Source: Cladopsammia gracilis
Lineage: Eukaryota > Cnidaria > Anthozoa > Scleractinia > Dendrophylliidae
Reading direction: 5' to 3'
Length of the DNA: 64,000 nt
Assembly (NCBI GenBank): GCA_022457155.1
Contig: JAJGOT010000359.1
Location: 421,001-485,000 of the forward strand
Below are positions 1 through 64,000 of the stretch, in pieces (positions within the stretch are counted from its first letter, which is position 1; every line of letters starts with the position of its first letter). The notes beneath the pieces were generated by a model. That model did no database searches and had not been told where the DNA came from. It saw nothing but the letters and a program-made list of their open reading frames with translations. Both the position numbers and the translations under genes were made by a program.

Positions 1-165
1 TTGAATGATTACCGAATTCCGAAGGCATGGGGGGATAAAACGTTTTGGAATTCCGAGGGCAAGGGGGGATTGAACATTTTGGAATTTCCTAAGGCAAGGG
101 GGGTCTTGATGAAGATGCCGCCCATGGTAGGGTATGGATATTTTCTGGAATCACCCATTGTCCCT
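1..165 (+). repeat. Dispersed repeat, cut by window edge; inverted copy at 17960-18126
   Basis: This stretch (GGGGGATAAAACGTTTTGG, then GGGGGATTGAACATTTTGG) reappears as its reverse complement at 17960-18126 with only scattered substitutions. The unit has a short internal repetition: a run of G followed by ATAAAACGTTTTGGAATT or ATTGAACATTTTGGAATT. The match stops at about 165, where the sequences diverge. The left side is cut by the window edge, so full length and termini are unknown. The open frames crossing it have no recognisable protein character. I read it as a dispersed repeat family of unknown class. Confidence 0.7.
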
Positions 166-333
166 TCAAGTATTGCTGCCTGGCCTGTCTTTGAATTTCT
201 AGCCTTCTTTCTAACTATCCTGTTTCTTTTATATTCTCTGCTGGTCTCTCTGCTTTCTCTTTTCCTATACTCCTGATCCCGGTTTCTGTTAAACTTCAGA
301 GTTATAGCGGAGCACTTGCCGGGCCAAAGACCC

Positions 334-410
334 GGCTGCGCAGCACCGTACTCATAGAACCTATGCCCTTCATTTTTCATGGTCATGGTTAGCGGAACGT
401 TTCGTGGGCA
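334..410 (+). repeat. Inverted repeat arm, partner at 2874-2946
   Basis: The segment around TCATAGAACCTATGCC and TTTTTCATGGTCATGG is found as its reverse complement at 2874-2946, at roughly 80-85 percent identity by eye. The pair may be the two ends of a 2.6-kb element, but no clean target duplication is visible. They could equally be two independent copies of a short dispersed repeat. Confidence 0.55.
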
Positions 411-1204
411 CGCCTCCGTGACATGTGTCCATCGGGCAGGGCTAATTCCTGGGCGCCTATGACGTCTCAAAATATGCGCATATGACGCCACAAGCGCGGC
501 TACACAGTCGTCAGCTTGGTAAACACTTTAAAAGTTGGATCTTTCGTTTTTGTGAACTTTTGTACGGTCTAAATGTACTGTGCAGACAGTCGGGTAATAA
601 CCTTACTGTTTTTGAGAATTGCTAAAATTGAAAAAATAGCCCGTTCGTCAATCTTAATTCTTGTGCTTCCGACCTTTCACCTTGGTTTATAAGCCTGTTC
701 AAAGTGCTACGCTGTTAGGCTCAGCCTATCTATATATATTATTTCCAGGCAAGAGATTGTTTGCTTCATTGATCTAAAAGTAGTAAAAATAATTACCTGT
801 TTGAGTACACATCTCTCTCAAAGTATTGTACCAGCAATATTGCACTTACACATCAAAATGTTTGCATGCTACGGTTTTCTATTTGCTTTCCATTGCCCAA
901 TTTTCCAGAATCCATCATTGTGTACTTAGCAGTTAAAAATACAATGCTTGCATCAGATTTCTGTTATATGGGAAAGTGTAACCTAGCTGCCAATTTCCCT
1001 TATGAGTATGCAAAGGGGAAAGCATTCTCTTTCTTTTACTAGTTTCCCTCATGTTCAATTCGTAAATTATTAAAGATTAGGTGAAATTGAAGTAGTATAT
1101 GGCCAAAACTTTTTTAATTTGTTTATTTATTGGTTTGATATTGGATACCATACCTTGTATACTGTCTATTTTCCACTATTTTTGGTTGCCACTGCAAATG
1201 CTAC
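411..1204. other. Non-coding stretch with one dispersed repeat (535-735)
   Basis: There is no gene here. Positions 535-735, from the block TTTGTGAACTTTTGTACGG to the TTCTTGTGCTTC block, recur in the same orientation at 6275-6470 with about 85-90 percent identity. The rest is AT-rich unique-looking sequence, and I see nothing else in it. Confidence 0.6.
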
Positions 1205-1209
1205 CTGGC

Positions 1210-1395
1210 CTTCTATGTACTATAAAATCAAAGTCTTGTTTTGTTTACATAAAATCGCTTTTCAATCTATCTAATGAATGAATAAACACATAAAAATGGA
1301 CAACACAGTCTTCTTTCGAAAAAATTTATTCAAATCTCCATTAGTTTACGTTTAAAAGCAAAACGCGTACCATTTAATTATAGCTCATCAAGTTC
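1210..1395 (+). repeat. Inverted repeat arm, partner at 5958-6125
   Basis: The blocks AAGTCTTGTTTTGTTTACAT and AATTTATTCAAATCTCCATT reappear reverse-complemented near 6075-6105 and 5995-6020. Order and spacing are conserved, so one roughly 170-185 bp repeat lies in opposite orientations at the two places. The class of repeat is not recognisable. Confidence 0.6.
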
Positions 1396-1581
1396 AAGCT
1401 TTCTTCGATGAAATTCAAGAGATCGATACAACTAAATTTAAGCACGTTTTAAAATCAATTCTCCAAAACTAACAATAACACTAATAAAAAGTCATTCAGA
1501 TTGATATCAACATAAATTCTCATCGAAAACTGTAATCTGTTTTACATTTAAGTCCCTCGCTTGCTTGGAAATTCACATGAC

Positions 1582-2510
1582 GACTTCAACATGGTCAAAG
1601 TGTGTAATTATGCAAACCCCACTTGAGTGGGGTTCGTACATATTTATGAGCCTTGTTTCCTAGTAACGGTTGACGTTTTTTACGTCACATCCAATTGAGA
1701 GTCTCAAATGCTGGCCGTAAAAGAAAACCGGTTTCTTGAGGTTTCGAAAATCTGAAGCTGACATATATTTTTACGAAGTACAATTCGTACGGCACCCGTA
1801 CTGCCTGTACGGGGACTTCGATTTGCTATTCGTACGGGAGTCCAAAACTTTCGACAATTTTCGATGTTATTCTTCACTTTTGTTGGTCCACAATATTAAT
1901 GTTCGTTTAGCTTTACGAAGCGCTTCTGGTAAGCGATGTTCATTTGGCTCACACTAATTTGCTAACTCACTGCATACTCAAGCGAGCGACTTATCGTGAC
2001 ACTTAGAAATATTTCGCGTCAAAGAATACTCCCGTACGAATAGCAAATCGAATCCGCCTACGGGTACCGTACGAATAGCCACTGCGATATTTTTAATACG
2101 AATACGATTCTTTTCATTCAGAGGTCAAAAGATGTTGTAATCTTCGCAATTCAGAGAGACCTGATCACATCTCGTTCGTGTAGGATTTTATGCAAATTTT
2201 AAGCTCTTGCCGTAATTTGAGCTCTTTGTTTACAAGTAGAAAGCGAGCCGTCCTTGCACGAAAGTTTCCCATTTCAAAGTGAAATATATTCGGAAAGACT
2301 TTAACATTAACACAATTCCATGCGAGTGGTGTAAATCGACTGGTTTTATTTCGTTTTGATCGACGGAAAGAAACTGGATGCGTCAGGAGGGAAGTCCGCA
2401 TTTGGTTGCTAAGATACTAGTTAGATCCAAGTCTCCCGCGGTAGTATTAACTCTAAACTGCGCATGCGAGGAATAATTAATGAATTACACACTTTGACCG
2501 TGTTGAAGTC
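1582..2510. mobile_element. Putative MITE, about 929 bp, with 28-bp terminal inverted repeats
   Basis: The left end GACTTCAACATGGTCAAAGT is matched by the reverse complement of 2484-2510, whose end reads GACTTCAACACGGTCAAAGT. The match runs over about 28 bp with one clear mismatch. No protein-coding content is visible inside. An internal block (1770-2010) recurs at 7140-7345 inside the 6593-7842 foldback element. No convincing target duplication is visible, so the superfamily is undetermined. It may be a non-autonomous DNA transposon. Confidence 0.55.
1770..2010 (+). repeat. Dispersed repeat, direct copy at 7140-7345
   Basis: The core CGGGAGTCCAAAACTTTCG, the phrase GAAGCGCTTCTGGTAAGCGA and the end GTGACACTTAG are shared with 7140-7345 in the same orientation, with substitutions and small indels. 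One copy lies in the 1582-2510 element and the other forms the centre of the foldback element at 6593-7842. The same internal cargo therefore sits between two different pairs of ends. Confidence 0.65.
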
Positions 2511-3226
2511 CTAATGAATCTCCGCTTCTGGTTCTGAAATCCGTAGAAAACAAACATCTCCAGCATTGATAAAAACGTGATACATGAAGTTCCTCGAAGC
2601 AAGATTTTATCCCTGAAAGCTCGTCTTTTTCCACTAAAGCAGCTTCTGAGTATACCTTAATTAGTATCCCTGTCTTGAGTAGCAAACTGCAAAAAAATGC
2701 AGGAAAATAACGACTTTAAGCTTAATTCTCCGCTAGACACAACAAAACAACTAAAGTGTTTACCGAGCTCACGGCTGTGTGGCCGCGCGAAAAACAAAGC
2801 CTTGCCTTCAAGATCCCGGATGTTGTTCCAACACGGCGGGCGGGCAGGCAGAGGCGGGCGGGCAAACACACGCCTGCAAAACATTCCGCTTGCCATGACC
2901 ATGAAAAATCACGGCATAGGTTCTATGAGTATGGAGCTACACAGCCATTATTGCTATTATTGTAATTTATTTGTTTTTAGTCGCATTTTGCAGGACCTAG
3001 CAGTCTTACCATGTTATACACTGTTAAAAAACTACCTTGGGTCTCTGTTAGAAAGGCACTCCTCATCTTCATCACATGAAATTATTACATGTATGAATAG
3101 AATGCTAGTCTCCCCCCGGACCGGACATTTTGGCGATCCCCCTTGACAATAAGTGAGTGTTCCCAAACAGTTTGATGGTATTGTGATAGGTAGTATCAGA
3201 AATAAGTCAGTGTTTCGCCAACTCTG
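2511..3226. other. No identifiable gene; inverted repeat arm at 2874-2946
   Basis: Open frames cross this stretch, but they lack compositional or domain support and overlap the repeat shared with 334-410. Nothing else is recognisable. Confidence 0.5.
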
Positions 3227-3601
3227 CTAGGTTGATATGTTGTTCTTAACTACAAGATACAACTCACCTCTGTTTACCCTTTCTACAGTTTTGGTAACTG
3301 TTGGCACTTCTCTGTGGCTGCTTTGTTTCATTTCCCTGATCTCCTGCTGCAGACTGCCAATGCCTTTTCTTGCCAGTAAGAGCTCTTTCTCTACCTTATC
3401 ATACCTTCTCCACTCTTTCAATCTGCTTTCCAGTGCTATAACTGCTTGTTCAGGGGCATCTGTTGTGGCATTCTCACTCCTTCCACTGCCTTTGTTTGTT
3501 AGTGAGGGCTTCGGATAACTGCTGGCAGTTCCTGCAGTTTTCTGGTTCACTACAACATTCTTCTTCGTTGACTTGGTCATTTGAAGAAGTGTCATTATCA
3601 A
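3227..3601 (-). CDS. Unknown coiled-coil coding fragment, probably decayed
   Basis: This minus-strand frame of 124 codons has protein-like composition. Its centre (roughly residues 55-95) is rich in Leu, Glu, Lys and Arg in a coiled-coil pattern, for example ALESRLKEWRRYDKVEKELL. A second minus-strand frame immediately upstream (3659-3474) also reads as protein-like and overlaps in another phase, which suggests a frameshift between two parts of one gene. A short minus-strand reading at about 3905-3790 might be another exon. I do not recognise the family. It could be an exon set of a host gene or part of an old element. Confidence 0.35.
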   Translation of the reverse strand: MIMTLLQMTKSTKKNVVVNQKTAGTASSYPKPSLTNKGSGRSENATTDAPEQAVIALESRLKEWRRYDKVEKELLLARKGIGSLQQEIREMKQSSHREVPTVTKTVERVNRGELYLVVKNNIST

Positions 3602-5116
3602 AGGCCTTAAAAATTACCAAATCACTCAAGACAATTTGTGGAATAAATGCTGAGCTCAATAAAAAATATTTTGTTATAAATTTAATTTATTATTTGTCTC
3701 ATTAGCATATGCACTGAGGCCCTTTTTCAACTGATGCCTGCAATTGTTACATTGTATCAAATTAATTTTATATGTACTCACAACTATCAATGCTTTTCAG
3801 CTGATCTTCTGTTTAGAGCCTGTTGGGGTATCTTTACTGACAGCTCTCTGTGGCCATTGCCAAAGTCACTTCTGAAATCAGCACTCACACCATCATCCTG
3901 ATTTAGGATTTAGCCATTTGTAGACCTTAAAAATGGAATGATTGACATGTTTGAACTGCAGAGTAATTATTTACATCAGGGGCACCGCATAATCGACTAA
4001 TTGCATGGAAATCCAAATGCCAAAATGAAAGTTAAAATAAATCATACAAAATTCATTTCATTACACAATGCTTTAATCAGCATAGCTTCTTTTCATCACT
4101 AATCTATTACCAGGATTACCATATTTACTTGGATTATTTAACCATCCATCAATATCCCCATTTGGTGATAATATTTTAAATAACCTCCTTCCTCGAATAG
4201 CCCCTCCCCCACACCGCTATGAATAATCATCGCTCTCTATCTTTCTCTATCAATGGTAAAAACTGCATGGGAACAAGCCTTCATTTAATTGTTACAAAGG
4301 CACACATCAGGCTTTTGTTACACTTATTTCTTCTGTCAACGGGACTTCATGATTTCTAGCCAGCAATATTTGACATAATCACCCTCCCTCCCTCAAATAA
4401 TCACCTTCTTTCGGTCCAAAAAAATTGGTGATTGCCCCAGCTATTATTTGAGGAAATATGGTAATTTGCATGTTGGAGTTTCTAATCAGTGATAATTATT
4501 TTTAATTACTATGTTTTACAGATTTCTCCAGTTTTGTCTTGTGTAGTTGAGGTACAAAAATAAAATAATGTCTAGTACATTTTTAAAAAGGGTAAAGAGA
4601 TTTTTACAGGGTCAATGGTTTTCTATTTCTTTAATTTTCGCCGAAAAGGTTGGTGTAAAATTCCAGTATTTACTAGCTCTAATAACAATGTGGGCACTTT
4701 GTGCCCCTAAAAGGTGGCCATATGACAGGATTCCACTGAAATTGCTCAGAACCTAGCTTGCACTTGAAATACCTTTCCTTTGCCTTTTTTTTTTGACAGC
4801 AGGTACCAGGTTAGCAATCAACTGGCTCAAAGTAGCATGCACTTTTGTGGTTTTCTCATATTAACAAGTGACATATGGAATGAGGTTTATGAGGTGGTCA
4901 TCTATGTCTTTTTCTGAGATCATGGTTGGGTCAGACACTTCCGTTGAATTCTGTAAAAGGTAAGATTTCAAATTATGAGTACCAGCTGGTATACTAATTA
5001 TGAAATCACTATTATTACTATTATTGATAACCACTCGGATGTTGTGGTTCATTTTTTTTCTTTGGTTTAAAAATTTTTCAAACCAGTTTCCCTAATTTGT
5101 CTCATAATCGTATTTT
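3602..5116. other. No clear gene
   Basis: Apart from the possible exon near 3905-3790 on the minus strand and the upstream frame to 3659, this is AT-rich sequence with stops in all frames. I see no repeat shared with the rest of the window. Confidence 0.4.
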
Positions 5117-5189
5117 CAAAGGGTCTGGATAATAGCAAGCAAGTAATAATTTTCAAAGCAATGACAACTGATTTGATTTTAAAAGACAT

Positions 5190-5216
5190 GTTTCGACAAT
5201 CCTTTGTCATCTTCAG
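5190..5216 (-). ncRNA. Hammerhead-ribozyme-like motif (left arm)
   Basis: Read on the minus strand, the segment holds CTGAAGA, a 5-bp stem GACAA/TTGTC closed by a short loop, then GAAAC followed by ATGTC. This is the hammerhead core order (CUGANGA, stem II, GAAA, very short stem III, GUC). An extra unpaired base before stem II weakens the match. Minimal hammerheads of this kind are known in Penelope-like retroelements. Activity is not shown. Confidence 0.5.
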
Positions 5217-5791
5217 TTCAGCTTAAGATAAAGGAAGCTTTGCTTAAAATACACCGAATGCAAATATGTCCGTCCAACAATTTTTTGATTAGACAGGTTC
5301 TCAAGAAAAGGAAAGCAATTGAATTATGATAATGATTAGGTCAAAATAAGTCATTGTGTGCATTTTCAAGGCCATAGTCTTATTTTAGGAGAAGTTATAT
5401 GCAATAACATTTTGGGAAAAACATGAAAGCGAGGCTAGTCAGGATAGAATGTCTTTTCTCATACAAATGCTTTAAATTTCAGTGAGCCATAACTTTGCAA
5501 CCGTTAAACCAAAAACGCACAAACTTTGCAAGATGATACACTTAGCAGCACTTGTTTATGTGATATCATTGATTTCTCTGAAAACTTTGCCAAACAAAAA
5601 ATTGCCTGGTGGCCATATTTGCATTTGGTGTATGGTAACAACCTTTGAACCAACAGTTGCATCATGTTAATTTAAAACTTTTTTTAATCATGTGTTGTCA
5701 CACATTCTTTCATTTATTTGTCAAAGGTGTTCTCTCATTAGCATTTTCATTTACTTAGTATAAATTCAACTTTGTAACGTAAAATTTCAAA

Positions 5792-5818
5792 CTGAAGATG
5801 ACAAAGGATTGTCGAAAC
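5792..5818 (+). ncRNA. Hammerhead-ribozyme-like motif (right arm)
   Basis: This is the inverted partner of 5190-5216: CTGAAGA, stem GACAA/TTGTC, then GAAAC followed by ATGTC. The flanks (AAATTTCAAA before, TTTTAAAATC after) could form an imperfect stem I of two 3-bp blocks. This is the better of the two pairs because the putative cleavage triplet reads GUC. Confidence 0.5.
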
Positions 5819-5860
5819 ATGTCTTTTAAAATCAAGTCAGTTGTCGTTGCTTTGAAAATT

Positions 5861-6588
5861 AATCATATTTTATAATAACCATAATCTGAGACAAAACACA
5901 TCATGGAGTAATACATGTATATTTAATAAATAATTTGTTTATACACCTTGAACTCGATGTGCTGTAAATGGTACATGTTTTGCATTTAAATATAAAGTAA
6001 TGGAGATTTGAATACAATTTTTCGGAAGATTGTTTTGTGCAATTTTGTGTTTGTTCATTCATTACATACATTGAAAAGCGATTTTATGTAAACAAAACAA
6101 GACTTGGATTTTATAGTAACCAAAGCTGTTCTAACTTCACTCGTGTCGCCTTATGCAAATATGTTTGTGTATTTTTTGCACTTTTGATTTCCAAATCAGT
6201 TTCTCTGGCAATTTTTGATTTGTAACAGGTGTATTTTATTCGGAAGTTAGTCATACTAGTTATTCTAGATCCAGAAAAAGTTGCTTTTGTGAACTTTTGT
6301 ACAGTCTAAATGAACTGTGCAGACGGTCGCACAAGCCTCACATAATTCTGTTTTTGAGAATTGCTAAAATTGAAAAATAGCTGGGTCGTCAATCTTAATT
6401 CTTGTGCTTCTGACCTTTCACCTTAGGCTGAGCATAACAGCATCATTCTCTATCTATATATATTATTCGTTATTGTCTGGGCCATTTTCCCACGTGACCA
6501 TAAAATCATGACATCATACATGTACAGCTGCTTTGAATAACAAAACTGATTAATGTTTTCTGTATTATTACTGGGATAGTCAGATAAC
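5861..6588. other. Repeat-only stretch
   Basis: It contains the inverted copy (5958-6125) of the 1210-1395 repeat and the direct copy (6275-6470) of the 535-735 repeat. There is no gene. Confidence 0.6.
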
Positions 6589-6592
6589 ATAC

Positions 6593-7842
6593 GTGACCTT
6601 CCACGGGAAAACGTACACTAACGCTTTACCGTTTAACGGAAATAACCGTTTAGTATCCGTTTAACATCCGTTTAAACGGATCATACAAAACGTTTAAACA
6701 CTTATCTCATCCGTTTTCTAAAATCGAGTATCCGTTTAACGTTTCGGTCAAATCGTTTAAACGATTAGCTTATCCGTTTAAGAAATATTCCATCCGTTTA
6801 ACGCTTTTGACAAAACGTTTAAACAGTTAGCCTATCCGTTTAAACGTTTCCTCAAAACGTTTAATCGGTTAGGCTATCTGTTTAAACATTTCAAGAAAAC
6901 GTTTAATCGGTTCGCTCGTGTCGGGAGAAGTTATAGTCCAGCCGCAAGAACTTTATAGCGTTCGTGTCTATGATCGGAGAAAAAGTTACCGGGTCCAGCA
7001 GCAAGAAGTTTACACAGTAGCGCTCGTGTCGATGAAAAAAATTGAACAGATAAAGTTGAAAGGCTGAGCGACAAAACAATTGTATTTTTACTGTTTTGGT
7101 CATGTTCAGTTGCCGACAACAAAAATTAAACGCAGTGGCCATTCGTACGGCACCCGTTTGCTATTCGACCTATTCATACGGGAGTCCAAAACTTTCGTCA
7201 ATTTTCGATGTTATTTTGCACTTTTATCGATCCACAATATTAAATGTTCGTTTAGTTTTCCGAAGCGCTTCTGGTAAGCGATGTTGATTTGGCTCAGACT
7301 AATTTGCCGAGTCTCTGTATACTACGCGAGCGACTCTTTTTGTGACACTTAGATGTTTTATGAAATGGTTGCGTTATGCGTTACTGAAAAGGTTTTAACA
7401 TAAGCAAATTGGAAATCAGAGTCAGTGAATGAAAGCAAAACAATCAAAGCTCGTAGTCGATTCGTTAAGTTTTCATTAACCGTTAAACATTTTTACATGT
7501 AACAGCTGCCCGTTTAGAGATTTTGTTCGACCGTTTAATGTTTCAGCTATCCGTTTAATGATTTTGTCCAACCATTTAACGTTTTAAGCCAACCGTTTTC
7601 TGATTCTGTTCAACCGTTTAACGGTTTAAGCTAACTGCTTAAAATGTTGTTGCACTGTTGAACGTTTTAAGCTATCCGTTTTTGGACTTTGCTCAACCGT
7701 TTAATACTTTTGGCTACTCGTTTAAACGGTAATGGAGAACGTTTAAACGCTTGAATTAGCCGTTTACTATCCGTTTACAATCCGTTTATTTTTACCCGTT
7801 TAACGGAAAAGCGTTAGTGTACGTTTTCCCATGGAAGGTCAC
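6593..7842. mobile_element. Foldback DNA element (GTGACC family), GTTTAAACG satellite arms
   Basis: This 1250-bp element has 47-bp terminal inverted repeats with about two mismatches (GTGACCTTCCACGGGAAAAC at the left, reverse complement at the right). It is flanked by the 4-bp duplication ATAC (6589-6592 and 7843-7846). Inside each end lies an irregular tandem array built on CCGTTTAAACG (about 6632-6905 and 7485-7795), so the two halves can fold on each other. The centre (7140-7345) is the repeat also present at 1770-2010. No transposase is encoded. The ends match the element at 11429-14124, although the satellite in the arms is different. Confidence 0.8.
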
Positions 7843-7846
7843 ATAC

Positions 7847-8140
7847 TGTATTCTCTTAAACACAGCTAAATTCATTACTGTATTGTCAGTTACAGTTGCA
7901 CTTGAAGAAATTTGAAACATGGTACTCAGTTCATATGCAAAATAGTTATAGCAGCTGTAGATGCTTGGCAGGCGTTCTGGTAAACAAATCAATTTGCCTC
8001 TAAAAAATGAGACCAGTCTTTCAGGTTACCTTCTGTCAGTCTTATGCCCATCCTAATGACAGAGGGAAGACAAGATCAACTGGCCATTTCAAAAACTTCC
8101 CCCTTTTTGCGAGGCTGGTTACTTGCAGAGGACATAATTT
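7847..8140. other. Short stretch without a recognisable gene
   Basis: It lies between the foldback element and the BEL/Pao relic. It may be the decayed continuation of the retroelement, but nothing is recognisable. Confidence 0.4.
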
Positions 8141-8867
8141 TCAGCTTAGCAGGTTTTCTCCAGTATTGACGTAAGCACTTTGAACCGTCTTCTCATTTGG
8201 TCGATCTTCATTTTTGCACATTTTTGCGATATGACCTCGGGCGAGGCATTTGTCGCAAAGTCCTTTCTTGTGCACAAATTGAAGCCTTTCTTCCAGATAT
8301 TTCTTTCTGAATTCTGAACATTGATACAGGCGGTGTTCTTGACTGCACAACTGGCATTTTCCTTTGGATAGTCCGGGTAAGGCTGCTGCTCGGGATCAGT
8401 ATTGGTACCGAAAGAGACTGTAATGTCGCAGTTCTGCTGTTCGATGATGTCATCAACAACTTCGTGCCATTTCTGTCTTAGTCCGTAGGGCAATCTTTCA
8501 ATGACTTTCCCCAAAGCATCTGGGTTCTCAAGTTTGTTCAGGTAGCCTATGTCTTTTAGGGCATTCTTACAGCTTGTTAACAAAACGGAGAACTTCTAAA
8601 GTGTGCTTCCATCTTCACTTCTCATTGGTGGAGCATTGGTAAGTCGGTCAACGTAGGCTGCAGTGATCTTGTAGTTCTGGCCGTATTTCTCTTTCAACAG
8701 CCTGCGCGCTTCTCAGTAACCTGGGCTCATTGTAAGGCAGCTGTGCGTCAGTTCTTGCATGTCTCCGGCTGTATACTGCACAAGGTAGTACAATCGCGCA
8801 TTACTGCTGGCGGTTTTGCTCTTGATAAGGTTTTCAAATGCGTGAATGAAACTGGAATACTCTATTG
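8141..8867 (-). pseudogene. BEL/Pao retrotransposon gag, C-terminal half (relic)
   Basis: Minus-strand reading passes through stretches typical of the gag-like N-terminal part of BEL/Pao polyproteins: [13 protein letters not shown], then EARRLLKEKYGQNY, then a DUF1759-type segment ending KVIERLPYGLRQKWHEV, then a CCHC knuckle CDKCLARGHIAKMC. The reading is broken by at least one stop (near 8716) and by frame changes, so it is a pseudogene. Its upstream half lies at 16602-16803 on the same strand. The two halves are separated by the insertion 8868-16601. Confidence 0.75.
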
Positions 8868-8889
8868 AGCACCTCCCACGGGGTATACG

Positions 8890-9045
8890 CTTCCTTGATC
8901 CCCAGGCTTTCCTATAGTTTCTTCCTTGATCCCCATTAATAAATTCGAAAGCTCCCCAAAATTTTTTTCTCCATGCTCCCATGACCCCGAAAAATATCGT
9001 TTCGCTCCCTTGATCCCTAAAAATATTTTGAAATCCTCCCCATTA
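8890..9045. repeat. CTCCCTTGATCCC-type irregular repeats, left end
   Basis: Degenerate units such as CTTGATCCCC, GCTCCCATGACCCC and GCTCCCTTGATCCC recur every 25-35 bp. A matching block lies at 16465-16585, next to the opposite terminus, so they look like subterminal repeats of the enclosing element. Confidence 0.6.
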
Positions 9046-9188
9046 CCCATGTCACAGCTGTATCTGTCTACACTAAAATTCCGACTTTGACAGGGGTGGG
9101 GGTGAGGGGGGGACTGCCCCCTTCTTTCCCTCTGGCTATGACCCTTTATGACTTAATCAGGCATGAACTAACCTGATTTGAACTTGTT

Positions 9189-9479
9189 TCACTTTGTAAC
9201 CTGCCATTGTTTTCGTTCTACATTATTTCCTTCTGGGTTGTTGCGCAAAGCTGTAAACAAATCTTCATCCTCCTTCCTGTGCGTTGTCTTAGGGCGACCA
9301 GGCTTTTTCTTTGCAGTCTTGACAGTCTTCACACTGCTTGCATCAACTGACTCAACTGATGCAGGATTCACTGATTCGTTAATGCCTTTACTTGAGCATG
9401 CCTGGTCACTGCTGGTAATGTTTCTTTGTCTCAAGAGTACTTCATGAACATTGGTTATTTCAACCTCAAATATCTTCAC
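9189..9479 (-). CDS. Unknown protein fragment with an AT-hook-like motif
   Basis: This 96-codon minus-strand frame contains KKKPGRPKT, an AT-hook-type minor-groove binding motif, at about residues 57-65. It is preceded by a Ser/Val-rich low-complexity segment. It sits inside the non-nested part of the 8868-16601 element and may be a remnant of that element's own DNA-binding protein. No family is recognised. Upstream and downstream sequence is stop-rich, so an exon is also possible. Confidence 0.35.
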   Translation of the reverse strand: MKIFEVEITNVHEVLLRQRNITSSDQACSSKGINESVNPASVESVDASSVKTVKTAKKKPGRPKTTHRKEDEDLFTALRNNPEGNNVERKQWQVTK

Positions 9480-9989
9480 TGAAATAAATACATATCAAGA
9501 AAACCATCAAAGATAATTGATAATTGTGATTTAATAGAGCACTGTACCATAGACAGGATCTCTGAGAGACAAATGTTATGCCAAAATTTCGACTGTATTA
9601 AGAAATATTATTTATTGTATTGTAAGGCCTTTGGTGAGGTTTTATAAGTTCAGATTTATTTTCCCTTATTATTTAAATTCAAGTAACTAGTGCCCAAAGG
9701 ATAATACTCCTTTTGTTGACAATAGTTATTAAGTTCTCTTGTGTCATAAAGGACCCATAAAGTTGTCAATGCTTGATTGTAACCTAATACTAACAACATC
9801 ACATGCATATCCCATGACTAATCCTTTGCCAATCTGAGCTCGAGTGTCCAGTGCAAAGTTCAGTGAAATAAATTGATATGGTCAATATGCAACATATTTT
9901 CTACTAAAAAATATATATTGATAATACCAACAAATCCCCATTTTACCTTTTGTAGCAATAAATATATAATTTACTTCTAGATGACAGGT

Positions 9990-10330
9990 TTTACATGACG
10001 ATTTGCGACATTTGCGTCGGCTCATAGTCTAATAATGTAAAGAACCTTCGGAAGGCAATTCTCCCATTGCTCTTGACAATCAATTGCGAGGATCCTGCCC
10101 TTTGGCCACTCAGGTAACTTCGGGGTGAAGTCTTTGACTGACAATTGGATGTTAAATTTTCTAATGCCAAGAGCACTGGTCTTGTTCGTTACCCCGTAGC
10201 CTTTCTCCAGGTGCTTTGTTATCGTAGATAGTGCTTATCTTCGGACAAGGTGAGCCCTAGCTCGAGGCTCCATCTTTCTGTTGGTTTCTCTTGGCCATTG
10301 TGGTAAATAGCTGACATAACTGGCACTATT
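9990..10330 (-). pseudogene. Unknown coding relic
   Basis: A minus-strand frame at about 10230-10020 reads as protein-like sequence (for example VKDFTPKLPEWPKGRILAID) and ends at a TGA. The upstream part to about 10320 reads well only in a different phase, so at least one frameshift has occurred. I do not recognise the family. Position suggests it belongs to the 8868-16601 element. Confidence 0.35.
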
Positions 10331-10584
10331 GTAGTAGGTTTTCGGAGGGCAACTCCCTCATTGACCTCATTGCCCTCATTGCCGGATTTCATATCGTGAG
10401 GAACTGGGGCGAGTTTGGTGCCTGCCGGACATTTGCACGGCTGAGCAGCCGAAGAGCAGCCGCGTTTTATTTACAGCAAGCATAGAGACTTTCGAGCATA
10501 GAGCTTTGAAAGTCAAGCCTTGAGCTTTGAAATTAACGTATAGCTTTTGAAACTCATCACTAGAGCTTTTGAAACTCATCGAGA

Positions 10585-11162
10585 ATGGACGAAGATAAAA
10601 AACACACAGTGGGTTGACAGAAGATCTCGCAAAGTGGAGCACTGATGAGCTGAAATCGCTTCTTACGAAGCTTAAATTGAAGGCTTCGGGAACAAAGCAC
10701 GAGCTTGTTCATCGACTACTGCCATTTCAAAAGGATGACGGTTTGCTTGAGAAACACGTCAAGGAAATTAATAAGAGTTTCAAGTTCAAGACGAGTATGG
10801 ATAAAACAATAATACCACCACCTTCTGCTGAGTGGAACGCAGACAGCTCTTTTTACCCGAAGGTAACGGCGGAGACTATTTCCCATTACGTAGCATTTAA
10901 ACGACAGGGGCGCAAAGGTCAGTACCGAAAAGCCAAGACAATGCTTTTTTCAAGGAAAATAAAAACGGTTAAAGCCGGTAATTAAAGTTGAGGACAACAG
11001 TACATCTGTCTTTGTCAAGGCGTTTGTTGTGAAAAGCTTTGGACAAGAAGTCACTCGTCCAGCTACTATTTTGTTCGAAAACAATGCACCTATAAAAGGT
11101 CACTGCACGTGTGCAATTGGAAGATGTGGAGTTTGCTGCTATATAATCACTCTGAATTTATG
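10585..11162 (+). pseudogene. SAP and SWIM-like protein of the ISL2EU element, truncated
   Basis: A likely start ATG lies at 10585 (MDEDKKHTVG), but the main frame begins about 10614, one base out of phase. That frame encodes a SAP-type DNA-binding helix pair (residues LAKWSTDELKSLLTKL and following) and runs to 10985. A second phase (about 11015-11162) carries the SWIM zinc-finger remnant HCTCAIGRCGVCCYIITL, in which the final zinc-binding His (usual pattern CxH) reads Tyr. The following YqaJ-type nuclease expected for ISL2EU is not visible before the foldback insertion at 11429. The gene is frameshifted and C-terminally truncated. Confidence 0.6.
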
Positions 11163-11428
11163 AGGTTCCGAGGAATTCACTTCAACATTCAACTGATGCA
11201 AATTGTTCTTCAAATGACAACCGTTTTTAAGTGAATCTCCCCACATCTATGATCGTTCCTCGTTTACCATAGTTGTAAGGCTTGTGTGAGCTTACATGTT
11301 TCTACTGTGGGGATAAAATACAAATTATGATCACCTTGGGGATTTATAAATAAAAATAGCCCAGAGAACAAAATTAATATAAATGGAGTCATTTGCACTT
11401 TTATAGTTGTTTTTAATTTTATTGATAT
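11163..11428. other. Short tail of the SAP/SWIM gene region
   Basis: No coding sense is recognisable. It ends at the ATAT target duplication (11425-11428) of the foldback insertion. Confidence 0.4.
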
Positions 11429-11483
11429 GTGACCCTCCATACGAAAACACGTCTTATCAAACATTGTAATTTAGTGAAACCGG

Positions 11484-11775
11484 GTTTCAAAAGGGTTTCC
11501 AAAGGGTTTCAAACCCCCTGAAACCGGGTTTCAAAAGGGTTTCGAAAGGGTTTCCAAAGGGTTTCGAACGGGTTTCCAAAGGGTTTCTAACGGGTTTCCA
11601 AAGGGTTTCCAAAGGGTTTCTAAAGGGTTTCTAAAGGGTTTCTAAAGGGTTTCTAACGGGTTTCTAACGGGTTTCCAAAGGGTTTCCAAAGGGTTTCCAA
11701 AGGGTTTCCAAAGGGTTTCCAAAGGGTTTCTAAAGCGTTTCTAAAGTGTCTAAGCGCTTCCGAAAGGGTTTGCAA
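11484..11775 (+). repeat. Tandem array of AAAGGGTTTC units, left arm
   Basis: About 26-28 units of roughly 10-11 bp vary between CCAAAGGGTTT, CTAAAGGGTTT, CTAACGGGTTT and CGAACGGGTTT. The mirror array at about 13885-14060 forms the other arm of the foldback element. Confidence 0.85.
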
Positions 11776-11939
11776 ACTCATCGTACCGTTTAATCAGCCT
11801 TGCTTTTGTGTCATATCGTTGAAAGCTGTAACTAAGAAGACGTAATGAAAATTACCTGCAACATGTTGTTCCAACTAATTTCTGTGTAAAAATACCGAAG
11901 CCATTTATGTTCATGTCCGCGTTAAAACTTTAAAAAATC

Positions 11940-12085
11940 GCGGCGTGTGCTCTCTCGGACAGATGAAACTCACGCAAGATCATAAAATTTACGGCCAGGT
12001 GAGCGCGAACGCATCAGGTTTCTGAATTAATTTGTGAGCCGAAAAATATTTTTTAGCATGCTATTCTGATGTTTATACTCTAAAT
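11940..12085 (+). repeat. Internal direct repeat, second copy at 12555-12690
   Basis: Shared blocks include AACTCACGCAA, GAGCGCGAACGCAT and CGAAAAATATTTTTTAGCA in the same order and orientation, about 85 percent identical. Both lie within the foldback element, so it carries an old internal duplication. Confidence 0.65.
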
Positions 12086-13884
12086 TAAAATTGCTACCTT
12101 AAAGAAAAAATGCGTCAGCTACATTCCTGGTTGCGAAATTTAATGATAATCTGAAGATAATAATCCCAGGACTGGTGAACTCTGTTTTCTCTGGTTTGCG
12201 TGGCCGTAACCTAAACACACCAAAAGTGGTTCGATTCTGAACCGAGATACAACGTTCATAAATAGCTGCTTGCAAATTGGTTTGAATAGAGACGTGATTT
12301 TGATTGCAGCGATATTTTTTTGCAGCCTTTGATTTTTGGCCTTTTCACAAAGTTCTCTTTTCAACTCCGTATCTTTTGTTTACTATATTACAGTAAACTG
12401 GAATAGTCAATGAAATGAACTGGCCCGCCTCCGCCGCGCGTACCTTATGGTTTATAATGAAAACTTCTAAACAAATTGCCCCTAGTGGCAATACAAGCCA
12501 GAAAAATGTAACAAGCATAACCTACAGTTTGTCGAAATCTGTTAAAAACTGTTTCTAAACCCGCCGTTTTCAAACTCACGCAAAATCGAAAAATTATCGG
12601 CCGGATGAGCGCGAACGCATGGAGTTTCAGGATTAATTTGTGGGCCGAAAAATATTTTTTAGCACGCTATTTTGATGTTTACTCAAATCAAAACTGACTT
12701 GTGAAATGAAAAAGCCTAGTTATTCGCGGCGGTCACGTTACGAACTTTGTAATATGCGTTGTTTACAAACACCTCATGAATTAAGTTTCAAGCGTTTTTT
12801 TGCTCCTTGGCCATCGTCACTTTCATAACATTCGATTATCGATACACGTTTTATTCAACAAGATAAACTATAAGTTTTATTCAACAAGTTTTCCGAAAAT
12901 GTTTCGATCTTTGACCGTATGCAAATATTCGATTTGAGCACTTTTTCAAGTCCAAAGATATCTCCCGTGGGAATACGCTGTCGGCTCATTCCTTAAGTCT
13001 GTGAGATTATTTCCCGCTGGAAAAAAGCGGGAGAACTTTGCTCTTTCACAACCCTCATCTTCATTCCACTATGTTCCTTTTTCCGGGAAAAATCACTTGA
13101 TAAGATACACGTTATTCACGTGATGAATTTATTTGCCCGTGAAAGTAAAAACGCAAAGAAATGAAATTTGATGCTCGTGCCTTTCTGACTACGTGACATG
13201 ACCTGTGATTTAAGCGTGCGACGAAGAATTTGAAAGAAAGCAAGATTTGACACATGCCGAAAAAACTCACAAGTTCAAAGCTACTGATATCATAATTAAT
13301 GACTACCTTCAAAGGCAGAGTATTTTACTGTTTCAATTGTAACTTTATATGCGTTGTGGAATCCACGATATTCAATGCAAATCAATGCGGCCGCGCCGAC
13401 AAATTGGCGCCCGCATCTACGTTTACTAAAATGAAAGTTTGCTCGCAATAAAGTAAACGAGAAATACTCGGCACATCGTGGAAATTTTCATCACTACAGA
13501 TTGTGCTTTTACCTCCAAGGATAAATAATAGTGGGAAAAGCGTCACCTACTCCGAATGGCAGTGTTATAATCTATGACGAGCGAGATGTTTATAAAGTCA
13601 TTGCGGTACGCATTGTCGAAATGGTTGCATGGCAAGCGAACGCAGACGATTCATACGGCTGTTGTTTCTCTCCGGGGAAAACAAATTGATTTGTTTTACT
13701 CTCAAAAGACTTAGATTTTCAATACGGTGTTAGCAGTTTTTGGTTGTTTACGTTTGCAACATAATCAAATGCATCGATAACGTAGCTTGAAAAATCTTTT
13801 GTTTCATTTTACTATTCAAATAGCCACGAAAACGCCTGAGAGTTTTTGCAAGGATTTTAGGGAGGAAAAAAAAAGATTTTTACA

Positions 13885-14060
13885 AAGCGTTTCCAAAGGG
13901 TTTCGATCGGGTTTCCAAAGGGTTTCGATCGGGTTTCCAAAGGGTTTCCAACGGGTTTCCAACGGGTTTCCAAAGGGTTTCCAACGGGTTTCCAAAGGGT
14001 TTTCAACGGGTTTCCAAAGGGTTTCAAACCCTCCGAAACCGGGTTTCCAAAGGGTTTCTA
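13885..14060 (+). repeat. Tandem array of AAAGGGTTTC units, right arm
   Basis: About 16 units of CCAAAGGGTTT, CCAACGGGTTT and CGATCGGGTTT. Because the unit composition is simple, it creates an artefactual open frame of repeated GFQRVS residues, which I do not regard as a gene. Confidence 0.85.
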
Positions 14061-14279
14061 AGTGACCTCAAACCCCCCAAAAAACGCTTTTGTTGATAAG
14101 ACGTGTTTTCCTATGGAGGGTCACATATTACAATGTAGTCACTTAGGGTTATAGGCAATGGCATTTCAACTGCTTAATGTTTGCCTTAGTCAATTTTATG
14201 AGGTTGCATAATAACATGTCTTGAAAGCTGTGATTCAATGGTGGATTTAATGAGATCAAATGTTTTTGGCTGGGGGGGG

Positions 14280-14545
14280 AGTTGACCTATGTGCCTATGT
14301 CTGAGTATAGGACAAAAAAATGCCTACCCTGTACGACACCCTCTACTTTAGGACAATGTTTAGGATAAAGGACAAAATATACCCTCTTTGGTTTTGCAAT
14401 CATGCAACCATACCCTGATTAGGATAGGTTCAGTTCCTGTTTAGGACAGAATCACATAAACTATATCCCTGGTTCTGGACGGAGAGGCCAAAAACCATAC
14501 CCTGTCCAGTGGCACATTCTTGAAAAGGCCACATGAAGGACTCCC
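14280..14545. repeat. Low-complexity repeat block with TAGGACA and TACCCTG motifs
   Basis: Motifs TAGGACAAA/TAGGACAATG and ATACCCTG/CTACCCTG alternate several times over about 260 bp between the foldback element and the transposase exons. It looks like a separate short repeat insertion inside the ISL2EU-like element. Termini are not clear. Confidence 0.45.
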
Positions 14546-14603
14546 CCCCCCAAACTGGATTTTTCAATTGTGAACATTTATTTGCTCCTTCTTATCAACA
14601 CTA

Positions 14604-16129
14604 TTTTTAAGAGTTCTTTGGACCAACTGGGCTCTTTAGCATGTTCACAATGTGAGCAAATATTTTGAAACAGTGACCAAGGAAATCATTACAACTGAGA
14701 GGCCAGCAAGGATTTAAAATGGTCCAATCCCTTATCCGTCCAACATAGTTCTCATTATAAATCCTCAGGGTAGCAATGTCAAATTTTTTGGAAATATCTG
14801 TTTCTTCGTACTGATCTGAAAATTTCAGAGGAGGTCTGTTATGAAGAATTCCTTTGGAGTGGCACAAGTCTGAAATAATAAAACCCTTATCGGTTAAGAC
14901 AACTTGCCCCTTATTTATTTTGCTTAAAACCCCGCACTGATCAGTTATGTCACGGTCAGATATAGTTCCAGGGTATGTTTTACTGCAGTGACGAAATCAC
15001 CCATGAGGAAAACTCCAGATGGACGTTTTTCCTATGGTGTGGTTCTTGTACAAACTGAATGTTATATTATTGACGTCATAGTTCTCTGACTGACCAATCC
15101 ATGTCTCAGTGGCATCTCCAAGTGCCTCGGTGGCTGCATACCCAGCTTCTATGAATTCCTTCAGTAGGAATTCCTCCACAAATCCTGGCAAAGGTTTCAA
15201 TTGCAGGCATTCAAACAATGAAGAAAGAAATACTGTCCAAGCAACAAAGTTTCTAGATACAGTTGAAATACTGGCGCCATCCAGTCATGTCTGCAGATTG
15301 AAAAAAAGCAGACCGCCTCAGTTTTTAAACCCAATTTCCTACTCTTTGTTTCCATTCCACTTCCTTTACAGTCAGGATATACTATGAGGTGTACAAATGG
15401 CTCAATAGCCTCAAATAAACAATTAAACTCTGTTGTAGTTAGCCCCGTCATGTATAAAAACTATTGTGGATAATGAATAAGGTTGGCTTAAGTGAATTTA
15501 ATTTGACCAAGTTGACACCTAAGTTGTCTCAGTTGGAATTGCAGGTTTTGCTCTCTTTCCATAACATCATTAAGTTGTCTTTTCAGATTGGCCATCTCCT
15601 CCAACTTCCTCTTAATTGCATCACATTATTTTCTCAGGTCTTCATTCGCAGATTCCAAATTCTCAGAATGTTTGTTCACGTTTCGTAGTCATTTCTTGAC
15701 AACTCCTGTTCTGTACAGGAAATACCCGCATCATGATAGCTTTCTAAACCTTCGCTTTGCCTTCGATGTGTTATGCGAACTGCGTTTTACCGCTGCGAGT
15801 TTTCTTGCCTTTCTCTTCTTGCCATTCGAACACCGAGGTTTTGTGTTTTCAAGCTTCTTTATATAGTCCTCCGTACAGATAACATCTGGTGGATCATCAA
15901 TGCTTTCTCTTCGTCCTTTTGACCAGTGTGCCGAACAAATGACTTGCTTCTTCCAATTTACGTTTTCACTTACAAGAACTTCACTGTAAGAAGTCTTAAT
16001 TTCGTCATTTCGTTTATCTATTGAGGTAAAGGTGTAATACTCCAGTCTTTTGTTTCTCCAATTATTAGTGCATAGTGCACTGGCACAATTCCAATGCCAC
16101 CTGGACTTCTTAGAAGAGGAGGTCGCCAT
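14604..16129 (-). pseudogene. THAP-domain DDE transposase of the ISL2EU-like element (broken)
   Basis: The ATG at 16129 opens a THAP zinc-finger domain in the first 85 residues: Cys pair CASALC, conserved Trp NWKKQVICSAHW supplying Cys and His, then a Pro-rich end (DDPPD), followed by a basic tail. A coiled-coil stretch (near 15640-15480) follows, then a helix-turn-helix region (about 15451-15290), then a DDE_Tnp_4-type catalytic region. In that region ATETWIGQSENYD, TDKGFIISDLCHSKGI and NENYVGRIRDWTILNP are recognisable. At least three in-frame stops and several frame changes break the reading. It would have cut and pasted the element; it is now inactive. Confidence 0.75.
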
Positions 16130-16601
16130 TTCTCAGCTCGACTCGCACGATGCAAATGTCCGGCAGACGCGGAACTTGCCCCAGTCCTTCACGATATGAA
16201 ATCCGGCAATTAACGACATTAACAACTCCATTCTCAGCCGCCATCTTGACAATGGTGAGAATGACCAGAATGCCTTGCCATGTGCTACAACTTTCCCATG
16301 ATGCATTGCATGACACAAAGGGACCTGATGGCCCTGGTAAGTGATGTAAGTTGCCCCTCATGGAAATTATATTTATAAATACTGAGACTGCTAAAACATT
16401 TATCAGTCTCTGCTTTTCTACAGGTAAACAGTCCCGGAACAGGGCAAAAAAATCGAAAAATCAGAGTTCCCTTGATCTCCCTTGATCCCAAAATGTAAAG
16501 CCAGGCTCCCTTAATCCCTGAAAATAATTTGACAATCTCCCAATATCCCTAAAAATAGATGTCCATGCTCCCCTGCTCCCTGAAACCCCTGGGAGATGCT
16601 T

Positions 16602-16803
16602 TCTATTGGCCCTCCTCTAAATATCGGAACTTCTGGCTGTGGTAGCGACAGCTCTGCGGTGTAACGTTGTTCTATCATCAAGCCCTCTAGCTGTTGATTT
16701 TGCTGACTTTGTCTCATTTGTCTCCAGTAAACTCGTAAAAATATTTGCATGTTAACACTGGTCTCGTGTAATTTTACCAGAGGGATTTTCCATAATTTGT
16801 GGT
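16602..16803 (-). pseudogene. BEL/Pao retrotransposon gag, N-terminal part (relic)
   Basis: Minus-strand reading gives LEGLMIEQRYTAELSLPQ followed by PEVPIFRGGPIE, the stretch that in BEL/Pao polyproteins precedes the DUF1759-type region found here at 8867-8141. Reading resumes there at [10 protein letters not shown], so the two halves join across the insertion. The N-terminal side is cut at 16804 by a MITE. Confidence 0.7.
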
Positions 16804-17409
16804 TTAAGGTGGCTCCTAATAGTTTAGACATTCCCATTATGATACATTATAATATTCAATCACAGCTACACCAGTAAAGTTAAGAGAAAACGTTTAGTAC
16901 AGGTTCGTAAACACTTAACCAGTGAACAAATTTAGGTGGCTATGACGCCAAAAATTGTTACCATAACAGTGTCAAGAGACCCCATTTTCAACCTTTTGAG
17001 GCTAATAACTTCAAAACTTTTTGTCTTATAAACATAACAAACCTTTGTGCCAATTTTGAAAAAAATCTGTACATAGGATTCAGAGATATGTCATTTTTAC
17101 ATAAATTTAAGGTAGCTGAACTCTTTATACAGAATTGTTTTAAAAATTGTTAAAATGTTTCTCTTGCCAATTAAACAAAAACTTTCACGGTGTGGTTTAT
17201 ACGTTATCAGCCTCAAATGGTCTAAAGTAGCATATTTTTGACCTCTTTTCGCATTGCCATCACAACGAATGATGACGTCATTTGCATGCCACTTTATTGA
17301 CTGATAAAAGATTTACTGGTTTCAAGTAAAAGATATTTAGCCACACCATCGGGCTAACTGCAATGGGATGCAAAAGATGAGAGGGCTGAATAATATGGAG
17401 CCACCTTAA
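16804..17409. mobile_element. TTAA-flanked MITE, about 606 bp
   Basis: TTAAGGTGGCTCC at the left and GGAGCCACCTTAA at the right give perfect 13-bp inverted ends including the TTAA. TTAA duplication is typical of piggyBac- and Kolobok-type transposons. The interior is non-coding. It interrupts the N-terminal coding side of the BEL/Pao relic. Confidence 0.7.
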
Positions 17410-17959
17410 TAATTATGTTTGCGTTTTGTAAGAATCTCCTGGGTTAGATTTCAAATTAGGAACTATTATTGTGCCAAATTTTGTGAAATTGTAACAAGTG
17501 TTTCCGAAAAAAGTTGCTACAACATTCAGTCACAATTTTTTGGTCAACTGCGCATGTCTTGCATTTGATTGGGTTCTCGATCCAAAGACAAAAATGACCA
17601 AAAAGGCAGTGTATTTGTTAAATGGTTTTATAAATTATCTATTGATTCAACAAACATTTTTACCAATAACAAATTGTTTGATTTTAAGATGAAAAATAAC
17701 ACTTTTGCGATCCACGCTGAGCAAAATAAAATGATCGCTGAATTGGCGCCACATTTGTTTTTCTCAAAACTCTGCACGTGCTGACTCGCGTAAGCAGCTG
17801 AAATTGAAAAGCGTGTGAAAACTGTGTTCGGCCACCTTAAAGATCCCAGAATTTTGCGTAAATTTCTTGAGGTAATCCCTTTGAACCAGGGGTTTTCCCT
17901 GAAGACAGTCTGCATTGTGTGGGTAATTTCAGCTTCTTGCGAGTACAATTACAGTAAAA
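17410..17959. other. No gene; a single TTAA-type element end at 17827-17840
   Basis: GTTCGGCCACCTTAA resembles the end of another TTAA element, but its partner is not seen. The rest has no recognisable content. Confidence 0.4.
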
Positions 17960-18126
17960 ATCGAAATGGGTGATTCCAGAAAATATCCACACCCTACCAC
18001 GAGCAGCATCTTCATCAAGACCCCCCTTGCTGTAGGAAATTCCAAAATGTTCAATCCCCCCTTGCCCTCGGAATTCCAAAACGTTTTACCCCCCATGCCT
18101 TCGGATTCTGTAATCATTCAAACCCC
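17960..18126 (-). repeat. Inverted copy of the repeat at 1-165
   Basis: Read on the minus strand it matches positions 1-165 almost base for base, including the internal GGGGGATTGAACATTTTGG phrase. The match ends near 17960, which marks one true boundary of the repeat. Confidence 0.7.
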
Positions 18127-18474
18127 CCTCAGAAACTACTGCTTTTCCTGCCAACTGATTTGAGAAGCCCTCTAACTTCCAAACACCTTTATTTATAATT
18201 TTCAGCCCAGCAAACGATCAATTGAAAGACCTGATCGAATTAAGCTCTTAGACTTCCTTGAAAAGCAAAACTAAAACCATTTTTACCTGCAAAACTCCAT
18301 GAAGCATGAAAGTAGTAGCCAAAATTTTTTATACAAGAGAGAAAATTATTGAAAAACACCAAAAAACCTGAAAAACAAGCTCGTGGTGTTTGGTTGCTGT
18401 GTGGGTGTTGTTATGGGTTTGATAATCCTCTGCATAGCTACCTCGGAAGTTTTCGTCAACACCCCAGTTCTTAA

Positions 18475-19005
18475 CTAGGTACTGAAACACGTCGTTCTTG
18501 TTTGGAAAATAAACTGTTTGGCATTAAGCTTTCTTTGATCTGTCAGTTGACCGAATTCTTTTAACTGAGTCTCGTCATTAAACACTAGACTATCCCAAGA
18601 TCCTCTCATAGGGTAGATGGGCTTTCCACCAAAAGTCGTTCCCTTCAAACTGGCAATGACATCTTTAGCCATGGCCTCCATGTTCTCCTTGTGTTGAGGA
18701 GAACCAAGTTCAGCATGCTTGTAAACTTTGTGCGCATGAAATACTCCATGTTTTGACAAGGCACTGTTCTCGACAGCATGTACTCTTTCAACAAAGTTTC
18801 TTTTACTGAGATACTCTGCGGAAGATGTTTGAGTCGCTTTGTCGAGCTTTAGAAACTTCAGAAGCCTAACCAATAGCATCTGCACTTGTAAATTTGCTGG
18901 TGCCTCCGAGGGTCCATTGTCAACAACAAACGCAAACACTTCTTTTAACTGGCCAGTAGCAGGATTTCGAAAGAATTCTGCTAGTTCGATGACTCATCAG
19001 CAAGA
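18475..19005 (-). CDS. Unknown conserved-looking coding fragment
   Basis: A continuous minus-strand frame (at least 154 codons from the Met at 18939, extending upstream in frame to about 19005 with ELAEFFRNPATGQLKEV) has strong protein character, for example FAFVVDNGPSEAPANLQVQM and RNFVERVHAVENSALSKHG. No start codon is found upstream before stops. The coding sequence is bounded by the Tigger-type element at 19043. I believe similar sequences occur in repetitive cnidarian proteins, but I cannot name the family. It may belong to an unrecognised transposon or a multi-copy host gene. Confidence 0.45.
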
Positions 19006-19042
19006 TGTCATTGAATACTCGCATACATGTTTCAGGCTCGTA

Positions 19043-19965
19043 CAGTCAACTCGCTATTACGGACACCCCGCTATTACGGACAGCAGCTAAATCCCTGGCG
19101 AAAGTTACAGACATTTGACTGAAACAAACTCCCACTATTACGGACTCTCGCTATTACGGACTCACGGACACTTTTTTCAGTCCCAACGTCACAATTTTAT
19201 TGTTTTCTCTCTCATTATAGTGGACACCGAGCAGCATCTTGGAATATTTGCACACATACATCAAGTCTATTTTTTCTGCTTTTTGAGATTGTCTTTGTCT
19301 TTTTTGGTCGATTTCCGCTTCTTATGCCCATCAATCAAAATTCCTTCATCTTTTTCTCTTAAGGCCCTCTTTGCAGTCTCGCTGCCATGAATAAGTTCAT
19401 CCAGTCTGTCCAAACATTTCCTTCCATTCCTTCTGCTTTTTTGATTCATAGAGTTTAAGGTTGCTTATGAATTTAGTCTCCTTGGCGACAAAGTGGGATT
19501 AGTTGCAATTCAAAGGAGAAATACACAGAGCCGACTGGAACGATATTTTAAGGCAATGTGATAGCTGATGCAATCAATACTGTAGCTGATGTTGAAGTTT
19601 TTCCTCGAAAATAATTGTTTTTAGAAATGTAGATTACTGTACTTAAGTACAGTAGGAAACCATAACGATGCATATATGGACATTGCTGCAACATATGATG
19701 ATTGTTGTTTACGTACTTAGAAGAACTACTGTACACAAAGGGTACGTAACTTCTGTTCTGTTAAGTTCTGTTCTGTTTGTAAATAAAGTTCCGACGCTCT
19801 TTACGTGCAACAACGGGTCTGAAAAAGGTACTGGAGTTAATGAAAATGAACACACAAGTGACCCCCTACTGTAAATATGGCTTAAAATTAAAAAATTCTC
19901 GCATCCCGCTATTACGGACATTAAATCGCTGTCCCAAGGGTGTCTGCTATAACGGGAGTTGACTG
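19043..19965. mobile_element. Tigger-type (pogo, Tc1/mariner) element, 923 bp
   Basis: It begins CAGTCAACTCGCTATTACGG and ends with the reverse complement of CAGTCAACTCCCGTTATAGC, flanked by TA on both sides (19041-19042, 19966-19967). These are classic Tigger ends. Internal near-repeats of CGCTATTACGGAC (19052-19180 and 19902-19920) are subterminal. A short lysine-rich minus-strand frame (19449-19267) may be a transposase remnant. It is deleted and non-autonomous. Confidence 0.8.
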
Positions 19966-19967
19966 TA

Positions 19968-20826
19968 AAAAGACAAATTAACAACTGTTATTGCTTGGCC
20001 TGTGCGAGTAACAGGGATTGATGCATTGGTATTAGGAACGTTAAAACACCCTTTAGATAGAGGCAGCGGTGTTGTTACCTTGTTTTCAACAAACAGATGT
20101 GAAACTGGTGTCACAGCGTTATTTCATGACTGATCAAATGTGTGATCAGGGTAAATCTCTTTTCCACAACCAGGGCGCTAAAAAGAATGGGCGGTGCAAC
20201 GCGCCCTCAGCGCTTGGGCGATGTGTGATGCAAAGCGAGACTGGGCCGAGCGCCCTCGAGAGAGCCGGAGTTTAAAAAATGGCAGCAAATGGAGATCGAT
20301 GGCTGATGAAGAAAAGGGATCACTGCAAGAAAACGGTACATGATATCCACTTAATGTTTTCGACATGAATATTTCAGTGCATTTTCAAAGCTGTAGGCGG
20401 GAAAGAACAGGTTTTATACTGTAACATTTATCGCTAATTATTTGAAATAAAACGAGCTTGTTAGAAATGCATTATGCAAAATGTTTGCACGCAACAACTA
20501 AAACATTAATTCCCAGCGAACTATGACAGTAAATGGGTAAACGTTAAGAATATAGATAGAGGACCTTTTGCTCTTTCATCCGTGTAAATTTCGTTTTGAA
20601 CTTTTTTGAACTTTTTTAGTTGAAGACTTCGAAAGTACCGATTACATTATGTGTCCTTCGTAATCAGCGGTTGAACACAATTACTGAAAGTAGTTACCGT
20701 AAGCAGTTACCATATTTCATGAGTTGAGACACTGTTAGTTCGCAACAATCCAATCTGTTTTAAAGTTTAGGAAGGTGTTCAGGGTTTTTTTTTTGCGATC
20801 GTTTTTAATACTGTGAGTGTGTAATA
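19968..20826. other. No recognisable gene; presumed upstream region of the 20827 gene
   Basis: Stop-rich, with no shared repeats detected. A promoter for the following gene would lie here, but no element can be pointed to. Confidence 0.35.
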
Positions 20827-21740
20827 ATGGTGTCCCCCAATGAGTTAGACGAGTTTGAAAATCCTCATTTGATTCTAAGTCTTGAAGACGATCAAGGCAC
20901 TGCCGACACACTAGAAACTGCTTCGTTTAAAGTAGCTGGACCTTTTGGAAAAAATGAAGTGATATCTGTTTTCCAGAGATTGTCATCCAGCCCAGAAGGT
21001 AGTGAGTCCGGTTTGGCTGGCAAAATCCTTTCAAGAATAGCAAGTAAGCCTATAAATACTGATGTTAATGATACACTGAAAAAGTTTGTAAAAGAGCTGA
21101 ACGAGGTCGTTCTTAATTGCTATAGATCCGTCGATAAGATTAAGAGCCAACAATTAAAGATGGTTCGCCTGGAAAAGGAATTCTTGCGGCAAAGATTTGA
21201 TAAACAATCGCAGCTTTACGAGACTTGGCGAAATCTCATAGGAATGGCAATGTCTGCAAAGAAAGAGAGCAATGTAATTTTCCACCACGTTCTTCAACAC
21301 ATTTGGAGCTATGCGGTCCTACGCTGTGAGGATAGTAAATCTGAGAGTGTCAGGGAACAAGAAAGGGGCAGTGGATGAGGTTGAACGAGTTGCAATAAGA
21401 CATCATGCTGGATGAACCGTTAAGAGGGCAAGGGATAACTGTTTCATCTTCAAAGGCAATAAGTATAAAAATGTCAAGGAATGATAGCAAGGAGATTGAA
21501 ATCAGCAAAGACTATCTACTAAAGCTAGTTGATTGACTGGGAAAGGATGAACTGCAGGAAACAGGAAAATTTATGTTTATGCCATTTTCTCAAACTGATG
21601 ACTTTTTTTATCACACTCCATGAAGAGACAGAAAGTCTTTTAAAGCAAGAAACTGTAATGATACAAACAGGAAAAAATGCAGTGACATGGACCCTTAAAC
21701 AGCTTTCTACCAGCACAATTTCGCATTCCAAATGGGAAAA
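20827..21740 (+). pseudogene. Unknown gene, 5-prime part, split by a Tc1/mariner element
   Basis: The ATG at 20827 opens 183 codons of acidic then helical, protein-like sequence (for example KFVKELNEVVLNCYRSVDKI) ending at 21378. Coding sense continues in other phases: about 21404-21535 (GQGITVSSSKAISIKMSRND, ending in a TGA at 21534-21536) and 21540-21740 (ETESLLKQETVMIQTGKNAV, then SHSKWEN). The frame runs straight into the TA target of the transposon at 21741 and resumes at 24654. The family is not recognised. Frameshifts and stops show decay before or after the insertion. Confidence 0.5.
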
Positions 21741-21742
21741 TA

Positions 21743-21806
21743 CAGCTGTTTCGAGAAAGGTTGTCGGAAAAAAGCGTAAAAGTGCAAGCGACAATCCCGA
21801 AAGGTA
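21743..21806 (+). repeat. Left terminal inverted repeat of the 2911-bp element
   Basis: 64 bp match the reverse complement of 24590-24653 with two substitutions. The stretch is basic-residue rich if translated (KVVGKKRK), but its perfect correspondence to the other end marks it as a terminal repeat. Confidence 0.85.
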
Positions 21807-21822
21807 TTGTGGGTAGTTTTAC

Positions 21823-23099
21823 GTGACTTCAGGCATTTCAGGGAAATCTGAGAAAATGGCACGAGATGCCATGGACGTATGTTTGCGAGTGTTAAAAGAA
21901 AGCAACAAAAGTAGGTTTGACAGCTACAGTGTCAGGAACGTGCCTTGCTTTGAAACAGTTATTCAACTGAAGCAATACTTTTTGCAAAATTGTAAAGCGG
22001 AAATTTTTCCAGCAACTGACACGACTTTCCAAATCGGCTACTACGCCGAAGGAAACAAGAAATTCTGTATATCGTCCGAAATCCAGCTCGCCGAGTTGTT
22101 TTCTTTGGTTAAAAAACGGGAGGATAACAATGTGGGTGGATCCACATAAAGACGTTCCAAGGGGTTTTTTGGGTAAAAAGAGAAAAGGTAAGCAATACAA
22201 TAAGGCCACGTTTTGCACGTTTTGTTGCACCTGAAGGTCGGTGAGATTTTTTTCACATGTTTAATTACGGTAATTATGATTACTATTCTCAATTAGGTAA
22301 TCCCAGTGCTCGAGATGATAACAAGGACAGGCGAGGGAGAAGACAGCTACGAGTCTTGCGTAGCGCGGCTGAGAGGGAAGCATGACTTTCCTGAGTTTAA
22401 ATTGCGCTGCTGGGCGCGGATGGTGGTAAGGAAATTTTAATTGCCGGGAGTAATTTTCACCTTTTTTGGTTAGATTTCATATCCACCATCAGGATATATT
22501 TTTTATAATGTTATTTACGTTTTTTCTAAACTGAGTTTTCAATCAAGAGTTGTTTGACAAATGTTTACAAAAATTAGCATAACATGCATGCTTTGCACGT
22601 TCTTGAGACTGAAATAGACATTTTTGAGCTAATTTTACAACAACGAGTTACACTACATCAATATAATTATATTTCAAGGTTTTGCTTGTTTTGTTCAAGG
22701 TCCCCATAAAACCTGAAAACAGGAAAATATTCAGTTTTTATCATTTTATTCCATTATAGGTTAACGGAACCCACAAGAGTGAAGATAACCCTCCGAATGT
22801 TCCATTTTTTACTGGTAATTCGAAAGCGGCTTCGAAACCATTCAAAACTCAGACAACAGGTGAATTCAGTGGACAATCCATGGACGGCGGTGAAAGAAAG
22901 GCAAGAAATGCATTTTTTCAGCTGATGTGCAATTAAGTAGTACTTAACCAAATGCTTTTCTATTTGTAGGCGCGCATACGTACAAGCATACTTCAGCAGC
23001 TGAAGGACCTTAAAGCATATGAAAGACGATGACGTCCTTACGGAAAACGAATTTTCTTTGCAAAAGGAGAAAATGTTGAAAGAAATGAATTCTTTGTAA
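21823..23099 (+). pseudogene. Accessory gene of the Tc1/mariner element: unknown protein with SHOCT-like C-terminus
   Basis: Coding-like blocks in order: 21823-22149 (VIQLKQYFLQNCKAEIFP and FQIGYYAEGNKKFCISSEIQ, which resembles a small PB1 or ubiquitin-like fold); a block reading DVPRGFLGKKRK to a GTAAGC donor at 22188; 22297-22434 (ITRTGEGEDSYESCVARLRG, donor GTAAGG); 22759-22902 (VNGTHKSEDNPPNV, a possible GC donor); and 22970-23099. The last ends LKDLKA, then MKDDDVLTENEFSLQKEKML, a SHOCT-like short helix pair. At least two one-base frameshifts (near 22133 and 23020) break it. Function unknown. Its position inside the terminal repeats makes it cargo of the transposon. Confidence 0.5.
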
Positions 23100-23176
23100 T
23101 TTTTTGAAATACGTATTAACACGTATTAATTACGTATTAATTATTAATGCTGAATAAAATATTTATTAATTATTTA

Positions 23177-24573
23177 TCACAAGTATTCGGCATGTCGAAT
23201 ATAGTTTCTAATTTGTTCATCAGTAACTTGAAGAAATGCTTCTTCCACCATAAATTTGGGATCCATGCAAAATTGCCAGGCCGCGTCGTTTTCCCTTATC
23301 CAGTTTTTTGTTTGTGCAAACAGTTCTTCGCATGGCATAAAATCTGGGCTGTATGGTGGAAGGAACACAACCATTGCTCCTGTGGCATGAATTCGGTGTA
23401 CTACTGCTTCCGTGTGGTGGATAGCCGCGTTATCTGAGACAAATGAAAAATAAGGGAGAAATAAATGAATGAGATATTAATTGTGTAAATCAAAGTGGGG
23501 TTAAATTTGAAATAAAGGGAATGAAGTATCTGACGAGGCACAGAAATAATTCATATCATAACCAGTGTGAAATCTTAGTGTTGCAAGCAATTTTACACTT
23601 ACCCATTATGACCACTGATCGCGGATTGATGCCATTAAATGGAAGCAAGTTAGGGCAGAGCTTTTGATCCACAAACTCTTCAAATCTTGCCCCGTCGACG
23701 TTGCCCTGATAGATCCCTACTTCTATCATCCCTTCCGTGCAAATAACAGGAATGGCTGTTATGCGCGGTCCCCAGTTCTGCGCCTGACGTTTGACTGTGG
23801 CTCTTGTACCGACCAAGCTATAGCCACAAGTGCGAGAAAGTCTTTTGTCCTGAAAAAAGGTAATAAGTTGACAAAAAAAATCATTATTTGTGGTCAAATA
23901 GTCAAAGCGTACGAAAAGCATTGCAGTAGCAATTGAAAACTTACAAATCCGCTTTCGTCCAAGAACACCAACATTTCAGGATCCAGGAGACAAACATTGG
24001 ACTTGAAAAGTATCCGGGCTTCCTCGGATCTTTGAAGGGCAATTCTTGCCAGCTTTGTAAAGAATAATAACAAAAATGATAAAATATGCTTAAATTGACA
24101 CGCACAGGAATTTGATGCAAATAAACTAAAAGGAAATAAAAAGCCATATTAGTCTAAAGTAAAACGAGTATTTGACAAACCTTTTTGCGGGTGAAACTAT
24201 TCCGTTTCAAATACCGCAATATGCTGGAAACAGCACTTTCTGACCCTGTCTGTTCGTAGACATCGTAGACAATCTCTGCAAGAGTTTTGTCTGGGTGTTC
24301 AAGAACTGCTTCTATAATCACGAACTCCACGTGCGGATGCATGGCAAAACTGTTTAACGGTCGTCCTAATTTCTCTGATTTCACTTCGCCAGTATTCAGG
24401 CATTTTGAAATATAGCGCTCCACCGTTCTTGGCGATATGAATAAAGTAGCCGCTACTTCATCCACGCTATATCCTAAAAACTCCTTCATCCATATGGCCC
24501 GCCATCTAATATCATCACTGTACGGACGAGGCATCGCGGGTCTGATGTATTTATTTGACTTATTAAAATTCAT
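23177..24573 (-). CDS. Tc1/mariner (IS630-like) DD34E transposase, four exons, apparently intact
   Basis: Exons on the minus strand: 24573-24181, 24052-23945, 23849-23603 and 23433-23177. Together they give 1005 nt, 334 residues plus stop. All introns have GT-AG borders and phases agree. The N-terminal 130 residues hold helix-turn-helix domains (VDEVAATLFISPRTVERYIS, then KLGRP). Catalytic residues are the Asp of VFLDESGF (exon 2), the Asp split across the exon 3/4 junction (VVIM-D-NAAIHH) and the Glu of YSPDFMPCEELF, with 34 residues between the last two. Strict intron phasing and an unbroken frame suggest recent activity. It should cut and paste the 21743-24653 element at TA sites. Confidence 0.8.
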
Positions 24574-24655
24574 CGATCATATCCCATATTACCTTTCGGG
24601 ATTGTCGCGTGCACTTTTGCGCTTTTTTCCGACAACCTTTCTCGAAACAGCTGTA

Positions 24656-25131
24656 TATTAGGCAAAGCTAGTGGCTATGCAAAAGCAGGCCATGTAATTC
24701 TACTGCAAAGAATTGTCACCATGTTTTTGAAATCCAAACAACAAATCATTAGAGAACAGCTTCAATTGAAGCCAGACAAATCTAGTCAAAGCCTGAGGCA
24801 AGGCCTGTCTAAAACGACAAGTGCCAAAATAAGCAGCAGTTAGGGGGAAGGAAAGACTCTACTGAAGCCTTCAACTGTCCCAGATAATGTCACAGAGCTC
24901 AGAAAGAATGGTAAAAATCCAGAAACAGTCCAGCTTTTTCTTACAAATTTGAAGAAAGGCAACATGACTCCAATTTTACAATTTCTAACTGGCAAAGAGT
25001 TAGTCAGGATTCTCAAGAGTTTGGATCTTCCATGTTTTTCCGGCAAGGGAAAAGCAAAGCAGATTGATACTTTGGAAAATTACCTGTCAAGTGTGGAAGT
25101 TGTCAGTATCAAATATCCTGAAAAAGTATGA
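24656..25131 (+). pseudogene. Unknown gene, 3-prime part, after the Tc1/mariner element
   Basis: Plus-strand reading continues the 20827-21740 gene: ILGKASGYAKAGHVILLQRI, a charged helical region, a TAG at 24841-24843, then about 95 codons ending with TGA at 25129-25131. The last part contains KELVRILKSLDLPCFSGKGK followed by KQIDTLENYL, which looks like a SAP-type helix pair. Together with the 5-prime part it forms one decayed gene of unknown family. Confidence 0.5.
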
Positions 25132-27106
25132 CTAGTAGACAGTATAATTATGTTCCACCTCTCAATTGGTGGATGTAGAAGATATTTAATAGTCTGGACA
25201 GAGATTTACCAGTATAGTTGTTACACTGCAGGCTTTCCCCAAATAACATTAAATTTTAATCACTTATTATTTGATATCTGAACATGAAACATTTTTTAAC
25301 AGTCATGATATTTTGTTACTAACTAATGTATGAAGACATTCAGTTTTCTTTTTCATGCAAGCAAAGAACAAAGCTGAATCTATCTGTTTGCAACATTTTT
25401 CATTTAATTTCCAAGTGTATATATTATGCATTGATGAATGCTAACATGACTGAACATGAAAGATGAACCATGTAGCAGCCTAATTACTGAAGTGAACAAG
25501 TTTGCTTGACAACATTTTACAGTTTGAGCAAATAACCACATTATAAACCAAATGTTTTTTTCTACTGAAAAGCAAATTAAGATACATTGTAGTTGTATGT
25601 ACTCACTAATCTTACTGCAATGAACTATTTTTATGCAAGACCTGAGTGTTTAAGTGACAATAATATTGGGTAAAAATGCTATCCTTGCGTCCACCCAACA
25701 TTTAGAAATATATATGATTTATTTTGCTTGTTTTTGCATAAAAACATAAGTATATAAAAAAACAGTTGCATAATTAGTACAATTAACACCAAAATAACAG
25801 AGCTTAGTAGACAGAGACAGAGTTCTTACATGTTTGCTCTCTCTGATACTGCCTGATTAAATACACTGAGGTGTTCATATTTAGGGGTGTCAGTGTCAGA
25901 TTAGGTTCACACTAGTAACATTATAATGGTGAGGTTGTGCAGAAACAAAACAAACTAATATATTGATGTTTTATGTCATGTAGTGTGGACAGCCCAAACA
26001 TAATGACAAACGTCATAATATAATGACAATAAAATAACATTAACAGTCCTAACAGCAGTAGGAACTTATAGTCACTAGTGTGAACCGGGCCTTAAACAAG
26101 AGGTTCAACTGTAAATAACAATATAACTTTTTTGGTAATGCAATAATTTATTACTTCCAACAGTTATACCATAGACAATCTTTAAGTAAATTTTTAGTAT
26201 TTTTTTCCATAAATTGTCTCCAAGTAATGGAAACTACTCTGGTTTGCAACTGAACAGCCCATCTTAAGTTTAAGTTTCTAAATAAGAAACTGGAGTACTA
26301 GCCGAATATGCAGATTCATATCTCCACAAACCATTCTACCATGTCATAAATACTGTCATTGTTTATTCTTCGAGGGAGATTCTGATCATCATTAAAATGT
26401 TGTGGACTCACGAGGCGCAGCCGAGTGAGTCAGCAACAAATTTTGACCATGTGATGACGTAAATCGTGGTAAATAAGAGACCACACCACAGAAAACTGGT
26501 GTAAATTTGTTTTTTACAACAATATTTAGAAAAAAATACAAGGAAAAATCGAAGTCTTGTTACAAGACGTGACAGCAAAGAAAGAGCAAGCGTTGTCTAT
26601 AACTTTCTCGCAATCTGATTAGTTTTTTTTCAAACGCACGTGATGTTAGCGTCAGCACCGTTGTCTGGACTCTCATTTACCACTCACGTCGACCAATCAG
26701 ATTGCGAGTTTAGCGGCAATTGTGGTAAAAAAAGTAATTTATTGTTGTTATATTATAGTTAGCCTGCAAAGAAGGCATGTTTTGGGTGCAAATGTGCACT
26801 GAGTTAACCTGTGGACTGGGGCGAGTGAAAACATGTGTCCAAGGGTGACTCGGGCTGAAAAGGGGAGAAGAAAGAAACATTTCTCTTCCCCTCCCTTTTC
26901 ACCCTCTTTCAATTCTCCCAGCCCCAATGTTTTGAGAAACTACAATTGCTGCCAAACACTAAACAAGCTTTAAAATTCAGCCCATAAAAAATGAATGTTG
27001 TTAAATTGTATTAATCCATCACCTGGAGGTCAAACATGGTCTGCCAGGCTATGAAATGCTTCCCTTGCTCTGATTTTGTACGATACTTGGTTGAGAGAGA
27101 CTCCTT
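25132..27106. other. Non-coding stretch
   Basis: Nearly 2 kb of AT-rich sequence with stops in all frames. I detect no terminal repeats or shared segments. A downstream part (about 26780-27100) may be the decayed 3-prime side of the P-like gene that follows on the minus strand. Confidence 0.4.
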
Positions 27107-29866
27107 CTACTTTACAAAATAAGCAAGCACATCATCAAGCATGTTAATTCTTGCATCAGTTTCAAGTCTTATTGGCTTTGAGTCATTGAACACTTTCCAG
27201 AACTTCTCACAATTAATTATATATTCTTGAAAAGATGAAGTTGCATCATTCTCAAATTTTGACATATCCCCAGCCACTTTTGAAGATAGTGTTTGAACTG
27301 CAAGTTTTACTCTCATTTTACTGAGGCTGTCCAAATGAATGTGTGAATTTCGCAGGTCAGTAGCAAAAAGACTTCGTTTCTTTTCTCGGTTGAAGACAGC
27401 ATTGATATGGTCCCAAAGAATATATATTTTCGTTCTTTTTCATTGTTCTTGTATACTGACTGTTTTTATCCTTAAATCCACTGTTGTACAAATTGTTTCT
27501 CAGTTTTTTCATTAAGTGAGAGGATCTGAAAAAAAGAAAATGGGAAGTCCCGAAAATGGATTAAATCCTTTGCTATGAGTTCCATTTGTTGTGTTCATTG
27601 TTGTGAAAGACTGGTTTGGTGATGCCCCATCACAGCATGCCAGTATTACTTCAAAGTTATAGCCATGTAGCATACTAACTCCAAGCCAAAAGATTCTGTT
27701 AATCTGTAGTGATGTAGCTCCTTTAGTAAGAAAATAAGCACAGGGGAAATCAAATTTAAAGAAAGTGCTTCAGAAGAAAAATTGAAGTATATGGGTTGCT
27801 ATCTTAATAGTGGTAGATGATCCACTTTCTAAATTATCTTCCTTGATGTCTGTGAACCCAACAAGTTCCCATGTGCTGCTGTCAAACACCAGGCCTTCTT
27901 TAATTTTGACTTCATCAAAGAAAAGCCCACCAAGCTTTGCATGTTTAGGGGGCTTTATCTTATCAAACTTATCTTTCATTGCTTGGATAGTGCTTGAATG
28001 CCACCCAGACTTGGGGGAGTTAAAATTTTTGTACTCTGCCAAAGTTCTTCCACTAGGCAGTTTCAAAGCTCCTGATAACCACATCTCATTGTACAGGTTA
28101 TGTGATCTGCAATATATTCTAAGACACCACTGGATCAAGAGGGGTGCCATCGCATTTGTTTTGCAGAGGTATTAAGTGCTTTTGCTTGGTCTTTAAGTAA
28201 GATCTCTAGAAATTCATCCTTTGCATTTCCAGTATGATCTCGAAGATGACTCTGTAAAAGCTTCAACTTGTTATATGATTTAGTGCATTCTGCCCATTTG
28301 CAGGAGTATTCTTTGTTTACTGGGGTAATAACAGCTGTGTCTAGATTATCAACATGCCCCTTACAATGGAAGTAAAGCTCTTCAACATTTTAAAACTTTT
28401 TTTCGCACTAAGCCCATTTACAAATTGGATTTTGCAGTTTTTGTTTTGTTTTGTTTTGTCCACACCTTCATGCAACTTGTTGAATAAGTATTTCATATCA
28501 TTGTCTGATGTAGGACCAATATCAACCATTTTCTTTCGGTGTTCTTCCAGCCTCTCAACCTTTCTTCGCAAGAGCTTTAATTCCTTTGCTGATTTTCTTG
28601 CTAACTGAACAAGTTCTTCTTTTGACATGTATTCAAATTTTTAGATTGTTCACTTTTGTTTGGATTTATTTTTCTTGATTTCAAAGTCCTAAGATAGTGA
28701 TTGACACTATTACATGAGTCACAGCAGTTGGAAGTTTCCAGGACCTCTTCATGTGGGAGAACAGTTAAGCATTTGGAAGATCAAATTATTTTTTGTTTCC
28801 CATTAGACAATAATCGCTCAACAAACGCTTGTGGTTTTCCATCTTTGGTCATGAAGACCGGTCTACCAAATTCACTTTCAGAGGGAACAATGGTCTCCAA
28901 GTTTTGGTAGTCACATCCCTGGCACACTGTAAGTTTGGCAATTTGATTGAGAAGATTAAGTATATCGCCAAATGTTCTGACAAGCTGTGGGCAGTCTGTC
29001 CACTCAAGTCTAGTCTCCCTTTGAATTCCTTCAACATAGAGGCTCCATTGGCCATCAGCATTTAACTGCACCTCTCTCTCTGCATAACCCGGACAAGTTC
29101 CAAAGCAATAGAAGTGGAGGGTGATTTCATTATCACTGCTAGGGTATTCTGTAAATTTCCATTTGTCCAGTGTGCATTAACACGTTGATTTAATTCCCCT
29201 GTCGAAGGAGCAGTGTGTGGTGATATTTTCACATTAACATTAGACCCGTGGTGATGCCTCTTTGCTTGCGTCATTCCATGCTTATAATCCATCGTGTAGG
29301 AGTAAAGGCAGGACAAACTAATTTTGAAATCTTCTGGTGCCAGGCAACGTACAAGATCTAGTGCTTCCCTCATTACTGTCATGTTGCCACTTGCCTTGTA
29401 CATTGTCTCATTGTACAGTTTTGAATGAGCTTCCAGTCCTCCTCCACTATGTTGTAGGCTGTCTCCATCCCCAAATGCGAACTCTAGGAGTGCAGGTAAC
29501 TCGGGAAACTCTTCACATTTAAGTTTCCGGCCTCTTCCTTCAGAGATACGTGATTGCAGTCGCTTGATTTTTATTCTTCTAAGTAACAAATGGTGAAACT
29601 TGTGTTGCTGTTTGATGGTCATGTCATTTCTGACAGTTAGTGTTTCTTTTTCTATATATGCAAACTGTACAATGTCTTGATTTAACTTGGTCTCTTAACT
29701 TGTGTGAGAAGGGAGCTCTTGTACTTTGTATCTCGAGTTTTAAGATGGTGTTTTTGCTTGTGACTTTAGAGAGGAGGACGTCGAGTGTGTCCCAGTTGCG
29801 TTTACTTGAAAAAAAGTTGTTGAACAATTCGACGAGAAGGTGTGAGAGTTTGCAAAGCTTTGTCAT
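27107..29866 (-). pseudogene. P element-like transposase with a C2H2 finger (decayed)
   Basis: Minus-strand order: an N-terminal unknown region (29866-29062), a second region (29071-28781, ESEFGRPVFMTKDGKPQ), a coiled coil (28628-28341, KELKLLRRKVERLEEHRKK), a C2H2 finger near 28310-28240 (CKWAEC, then HLRDH), then a P-type RNase H-like region. That region gives LGGLFFDEVKIKEGLVFD (about 27900), GYNFEVILACCDGASPNQSF (about 27640), SDPSHLMKKLRNNLYNSGF across 27530-27470 (with a phase change), and a C-terminal region ending 27107 (INCEKFWKVFNDSKPI). Several frameshifts are present. No terminal repeats were found. The P-type assignment rests on the DEVKI and DP-HL-KK-RN motifs. Confidence 0.65.
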
Positions 29867-29987
29867 TGCTCATCCTGACATGAAATCGAGAAATTAAGGA
29901 GTGGATACCCAGGCTTATCTGATTCAAGTCTCTGCCGTGGCGGGCTATATTTATGTAATTGGACAAAAGTTCGTAAGTGTCAATAGC

Positions 29988-30059
29988 ATAACATTTTCAT
30001 TAATTAATTATGCCGCTCATTGTTCGGCGTGGTTAAGTTATGGGAAAAAGATTGTGGCC
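29988..30059 (-). repeat. Split direct repeat B2
   Basis: 72 bp (ATAACATTTTCATTAATTAA to GATTGTGGCC) nearly identical to B1 at 30321-30392. This is the outer right terminus of the retrotransposon in element orientation. Confidence 0.8.
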
Positions 30060-30130
30060 GAGGCAATGAGCGGCTGGATGCGGAAGCGCTGGAAATGTAT
30101 CACGTCGCCGAAGGGGAGGAGGGTGGGTCG

Positions 30131-30320
30131 AAAATTCCCACCAACTAACCGGCTTGCGTAGATCTTTCGAAATGCCCCGAATCCAGGGATTCAGATCTTT
30201 AAATAAGGAGACGTTGCACATGATAATTTGACCCTTTATTACGTACCCAATATTTGACAAAAGGGATTACATAACCCACGCACTGTGGAATTTCGCGGCA
30301 AAACCATGACTGAAAATAGC
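30131..30320 (-). repeat. Split direct repeat A2
   Basis: 190 bp, nearly identical to A1 at 37470-37658. Differences include one T indel (GATCTTTCGAAAT versus GATCTTCGAAAT), GAGACG versus GAGACA, and CGCGG versus CGTGG. Confidence 0.85.
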
Positions 30321-30392
30321 ATACCATTTTCATAAATTAATTATGCCGCTCATTGTTCGGCGTGGTTAAGTTATGGGAAAAAGATTGTGGCC
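30321..30392 (-). repeat. Split direct repeat B1
   Basis: Direct copy of B2, directly abutting A2. Two or so substitutions separate the copies. Confidence 0.8.
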
Positions 30393-30556
30393 TTCGGCCG
30401 CTCACGTGACTTGTTATTTAAGCTAGAAAACCCAAACAGTTCCCGCGGCTAAAGGCAACGAGGAACCCAAAAAACAAATTTCTCCCCCAAAACTCAGAAA
30501 CCCCCCCCCGTTGTGAAAAAAAAAACCTGGCTGAAGGTTGAATGCAATAATAAGTT

Positions 30557-31900
30557 TTAAGGAAAGGCTAGAGAGAGGTTCCTCATATCATTTTTCTCAG
30601 AGAAAACCTGAGTAACCACAGAAGCAAGCGGTTTTCCCTCTACTGGGCTGAAGGCGGTGCTCATGGCCAAAGAAGTTGCTACAGAATGGGAATTCATCAC
30701 TTTGCCAGTTTGCGAATAGTAATCAGCCGTTACGGTAGAAGACCACCCAACATGCCTGGCTACGTCCTCTGCGGGTATGCCCAGCAAGGATAGAGTGATT
30801 GAACAACCACTTCGAAAACTATGCATTGTTTCCCCATCATAGATCCCAGCTGAACGAAGGTGCAAAGCAAGCCTGTTGGCTATGGAAGAACCAACAAAAG
30901 GCTCTTCAGAAATTTCATTTCTGCTGTTGAGGACCCTAAATAAAAAACCTTCTCTCAAATTTACAGACATTAGGTCGCATAATTTAACATACAATTTCAA
31001 ATTAGCTACTGGGCAGGTCTTGGGGTCCGGGCATTCCTTTACCATGAAAGTATTGGTTTTTCCACCACCCCTTAAGGTCTTGCCAAAAGTGTGACGGAAC
31101 AAAAACCCATTCCCATCCGGGAGAAAAATAATTTCTTTTGTAAAAATTCTGCCAAGGTCTGAGGCACGATCCCCTGAATAGAAATCAAGACAAAAAAAGG
31201 CCAGATCCCTTGCATAGAGGTAGCGTTGGACAGCGGTTGCGCCCTTCGAAAAAATTAAATCCCTGAGATGAAGACAAAGTTTAGTTAACTTCTCAAAGAA
31301 GATAGGAATAGCTTGTTTTTTAAAAACACGCGCCTTTGCTTGTTCTTCACGCACTGCAGAGAGGTACTGTTTCACCGAGTGATGGGCTGCCGGGTTTCCA
31401 AAACCGAGAACATCGTTCCAAACATCACCCCTTCCTGCGTCTATAAAAATGGAGCGCAACTTTCCGATCAAGTTATCAACGGTTCCAGCTGCGAGTCTTC
31501 TTGGACACTGGCATCAAGCTTTACCGGAAACTCCAAAATGCTTACACTGAGGCAGATGAATTTTAGTTTTCCCGCCCTTATCCTTCCAAATAAGAAATCT
31601 CGTTAGATCGTGAGGGGTGGTTGACAGAAGAGACTTGGGGGAGGATAAGGAGTAAAGGAAACACTCAAGTTCACGCTGAAGGCTAGATTTCTGTTTCTGA
31701 TACGGTTTATCACTCTTAACCTTCTGAAGAGCTTCGAGGCGGTAGTCAATGGCTGCAAGGTCTAAACTAACTTTTTCTGATTCCGGAACATTGGCCACCT
31801 TCCTTCGTGTGTAACCGCATTGCTGGCAAAAAGCAAAAGAGGCATCGTTTGGATAGGAACAGTTTGGGCAACTGAGTGCAGGAGACCAGATTCTTGCCAC
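30557..31900 (-). CDS. Tyrosine recombinase of the retrotransposon, one in-frame stop
   Basis: One frame runs from 31900 to 30557, interrupted only by TGA at 31514-31516, in phase on both sides. The N-terminus has a zinc-ribbon-like Cys set (CPNCSYPNDASFAFCQQCGY). The C-terminal domain keeps all tyrosine-recombinase signature residues: Arg in GDRASDLGRI, Lys in TFGKTLRGGGKT, HxFR in MHSFRSGCS, His/Trp in ARHVGWSS and the nucleophile Tyr in ADYYSQTG. The enzyme would integrate the circular cDNA. The single nonsense codon would remove the catalytic domain. Confidence 0.85.
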
Positions 31901-32149
31901 CAGGGGGAGGTCCTAAATCAGCAAAAAGACTCTTACATGAGGGGGCTAAACCAATAAAACGCAAAACAGGCCTTATAAAAGAAAATGTTTATTAGGAACA
32001 CGAAAGTTCAAGTCTGGGACGGACACGCCGTCGCAAAAAAGGAGTAAGTACGAACTTAACACCACAAACGAATATCCTGAGCGTCTTAAACAGTTGAGAA
32101 ACTTCTCTTGAGCTGGTATTTGACATGAGTACGTAATTATGCTTAACAT

Positions 32150-34281
32150 AAATTAAGATGCAGCAAAGCGGAAAACCCAGAGATCCCATTGAAGAGGTCT
32201 GCTTTCCCAAGAAGAACGACCTGTTTTAACGGGGAATAGGAGAACCGAATTCTCTCCCCTTTGGCCCAACTTGAATGCAGCGATAGACTGACGCTGGAGG
32301 AGGGGCCACCAGTATTTTCTGGGCGAGAGGTCTGGAGCAATCAAAGTATAAGGGCATGGTTGCGAAGCCAGGTACTTAACGAGCGGGCCAATAAGCGTAA
32401 AAGGTGGAAATACTTAAGCGTTCTCGCTGGAAGCTAACTCTTGAGAAAAGACATTGGTTCCTTGGGCCTGAATACAAGGAAACGGGGAGAAAAACTTTAA
32501 AGGGCGTCCTGAGCGATCCGCCTTGATGTTAGAAGGGAGGGCCATTAGATCGATGGTATGAGGCCCAAAGGTTGACTCCACCAAATTCCACGGCTTAACA
32601 TCAAGCGAAGCATCTAGGTCTGAGAGTGTGCGCGAAGGAGCATCCGCTGGATTACTTCTGGAGGGGACGTATTACAAAGAAATAGAAAGATTTCTACAAA
32701 GTGAAAACTGGAAAATTGATTTCATAATGTCAGAAACCTCCGGGGACCTTGAGACTTGATTCTCCCAACTAGACACTAGGGGTTTGTTGTCTACGAAGAC
32801 ATCCACTCTGGTGTTCTCTGAACGATGAAGAAGATTCTCCAATGTGAGACGTAGGGCCTGAACTTCTTTGACAATAATGGGACGTTCTCGAACAGTTTCA
32901 TCCCAATAACCATGGATTACGACTTCAGGACGACCAGGACTAAAAAGGCAACCGCCCCATCCGAAATTAGAAACGTCAGAAAACAGTTGAACTTGTAAGT
33001 GAGATTCGTTTCTCCAAGGCAAGAAACCCTGCCAGTTATCAAGAAAACGCCAGTGGGCAATTTCAGTTCGAAGACAAGGTGACAGTTTAACTTATGGGTA
33101 GAAGTCTTAACAGCTCGAGAAATGGCATGATACACACAATTGGTGTATAACTTAGCTGCAGGGACGAGGAGGGCGAAAGATGTAGTCTTCCCGGCAAACT
33201 TTTGGAGCGTCTTAAGAGAAACGAACTTCTTGCTAAGAATGGCTTCCCTTAATTCCGTGAACTTTTCTTTTTTATCCTGAGGGAGGAGGAAAGCTTGCTT
33301 TTCTGAATCGCAAATAAAACCTAGGAAACGCTGTGCCGTTGAGGGGATCAAAGAGCTCTTCTTGAGGCCAATGAAGTATCCAAGTGATATAGCGACGAAA
33401 CAGGCGACGAAAGCCGCCATCTGAGCCAATTGATAGTTTGAGAAAACGCAGAGACCGCTAGCCGATGGTCGTAAACACAGCTAACCGACGTGCCGGTCAT
33501 GAATATACTGAGAACAAGGAACTCCAAGCGATCTAATGAAATGGGTAGCAGCCAGGCCAACTGTATTGTACACAAAAGCGCTAGCTTTCCAGCCAAACGG
33601 GAGAGAGGCGTACGTAAAAAACCAACCTTGCCACTCAAAACCAAAGAAGGTATAACTGCTAGGATTGAGGCGGATATGATCATAACCGCTTTTGTCGTCA
33701 AACGTTGTCTGATAGTGGCCAGGGTAGACATAGCGGCAGAGGTCGGTCAGGTAATCAAGCTTAAAAGGACAATCTTTGATCCAACAATTAATAAAGCGCT
33801 CATCATGGCACATGCGAGGTTTACTTGGCTCAACTGTTATTGGCATAACCAAATGAGGTGGATCAACTTCACCGACCCGGCCAACGACATTGATTGAACC
33901 ATTACAAATCCTTTCCTTAATGGTTGCTGAAATAAACTCTTTGAAAGGATGGCAGGACACCGAATTTGGGAAATACATGCGAGGAGGTAAATTGCTGCAA
34001 TAAGTTTTTCCTTGAAAAGTACCGTTGAAAGGGGTAAAGAAATCGAAGACATCCACACCGTCCCTAATAAAAGCCAGTACAAAGTCTCTTTGCTTGTAAC
34101 CTACAGAGATCTGGTCCCATTGTTCCAAACATGAGGAAAGGTTTCCCGCCACAAACGAATTTGGATCACGAAAACGAAGCATCTCCGGAGAAGCGAAAAC
34201 TCGGCCCTCAGCAACCATTTGCAATGACGGGAGTGGCCCAGCCCAGCTAGTGGGGTTATTTTCCCTGTCGCACCATAACAC
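32150..34281 (-). pseudogene. Reverse transcriptase and RNase H of the retrotransposon, inactivated
   Basis: RT (34281-33481) shows PKPRMCHD-like contexts (VEPSKPRMCHDERFINCW), the motif A context FDDKSGYDHIRL and SLPFGWKASAF. The catalytic box reads YIHD where YIDD/YxDD is expected, and a TAG follows four residues later (33481). The frame then continues through a connection (SLIPSTAQRFLGFICDSEKQ) and, after a frameshift near 33060, RNase H (33022-32672) with LFSDVSNFGWGG, IIVKEVQAL and VFVDNKPL. C-terminal sequence (SNPADAPSRTLSDLD, then a region to about 32150) runs toward the recombinase. The active-site change plus stop mean no functional RT. Confidence 0.85.
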
Positions 34282-34589
34282 AGGATTAGAACGTTGTGGA
34301 AGGTGAGACTGGCAGAAACTGGAAAACTCCTATAAAACGAAGGGATAACGAAAAACAGACTTACAGAGGAACAAATAAAACTGACAAAACGAAAGGGAAA
34401 ATACTCCACTAACCGAGCCGGACCAGGAACCCGTCGTAAACGGATTATAGGGCGTAACTGAGATTACCCTTCTGGTCACAGCTAGGAAAGTGGAAAAAAA
34501 AAGGAGGGAGAAAACAAACACGCCAAAAATAGCATAAAGGAAGTAAATTTATTAAGCCAGAAAACAAAAAATCAAAGGATTACATCTTT

Positions 34590-35060
34590 CTTTCTCCACG
34601 AAATTTGCGGCTATTTGGAGGCCTCCAACAAGACCTAGCAATATGGCCTCGGCGGCCACAATTAAAGCACACTACCGGGCTTGGCTGACGAGTGGCACTG
34701 GAACCTGGGAGGGCTGAGGGGACTCGGCCCTGTAACTGGAGACTGCTTAACAGCCTTGTGGATCTCTTTCACGATCGCGACCTCTTCAGAGCCGACCAAT
34801 TTAAGCAGAACGGGCTGAAAAGTTGGAGAACCCATCAATGGTCTTGTCTGGCGCAGGATAATGGAAAAGCGATTTGCCCGCTCGTGACCCTTTTCTCTAG
34901 CAGTGTCGCATAGCTCTTCCAAAGCCGCCCATGTGGCGAAGGCATCAAAGATGGAAGGGGGACGAGAGAGAAGCTGACGTAGATGTTTGAGGGCTGTTTC
35001 GACGGGCTTCTCATTACTTAATTGTTTTAAATTCTTCATCTCAGCTTTAAAGTTCTCCAA
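34590..35060 (-). CDS. gag exon 2 with CCHC zinc knuckle
   Basis: The exon follows an acceptor (TCCCTATTTTAG) at 35061. Codons give LENFKAEMKNLKQL and a helical capsid-like region (EELCDTAREKGHERANRFS). After a one-base frame change near 34690 the end reads CFNCGRRGHIARSC, a CCHC knuckle, and a basic tail terminating about 34595. Phase matches exon 1, whose last codons before the GTATTT donor are QLNE. Nucleocapsid-type RNA binding is the expected role. Confidence 0.7.
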
Positions 35061-37150
35061 CTAAAATAGGGACATAAAAAGAGAAAATAAACAACCCGTG
35101 CAATAACTAGGCAAGGTGAACTATATAAAGAAGAGCATGCGAGGAACCAAAAACAACGAACGATCATGCACACCCAGCATTAAAGAAAAGGCCGACACAC
35201 GGCAACACCAGAAGTGTTAGACACGCGAGCGAACGTTTAACACACGCCCAAACAAAAACTATGCCTGATACATGAAGAAAGGATAACTAAAACACGAAGC
35301 AAAGGGACGAATTTCCCATGAGACCCGAACGAACAATAAACAAAACTTGACAGACAACATGGTAAGGGAACGAATGGCCAGAATACGGAAAACGATATAC
35401 AAGAAGAGCCGGACGCACCAAAGGACATAAAGCCATTTACCGACACACGGCATAGCATTAAGGCTAGATAACGAGATGTGTTAAAGTGGACACAGGGAAC
35501 ATAATATGAGTAAAGCCATGAGCTGACATTTTGATAGAGCCAAACACACGGGAAGACGTTAAGCTGAAAAGCGTACCAAAAACGTAAAAGGCGTACCAAA
35601 ACAGGTAGCAAACAAATTGTGATAAACAGAAAAGCGAAAGTCCGGTGCTTAAGCAGCCGACAAACTAAGGTAAACACACTGTACATAAATTGAGCTCGAC
35701 ATACCGGCGAGCGCACTTATCTGAAGTGGATTAACGGCTTACGATAAGAGCTAGACACGAGCGTTTAGCCCGAAAAGACACACAGCACACGCTAACTGTG
35801 ATTGACATGCAAAAATAGAAATGGCACATGGTACGCCCAAACTTACTCGACACACGAGCGAACATAAAAAACCAAAACCGACACACGGTACACCAAAACG
35901 TTGTAAACACACGAGCAAACGAGCTAGCACCCCCCTAGGCACACTTAACAAAGCCCGACACACGAGCGAATATGAAACTAGAACCGACTCACGGCACACC
36001 GAAATAGCGTCCGACACGCGAGCAGGTGAGAAGCTTGAACCGACATACGGGACCTTGTTCTTGACACACGAGCGAACGTAAAACTAAAACCGACGCACGG
36101 CGCACCAAAATTGTTCTCGACACACGAACAAACGATAAATTAAACTAGAAAGCGACGCACAGCATATCCAAATTGTACTTGACACACGAACAATAGCTTG
36201 AAATTCACCGACACCCGGCACATTCCGATTGCGCTCGGCACACGAGCAGACTACAAACTTGAAACCGACCGACGGCACATCCAAATTGAACTCGGCACAC
36301 GAGCAAACGATAAACTTAAGATCGACACACGGCACATCCAAACGGAACTCGACACACGAGCAAACTACAAACTTGAAAACCGACACACGGCACGTCCAAA
36401 CTTAACTCGACAGACGAGCAAACGATAAACTTGAGACCGACACACGGTACGCCCAAGTTGTACTCGACACACGAGCAAACATTTAGCTTGAAACCGAGAC
36501 ACGGCAGGTCCAAATTGTACTCGACACACGAGCAAACGTATAGCTTGAAACCGACATACGGCACATCCAAACTGTACTCGACACACGAGCAAACAATAAA
36601 CTTGAAACCGCCACACGGCACATCCAAATTGTGCTCGACACACGAGCAGACGTTTAGCTTGAAACCGACACACGGCACATCCAAATTGTACTTGACACAC
36701 GAGCAAACGTTTAGCTTGAGACCGACACACGGCACATCCAAATTGAGCTCGACACACGAGCAAACGTTTAGCTTGAAACCGACACATGAGCAAACGAAAA
36801 ACTTGAAACCGACACACGGGACATCCAAATTGTACTCGACACACGAGCAAACTTTTAGCTTGGAGCCGACACACGGCACAACCAAATTGTACTCGACACA
36901 CGAGCAAACGTTTAGCTTGAAACCGACACACGGCACACCCAAATAGCGCTCGACACATCTATGTACAATGGCACCCACACACAAAAGAAGGCGCTAACGA
37001 GAAGACAATTATAACCAAAATAGCGCAACGTCCGAAGGAACACAAAGAAACCCCCGGGGGATAAAAAGAAAAAGAAGAATGAAGCGATGACAAAGCCATG
37101 CAAAAATAAAACTAGAGCGAAAAGCAAATACACTGTAAACTAAAAATACC
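35061..37150 (-). other. Putative 2.1-kb intron within gag
   Basis: The donor GAACGAG-GTATTT at 37151/37150 and the acceptor TATTTTAG at 35061 are in the same phase (0) and bracket the minisatellite. Pairing the Pro/Ala-rich 5-prime exon with the coiled-coil/knuckle exon gives one gag product. The alternative is two separate ORFs with an untranslated spacer. Confidence 0.55.
35820..36955 (-). repeat. 57-bp minisatellite, about 20 units, inside the gag intron
   Basis: Units read on the plus strand contain GACACACGAGCAAACG, TTTAGCTTGAAACCGACAC and ACGGCACATCCAAATTGTAC. Units from about 36400 to 36955 are exactly 57 bp and well conserved. Units between 35820 and 36400 are more diverged and vary by 1-6 bp, and faint copies extend down to about 35180. 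Because 57 is divisible by three, long open frames appear in at least three frames with 19-residue periodicity. I regard these frames as by-products. Confidence 0.85.
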
Positions 37151-37371
37151 TCGTTCAACTGATCTGGTTGTCCAGCCACCGCTCCCGCTGGGTGGGCATT
37201 AGGAGCCGGTGGGGCAGGTAAAGCTTGGTCCGTGACAACAATAACTGGAGCAGCCGGTGGAGCCGGAGCGGCTAGTGGGGCTGGAGCGACCGGTGGAATA
37301 GGGGCGGGTGGTGGAACGATATTTGCCAAAGCCTGCAAATCAGCGGCCGCCGGATCTAAAGGCACAGCCAT
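37151..37371 (-). CDS. gag exon 1, Pro/Ala-rich N-terminus
   Basis: The ATG at 37371 begins 73 codons (MAVPLDPAAADLQALANIVP) rich in Pro and Ala, ending with QPDQLNE at a GTATTT donor. It lies 99 bp inside repeat A1, where the first retrotransposon ORF is expected. Beyond the donor the frame loses protein character. Confidence 0.65.
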
Positions 37372-37469
37372 ACTGGAGTACTAGAGAAGACAAGCGAAAC
37401 GGACGAAGAGCCAACTGAACTATAAAGGCGAGGTTTAAAGCTTCGGCGACGTGAAGCGGACAGACTAAG

Positions 37470-37658
37470 AAAATTCCCACCAACTAACCGGCTTGCGTAG
37501 ATCTTCGAAATGCCCCGAATCCAGGGATTCAGATCTTTAAATAAGGAGACATTGCACATGATAATTTGACCCTTTATTACGTACCCAATATTTGACAAAA
37601 GGGATTACATAACCCACGCACTGTGGAATTTCGTGGCAAAACCATGACTGAAAATAGC
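37470..37658 (-). repeat. Split direct repeat A1
   Basis: Left terminus of the element in its own orientation, 189 bp matching A2 (30131-30320) at about 98 percent. Presumably it carries the promoter, but no core motif is evident. Confidence 0.85.
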
Positions 37659-40268
37659 CCTGTAACTTGATTTATCTTCTTTGATGTTTAAGAAACTATT
37701 CCTTCCTGAAACGTACAATGAAGCTGCTTCCCTAGTCAACAATACCATGGATTCTTCAAGTTTAAAGGCCACCTCAATTACTCCATATTTAATAGGTTGT
37801 TTTTGCCTGTTATTTTCAACTTTTTTTATTCATTTACTTATCCAGGGGCATCCAATTTAGCGGAGCTAGTTGAAATGGAGCCCTGACACAACATTAAAAT
37901 ATTAAAACTAGAAAATTAGTTAAGTTACAGAGGCAACATGTATTGCTGGTGTTACTGTTTAAAATGGCGCTTTAGCTTGATTTTAAATTCGCTAAGCGTC
38001 TCTACTTGTCTAATGATTCTCGGTAGGGTGTTGTAGGTCCGAGCACCATTTATTCTGAAGCTACCTTGGTATTTAGTAGTTTTTGCGAAGGGAGGGTGCT
38101 CATTTGAGCTGGTTTGGTCATTTCAGTCATTTGAGTCTGTTCGGTCATTTCAGTCATTTGAGCTGGTTTGCTAGTTTGGTCATTTGAGCCACTTCGGTCA
38201 TTTCAATCGAAATTAAAGACAGCAAGGAAAGTAGTTTGGTAGTAGAAAAAAAATTTAGCCCTCTGATGTTTGTTTGTATGTCAAAATGGTAATTTGAAAC
38301 CAAACTGGCGGTGTTTGGTTTCGACACTTTACAATTGAGGGATTCCTGCTTTTCGCTGTCATTGATATAAAGTCTTGTTTTTGTGTGGCAGTGCGAAATT
38401 TAACTCCAGCCCTGGTTCAGTCAGCATTTTCTGTCGTGTAATACCAAATCTCAAGGTAAATGAGTGTTTCGCTGAAGTGACGAAAGTTTTTTTGTGTTTA
38501 AACTTGTAATGGATGAACATGACAGGAAATATTTTCGTTCATTTGTTTTTTCGGTGAAAAAGCGTACTTGTGGGGTCACACTTCAGAACGAGGTTTATGG
38601 TTGATTGTGTTTTTTGTCTATTCGCGTGGTTATTTCCTGCGGGTATCGATTGCAATGCCAGTCGATTTCATGGTTTAGATGCCATTTTGGACTGGCGCAC
38701 TTTGCCTCGATTCCATGTGATAATTTTCTCGGCCGCCGGGAACTGGTATTTACACATGGTATTTACACATGACAAGATGCTCAAGCCAAAGATAATTATG
38801 CCAATCAGCGAGAATCAAATCATGGTGATGATTCGGCTGACACGAACAAGACAAACAAACGAGAATTGAGCAAGAATAGAGCAAGACATGTACCGCCGTG
38901 ACATTCGGATGGCTTGACTGAGCTAGAATCGGGCCATATTCAAGCCATCCCGTTCGAAAATTTATGGCCAGGCACTAGCGAGATTCAAGCCAGAAAACGA
39001 GCAAGAATCAAGCGACGAATGTTTTTCTCACTTTGATGGAGATTATGCGGATGGATTGATGGAATGCTCGCAAAACCAAACGCGGCTTATATTATTCCCG
39101 AAGACACTCCAAACTTTCTGTGATGTTTTAGCGTGTTGGAAAACTTGGAAATGAAGGCTGAGAGTTTGAAAAGCTTAATCTTGATTTGGCGAGCGAGACT
39201 ACAAAGAAAACACAGGAATTTGTAGAAGCGCATAGTCTGTTTACATAAATACTTGTGAGTTTTGCTTTTGCCAGCTTGTTTTCAGGTTTCAAATTACCGT
39301 TTTGACACATGCAAGTTCGGTGCACTTTTCCCACTTTTCCCAAGCGATTGCCGAGCACTTTTCTTTACCGACAACTACAACAAACTTCAAAGGATTTATT
39401 TTTTTCTACTACCAAAATTTCCCTACCGTCTTCATACACAGAGTAAATACAAGATTCACTGTACACAATAACCCTTAATTTGACAATATGCCATAGACAT
39501 ATTCATCTATCCCAATAACCAAAAAACAAAATCCCCCTTTCAACTGCCGAACGCATTACTCCTAGTTATACAAACTGGTTGCAGCGAATCGATTCTTCAT
39601 TTGCAGCGAAACAACTTTGCAGCAGTTCGCTTGCCGTTTTCAATATGCCGCGCGCAGGAAGCTAGCCTGCAACTAGCCTGACAGTCATCTCAAAAAGTCA
39701 CAGATGTTTCTTAATTCGTTTGCTTGATTTCGATGTAGTTGGCCATTGAATGAAATCGAATCAACTTGTTGAATTACACGAATTATTCAGTTCAGAAGAA
39801 CATGTGAACACATCCGCGCTAAAGCCAAATTAAATACCGATCACAAAGTTTATTGCTAATGCTTGGAAGGTTACCTGTCTCTTTATTTTATTTTTTTTAC
39901 TTCTCCACAAGAAAGCAAACAGTTCTGCTTGTGACCATTGAATTGCACTTTCAGGGATGGCTAACATCGATGAAGTGTATATCAATTGTGACGCACCCAG
40001 CGTCTTCGCCAGTAGTGTTCAGCTGTAAAGGGAAAGGTCTCGCATTTGCCAAATGTTCAATTTTGTTTCCATTGTGCGGATTTTCCTGAAAACGTTTTCC
40101 TCGTTGTTTTTATCTTCATCATATAATAAAAACGTGCCAAGTGTTTTGATTGGCTCTTTTGTACATTTAAAAGTCTAAAATTTTATCTCTGCTCCTTTTT
40201 TGGGAGCCGATCCACATTGCCTTTGTCTTCGTTTTATTCAATTTCAAACCGGACAATTTACCCAAACT
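37659..40268. other. No gene; one simple repeat (38096-38205)
   Basis: AT-rich sequence with short spurious frames only. Positions 38096-38205 repeat TTTGGTCATTTCAGTCATT-like units (GTCATTTGAG, GTCATTTCAG). I found no match to other parts of the window. Confidence 0.5.
38096..38205 (+). repeat. Simple tandem repeat, GTCATTTSAG units
   Basis: About eight imperfect 10-25 bp units of GGTCATTTCAGTCATTTGAG composition. Confidence 0.7.
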
Positions 40269-40532
40269 ACAATTGCAGACAGAAGTAGTTGGGAAGGTTG
40301 TGAAAATGAATAGCATCACTGGTGAATTACATCAATGCTCTCTAAATTTAAACTAAAAATAGTTAGTAAATGTTATGAGTCCCCCCAACCCCCCCTATTC
40401 AATGTTGGGAGCTCAGCGAACAATTATGCACTAAATATGTCCTCTTATACACAACATTGTAACAGGGGAGGGGAGGGAAAGAGAATAATAGTGAAAACCA
40501 GAATTCTTCCCAACACTTTTGTCTATGATTGT
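40269..40532 (+). repeat. 264-bp repeat, copy 1 (possible MITE)
   Basis: Starts ACAATTGCAGACAG and ends CTATGATTGT. The ends are imperfect inverted repeats (ACAATTGCAGACA against ACAATCATAGACA). It is about 97 percent identical to 44721-44980 in the same orientation. Sequence outside the unit is unrelated between the two sites. A non-autonomous transposon is the simplest reading, but no target duplication is evident. Confidence 0.7.
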
Positions 40533-41238
40533 GTGAAAGTGCAATAACCACTTTTATCGCTTATAAAACCTTAGGCATCTATGATAACAGATTGATTTCT
40601 TGTCTGGGAAATGTATTATTTATGTCCTTTCTACTGCGTATATAAGAAGCAATAAAACTTAATTTGACAGAATGGCTTAATGATAAGATTGTTGTATATG
40701 ACTTGCGTTACATCGCATTCCGTGACTATAAATTCCAGTTGAAAAGGAAAATAATATATAAAAATGTAAGGAAAATTAATTTAGAGCAACACTTTTGCGA
40801 CATTTATGTAACGAAGTTTCTTAGTGCCGTTTGTTTACAAGAATCGTGTTAAGATGTGTTATTTAACACGAATTGAGAGTAAAACGTAACAGGATTTAAT
40901 GAAAAGTTTAATAAAGGTTTGTGTTGATTTTAGTTACGTTACAGTGTCTCAGGTTATCTTTTATCCTTTACGTTTTAGGGAAATATTTTAACGGCGTGAC
41001 TGAAGTAAATAAGGTATTAAACTATTTGCGTGGAAACAGACTTTAGGGATAGTTTAAGTTTTCGAAAAAATACGGGAAGTTTCTCGTTTGACACGTATGC
41101 GTGCGGAAAGGTGTACGTGAAATCCGGAGATGACATCATCGTGGAATCTTCTAGCCCCAGAATTTTTTTTTGGATACCTATTTATTTAGTTATTGGGTTC
41201 TAACATACAGACAATATGGTAAATGAATAGTTTGTACA
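40533..41238. other. Upstream region of the Tc1 transposase
   Basis: AT-rich without coding sense. The left terminal repeat of the Tc1 element should lie here, but I could not match it to sequence after 42334. Confidence 0.35.
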
Positions 41239-42334
41239 ATGGTATTCAAGGAAAAAATATCTCCTGAGAAAAGAGCAATAGCAATTTTTTTGCGTCAAGA
41301 ATCTGGCCTGAGCTTTCCCAAAATTGCTGAAAAATGCAAGATGTCTAAGTCGTCGGCTGAACGGATTTGTAAAAGTTATCTTCGACCGAGAAGAAATCAA
41401 GCGCATTCTCGGAAAACTGGTAGGCCGAGTAAGATTTCTCCCCATATGAAGCACGTGTTGCAGAGAAACCTCTTGAAAATGAGAAAAGATGGTCTGGGAG
41501 TGACGGTGAAAAAACTGGTAACGTACCGCGGACTAAGTCTTCAAACAGCAAGTGTTCGTACCTATTCACGATGCTTGAATGAGATGGGGTTCTGGTTTTT
41601 ACAATCTAGAAAGAAAGGGCTTTTGAAAGAAAGTGACAAGAAAGGTCGTCTTAAGTATGCAAGGAAAATGGAACGGTATGAGAAGAGCCACCCAGATTTT
41701 TGGACCAATGAAATAGCTTTCTACTGGGATGGAGTGTCTTTTGTACACAAGACAAATCCTATGAGCGCTGCAATGGCTCCAAAAGCAAGAGTGTGGCGCA
41801 AAAAAAGTGAAGGTCTACAAGTAACCAGCAAAGGTTCTAAAGATTTAGCCGGAGGAAAACGTCTGCATGTCATGGTTGCAATAGCTTACGGAAAAGGCGT
41901 GGTACTCAAAGAACCGTATGAAAAATTGAATGGCCTATTTTTCGCTAATTTTATTAGACAACATTTTAACTTGTGTTTCGGACGTGCAGGGCCAAAGCGA
42001 GATGGGAAGCGTCTATTTGTTATGGATAACGATCCAAGTCAGACATCTAAGGTAGCAATGGATGCTTTAAAAGAAATTGAATGTGAACTATGTAAGATAC
42101 CCTCACGTTCGCCAGACCTAAACCCTTGTGAATCGATTTTTCACATCTTAAGACACGTTAGAGAATGAAGCTATTGAAAATAATATAACTAAAGAGACAT
42201 TTGAAGACTTCCAAAAGAGAGTGTTACGAACACTTGACGAGTTAGATTCTGCTGTTATAGATAAAACAATTGAAAGCATGCCCGTGCGAATAAAATTAAT
42301 CATTGAAGGAAAGGGTTCTCGAACCAAGTATTAA
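41239..42334 (+). pseudogene. Tc1-type DD34E transposase with one frameshift
   Basis: The ATG at 41239 opens a continuous frame of 309 codons: a paired helix-turn-helix region (residues about 10-60, LSFPKIAEKCKMSKSSAERI; GRPSKIS linker), then the catalytic domain. Its Asp lie in FYWDGVSFVHK and VMDNDPSQTS, and its Glu in SRSPDLNPCESIFH, with 34 residues between the last two. The frame ends early at TGA (42168) just after the Glu. The remaining C-terminus (ENEAIENNITKETFEDFQKR onward) continues one base out of phase to TAA at 42332-42334. A single indel therefore separates it from an intact enzyme of about 360 residues. Confidence 0.8.
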
Positions 42335-42505
42335 GTCTGTACTTTAATAGTAAAATACTCATGTAAATAATATACAATTTACTGCACAATAAAGAGAAAT
42401 TTAAACAAGAAAATTTTCAGTGTTTACACTTCGTTATATCTTGGCGTGACCTGTCAATCTTATACGGCTATTTTGAGAACAATAAACTCATTGAGACAGA
42501 TTCCC

Positions 42506-42899
42506 ACATTACTCCACAACATTACTCCATATGAACATTTGACATTTATCGCCAATGAATCACTTTCTCTCTCAAAACGCTATGGAAATGTGTTATTGAG
42601 GTTCAACACTACAAATCATCTCCTGATTATCCTCTGAAGTAAAATGTTTTCGTAGTTTTCAACATTACTCCATAGGGTCTCAGTATAAAAGGTAATTAGG
42701 AGTGTCAAGTTTAATTTAACCCCGATTTATGGAGTAATGTTGGATTTTAACTCTAAGAAAGAGAAATTGCCTTTAAATCTCACATCATTAAGGCCTTATA
42801 ATGTTCTAATTCATAAAATACGTTTAGTTTGTTTTAATTTATACTATAATGCCACTGTTTTTAGCATTAAAAAATGGAGTAATGTTCGGAGTAATGTCT
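42506..42899. repeat. Inverted iteron-like cluster, AACATTACTCCAT motif
   Basis: Three copies in one orientation (about 42508, 42519 and 42661) and three in the other (about 42729, 42874 and 42887) are arranged symmetrically. The outer pairs act like 25-30 bp inverted ends. The cluster ends about 85 bp beyond the stop codon of the Rep gene. It could be a replication-origin-like hairpin for that Rep or simply a MITE. Nothing in the sequence decides between these. Confidence 0.6.
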
Positions 42900-42984
42900 G
42901 CTTGTGTGGTGAAGTGTTTCGTCAGATAGGTAAACACAACAGACGCGACTCGGGCATTTATAGATAAAACAATTTTCAGGAATG

Positions 42985-44316
42985 TCAGTTGACGTTTTCC
43001 AAAATCAATTTCGCAAAGCAATGTCCACAGGGAGTTAACTGTAGTTGTTCAGCTGGTGGGATTTGTCTCCAGAAATGGAAAAACCTCCACCGCACATTCA
43101 TCATTTCAGTGTTGGCATGGCAAACACTCCCACCCTTAATAAAAACAATTGGAGTGTCTGACGTTGCAAAGACTGGTGTATCTTTAGTGAGCTCGATGTC
43201 TCGCTTTGAAAAATTTTTGGGTGCGGGCAAATGAACAATATCCCCTTCGAGCAACTGCAGCATGTCAGCCCATGCTATAATGGATGGCTTCCACCGAAAG
43301 TCATTCAGCATAATTAACTCCGCGTCTTCTGCTCCAACCCAGGCGAAAGTTCCGGTTGCTGGGTTACAGAATGTTTTGTATATGCCTTTCAAAGGGGAAA
43401 GCATAAAGCTTTTCCCGCAGTTCGCAACACCGTGAATAAAAATGTTTCTGTACTTTCCTCTCCCTTTCTCTAATAATGCATGTACAGCTTGGGCAAAAAC
43501 ACTGACGCTTATTTCATTCTTATTCAGAAGATGAGTTGCCGCTTCTAACCATTTGCCATTGCAGTCCACTACGCATTCTCCTGTATGCATCTCCCGCAAG
43601 AGTTCAATACGAGACTTTTGAGACCTTGCGTATTTTGCTTCCGCTGTTGCTAACTCGTGGGCAATAGCCAAACATTCATCAACAACTTTTCCGCCTCTGT
43701 TGCATATAAACTCAGCGAGATCTTTTTTTCCTTCACGATTCTGAGATGCTGCTACAGTCATTAACTCAAGGCGTGATCTTATTTTCTTGGATTGAATATA
43801 CTCCGCCACCTCGTACATTGAAAGGCCACACTTTCTTCTTTTCTTGCTCACATCATTAGTGCGTGCTTTTCGTTTGTTTCCTGTAATAGCCTTCTCGGTT
43901 CTTGGTGGAGTCGCATTTGTTAGGTCTGGGTGGCCATTTGAATGAAGACAGTCGCCATCCTCTTTTGTTGTGTACTTATACGCTGAGTAGTACGTGTTGT
44001 GGTTTGAGCTAAAGTTGACCTTTATCCCGAGCCTGTCGTCAAGAAACTTTCGAACTCTTAGCCATCGTGTGCGTTTTTCCAGCTTCAGTGCCATGTGATA
44101 GTGGGAATGGCTTTCAGACACACTTGAATTGGAATGCAGTTCAAGCGCTACTACCCATTGATGAACTTTAACGCCAGTCGTTTCCATCCACCCTAACGAT
44201 ACTATTTCAGCAAAAGCTTCTCTTGTTGGAATTTTTTCTAAATCAGCCCTACTGTATGTGACAAGATATACAAGTCGTTGCTCACGTTCTCTTAGACTCT
44301 CACTGACCTCCGTCAT
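42985..44316 (-). CDS. HUH endonuclease-SF3 helicase Rep-like protein, intact
   Basis: One uninterrupted frame of 443 codons from ATG 44316. N-terminal endonuclease region: YLVTYSRAD at about 17-25 (motif I position), HUH-type HYH at 72-74 and a YxxK motif (YTTK) at 115-118. A basic bipartite signal follows (about 147-162). C-terminal superfamily 3 helicase: Walker A GVANCGKS at 296-303, Walker B LIMLNDF ending near 340, motif C region FATSDTP near 383. This is the architecture of rolling-circle or rolling-hairpin Rep proteins of CRESS-DNA and parvovirus-like replicons. From memory, similar genes are multi-copy in cnidarian genomes (unchecked). It could be an endogenised viral gene or a Rep-driven transposon. 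Confidence 0.75.
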   Translation of the reverse strand: MTEVSESLREREQRLVYLVTYSRADLEKIPTREAFAEIVSLGWMETTGVKVHQWVVALELHSNSSVSESHSHYHMALKLEKRTRWLRVRKFLDDRLGIKVNFSSNHNTYYSAYKYTTKEDGDCLHSNGHPDLTNATPPRTEKAITGNKRKARTNDVSKKRRKCGLSMYEVAEYIQSKKIRSRLELMTVAASQNREGKKDLAEFICNRGGKVVDECLAIAHELATAEAKYARSQKSRIELLREMHTGECVVDCNGKWLEAATHLLNKNEISVSVFAQAVHALLEKGRGKYRNIFIHGVANCGKSFMLSPLKGIYKTFCNPATGTFAWVGAEDAELIMLNDFRWKPSIIAWADMLQLLEGDIVHLPAPKNFSKRDIELTKDTPVFATSDTPIVFIKGGSVCHANTEMMNVRWRFFHFWRQIPPAEQLQLTPCGHCFAKLILENVN

Positions 44317-44720
44317 TATGTACCTGATCTGTTACGGACTGGCTAACCCTTAACCTTAAGAGACAAGTTTCACGCACCCCCTCCCCTCTAAATAATTATT
44401 AACAGTGTACTATTCTCTTGTGTTAAAAATAAAGCACTCACAAATTTCTGGGTGGACGTTAGTGCTATACAGTTATACTCAAGTGCCTATTTACGACTTA
44501 AAAATGAAGAAATGAAGAGACTTTCAAAGGTTCTTATATCAACTTATTTTTAACAAATTCTTAGCTGCAAGATTAATAAGACGAAGCATTTTCTGTTCTC
44601 TCGGTTTATCTTTCATAAGAACTGTCACTAACGTGCTTTTTTATAAGAAACACTTATCAATTTCGCTCTAAACAAAATCGCTCAATTTTTTCCTATCTTG
44701 ACCACACCCATATTTTTCAG
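44317..44720. other. Upstream region of the Rep-like gene
   Basis: No coding sense and no recognisable promoter beyond AT-richness. It is bounded by the second 264-bp repeat. Confidence 0.4.
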
Positions 44721-44980
44721 ACAATTGCAGACAGAAGTAGTTGGGAAGGTTGTGAAAATGAATAGCATCACTGGTGAATTACATCAATGTTCTCTAAATT
44801 GAAACTAAAAATAGTAAATGTTATGAGTCCCCCCAACCCCCCTATTCAATATTGGGATCTCAGTGAACAATTATGCACTAAATACGTCCTCTTATACACA
44901 ACATTGTAACAGGGGGAGGGGAGGGAAAGAGAATAATAGTGAAAACCAGAATTCTTCCCAACACTTTTGTCTATGATTGT
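44721..44980 (+). repeat. 264-bp repeat, copy 2
   Basis: 260 bp, same orientation as copy 1, with one 4-bp gap, two one-base indels and about six substitutions. Confidence 0.7.
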
Positions 44981-45094
44981 AGCTGTCATTGTTCAGAAAA
45001 GTTCTAAGAGATGTAACATCTTTTGGTGTCGTCTGCGAACTGCGTTAGTTTCGCTTCTTGGGAATTTGGTAGAGTTATGCCCTCACAAGAGGAG

Positions 45095-46885
45095 TCATAT
45101 CGAATTTTCAATGCTAAGAACGGCTAGCAGTATAAACAAGCTGTCGAGTGTTAGGTTCATTCTGACATCACCTTTCAGCTCTGGGAGGTCATGTGCTCCT
45201 TTGTTGTAGTATTTTGCCTGGCGGGCTTTGTTTACCTGCAATTTGTGGTGTTGACCTTTAATGACTCTAGGACTTAACGGGTTGGCTGTTGTTGGAAGCA
45301 GACTCATCAGCCGTTGCGCTGGACTGGAATCTAACCCTTGTGTTGGCGTGTTGCAGTAGTCGAGAAAGGCAAGATAAGCATCTGACCCTTCTTTCTTTGC
45401 CGTGCCCATTAGGTGCTGTGCTTTTCCCACAGCATTTTTGGCCTTCCCGTTGCTTCAAGGATACCTGGGGACGTCGTTAACGCTTCGAACTTCCAACTTC
45501 CATTTCTTGCTGAATTGCTTGTATTCTGCCGCGAACTGTGGGCCGTTGTCGGATATGCAAACATCCGGGATACCATGTCTAGCGAACTGCATTTTCATCT
45601 TTCTGATCACGACTGGCGGCGGTGGTGCTTTCTAACGGGTCAACCTCCCAGAATCCCAAGAAGTAATCCACGATGATCAGGTAATCAGTCTTGTCTTGTT
45701 GCACTTAAACAAATCAAGTCCTACTTTGGCCCAGGGGCGGTCAAGGACATCAAGCAGATGCAGGGTTTCTTTCTGCTGCTTGTTGTCAGACGAACGGCAA
45801 ACAAAAATAAAAAATAATCATCTTTATGGAGGAAACTTTTTCATAAAAGACATGGTTTTCAAAAAGGACCTCAAAACTAGATATATATTGTAAAAACAAA
45901 AACTATAAAATTGCAAAGGGATTAAAAAGATACAAAAAATGCATAAAAAATTAAAAATAAGTATAACTGGATGAACCCCTTTACTTCACTGCTCATGGCT
46001 GGCCAATATAGGCACTCTCTCGCACGTCGGAGATAACCTTCAATCCAGATGTGAGCTGCATGGATTCGCGGGAGCGTGTCTCTTTGGAGGGACTTGGGGA
46101 TGACTGCTCTATCTCAACAAAGTATTATGCCATCTTGCTCAAGTCATCTCTTAAGTGGAAGTATGGAGTTGCATTAACCGGAACCTCATGCTTTAGCTCA
46201 GGCCATCCACTCCTGATGACTTTGATCAGCACTTGGAGGCCTTCATCTTTTGCTGTATGAACTCGAATGTCATCTCTTCTAGCAGCTGTGAGCGGTAAGT
46301 CTTGAACCATGCTTTAGTCCGGACATCTCTCTCGAACAGTGTTGTTTCATTGTTTGGCAAATAGGCTCGGCTTAGCGTGTTGGCCAACTCCATCTGATGT
46401 CTGCTCCTGTAACCGAGGTCAATGTCATGCATGAGAGATCATAGAAGTAGGCACTATGGTCGTTTCAGTGCCATGTGAAGGGGCTTCTTCACTATCAATT
46501 CCAGCGGTTTATGGTCCGTCTGCACTGTGATCCTGCGGCCGTACATGTACTGATGGAACCTCTCCAATCCAAAAACCTCTGACAGTAATTCCTTTGCTAT
46601 CTGAGCATATCCAGTCTCTGCATCTGACAATGCTCTGCTAGCAAACGCAATGGGTTTGCCATTCTGAATGAGTACTGCTTCTAATCCTGTTCGTGCTGCG
46701 TCGCTCTGCAAGTCGGGGCAGAAACTTGCTCAGATAGTTTACGAATCCTATTAATTGTTGGATCCCAGGCACATCGGTTGGCTTGGGCATCTCAAGCACC
46801 GCCTTTATCTTGTTTGGAACTGGTTTAAGACCTTTGTCTGTTAGAACGTGCCCGATGTATGGGACTTCACTGCATCATATCTTCA
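45095..46885 (-). pseudogene. Ty3/gypsy-type pol relic: RNase H and integrase
   Basis: Minus-strand order: the end of RT (46870-46720), RNase H (46711-46454, GLEAVLIQNGKPIAFASRAL and VQTDHKPLELIV), a linker with LANTLSRAYLP and LIKVIRSGWPE, a zinc-binding region near 46050, then integrase (45800-45095). The integrase shows GLDLF, a phase-shifted CISDNGPQF and a C-terminal LDYCNTPTQGLDSSPAQRLM. An AT-rich insert of about 170 bp (45800-45965) splits the integrase start. Frameshifts and stops are frequent. The RT portion continues at 48429-48963, beyond a Penelope-like insertion. Confidence 0.8.
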
Positions 46886-46954
46886 AGGTCTAGATGTTAG
46901 CAGGCAGGTTATAATTTTAAGAAAAACGACAAAACGTTTTAGTTTGAAAAACAT

Positions 46955-46983
46955 GTTTCGACAGCAACTTCTGTCATCTTCAG
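46955..46983 (-). ncRNA. Hammerhead-ribozyme-like motif, left arm
   Basis: On the minus strand: CTGAAGA, stem GACAG/CTGTC with a 6-nt loop, then GAAAC followed by ATGTT. It is the inverse of 48349-48377. The putative cleavage triplet GUU and a weak stem I make it less canonical than the motif at 5792. Confidence 0.45.
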
Positions 46984-47086
46984 TTAATTAGTAGTGTACA
47001 AAGCGTTGACAGTGAATATATAAGTGGGAACAAATGTTAATTATGCTAGTAACAACAATGTAAATAAAAGCGTGACGATATGAGAA

Positions 47087-47620
47087 TTATAAGGTTAGTT
47101 TCAAATTTACATGATGTAATTGTTGATTCAAAGACGGTTTTTCTCTATGAATATGAAAAGCCTCTTTTATCTTAAGTTGGAAACTCGTAGAAGCGTGATC
47201 TAAAATATGAAAGCAATCTTGTGAACACAAGGTACGGCAATGTTCAGAATTCAATAGATGTTTGAAAATGTGCGAGGTCCTGTCATTGACTAAGTGCTCA
47301 CGCACGCGTGTGGAAAAATGCCGGGTTGTTTCACCGACATAACAGGCATTACAGCCCGCACATACAAACTTATAAACCACACGCGAACGAAGCCCGTCAG
47401 GGACAGGGTCTTTCACGCTAAACATGTTGCCTATCTTAAAGGAAGAAAAAACTAATTTTATATCCAAATCATTACAATAGTGCTTGATAAAGTGACGAAT
47501 CTTTTTCTGAGTAACGACAGAAAAATGGCCTGTATAGGGCAGCTTAAAGTAAAATGTAGGTGAAGTGGGAAGAGAATCCCGGGGACAATGATTACTTAGG
47601 GTCCCAGTAATGTAGCGGTT
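47087..47620 (-). CDS. GIY-YIG endonuclease domain of a Penelope-like element (left arm)
   Basis: About 178 codons, matching the right-arm copy residue for residue. It holds a Cys-rich GIY-YIG start VVYKFVCAGCNACYVGETTR, the Arg of RVREHL and HIFKHLLNSEHC, as in the endonuclease that follows RT in Penelope-like elements. The copy starts inside the domain-proximal linker (after ITGTLSNHCPRDS) and lacks the RT. The open frame extends by chance into the spacer. Confidence 0.75.
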   Translation of the reverse strand, partial: NRYITGTLSNHCPRDSLPTSPTFYFKLPYTGHFSVVTQKKIRHFIKHYCNDLDIKLVFSSFKIGNMFSVKDPVPDGLRSRVVYKFVCAGCNACYVGETTRHFSTRVREHLVNDRTSHIFKHLLNSEHCRTLCSQDCFHILDHASTSFQLKIKEAFHIHREKPSLNQQLHHVNLKLTL

Positions 47621-48245
47621 GGGTTGGTTGGGGCTACACGAGGACATTACTAAGCTTATGGAAATCCTAAAAAAGAATATTTTCCCTGCCCATTTAATTG
47701 AAAGAGTTGTAAACCGCTACATTACTGGGACCCTAAGTAATCATTGTCCCCGGGATTCTCTTCCCACTTCACCTACATTTTACTTTAAGCTGCCCTATAC
47801 AGGCCATTTTTCTGTCGTTACTCAGAAAAAGATTCGTCACTTTATCAAGCACTATTGTAATGATTTGGATATAAAATTAGTTTTTTCTTCCTTTAAGATA
47901 GGCAACATGTTTAGCGTGAAAGACCCTGTCCCTGACGGGCTTCGTTCGCGTGTGGTTTATAAGTTTGTATGTGCGGGCTGTAATGCCTGTTATGTCGGTG
48001 AAACAACCCGGCATTTTTCCACACGCGTGCGTGAGCACTTAGTCAATGACAGGACCTCGCACATTTTCAAACATCTATTGAATTCTGAACATTGCCGTAC
48101 CTTGTGTTCACAAGATTGCTTTCATATTTTAGATCACGCTTCTACGAGTTTCCAACTTAAGATAAAAGAGGCTTTTCATATTCATAGAGAAAAACCGTCT
48201 TTGAATCAACAATTACATCATGTAAATTTGAAACTAACCTTATAA
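47619..48245 (+). CDS. GIY-YIG endonuclease domain of a Penelope-like element (right arm)
   Basis: 208 codons. Compared with the left arm it keeps about 30 more upstream residues in the spacer (ITKLMEILKKNIFPAHLIER, typical of the RT C-terminal tail). It contains the same GIY-YIG core (YKFVCAGCNACYVGETTRHF) and ends at TAA 48243-48245. The frame is intact, but the RT is absent, so no autonomous retrotransposition. Confidence 0.75.
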   Translation: MGWLGLHEDITKLMEILKKNIFPAHLIERVVNRYITGTLSNHCPRDSLPTSPTFYFKLPYTGHFSVVTQKKIRHFIKHYCNDLDIKLVFSSFKIGNMFSVKDPVPDGLRSRVVYKFVCAGCNACYVGETTRHFSTRVREHLVNDRTSHIFKHLLNSEHCRTLCSQDCFHILDHASTSFQLKIKEAFHIHREKPSLNQQLHHVNLKLTL

Positions 48246-48348
48246 TTCTCATATCGTCACGCTTTTATTTACATTGTTGTTACTAGCATAATTAACATTT
48301 GTTCCCACTTATATATTCACTGTCAACGCTTTGTACACTACTAATTAA

Positions 48349-48377
48349 CTGAAGATGACAGAAGTTGCTGTCGAAAC
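48349..48377 (+). ncRNA. Hammerhead-ribozyme-like motif, right arm
   Basis: CTGAAGA, GACAG, a 6-nt loop, CTGTC, then GAAAC, in the pseudo-LTR of the Penelope-like insertion. This is the partner of 46955-46983. Confidence 0.45.
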
Positions 48378-48428
48378 ATGTTTTTCAAACTAAAACGTTT
48401 TGTCGTTTTTCTTAAAATCATATCTTCA

Positions 48429-48963
48429 GTTTTTCTTTGTTGATCTTCAGGTTTTGCTCTTGACACTGTTCCATGAGTTTTACTAAATTCTCATTGTGAT
48501 CCCGGTGTGCCTTGTCGTGTCTCACCTTCTCCGAACAGTAGGATGTCATCGTGTATCAACAGCACTCCCGGGAGGCCTTCAACTATTTGGTGCTGACGTC
48601 TCTGGAACTCTTCCGCAGCCGAGGAGAGACCAAATGGTAACCATAACCAACGGTACGTACCAAATGGTGTATTGAAGCTCGTCAGCTTAGAACTCTCTTC
48701 GTCAAGGGTGATGTGCCAAAATCCGTTTTTAACATCAAAGGTACTGAATACTTTGGTGTTTCGTAGATCAGGATGTCTTCAATGGTTGGTAATGGATAGT
48801 GGCTGCGTTTTAGGACTTTGTTTAGATCCTTGGGGTCTATGCAGATACCTAAATTTCTGTTGGGTTTCTTCACCACGACCATACTGGAGACCCAGGGGGT
48901 AGGCTCTGTGACTGGAACAATAATTCTGAGGTTGTGTAGTCGTTCTAGCTCTCTAGAATTCAT
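48429..48963 (-). pseudogene. Ty3/gypsy-type reverse transcriptase relic, N-terminal part
   Basis: Minus-strand reading gives LHNLRIIVPVTEPTPWVSSM, VVKKPNRNLGICIDPKDLNK and VLKRSHYPLPTIEDIL, the finger and palm entry of gypsy RT, then LKTDFGTSPL where motif A is broken by a phase change. Coding sense continues to 48429, at the edge of the Penelope-like insertion, and resumes at 46873. It is inactive. Confidence 0.8.
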
Positions 48964-50011
48964 CTGGGTGATGTCTTCAGTTTTTCTTTAAATGCTTTGC
49001 TCCCTTTGAGATAAATCTCATTTTACTTTTGGAAAATCTCATTTACCTTTTGGTAGGAAGAACTGTCTGATCCGGTACAAATGAATTTCAGTTCCAGCAC
49101 AGGGTGCTTTATCCACTCTGGATACGTATATGTTGCAGGTAACTTTGTCTTTCAGGTTAAATTGTTCTGAACTAGGTTAATTTGTTCCAACCTAGGTTAT
49201 TTTATTTTTATCTAGGTGAATTTGTTTCAACCTACATCAATTTGTTCCAACCTAGGTTAATTTGCTCCAACTTGTAGAGATTAGTTTTCTTTTTTATCTA
49301 CTGATTTGTGGTACGATTTAGTCACTTTGATGCGGATTCCAATGTTTTGACTGACATACTGCTGTTGTTTATCAGGAAATAATGTTAAATGGCTTTGTGT
49401 CTGCAGCATTTGTCATGGTCAACCTATTACAACTGTTTGATAATAAAATTTCTTGACAGTCTTCAGGTGGTTTTGTTTTGCTGTTTGAGTGTATATTTAA
49501 TCTACATATAGTAATGTACTTATAACGGTTATTTCTCAGCAATTCTGTGATGTGAAAATGTATTTAGAACATAGAAAATGGTTTGTTTCTGTACTGAATA
49601 GTTGAATTGGTTAGGATGGTTCAAGAACAGTAATGGCTGTATTGTTATTTTGTGAGATCTTAATTCAGTTAATATGGTTTCTATACTTTTGAAGAAACAT
49701 CACATGCTAAAGCATGTTCATACCAGAGAGTCTTAGCGTATCCCAAAATTTGAGAGCTGGTGCAAGTCATTCTTGAAGAACCTCAACTTAACAACTGGAT
49801 TTTTGTATCATCCTTAGCACCAGAAATGAAAACACTTCGTTTTGAAACTAAACTTGTGATAAGTGGCACAAGACAGGATTAGCCACAGCATCAACAAGTT
49901 ACCAGTAATAACTTTTGGGAAAGATGTTTTATTACTGATGTATGAGCAAAGGTGTTTCATTTAACCTACCCTTTTGTTGTCTGGGCTTCTTATCAGTAAT
50001 GTAAAGTTATT
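48964..50011. other. No recognisable gene; tandem repeat at 49160-49275
   Basis: 49160-49275 repeats a roughly 30-bp unit with AACCTAGGTTAATTTGTTCC. The rest is AT-rich without coding sense. Confidence 0.5.
49160..49275 (+). repeat. Tandem repeat, about 30-bp unit, four imperfect copies
   Basis: Units contain CTAGGTTAATTTGTTCCAAC with substitutions (TTTGTTCTGA, TTTGTTTCAA, TTTGCTCCAA). Confidence 0.7.
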
Positions 50012-50411
50012 TTAAAGGGAACCTTCATTGTTTTAACCAATTGACGTTAAATTGTTGGAAATAAAGTCTAAATTAATTTTGTAAAAAAACAGGTGCAAAT
50101 ATAATTTTAGTGTACAAAAAAATGCACATGAATATCGCCTATTTTCGCTTTTAAATTTCCCGCGCGCCGCCATTTTGAATATTTGTGACGTGTTACGGTT
50201 GTCTAATTGTTGCATACAAAAGAACTTTGATTCTTAACAAGAGGCAACCGTGACACATCATAAATATTCAAAATGGTGGCGCGCGGGAAATTTAAAAGCG
50301 AAAATATGCGATATCTTTATTCATTTTATTTGTACAATAAAATTATATTAGCGTCTATTCTTTTAAAAAAATTTAACGTCAATTTGTTTTGACAATCGAG
50401 GTTTCCTTTAA
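50012..50411. mobile_element. TTAA-flanked MITE with long hairpin, 400 bp
   Basis: It starts TTAAAGGGAACCTTCATTG and ends TCGAGGTTTCCTTTAA, with inverted blocks continuing inward (GACGTTAAATT against AATTTAACGTC; CCCGCGCGCCGCCATTTTGA against its complement at 50268-50290). The two halves are inverted copies around about 50215. It is non-coding, TTAA-target and non-autonomous. Confidence 0.75.
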
Positions 50412-50942
50412 TAGTTTTAGAGTTTAGTGCTCCTGGGCCATTGTTACAGTGTAAAGTACAAGTTAATGCATCAGCTATTGCTATTTCTTCACACTGATGG
50501 TAACCAAGTCGGGTTACTATGTGGGATTTAAGTAACTGTAAGGAATTTTCCAATGATGCTAATTTGCAGATATCGGTGGAGTCCATTTTTGTAACTTTGG
50601 CTGCTACGAAATGCAGTGGTCAGAACTCATACTTGGGTTTTCAGTGATACTATGCTAGCAATGGTAACTAAGTTCCTCCTGGTTGTAGACAGGGATTTTT
50701 TTTTATCAAAAGTACCTTAAAAATTAATGTGGAGGCACTGGTGATCACATGCAAGATTTGGATCAGCAGTAGTAGACAAAACAACTGATAGATGTGACGC
50801 CAAGATGTTTTGATGTTATATTTTACTGTAATGTATTATTAAATCATGTAACTTTTCCAATTACTTTTTGTTACAATTTTGTTCTACTGCCCTTTTGCAG
50901 GCTGTTGAAAATGGAATTTCTTTGGAATAATCAATATCTAAG
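50412..50942. other. No recognisable gene
   Basis: Stop-rich, with no repeats matched. Confidence 0.4.
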
Positions 50943-52410
50943 TTAAGTTCTGCAATTAAACGCAATAAAAGTTGAAATAACTCCAAACCTTGTTGCTATT
51001 CTTGCATAATTATCTTGTATTTCTTTCACCTGTCCAAGTAATGCATTTGGGTGGAGAGACGTAGTTTTATCTACTTCTATCTTTATACGAACAAAATCTC
51101 GTACTTTGTATTTTGCTTCCTTCTTTTTTCGTGATTCTTTCATTTGACTGTTGTAATTTGACTGGTTTTTATTCACAGTCAGTTTAATTGATTTTCTCTT
51201 TGCTGTCTCTTCTTTTCTTTTTCTTTTCCTTTCCCTTCTGTGTCATTGTTTTGTACTTCTAAGGTTGCTGGCTCACTGCTCTGTGATTCTTGATTTGCTA
51301 ATTGTTGTTCAAAGTCTGTTTCTAGTGTATTGGCCTTTGCCTCTGGTTAGGTTATTTCCTGTGTTTCCTCTGTGCTTCGATGATTGTAAAGTGGTTGGAA
51401 TTCGTTGTGTGGTGATATTGCAAATATACTACTTCATAAGGGCTCTTGTCAATTGCCCTGTGCACTGCAATGTTCTTTTTGTACGCTGCCTCAGCTAACA
51501 CTGTGCACCAACATTTAGGTCTTTCTTTTCATGCAGTATGTTATATTTTCTTTGAATGGGGTTAGTTTCTAGAGAAACTGTGGTGCTGCGTCGGTGGGGG
51601 TGAAGCACAAGAATTTGGTTTTATCGACTGAGTCGATAAGGTAAATTAGCCACCGTAAAAAGATTCGAGAAAGCTGACGTTTCGAAGGGCTAGCGCTCGA
51701 AACGTCAGCTTTCTCGAATCTTTTTACAGTGGCTAATTTACCTTATCGACTCAGTCGATAAAACCAAATTCTTGTGTTATATTTTCTTTAACTGTTTGAT
51801 TGTTTCTCTCTACAAGTCCTTGTGTGGATGGTGTTCTTAGTGCTCCGTGGACTGGTGTGATGTTGTGCTTTTCACAGAAATTCTTCATTACTTGGCTTTT
51901 AAACTCACGTCCATTATCCGAATGGAGCTTTTTCGGAAACCCAAAGAGCCAAAACTGTTTTTCATGTGTCTGCCACTTCAGGAGAATTTGCTGTGGTGGT
52001 CTGAAACATGTAGTAGCCATTGGTGATTCTGCCCGCATTTACAGAGCAAGTTTCGAAAATCGATTAAATAATTATATTTGCACATGTCTGAGATAATCAT
52101 TTCCTCTTGTGGTCTGTTACTCCCTTTTGTTGTTGATGTAACTTCCACGTGGAAACAAATAATTGTATTACACTCTGGGAAATTTCAGTGTTCGATGCTC
52201 TGATATACTTTGCCATTTTATCCCTTCACAGTGTGCTATCGCTGAATGAGCATGACAGAGAGTTTGGTAAATTGGAAGCTTTGGAATTACTTGTTTGTTG
52301 TTTGCATTGGAGATTTTACCTTCTTCGAGATGCCATTTCTTTCTCTTGATTGCTCGTTTAATTTCTTTGGGGATGTTGACTTCTTTGTGGCCATGTTCTT
52401 CTGCTTGCAA
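50943..52410 (-). pseudogene. Integrase-type (KRBA2-like / Ginger-like) element relic
   Basis: Minus-strand order: an N-terminal region (52410-52168, EEHGHKEVNIPKEIKRAIKR), a broken middle, an rve-type integrase core (52038-51775) with LHSDNGREFKSQVMKNFCEK and TPSTQGLVERNNQTVKENI supplying the second Asp and the Glu, then after a palindromic insertion LHEKKDLNVGAQCW, and a C-terminal domain (51176-50943, YKVRDFVRIKIEVDKTTSLH). Such proteins occur as integrase-like multi-copy genes in animals. No RT is nearby. Stops and frame changes show that it is decayed. Confidence 0.65.
51554..51774. mobile_element. Palindromic Penelope-like insertion, 221 bp, 15-bp target duplication
   Basis: TGTTATATTTTCTTT occurs at 51539-51553 and 51775-51789. 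Between them lie a 52-nt lead (with GTTTCTAGAGAAACTGTGGT) and a near-perfect palindrome of about 78-bp arms (CACAAGAATTTGGTTTTATC at the left; the arms meet at about 51691). Long target duplication plus an asymmetric lead and inverted arms match the Penelope-like insertions at 5117 and 46886 in form, but the sequence is a different family. It splits the integrase frame. Confidence 0.7.
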
Positions 52411-52690
52411 CAGTACCCGTGCTTGGTCATAAAATTTGTCATCTATGTAGTGTTGTTTTCGATTTAACGTTTTCAGTCATCTTTAGGTTGTCCAATTTGC
52501 GGTAGAATGTCTCCGAATGACAACATCAACCTCACTCATTTCCGACTTGACTTTGATGAGCATGCACTAGTTGATTGGTGATCAGATAAACACATATTAT
52601 GTAACTGTCTCACTATACACAACGACAAGAAATACGCCAACTTCTCAATATGTAAATATTACTTAATCACTATATACAGAACTGCCTTCT

Positions 52691-52990
52691 CGCCGATGAT
52701 CATCGGCGAAGTGATTACGTCTGTATATGAGGAACACCAAATCTCGCCGATGATCATCGGTGAAGTGATTCCATTTGTATATATGAGGAACACCAAATCT
52801 CGCCAATGATCATCGGCGAAGTAACTCTGTCTGAATAAAAGAGGAACACCAAATCTCGCTGAAGTAACTCTGTCTGTATATATGAGGAACACCAAATCTC
52901 GCCGATGTTCATCGGCGAAGTGATTCCATCTGTATACATGAGGAACATTAAATCTCGCCGATGATCATCGGCGAAGTAACTGTCTGTATA
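52691..52990 (-). repeat. Tandem array, six units of 43-56 bp with palindromic core
   Basis: Units start at about 52691, 52745, 52801, 52857 (shortened), 52900 and 52956. Each carries CGCCGATGATCATCGGCG, an 18-bp perfect palindrome in most units, then GAAGTNACTCTGTCTGTATA and GAGGAACACCAAATCT. The frames crossing it are by-products. Confidence 0.85.
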
Positions 52991-53731
52991 CCCGGGGGTG
53001 AGGGTTGGGGGTGATACTCTCATATGCGATATTCTTTACAAAGCGTCATTTGTGGCTTAAAAATTACTATAATTAGACAATGTAGCGCCTTTTTTAAAAA
53101 GGTTTTGACTCCATTTGATTTAAGTGTTCTTATTTTCCCGGTTTTGTTTTCTCCTATGAATTTTCATTAAAAAGTCTTGCTTAAATTTGTCATTCTAGTT
53201 TTGCACTAGTTTGTTGTCAATAATTTACACGCCATTTCGCGATCGGATTTTACAAAATAATTCCTACTTTCATGGCATTGCTCGGTTTGTATGCTTTTAT
53301 TTCTCCATTTTTACCCTCTTTTATCGAAATTCTATAAATTTTCATTCAAGAAAATATGATTTTTGAATAAGAATAGCTCAGTTTAAGCTTTCGCCCTGCT
53401 ATAAATAAATTATGCTTGACTTTTCCTTCAATATATTTGAAAAGTTTTATAGTTATATCTTCCATGGCTTGGCTGTAGGCAAAAACAAGAATCTGCTGTG
53501 CTGTTGAGAGCTATGAAAATTGTACTATAGTTTCTACAAGATTCTCTGTATTGGGAATAAACACAGCCGGCGTACACGAACGTACATCTACTGACCAACA
53601 AAACCAACTAAATAAAACACCTCAAAGCAACAAGTATATACTTACCTTTCAATAAATCTTTGGAGGTTTTCAATATGTCCTGATGAACTGTTTGTTGACT
53701 ATCTTCAGATATTTTGCTAGAGATCTTGTGT
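52991..53731. other. No recognisable gene
   Basis: AT-rich sequence without coding sense or shared repeats. It lies downstream of the helicase locus. Confidence 0.4.
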
Positions 53732-55910
53732 TCAGCGGGCTTTGAATGATTGTTTCACTTCGTCTTCGCTTGACAACACCCCGAGCCATCTTCGATCATC
53801 CTTATCGTTGGTGGGCCAGATATAAACAAAATGTATGGGACATTTTCCTGTTCTCGTTAATGGATGAGAGGAGCCGTTTTCAGCACTACACACGTTAACT
53901 CCTTCACAAGGTCCCCTTTTTACATAGACTTCTGTTTCGACTCCATCAACGTCAGTTACCACTTTTTGCATTTGAGAGCCGCGTGTCATTAACTGGTTAT
54001 CTTCTGAAATGAAATGTATCGGTTTTTGGCTGCAAATGGAAGCATTTTAAAATCTTCTGAAAACAGTAGCTTGCCATTGTCTTCAGAAAAGCCCGGAAAC
54101 TCGTAGTCTTCTTTTATTGCTGATTTCAGTCCAGTTGCTTTTCACTTTCAAAAGTTTCTTGACTTTTGGTAGGAAATGAATTCCCCTGTTACTAGTCTTG
54201 ACATTGTTTTTACGGCTTGATGTATTTTTGGGATTTAACGGATTTACTAATGGATCAAGGACAAAGATGTCGTGAGGATTTTGCATGAAGCGTTTTCCTT
54301 TCATGGAAGCAACATACCGCCTCAAGGTTTTATAAAACGTGTTGAATAAAGAAACTTTGTACGTTATGTCTACAAAGCCCAAAGCAACACACTGTTGTAA
54401 CACTCTGCTCCACTAGCTGGTAACATTTGTTGAACCTCTGCCATATGTTTGAGACACGTCTGTTACGGGTTGAACGTCTCCTTTTTTTTAACCACACCTG
54501 ATTGGAACCTCGAACAAAGGAGACATGTTTCCCTTCATTTACTCCACCGTTAAATCGTGACAAGTCGCATAGTTCCTGGATTGCGTTTATAATTATCGTT
54601 GCTGAATCTTTACAGTTAATTTTTGGTAAACTTAAACATGCTTCTTGGCAGCTGTTACAACATTCATGGCTTGAGGGAATGTTGGACTCGTCTGGAGTAT
54701 CCCCAAAAGATTCAACGAATTGTTTTCGGAGGCAATGTCCTGTATAAATCTGGTACACGTACTGCCACACTGACAAGAAGTCGTCGCCTAGTTCTTTTTC
54801 TTGTTCTGAACAACCTCTGGTCCAGTAGCCAAACCGCTGATCGTCTTTATTTTCGTTGAAAAGTAGAACAAAACGTCCATTATTTTCTTCTCTAGTGGCT
54901 CTCCCCAGCTCCTGCGCAACAGCCCTCATATTACGGGCACAACCAATTCTTATAACAATGTTGACGTGTGGAGAATGTGTGCTGAGCTCGAATGAATCTG
55001 TTGCTACTAAAATTTGGATTTCTTTGTTTCTGAAGGCTCTTCCAATCTCGGTTTTTGATGTCACTGACATGTCTCTCCCATGGTATCCTTTAACGTCTTG
55101 TATTCCACACTCCTTTAAAGACGCAACCATTTTCTCTACGTCGTTTTTAAAGTCTACGTAAACAATTGCGTAGTTTTGGCCTACTAGTGAATACACCTCC
55201 TGTGCAACGTCTTCCACGGTTGACTACTTTGTTCGTTACCACTTTCAGAAGCTCTCGCTATTTTACCTCGGTCTGTGTTAAGTTTGTATTTTCCGAGGGA
55301 CAGTTTAACATTTGGGCGATCAACAGTTCCTTTGATAAGTACAGGCTCTCTCAGATATTCTGTGCACAGTTTATTCAAGGATGTGCTATTGATGGTAGCG
55401 GTCAGCATTATCACCGGTGTGTCTGGAAACTTAGCATGGATTTCTTTTAAGGATTCGTAACATTTTCGGAACCCTGAGTTCCTGTCGAATATCTTATGAG
55501 CCTCGTCCAGTACCACCATTTTTATTTCATCCTTGTGTTCTGTGAAAAAGTCCATGTGTGCCAAAGCACTCTGGTGTCATATACACAAGGGATGGTTTTT
55601 CTTCTGTTTTATCCAGTCACACAATGTAGTTATGTTTCTCGTTCCCAGCGGGATTACCGAAAGGTATAGCATCCATACCCTTCTCTTGTAATTGATTTAC
55701 TTTATTTAATATTAACGATATTGTCGGGCAAATAACGATGGTATACTGGGTTGAAGAAAACAAAGGTACCTGGTACACAAGACTTTTCCCACATCCAGTC
55801 CGCTGAATAACCACCACATCTTTTCCCTTTTCGACTGCATTGATCGCAGTGATTTGGAATTCCCGAAATGCTGTCTAACCGAACTTCGTCAGGTGGCCTT
55901 TCCACACAAT
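53732..55910 (-). pseudogene. RecQ-like superfamily 2 helicase, frameshifted
   Basis: Minus-strand motifs in order: Walker A QRTGCGKSLVYQVP (about 55800), ICPTISLILNKVNQLQE (Ia), MVVLDEAHKIFD (DEAH box, about 55515), VIMLTATINS (III), then NYAIVYVDFKNDVEKM, KGYHGRDMS, ILVATDSFELSTHSP (V) and AVAQELGRATREENNG (VI, about 54920). A Cys-rich stretch (ECCNSCQEACL, about 54645) follows, as in RecQ zinc domains, and a C-terminal region to 53732 (EVYVKRGPCEGVNVCSAENG). One-base frameshifts occur near 55215, 54400 and 54090 and near the DEAH exon boundary, so this copy is probably dead. Confidence 0.7.
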
Positions 55911-56760
55911 TACTTCAGGATTGGATGGTTGAAGGACACTTGATGGACTTTTGTAGCCTTTCTTGCGGTTTGAGTATGGCCGTTGTCTATTATGGTGTCT
56001 CCCTGAGTCTCTTGTGTTTTCTCGAAATCATCAAGCACCATCAATAAATCATCCTCATTATCACTGCCTTCTAAATGCACATCTTTTTGAAGGTCAACCT
56101 GTAGTAAAGATTGGAGGGCTGGCCGACTTACAGCGTTGTGATTCTCTTTCGAATCCATCTTGCAAGCTCTTTAGTTACGTTTGGTAGCTGTTGTCGACAG
56201 TAATCGGCAGAAGCAATTACTCCATTGCCATCTCCACCAACTTTATCAGAAACTTTGTGGATGTCTATAACCAAAAAACGACTGCAATCCTTGCCTTTTG
56301 TATGAACAATAGCGAAGATGATGGGAGGACATGTGTAAACAGCAAATGTATTTGACGATTTGTCAGACATACTTCGAAGGGCGTTCTCTATCTTGGTATC
56401 TCCTTCGCAGATTGACCCATAAGTGCGGTGGAAAGTAATTCTCTAAACTTGTACTCGCGCGATAGAAGCTGGTTTGTGTGGAGTATTTCATAAGTTTCAT
56501 CAACAGAGTAATGATCCTTTATGTCCCACAACCTATTTATCTCAGCAGAAAAAGTGGTAATGATTTTCTCAATAGTGTTCTTGAGTTCCGATGTTTCACT
56601 ACGGAATACTTCATAATCAGCAGTAAAAAGGCTGTGTGTGATTTCCATAGCAAGAAAGGAACACACATTGGTACCATCTATAGCACTGGCGTTTCGCTCA
56701 AAATCCTGTACAAGCTCTGTCAAGAGGTCCTGTATTTGCAGCATAACCTTGAGCTAATAC
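55911..56760 (-). pseudogene. Linker region between kinase and helicase, unknown fold
   Basis: Protein-like minus-strand blocks: 56744-56388 (VQDFERNASAIDGTNVCSFL, helical), 56370-56128 (KGKDCSRFLVIDIHKVSDKV, SADYCRQQLPNVTKELARWI) and 56158-55910 (an acidic stretch, EGSDNEDDLLMVLDDFEKTQ). They lie on the same strand between the kinase C-lobe and helicase motif I with no spacer larger than a few bases, which is why I treat them as one locus. Confidence 0.5.
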
Positions 56761-57102
56761 TTCACTAGCGTCCTCTAAAAGTTTATTTTGATGGCATGAC
56801 AATGGTAGGACAGATATAATGTTCTCGTCTACTACGTCAGTACCATTAGCGTTGACTGGGGTGGTCGAACAGGAATGGCCTTCCACAATACTGCCGTTTT
56901 TGCATGTTATTTCTTTTAGTGATGCAGATACCTCTGATATGCTTGGTCTATCAGGTGCGGTTCCATTCCAACACTGCATAATTAAATCCAGGAAGAAACC
57001 TGACTGCCCTCCCTCAATGTCCAGTTCTGCTAACGGCGGAGGTAATCCTTTTTTCAGCGGATGACAATGAGTTCTGGAATATTGCATACCCTGTGCAAAG
57101 GA
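56761..57102 (-). pseudogene. Protein kinase C-lobe fragment
   Basis: Minus-strand reading gives GMQYSRTHCHPLKKGLPPPL, LIMQCWNGTAPDRPSISEVS and LKEI, the kinase subdomain X-XI (CWxxxPxxRPS). The N-lobe and catalytic loop lie at 60092-60850, beyond the LINE. The join at the LINE edge is one base out of phase. Confidence 0.7.
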
Positions 57103-57150
57103 GGGTAGAGACCAGACGAAGTGTGACCCCCTGGTCCTCCAGGTTGGGGG

Positions 57151-58452
57151 TTGAGCTACAGCCCAATCACCTGTTCTCGGAAAAAAAAAAACGGAACCAC
57201 AACTCATCAGATTCGAATCAATGATGGCAAAGCCGTGGCTGCTGACGGACAACCAGCCGGAAGCATCAGGACGTCACTGGGTAAAAGCCTACGGGAAGCT
57301 CAGCGACCAATGAGGTCAATGGCAATGCCAAAGTTGGTTACCCGGATTGGTTGCTGGAATGTACGCACGATGTATATAGCAGGTAAAGCCACACAGGTGG
57401 TGAGGGAGATGGATAGATACGAACTAGATGTGCTGGGGATCAGCGAGACAAGATGGACGGGGGCTGGACGGGTCACTCTGGCCAACGGCAGCACCTTGTT
57501 GTGTGCTGGAGAGGAGGAAGGACATCAAAAAGGTGTGGCACTGATGATATCACAGGAGGTGCAGAGAAGCTTAATGGAATGGATGCCTGTAAGCAGCAGA
57601 GTGTTCAGTGCAAGGTTCTATTCACGATTCAAGAAGATCACCATCATCCAAGCGTATGCGCCAACAAAAGACGCCACACCAGAAGAGAAAGATGACTTTT
57701 ATCATCAATTACAGACAACAACGGACAGGTGCAACAAAAATGACATCGTGATCGTCATGGGTGATATGAATGCAAAGGTGGGAGACGACAACAGCGAGAT
57801 GGAGGAGGTTATAGGGAGAGATGGTCTGGGGGGCAGGAACGACAATGGAGAGAGGCTGTGCGAGTACTGCTCCATTAATGGCCTTGTCATCACTGGAACG
57901 TGCTTCCCTCAAAAGGATATACACAAGGCCACGTGGGTCTCCCCTGACAGGCAAACAAGGAACCAGATAGACCACATCATGATAAGGAGAATATGGAGGA
58001 CGTCAGTCACTGACACTAGAGTACAGCGAGGAGCAGACGCAGCTAGCGACCACTACCTTGTAGTAACAAAACTACAGATGAAGCTCCACAAAGACCCAAA
58101 TAGGAAGAAGATCAAAGCCAGGTTTGACACGCAAAAGCTGGATAGTGCGATGTTTAAGGAGCGGTTCAACGTTGAGTTGAGCAACAGGTTCGAAGCACTA
58201 GAGGTAGAGGGGGACGTGAACGATGACTGCAGCCAGATAGAGAAAGTGTACACGGAGACTGTAGACAAGGTGATAGAAAGGGTGAAGAAGGGGAGCAAGC
58301 AATGGTTGAGGGATGGCACATGGAGGGCGATAGAGGAAAGGAGGCAGATAGGAAATAAAATTGACAGTACCAGATCAGAGCATGTCAAAGGAAGGTTGCG
58401 CATAGAATACAGGCTGAAGGACAGAAGTGAAGCACAGGGCAAGAGAGGATAA
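57151..58452 (+). CDS. RTE-type LINE: APE-like endonuclease region
   Basis: 433 codons from 57151. The endonuclease starts near residue 68 with RIGCWNVRTMYIAGKATQVV, continues LDVLGISETRWTGAGRV (catalytic Glu), IIQAYAPT, VIVMGDMNAKVGD, and ends with IDHIMI and ADAASDHYLVV (catalytic Asp and His). The frame ends at TAA 58450-58452. The RT part continues in a different phase from about 58425, so a one-base indel separates the two. Confidence 0.8.
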   Translation: MSYSPITCSRKKKNGTTTHQIRINDGKAVAADGQPAGSIRTSLGKSLREAQRPMRSMAMPKLVTRIGCWNVRTMYIAGKATQVVREMDRYELDVLGISETRWTGAGRVTLANGSTLLCAGEEEGHQKGVALMISQEVQRSLMEWMPVSSRVFSARFYSRFKKITIIQAYAPTKDATPEEKDDFYHQLQTTTDRCNKNDIVIVMGDMNAKVGDDNSEMEEVIGRDGLGGRNDNGERLCEYCSINGLVITGTCFPQKDIHKATWVSPDRQTRNQIDHIMIRRIWRTSVTDTRVQRGADAASDHYLVVTKLQMKLHKDPNRKKIKARFDTQKLDSAMFKERFNVELSNRFEALEVEGDVNDDCSQIEKVYTETVDKVIERVKKGSKQWLRDGTWRAIEERRQIGNKIDSTRSEHVKGRLRIEYRLKDRSEAQGKRG

Positions 58453-60070
58453 GAGACACTGGACAGAAGAGATCGCTAAGGAAGCTGAGAGATCTGTTGA
58501 GAAAGGACGCACAAGAGAGCTGTACCAGGCGGCAAGAAGACTCACTAATAAGAAGACGAGACAAGCCGCTGCCGTAAAGGATAAGCATGGAGAAGTAATC
58601 AAGGACAAGGAGGCGAGACTTGAGAGATCAGCGGAGCACTTTGAAGAAGTGCTTGTGAGGAAGGTGCCTACGAACCCTGTAACAGATGAAGAGACGGCAG
58701 CAGAAGAGTTGAGGGAGATGGACACAGCAGAGATCAGGGAAGATGAAGTCAGACAAGCCCTAAGGAAGACAAAAAGTGGAAAGGCACCTGGAATGGACGA
58801 AATACCCGTAGAGTTGCTGAAAGCAAGCGGTGACACAGCAGTACAACTGACAAGACTACACAGGAAGATATGGAGGGAGGAAAGAATACTGGACAGTTGG
58901 AAGAAAGGAATCATCGTCAAACTACCAAAGAAAGGGGACTTGAAAGAGTGCAAAAACTGGATAGGAGTGACACTGCTGCCAGTAATGAGCAAAATCAAGG
59001 GCCGAGTCATAATCGAACGGATCCAACGGGGAGTGGATGAGGTTCTCAGAAGGGAACAGGCAGGATTCCGTAGGAATAGGAGCACAGTGGAGCAGATCTT
59101 CATCCTCCGCAACATCATGGAGCGGGTGAACGAGTGGAGAGCGACGCTGTACACACACTTCATTGACTTCGAGAAGGCTTTTGATTCGATCCACAGAGAA
59201 AGCTTGTGAAAGATCATGAAGTCGTACGGCATACCTGAAAAGCTGGTGAAGATGGTCAAAATCATGTATGAGGAATTTGAGTGCACAGTAATGGATGACG
59301 GGGAACAGACTAGGTGGATCAAGATCACGACGGGAGTCAAGCAAGGATGTGTTATGTCAGGATTCCTCTTCCTCATAGCAATAGATTGGGTGATGAGAAG
59401 GACGACACACGGGCACAAGAATGGAATACGATGGAACTTCATCAGCATATTAGAACACCTTGACTTCGCAGACGATATTGCTCTGATCTTGTTGAAGTAC
59501 GAACACATACAGAGCAAGACGGATCGATTGGTGGAGAACGCCGGGCGTGTAGGACTGAAGCTCAACGCGGCAAAATGCAAGATGTTGAGATCGAATGCAA
59601 GACGGCAGGATCGGGTCAAGATTGGAGAAGATGAAGTCGAAGAAGTGGAAGAATTCGTATACCTCGGAGCAACGGTCAGGAAAGATGGTGGTGGAACTGA
59701 AGATATTAGGAACCGACTAAATAAAGCAAGAGGGGCGTTCTATAACCTAACGAAGATATGGAGGTTACGGAGCATAGGACACCAAACAAAGATCAAGCTG
59801 TTCAAGACGCTAGTACGCCCAGTACTACTCTACGGATGCGAGGCGTGGAAAATGACAAAGGTGGAGGAAAAGAAGATGGATGCGTTCCAGTTTGTGTGCC
59901 TCAGACGAATCCTCGGAATTCGGTGGCCACAGAGAGTGAGCAACGAGAGGATAGAGGAGATAACAGGAATAAACAAGACCAGTGGTGAGATCCGCAGGAG
60001 ACGTTGGAACTGGATCGGGCACGTCTTGAGAAAAGATGCAACCGATAACTGCAGGGTAGCGTTAGGGTGA
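58427..60070 (+). pseudogene. RTE-type LINE: reverse transcriptase, one in-frame stop
   Basis: RT motifs: LPKKGDLKECKNWIGVTLL, RREQAGFRRNRSTVEQIFIL, motif A FIDFEKAFDSI, then TGA at 59207-59209 replacing one codon, GVKQGCVMSGFLFL (motif B), FADDIAL (catalytic box) and a C-terminal RRRRWNWIGHVLRKD. Catalytic residues are intact. The only defects seen are this stop and the frameshift at 58425, so the copy is relatively young. Confidence 0.8.
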
Positions 60071-60091
60071 TCTAAGTGCTAAGTAAGTAAG

Positions 60092-60850
60092 TGTGCCAAG
60101 GATGTGGTTTTGAAGGATAAGCCAGTTTGTAAAGGAAGAGAGAGAAGCTGTAAACATCAGAAGGTTGCATATGCTACGCGCCAGGTTTTGCTATTTCTGG
60201 CACAATAAATGGTACCATGCCGACTAAATGACGACTTGTCTCTTTTCTCACGTTACTCCCTTGGGAGGGCTGTGACAAAGTCATTGTTAACGTCGTTTGC
60301 TTCTGCTGATAGACTGCTTCCCCAAAATCGCCAATCTTTATTATCCAATCAAAGTTAACTGGTCCTCCAGAGATAAGAAAATTGGCTGCTTTAATATCTC
60401 TGTGGAAAATGTGTTTTGAATGTAAGTAAGCCAATCCTTCAGCTCCACTATGACCAATGTGGATACGGATATCCCATGGAATTTTTTTTCCATCTCGTCG
60501 AGCAGCATCCTTACATCGAACACAGGGATCTCTTCTCAATCAATGGATACCCTTTTTTCCATGAATTCATACGCAAGCATGTACCTACTTTTCTCAATGC
60601 CATAGAATTTGATAACGTTTTGGTGATCCAGCTGTTTAACGAGCTCAACTTCCTTTTCTATAGAACGTTTGGCTCTTCTTGTAACGGGGACAATTGATTC
60701 CTTAAGAGCAATCTGAATATCGCCAATTTGCCAAAAGAAGCCAACGAGCCCTTGTACATTTTGCAAGTCCCACCAACTGTGAAATGTTTCTCTTCCACTT
60801 AAACTTGGTCCGGAGCAAGGAAAATCTCATCACCTCCTCCCCTCAGCTTA
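60092..60850 (-). pseudogene. Protein kinase N-lobe and catalytic loop
   Basis: Minus-strand reading: a glycine-rich start near 60780 (GGTCKMYKGS) one phase out, then IALKESIVPVT (VAIK-type Lys), EKEVELVKQLDHQNVIKFYG (alpha-C Glu), LAYEFME, GLAYLHSKHIFHRDIKAANF (HRD, Lys, Asn), IKIGDFGEAVY (DFG) and VPEIAKPGA (APE-type). An in-frame TAG then precedes MQPSDVYSFSLFLYKLAYPS at the LINE edge. The motifs are those of an active Ser/Thr (TKL-like) kinase, but the frame is broken. It continues at 57102. Confidence 0.7.
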
Positions 60851-61535
60851 TCGACTGTGAAAAAGAAAAAAATAATTAGCATTGAAAACTATAAGGCGAG
60901 TCAAAAATGTGATTTCCTTGTTGACTTAAGTGTTAGTTCAGTTACATAAGGTAAACAATAAAATTCATAAAGAAATTAAGCAAAAAATGACAGTAGTTAA
61001 GTACATGATAACCTCTGCTTCTCATTCCTTGATCTTTGTTTACATGGAATTGACTCGATAGTCCTGAGTTCTTTCCATCTGGCCTCTGGTATTGAAGAAG
61101 AGAGAACACTGAAGTAAATATTTGGGAATATCAAACAGTTTCAAAACAGCGTTTTTCTTTAAAATGCCACTAAGTATGGGAAGTATGGGAAGTATTCCTC
61201 CGGCTTAGAAGGCTTCGATTTTGTGGTCTTTTTGGAAACTCAATTTTTTAATGACTGCTGCTGTAAAATACAAAAATAGCCGAAAATATCCATCAATTGA
61301 TTACAGATACACTGAACTACTACCGTATAACAAGCTCTAAATGGGCAATCTAATATTATTTTAATATATTTGACGCGTTCTCGGAATACTGCTATAATAA
61401 GATTTTTTTACGGAAAAAATGCTCAAGACTTCACTTTCTCGTTTTCATGTGTGGCACAAATAAAAAACTATTTTGCACCAATGAAATCATTGTCATAGTC
61501 ACAACAATATTGACCAAAGATAATATTTACCCTTA
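60851..61535. other. No recognisable gene (upstream of the kinase)
   Basis: AT-rich, with stops in all frames. Possible upstream exons cannot be identified. Confidence 0.4.
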
Positions 61536-62088
61536 TTAACCCTCCAAAGGACCTGCAAACGTATACCCCAACCATGGTACAAGGGGGGTGGCCCTTGGGT
61601 TTTTGCGATGTTGCACTATTTCAGAAATATTTTACATCTAATAGATAGCCCACGATGTGCTCTTCAAGATAAGGTAAATATTATGGGTTGGGGCGCTGCT
61701 GGCGTCCGTGACATCATTCAAAATGGCCGCCAATATGGCTGCCATCTTGGATTTTGCTAAACATCCAAATTTATAAGGAAAATGTGGAAATTGCAAATAT
61801 TGTTTGCTTAAGAGTTGCAAAATAGCATACAATTAAACATTTTGATGCTTTTGGTAGCATTGTATATGTTTGAAAAACACGCATATGGGTTGACTACATG
61901 TTACTTATGATGTCATATCTCATTACCATAGAAACGGGTTGTCGCCAAACTTTACCAAAATGTGTCTCAAGGATAAATGAACAGCTACTGAAAACGGCAT
62001 GTGCTAATCTTAAATTGTCTTGAAAATATAGGAGAAAAACCTTATGGGGGTGGCAACCCCTCTCCCCCCTTGTAGGTCCGAGGGTTAA
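61536..62088. mobile_element. TTAA-flanked MITE, 553 bp
   Basis: TTAACCCTCCAAAGGACCT at the left and the reverse complement of TTAACCCTCGGACCTACAAG at the right. C-rich and G-rich subterminal blocks lie just inside both ends. It is non-coding. Confidence 0.6.
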
Positions 62089-64000
62089 AGGGCAGCATAC
62101 CAGCCTTAAAAGCTTTATGGTCAAAAGCAATCCAAATGATTTAGCTCAGTGGTGAAAATTCAAACCTTGAAGACATCCTGATTTCGAAAGAACGTCAAAC
62201 ACGATCAGTTACGGGTTACAAACAAGAAAAGGCCATTTTTATGTAAAAAGACCAACCGTTCAGCTTCATGCTGATGTTTCTAAGCTGCAAAAACTATTTC
62301 TTGATCTCAGCGGACTTAAACAAGGTAAACAAATGAATAAGAATTTCGTTTCATTATGTAAAATTTTCTACAGAAGTTAAGGTCAGTCTACTGTTTGGAC
62401 AATCCAGTGTAACAAGTTAACAGTTTCTTGAATCTATTAACAGTGCATTGAAATGACTGGAAATATTGGCTAAATATCGCAGCTTCGGAAAGACTTCCAC
62501 CTTTTTTCCTCGCTAATTTTATCCATTAAATTCAAACGACTCAGCACCAGCATATTTTGGCACCTGTCCGCCTTTTTTTTCACGAGTCATGTACAGTGTT
62601 CATATGCTATGATTTAAACGTTTCCATAAGTAGTATTAACTATTTCCTGTCTGCTTAGTATTTAAAACCGTCCAAAATCCAACCTAAAAGTAAATATTGG
62701 ACGCCATTTGTAACAATCCCAAAATGTTAAATCCTCGCAGACACACAAGCATGCCACAAGCCGGGGGGGCGATTTTCAGTAAAGAAATCAGAAAGAGTTA
62801 CGGTCTTCCCCAGTTATGTTTTGAGTAGTAAACATTAAAAAACCCTGTATATTCAAGTATTGCTTTCGACTGGCGTTTCTCTAGATAAAAAGGTAAAGGT
62901 GCTTATGAGCCACAAGTGACCCACACGGCTGGAGTTCATCACGGTTTCTGAAGCATAAGTAAAGCAACTAGGAGTATTGCTACTTCTACTCGCACTGTTG
63001 ACCTCTGTTCGGAAAAGGTTTTAGACAATGTTTAACATCCTTACCTCAGGTTTTGAATACCACCCGGATGGAAGAGGCAATACTGGCATTCCCGGTTCAC
63101 CTTCTGTGAAGAAATGAATACGACTGTGTCGAGGAACTCAAATATATTTAAACTGTTCTATTAAGAGGATTACAATAGCGGCTAAACACGAGCGAGTCGA
63201 GCGATAAAAACGTGTTCTCTCAGTAATTTTCCATGCATGTTCAAGTGATGTAAGCAATCACGAGTTCTAAACAGTCACGACCGCTGACCGGAAGCAATAA
63301 ACAACATTTGTAAACGAAACTAATCTAAGTGTTAAGACTATTCCACACCTTCATTCCAACCTTGCTTTCCTACATTCTTTTCCTGAGAAGGAAGCAAAAT
63401 ATATTAATTGACAAACTGGTCGATGTTTAAGTTAAAATTAATGTTAATCTTAATTTTAAAATTCACAGATTTTTATCCTTCTCTTAAACTTGTACAGTCT
63501 GTTTCAGGTGCTTTATTAACCCTTCACTAACAAAGTGTGCCCCCTTAACCCTTTGACTCCCAGAGTCATTTCAATTCAACGCCGATAAAAACAAACAGCC
63601 GCTGAAATAGATCACTTTCTTTAATATTTAGGATGAAATCGTGGAGTCAATTAGGTTTCCGAGAAAGTTTATACCTTTAATGACTGGGATTGGGTATTAT
63701 TTGGCTTTTGACTCGCCTTTTTTGAATTGATCCAACCAATTTAAAATATGCATTACCGATGACTACAAACAGACATGGACGACAACAGTCAAACTATACC
63801 ACGATAATTTTTTTCAACGGTTCCACTCCACTTCAAGAAAAACATTTCCTGATACATTATTAATGGAGGAATATGGTACATGTCGTTTTATTTCCATGCC
63901 TTGACATTAAAGCAAGGAAATCCATGTACAACTTTGACTAAAATATGTGCGTTCTTCGGTTCCACCGGAAGTCATTCACCTGAATATTACCCAAAGCATG
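62089..64000. other. No gene; possible element end at 63545
   Basis: Stop-rich sequence without coding sense. TTAACCCTTTGACTCCCAGA at 63545-63564 looks like the start of another TTAA-type MITE whose other end would be outside the window or is too diverged to see. Confidence 0.4.

Follow-up and report, generated by a model that had tools for sequence, protein, structure and literature searches.

A stretch of 64 kb from the genome of the stony coral Cladopsammia gracilis, referred to below as the window, contains a transposable element in which a DD34E transposase gene and an unrelated second gene face each other between one pair of terminal inverted repeats (TIRs). The element recurs in many copies and in divergent families of the same genome, and it probably represents a two-gene lineage of IS630-Tc1-mariner cut-and-paste transposons in anthozoans, with the second protein serving as a co-factor of transposition. 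Transposases of the Tc1/mariner group are textbook one-protein systems and widely used genetic tools. A lineage in which a second, unrelated protein is retained beside the transposase would indicate that Tc1/mariner elements, like Harbinger elements, are able to develop a machinery of two components, and would raise the question what use a protein with PB1- and SHOCT-like parts is to a transposon. There is also a practical side to this, as coral gene sets include transposon genes that are named PB1- or SHOCT-domain proteins, judging by the names found among the homologs.

Structure of the element

The element is 2,911 bp long and spans positions 21743-24653 of the window. Both end positions are exact, and they are the same as those given in an earlier reading of this DNA (the sequence-only reading), which had also placed the TA dinucleotides directly outside. 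These target-site duplications occupy 21741-21742 and 24654-24655. The left TIR (21743-21813, plus strand) and the right one (24583-24653, minus strand) are 71 nt long, slightly more than the 64 bp of the earlier reading, and share 94.4% identity; a repeat search returns 77 nt instead because six flanking bases match by chance. Of 22 loci inspected, 18 gave copies with both ends identified, and 16 of these 18 copies have TA on either side. L020 and L021 have shared flanks, as do L026 and L027, and these are therefore not independent insertions.

Exon models on both strands bear out the claim that two unrelated multi-exon genes lie between a single pair of TIRs. The genes are convergent. Their start codons are 113 bp (second gene) and 80 bp (transposase) away from the respective element ends, and their stop codons are separated by a spacer of 77 nt that carries one AATAAA on each strand, at 23153-23158 (plus) after the stop codon of the second gene and at 23162-23167 (minus) just after that of the transposase. 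The spacer of L059, a locus that belongs to another family of the same genome (see below), likewise has one AATAAA per strand. The arrangement could in principle reflect a chance nesting of two unrelated elements, the plus-strand exons being foreign to the transposon. Only the novelty of the arrangement speaks for such an event, which may safely be dismissed: the plus-strand gene begins and stops at the short distances given above from the TIR end and from the transposase stop codon, and nesting is refuted by the fact that the layout recurs both in other families and in copies whose flanks differ. The idea that these exons belong to a host gene was rejected as well, the gene being recurrent and located wholly inside the TIRs.

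The transposase

The transposase gene is located on the minus strand and consists of four exons. Exon 1 (24181-24573) starts with the ATG and encodes the helix-turn-helix DNA-binding region, exon 2 (23945-24052) contains the first catalytic D in the motif FLDESGF, exon 3 (23603-23849) follows, and exon 4 (23177-23433) contributes the second D and the E, with 34 residues between them as counted by eye on the translation, and the stop codon. Joined, the exons yield 334 amino acids without a stop, so that the gene is open in the window copy. All three introns are of the GT..AG type, and a relative from the database, P0121, is continuous across all three junctions. The sequence-only reading had proposed a DD34E transposase of exactly this length and exon number, and its junctions (24181/24052, 23945/23849, and 23603/23433) coincide with our exon model to the base.

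The protein matches the NCBIfam model of IS630 transposases with 120.2 bits (cut-off 100), and its HTH_23 match is barely above threshold (24.8 bits, cut-off 24.6). In the predicted structure, helices occupy residues 7-111, and the best fold matches are Sleeping Beauty, SETMAR, and Mos1. A sequence search against solved structures retrieved SETMAR only (E 0.012-0.014), and no match was obtained against viral contigs. The TA duplication, the TIRs, the transposase of the DDE_3/IS630 type, and its helix-turn-helix N-terminus are those of the IS630-Tc1-mariner group. These features and the D,D34E domain are shared with known DD34E elements of the Tc1/mariner type, from which the element differs in its four-exon transposase and its conserved second gene. 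Autonomous elements of this group "usually carry one" ORF, in the wording of an excerpt from PMC8533490.

The second gene and its reading frame

The second gene comprises four plus-strand exons. Exon 1 (21856-22187) encodes a PB1-like domain and a KKRK stretch, exon 2 (22297-22425) a conserved segment with the sequence PEFKLRCWARM, and exon 4 (22970-23099) a SHOCT-like helix pair followed by the stop codon. Exon 3 (22760-22900) precedes an intron of the GC-AG type, the first two introns being GT-AG. The model of this third intron is supported by the family of L059, where GT-AG occupies the equivalent position. According to an alignment, the database relative P0009 is continuous across the three junctions and then ends in another frame. 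The multi-exon gene that had been predicted on the plus strand is present, but in the window copy it is frameshifted.

Three one-base insertions, near 22116 in exon 1, 22329 in exon 2, and 23019 in exon 4, put the gene out of frame and rule out that it is intact there. The first of these bases is absent in 19 of 20 other aligned copies (the exception, L016, is a decayed short derivative), the second in all 20, and the third in all five copies aligned at that position. In copy L003, the same exons encode an open protein of 242 amino acids with a stop codon. Homologs from other corals share the frame of L003, and the window copy is therefore the derived one. Since its transposase is open and its second gene broken, the second protein must either be missing at this locus or be supplied in trans.

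Single extra bases are found in the window copy near 21833 and 22205 as well as at the three sites in exons, and nearly all other aligned copies lack them. All lie in the left half of the element and none in the transposase half of the displayed alignment, whose left half omits element bases 901-1020 and one further part. An AT-rich stretch near 23122-23138 is also longer than in other copies. The extra bases may represent decay of the second gene alone, or a sequencing or assembly error.

The state of the window copy bears on one possible function of the second protein, that of a negative regulator acting in copy-number control or overproduction inhibition: the second gene lost its frame while the transposase stayed open, as if the loss of a brake favoured the copy. 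However, in L003 and L059 the second gene is as open as the transposase. The conservation of the second gene would be expected whichever the sign of its effect, and nothing favours repression specifically. We consider a repressor improbable.

Domains of the second protein

Because Pfam lists no PB1 family for the second protein at E values up to 10, the PB1 assignment depends on a predicted fold: the structure predicted for the relative P0001 (mean pLDDT 71.8, pTM 0.41) contains the ubiquitin-like fold of PB1 domains. The C-terminal helix pair aligns with the full Pfam SHOCT profile (positions 1-28) at residues 209-236, with a score of 18.2 bits that is below the cut-off of 27, and two relatives, P0037 and P0049, are annotated with PF09851 in the database. 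Apart from sub-threshold SHOCT matches, Pfam and NCBIfam searches with the second protein and its relatives returned only GvpG at E 0.37. The Pfam profiles revealed no recognised DNA-binding domain in the second protein, and its Pfam listing included no Myb/SANT, zinc-finger, or site-specific recombinase match. A sequence search against solved structures gave one match (E 0.84), and a comparison of the second-protein alignment with viral contigs produced 130 pattern stretches, none of which was a relative.

Type I PB1 domains possess an acidic OPCA motif. In the alignment of the second protein no such motif is apparent by eye, and the choice of a binding partner is therefore not predictable. 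This counts against a host-facing role, in which the PB1 domain would bind host PB1 proteins of the p62, aPKC, or MEKK type, or silencing factors, and would thus shield the element from degradation or silencing. No host partner is known, and we regard this role as unlikely.

In three annotated coral proteins (P0005, P0022, and P0049), parts of the second protein are joined to unrelated sequence, which is an F5/8 type C domain in P0005 and a Pol polyprotein in P0049. These joins may be annotation chimaeras or cases of exon capture.

Copies and related families in the genome

A DNA search of the genome (877.8 Mb in 1,469 contigs) detected at least 165 matching pieces of the element, with 40 of 572 candidates scored. 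Longer copies, whose completeness varies, are L002, L003, and L009 to L013. Among these seven and the window copy, several of which are incomplete, L003 is the only one with both genes open (242 and 334 amino acids). Of 28 loci compared, several of them overlapping, 13 (L014 and L017-L028) are short derivatives that join approximately element bases 1-877 to 2566-2911, or somewhat less on either side. In these derivatives, transposase exons 2-4 and part of exon 1 are missing, as are exons 3 and 4 of the second gene, whose exons 1 and 2 are still present in all thirteen. The near-identical breakpoints point to a single internal deletion and its later amplification. The sequence-only reading had named copies without the plus-strand gene as evidence against a two-gene family; among the 28 loci, such copies are only these internally deleted derivatives, and they are without most of the transposase, too.

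A search of the genome with the second protein yielded 199 matches, divergent ones included. In 25 of 30 loci from this search (L029-L058), transposase sequence is also present, and in all 25 it is on the opposite strand. Of the loci without it, L040, L041, and L044 are pieces of L010, L009, and L013, respectively, longer stretches of which match the transposase part; at L046 and L050 no transposase was detected within the stretch examined.

The pairing of both genes between the same ends, anticipated for a genuine two-gene family, was found in three families of the genome. One is represented by L059 (C1306:127400-132600), which is flanked by TA and has TIRs of its own (a 75-nt match at 97%, including five bases per side that lie outside the element). 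It encodes a second protein of 242 and a transposase of 326 amino acids; both are open and convergent, and their introns are at matching positions. L064 (C1066) is a further copy of this type that retains parts of both genes, with one stop in exon 1. The third family includes L066 (C631:89700-96600), with a TIR match of 77 nt at 93.5%. Here, each exon of the two genes has a tblastn match within approximately 4.1 kb; these exon matches are convergent, with breaks where the introns of the other families lie. L060 (C203) is a copy of the same family with a stop in exon 2. The TIRs of the families differ much and have in common the ends CAGCT.TTT (outermost) and TATGGG or TGTGGG (innermost). Amino acid identity of the second protein is 0.577 between the window family and L059, and 0.531 between L060 and either of them. 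The arrangement is thus not due to chance, given the 165 pieces, the different flanks of the copies, and the recurrence in two divergent families. Among the remaining loci, L061 (C1003) has exons 1 and 2 of the second gene and no transposase match, L063 (C572) has exons of the second gene and no transposase match in the 5 kb examined, and L062 (C989) has no complete pair and resembles a short derivative.

Selection and distribution among anthozoans

Between L003 and L059, the second gene (234 codons) has a pN of 0.272 and a pS of 0.757, and the transposase (326 codons) a pN of 0.151 and a pS of 0.672; we give no pN/pS ratio because synonymous sites are near saturation. By this comparison of sequences, both genes are plainly under purifying selection. 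The sequence-only reading had called the second gene "cargo", a label that has to be given up: purifying selection has maintained the gene across divergent families, and it is therefore a permanent component of the element. The same data bear on the possibility that the second gene was captured from a host, or is carried along as a passenger, and plays no role for the element. DNA transposons can take up host sequence and PB1 is a host domain, and the plant MUGB proteins probably gained theirs in that way, according to an excerpt of PMC8616336. However, position, orientation, and intron positions of the second gene are the same in three families with very different TIRs, and pN is far below pS, all of which makes a passenger very unlikely.

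Homologs of the second protein occur in Montipora foliosa, Porites lobata, Acropora cervicornis, Oculina patagonica, Stylophora pistillata, and Desmophyllum pertusum (among 120 listed), and a profile search adds Porites lutea, Acropora muricata, Pocillopora meandrina, Exaiptasia diaphana, and Actinostola (again among 120 listed). Every host named in these two lists, most entries of which are nameless, is a stony coral or sea anemone. Homologs of the transposase extend to the octocorals Paramuricea and Dendronephthya, and the nearest named protein relatives of both genes are from stony corals, in each case among the matches listed. Translated TIR sequence is part of 36 of the 120 listed homologs of the second gene (28 on the inward strand of the TIR and eight on the other), of three of the 120 listed transposase homologs, and of two of the 67 new homologs from the profile search; reversed-sequence controls gave none in each case. 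Thus, this TIR directly precedes the start of the second gene, and of some transposases, in other assemblies as well, and both genes are likely to reside in one element also in other species.

A transposase tree was calculated from 40 sequences that comprise database homologs and sequences from this genome, and no named reference families. The window copy groups with L059, L060 (partial), P0121, and P0122 in a clade (98/92), which nests in an anthozoan clade of ten sequences (100/100). P0121, which has no host name, groups with P0122 from Acropora.

A possible mechanism

In the co-factor model that we prefer, the exons of both genes would be spliced as modelled, with each TIR region acting as the promoter of one gene. 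The transposase would bind the TIRs through its helix-turn-helix domains and, like its relatives, would cut and insert at TA by means of an RNase H-like D,D,E site. The second protein would consist of a PB1-like assembly domain, a basic stretch, the conserved central segment, and a SHOCT-like helical tail. Through the PB1 domain and the tail it could self-assemble or pair with the transposase, and it might aid either nuclear delivery, via the basic stretch, or assembly of the two-ended complex. The short internally deleted copies would be moved in trans. Several points speak against the co-factor model. Sleeping Beauty and Mos1 are not known to require a second element-encoded protein, the window copy combines an open transposase with a broken second gene, no DNA-binding domain was recognised in the second protein, and L046, L050, L061, and L063 showed exons of the second gene and no transposase match in the stretches examined. 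A stronger proposal, which we offer tentatively and with more reservation than conviction, is that the transposase depends on a co-inherited, convergent assembly protein of the PB1/SHOCT type that has been kept since before stony corals and sea anemones split, and that this is the first such dependence in an animal Tc1/mariner element.

Comparison with known systems

The nearest functional parallel is found in PIF/Harbinger elements, which also combine a transposase with a conserved second protein. In the excerpted account of PMC9179366, transposition of Harbinger requires its Myb-like protein, which interacts with the transposase and enables the two to be imported into the nucleus together. 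By analogy, we infer that the second protein of the coral element acts in a similar way, although it is unrelated to that protein. The likeness concerns the way of working: PIF/Harbinger has a transposase of another superfamily and a Myb/SANT-like second protein, and the element described here is not a member.

Among Tc1/mariner elements themselves, a survey of 5,158 elements describes, in the portion available, extra ORFs in TBE and Tec of ciliates (PMC7325037). Like the coral element, these are DD34E Tc1/mariner elements with further ORFs, one of which is reversed in Tec. They differ in being ciliate elements with three ORFs each, the extra ones being a small ORF and a zinc-finger protein in TBE and including a site-specific recombinase in Tec, whereas the anthozoan element has one PB1/SHOCT-like protein. 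HvSm of Hydra and Schmidtea, as presented in the same portion of the survey, resembles the coral element in its DD34E signature, its TA duplications, the 2,751 bp of its full-length copy, and its 56-bp TIRs; its description, on which this comparison is based, mentions no second gene (PMC7325037). In plants, PB1 is joined to a transposon-derived protein in MUSTANG-B (MUGB), where, in the excerpt of PMC8616336, it is fused to a domesticated transposase of the MULE type, whereas in the coral element it belongs to a separate protein of an unrelated mobile element. A relation to the coral MITEs of PMC2872659 was considered and rejected, as the abstract of that study ties them to piggyBac-like elements. 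Among the CC-licensed PMC papers retrieved in literature searches, none, to judge from titles and abstract beginnings, deals with a SHOCT or PB1 gene in a Tc1/mariner element or with a cnidarian two-gene element; Repbase, which lies outside this scope, may hold consensus entries.

Other features of the window

A single-exon frame of 313 residues at 41227-42168 (plus) has a DDE_3 match of 42.6 bits and a sub-threshold helix-turn-helix match of the Tc3 type, and by eye it is unlike the transposase of the two-gene element. It is convergent with an open frame of 448 amino acids at 42985-44331 (minus) that shows a weak Parvo_NS1 match (22.2 bits, cut-off 20), and no long inverted repeat was found around the pair. 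The region 30560-34329 (minus) contains an ORF with an ALOG match of 43.7 bits and a sub-threshold Phage_integrase match, and a further ORF with a sub-threshold reverse-transcriptase match; it is perhaps a tyrosine-recombinase retroelement. At 57127-60067 (plus), ORFs for an endonuclease (45.6 bits) and a reverse transcriptase (53.3 bits) are suggestive of a LINE-type element.
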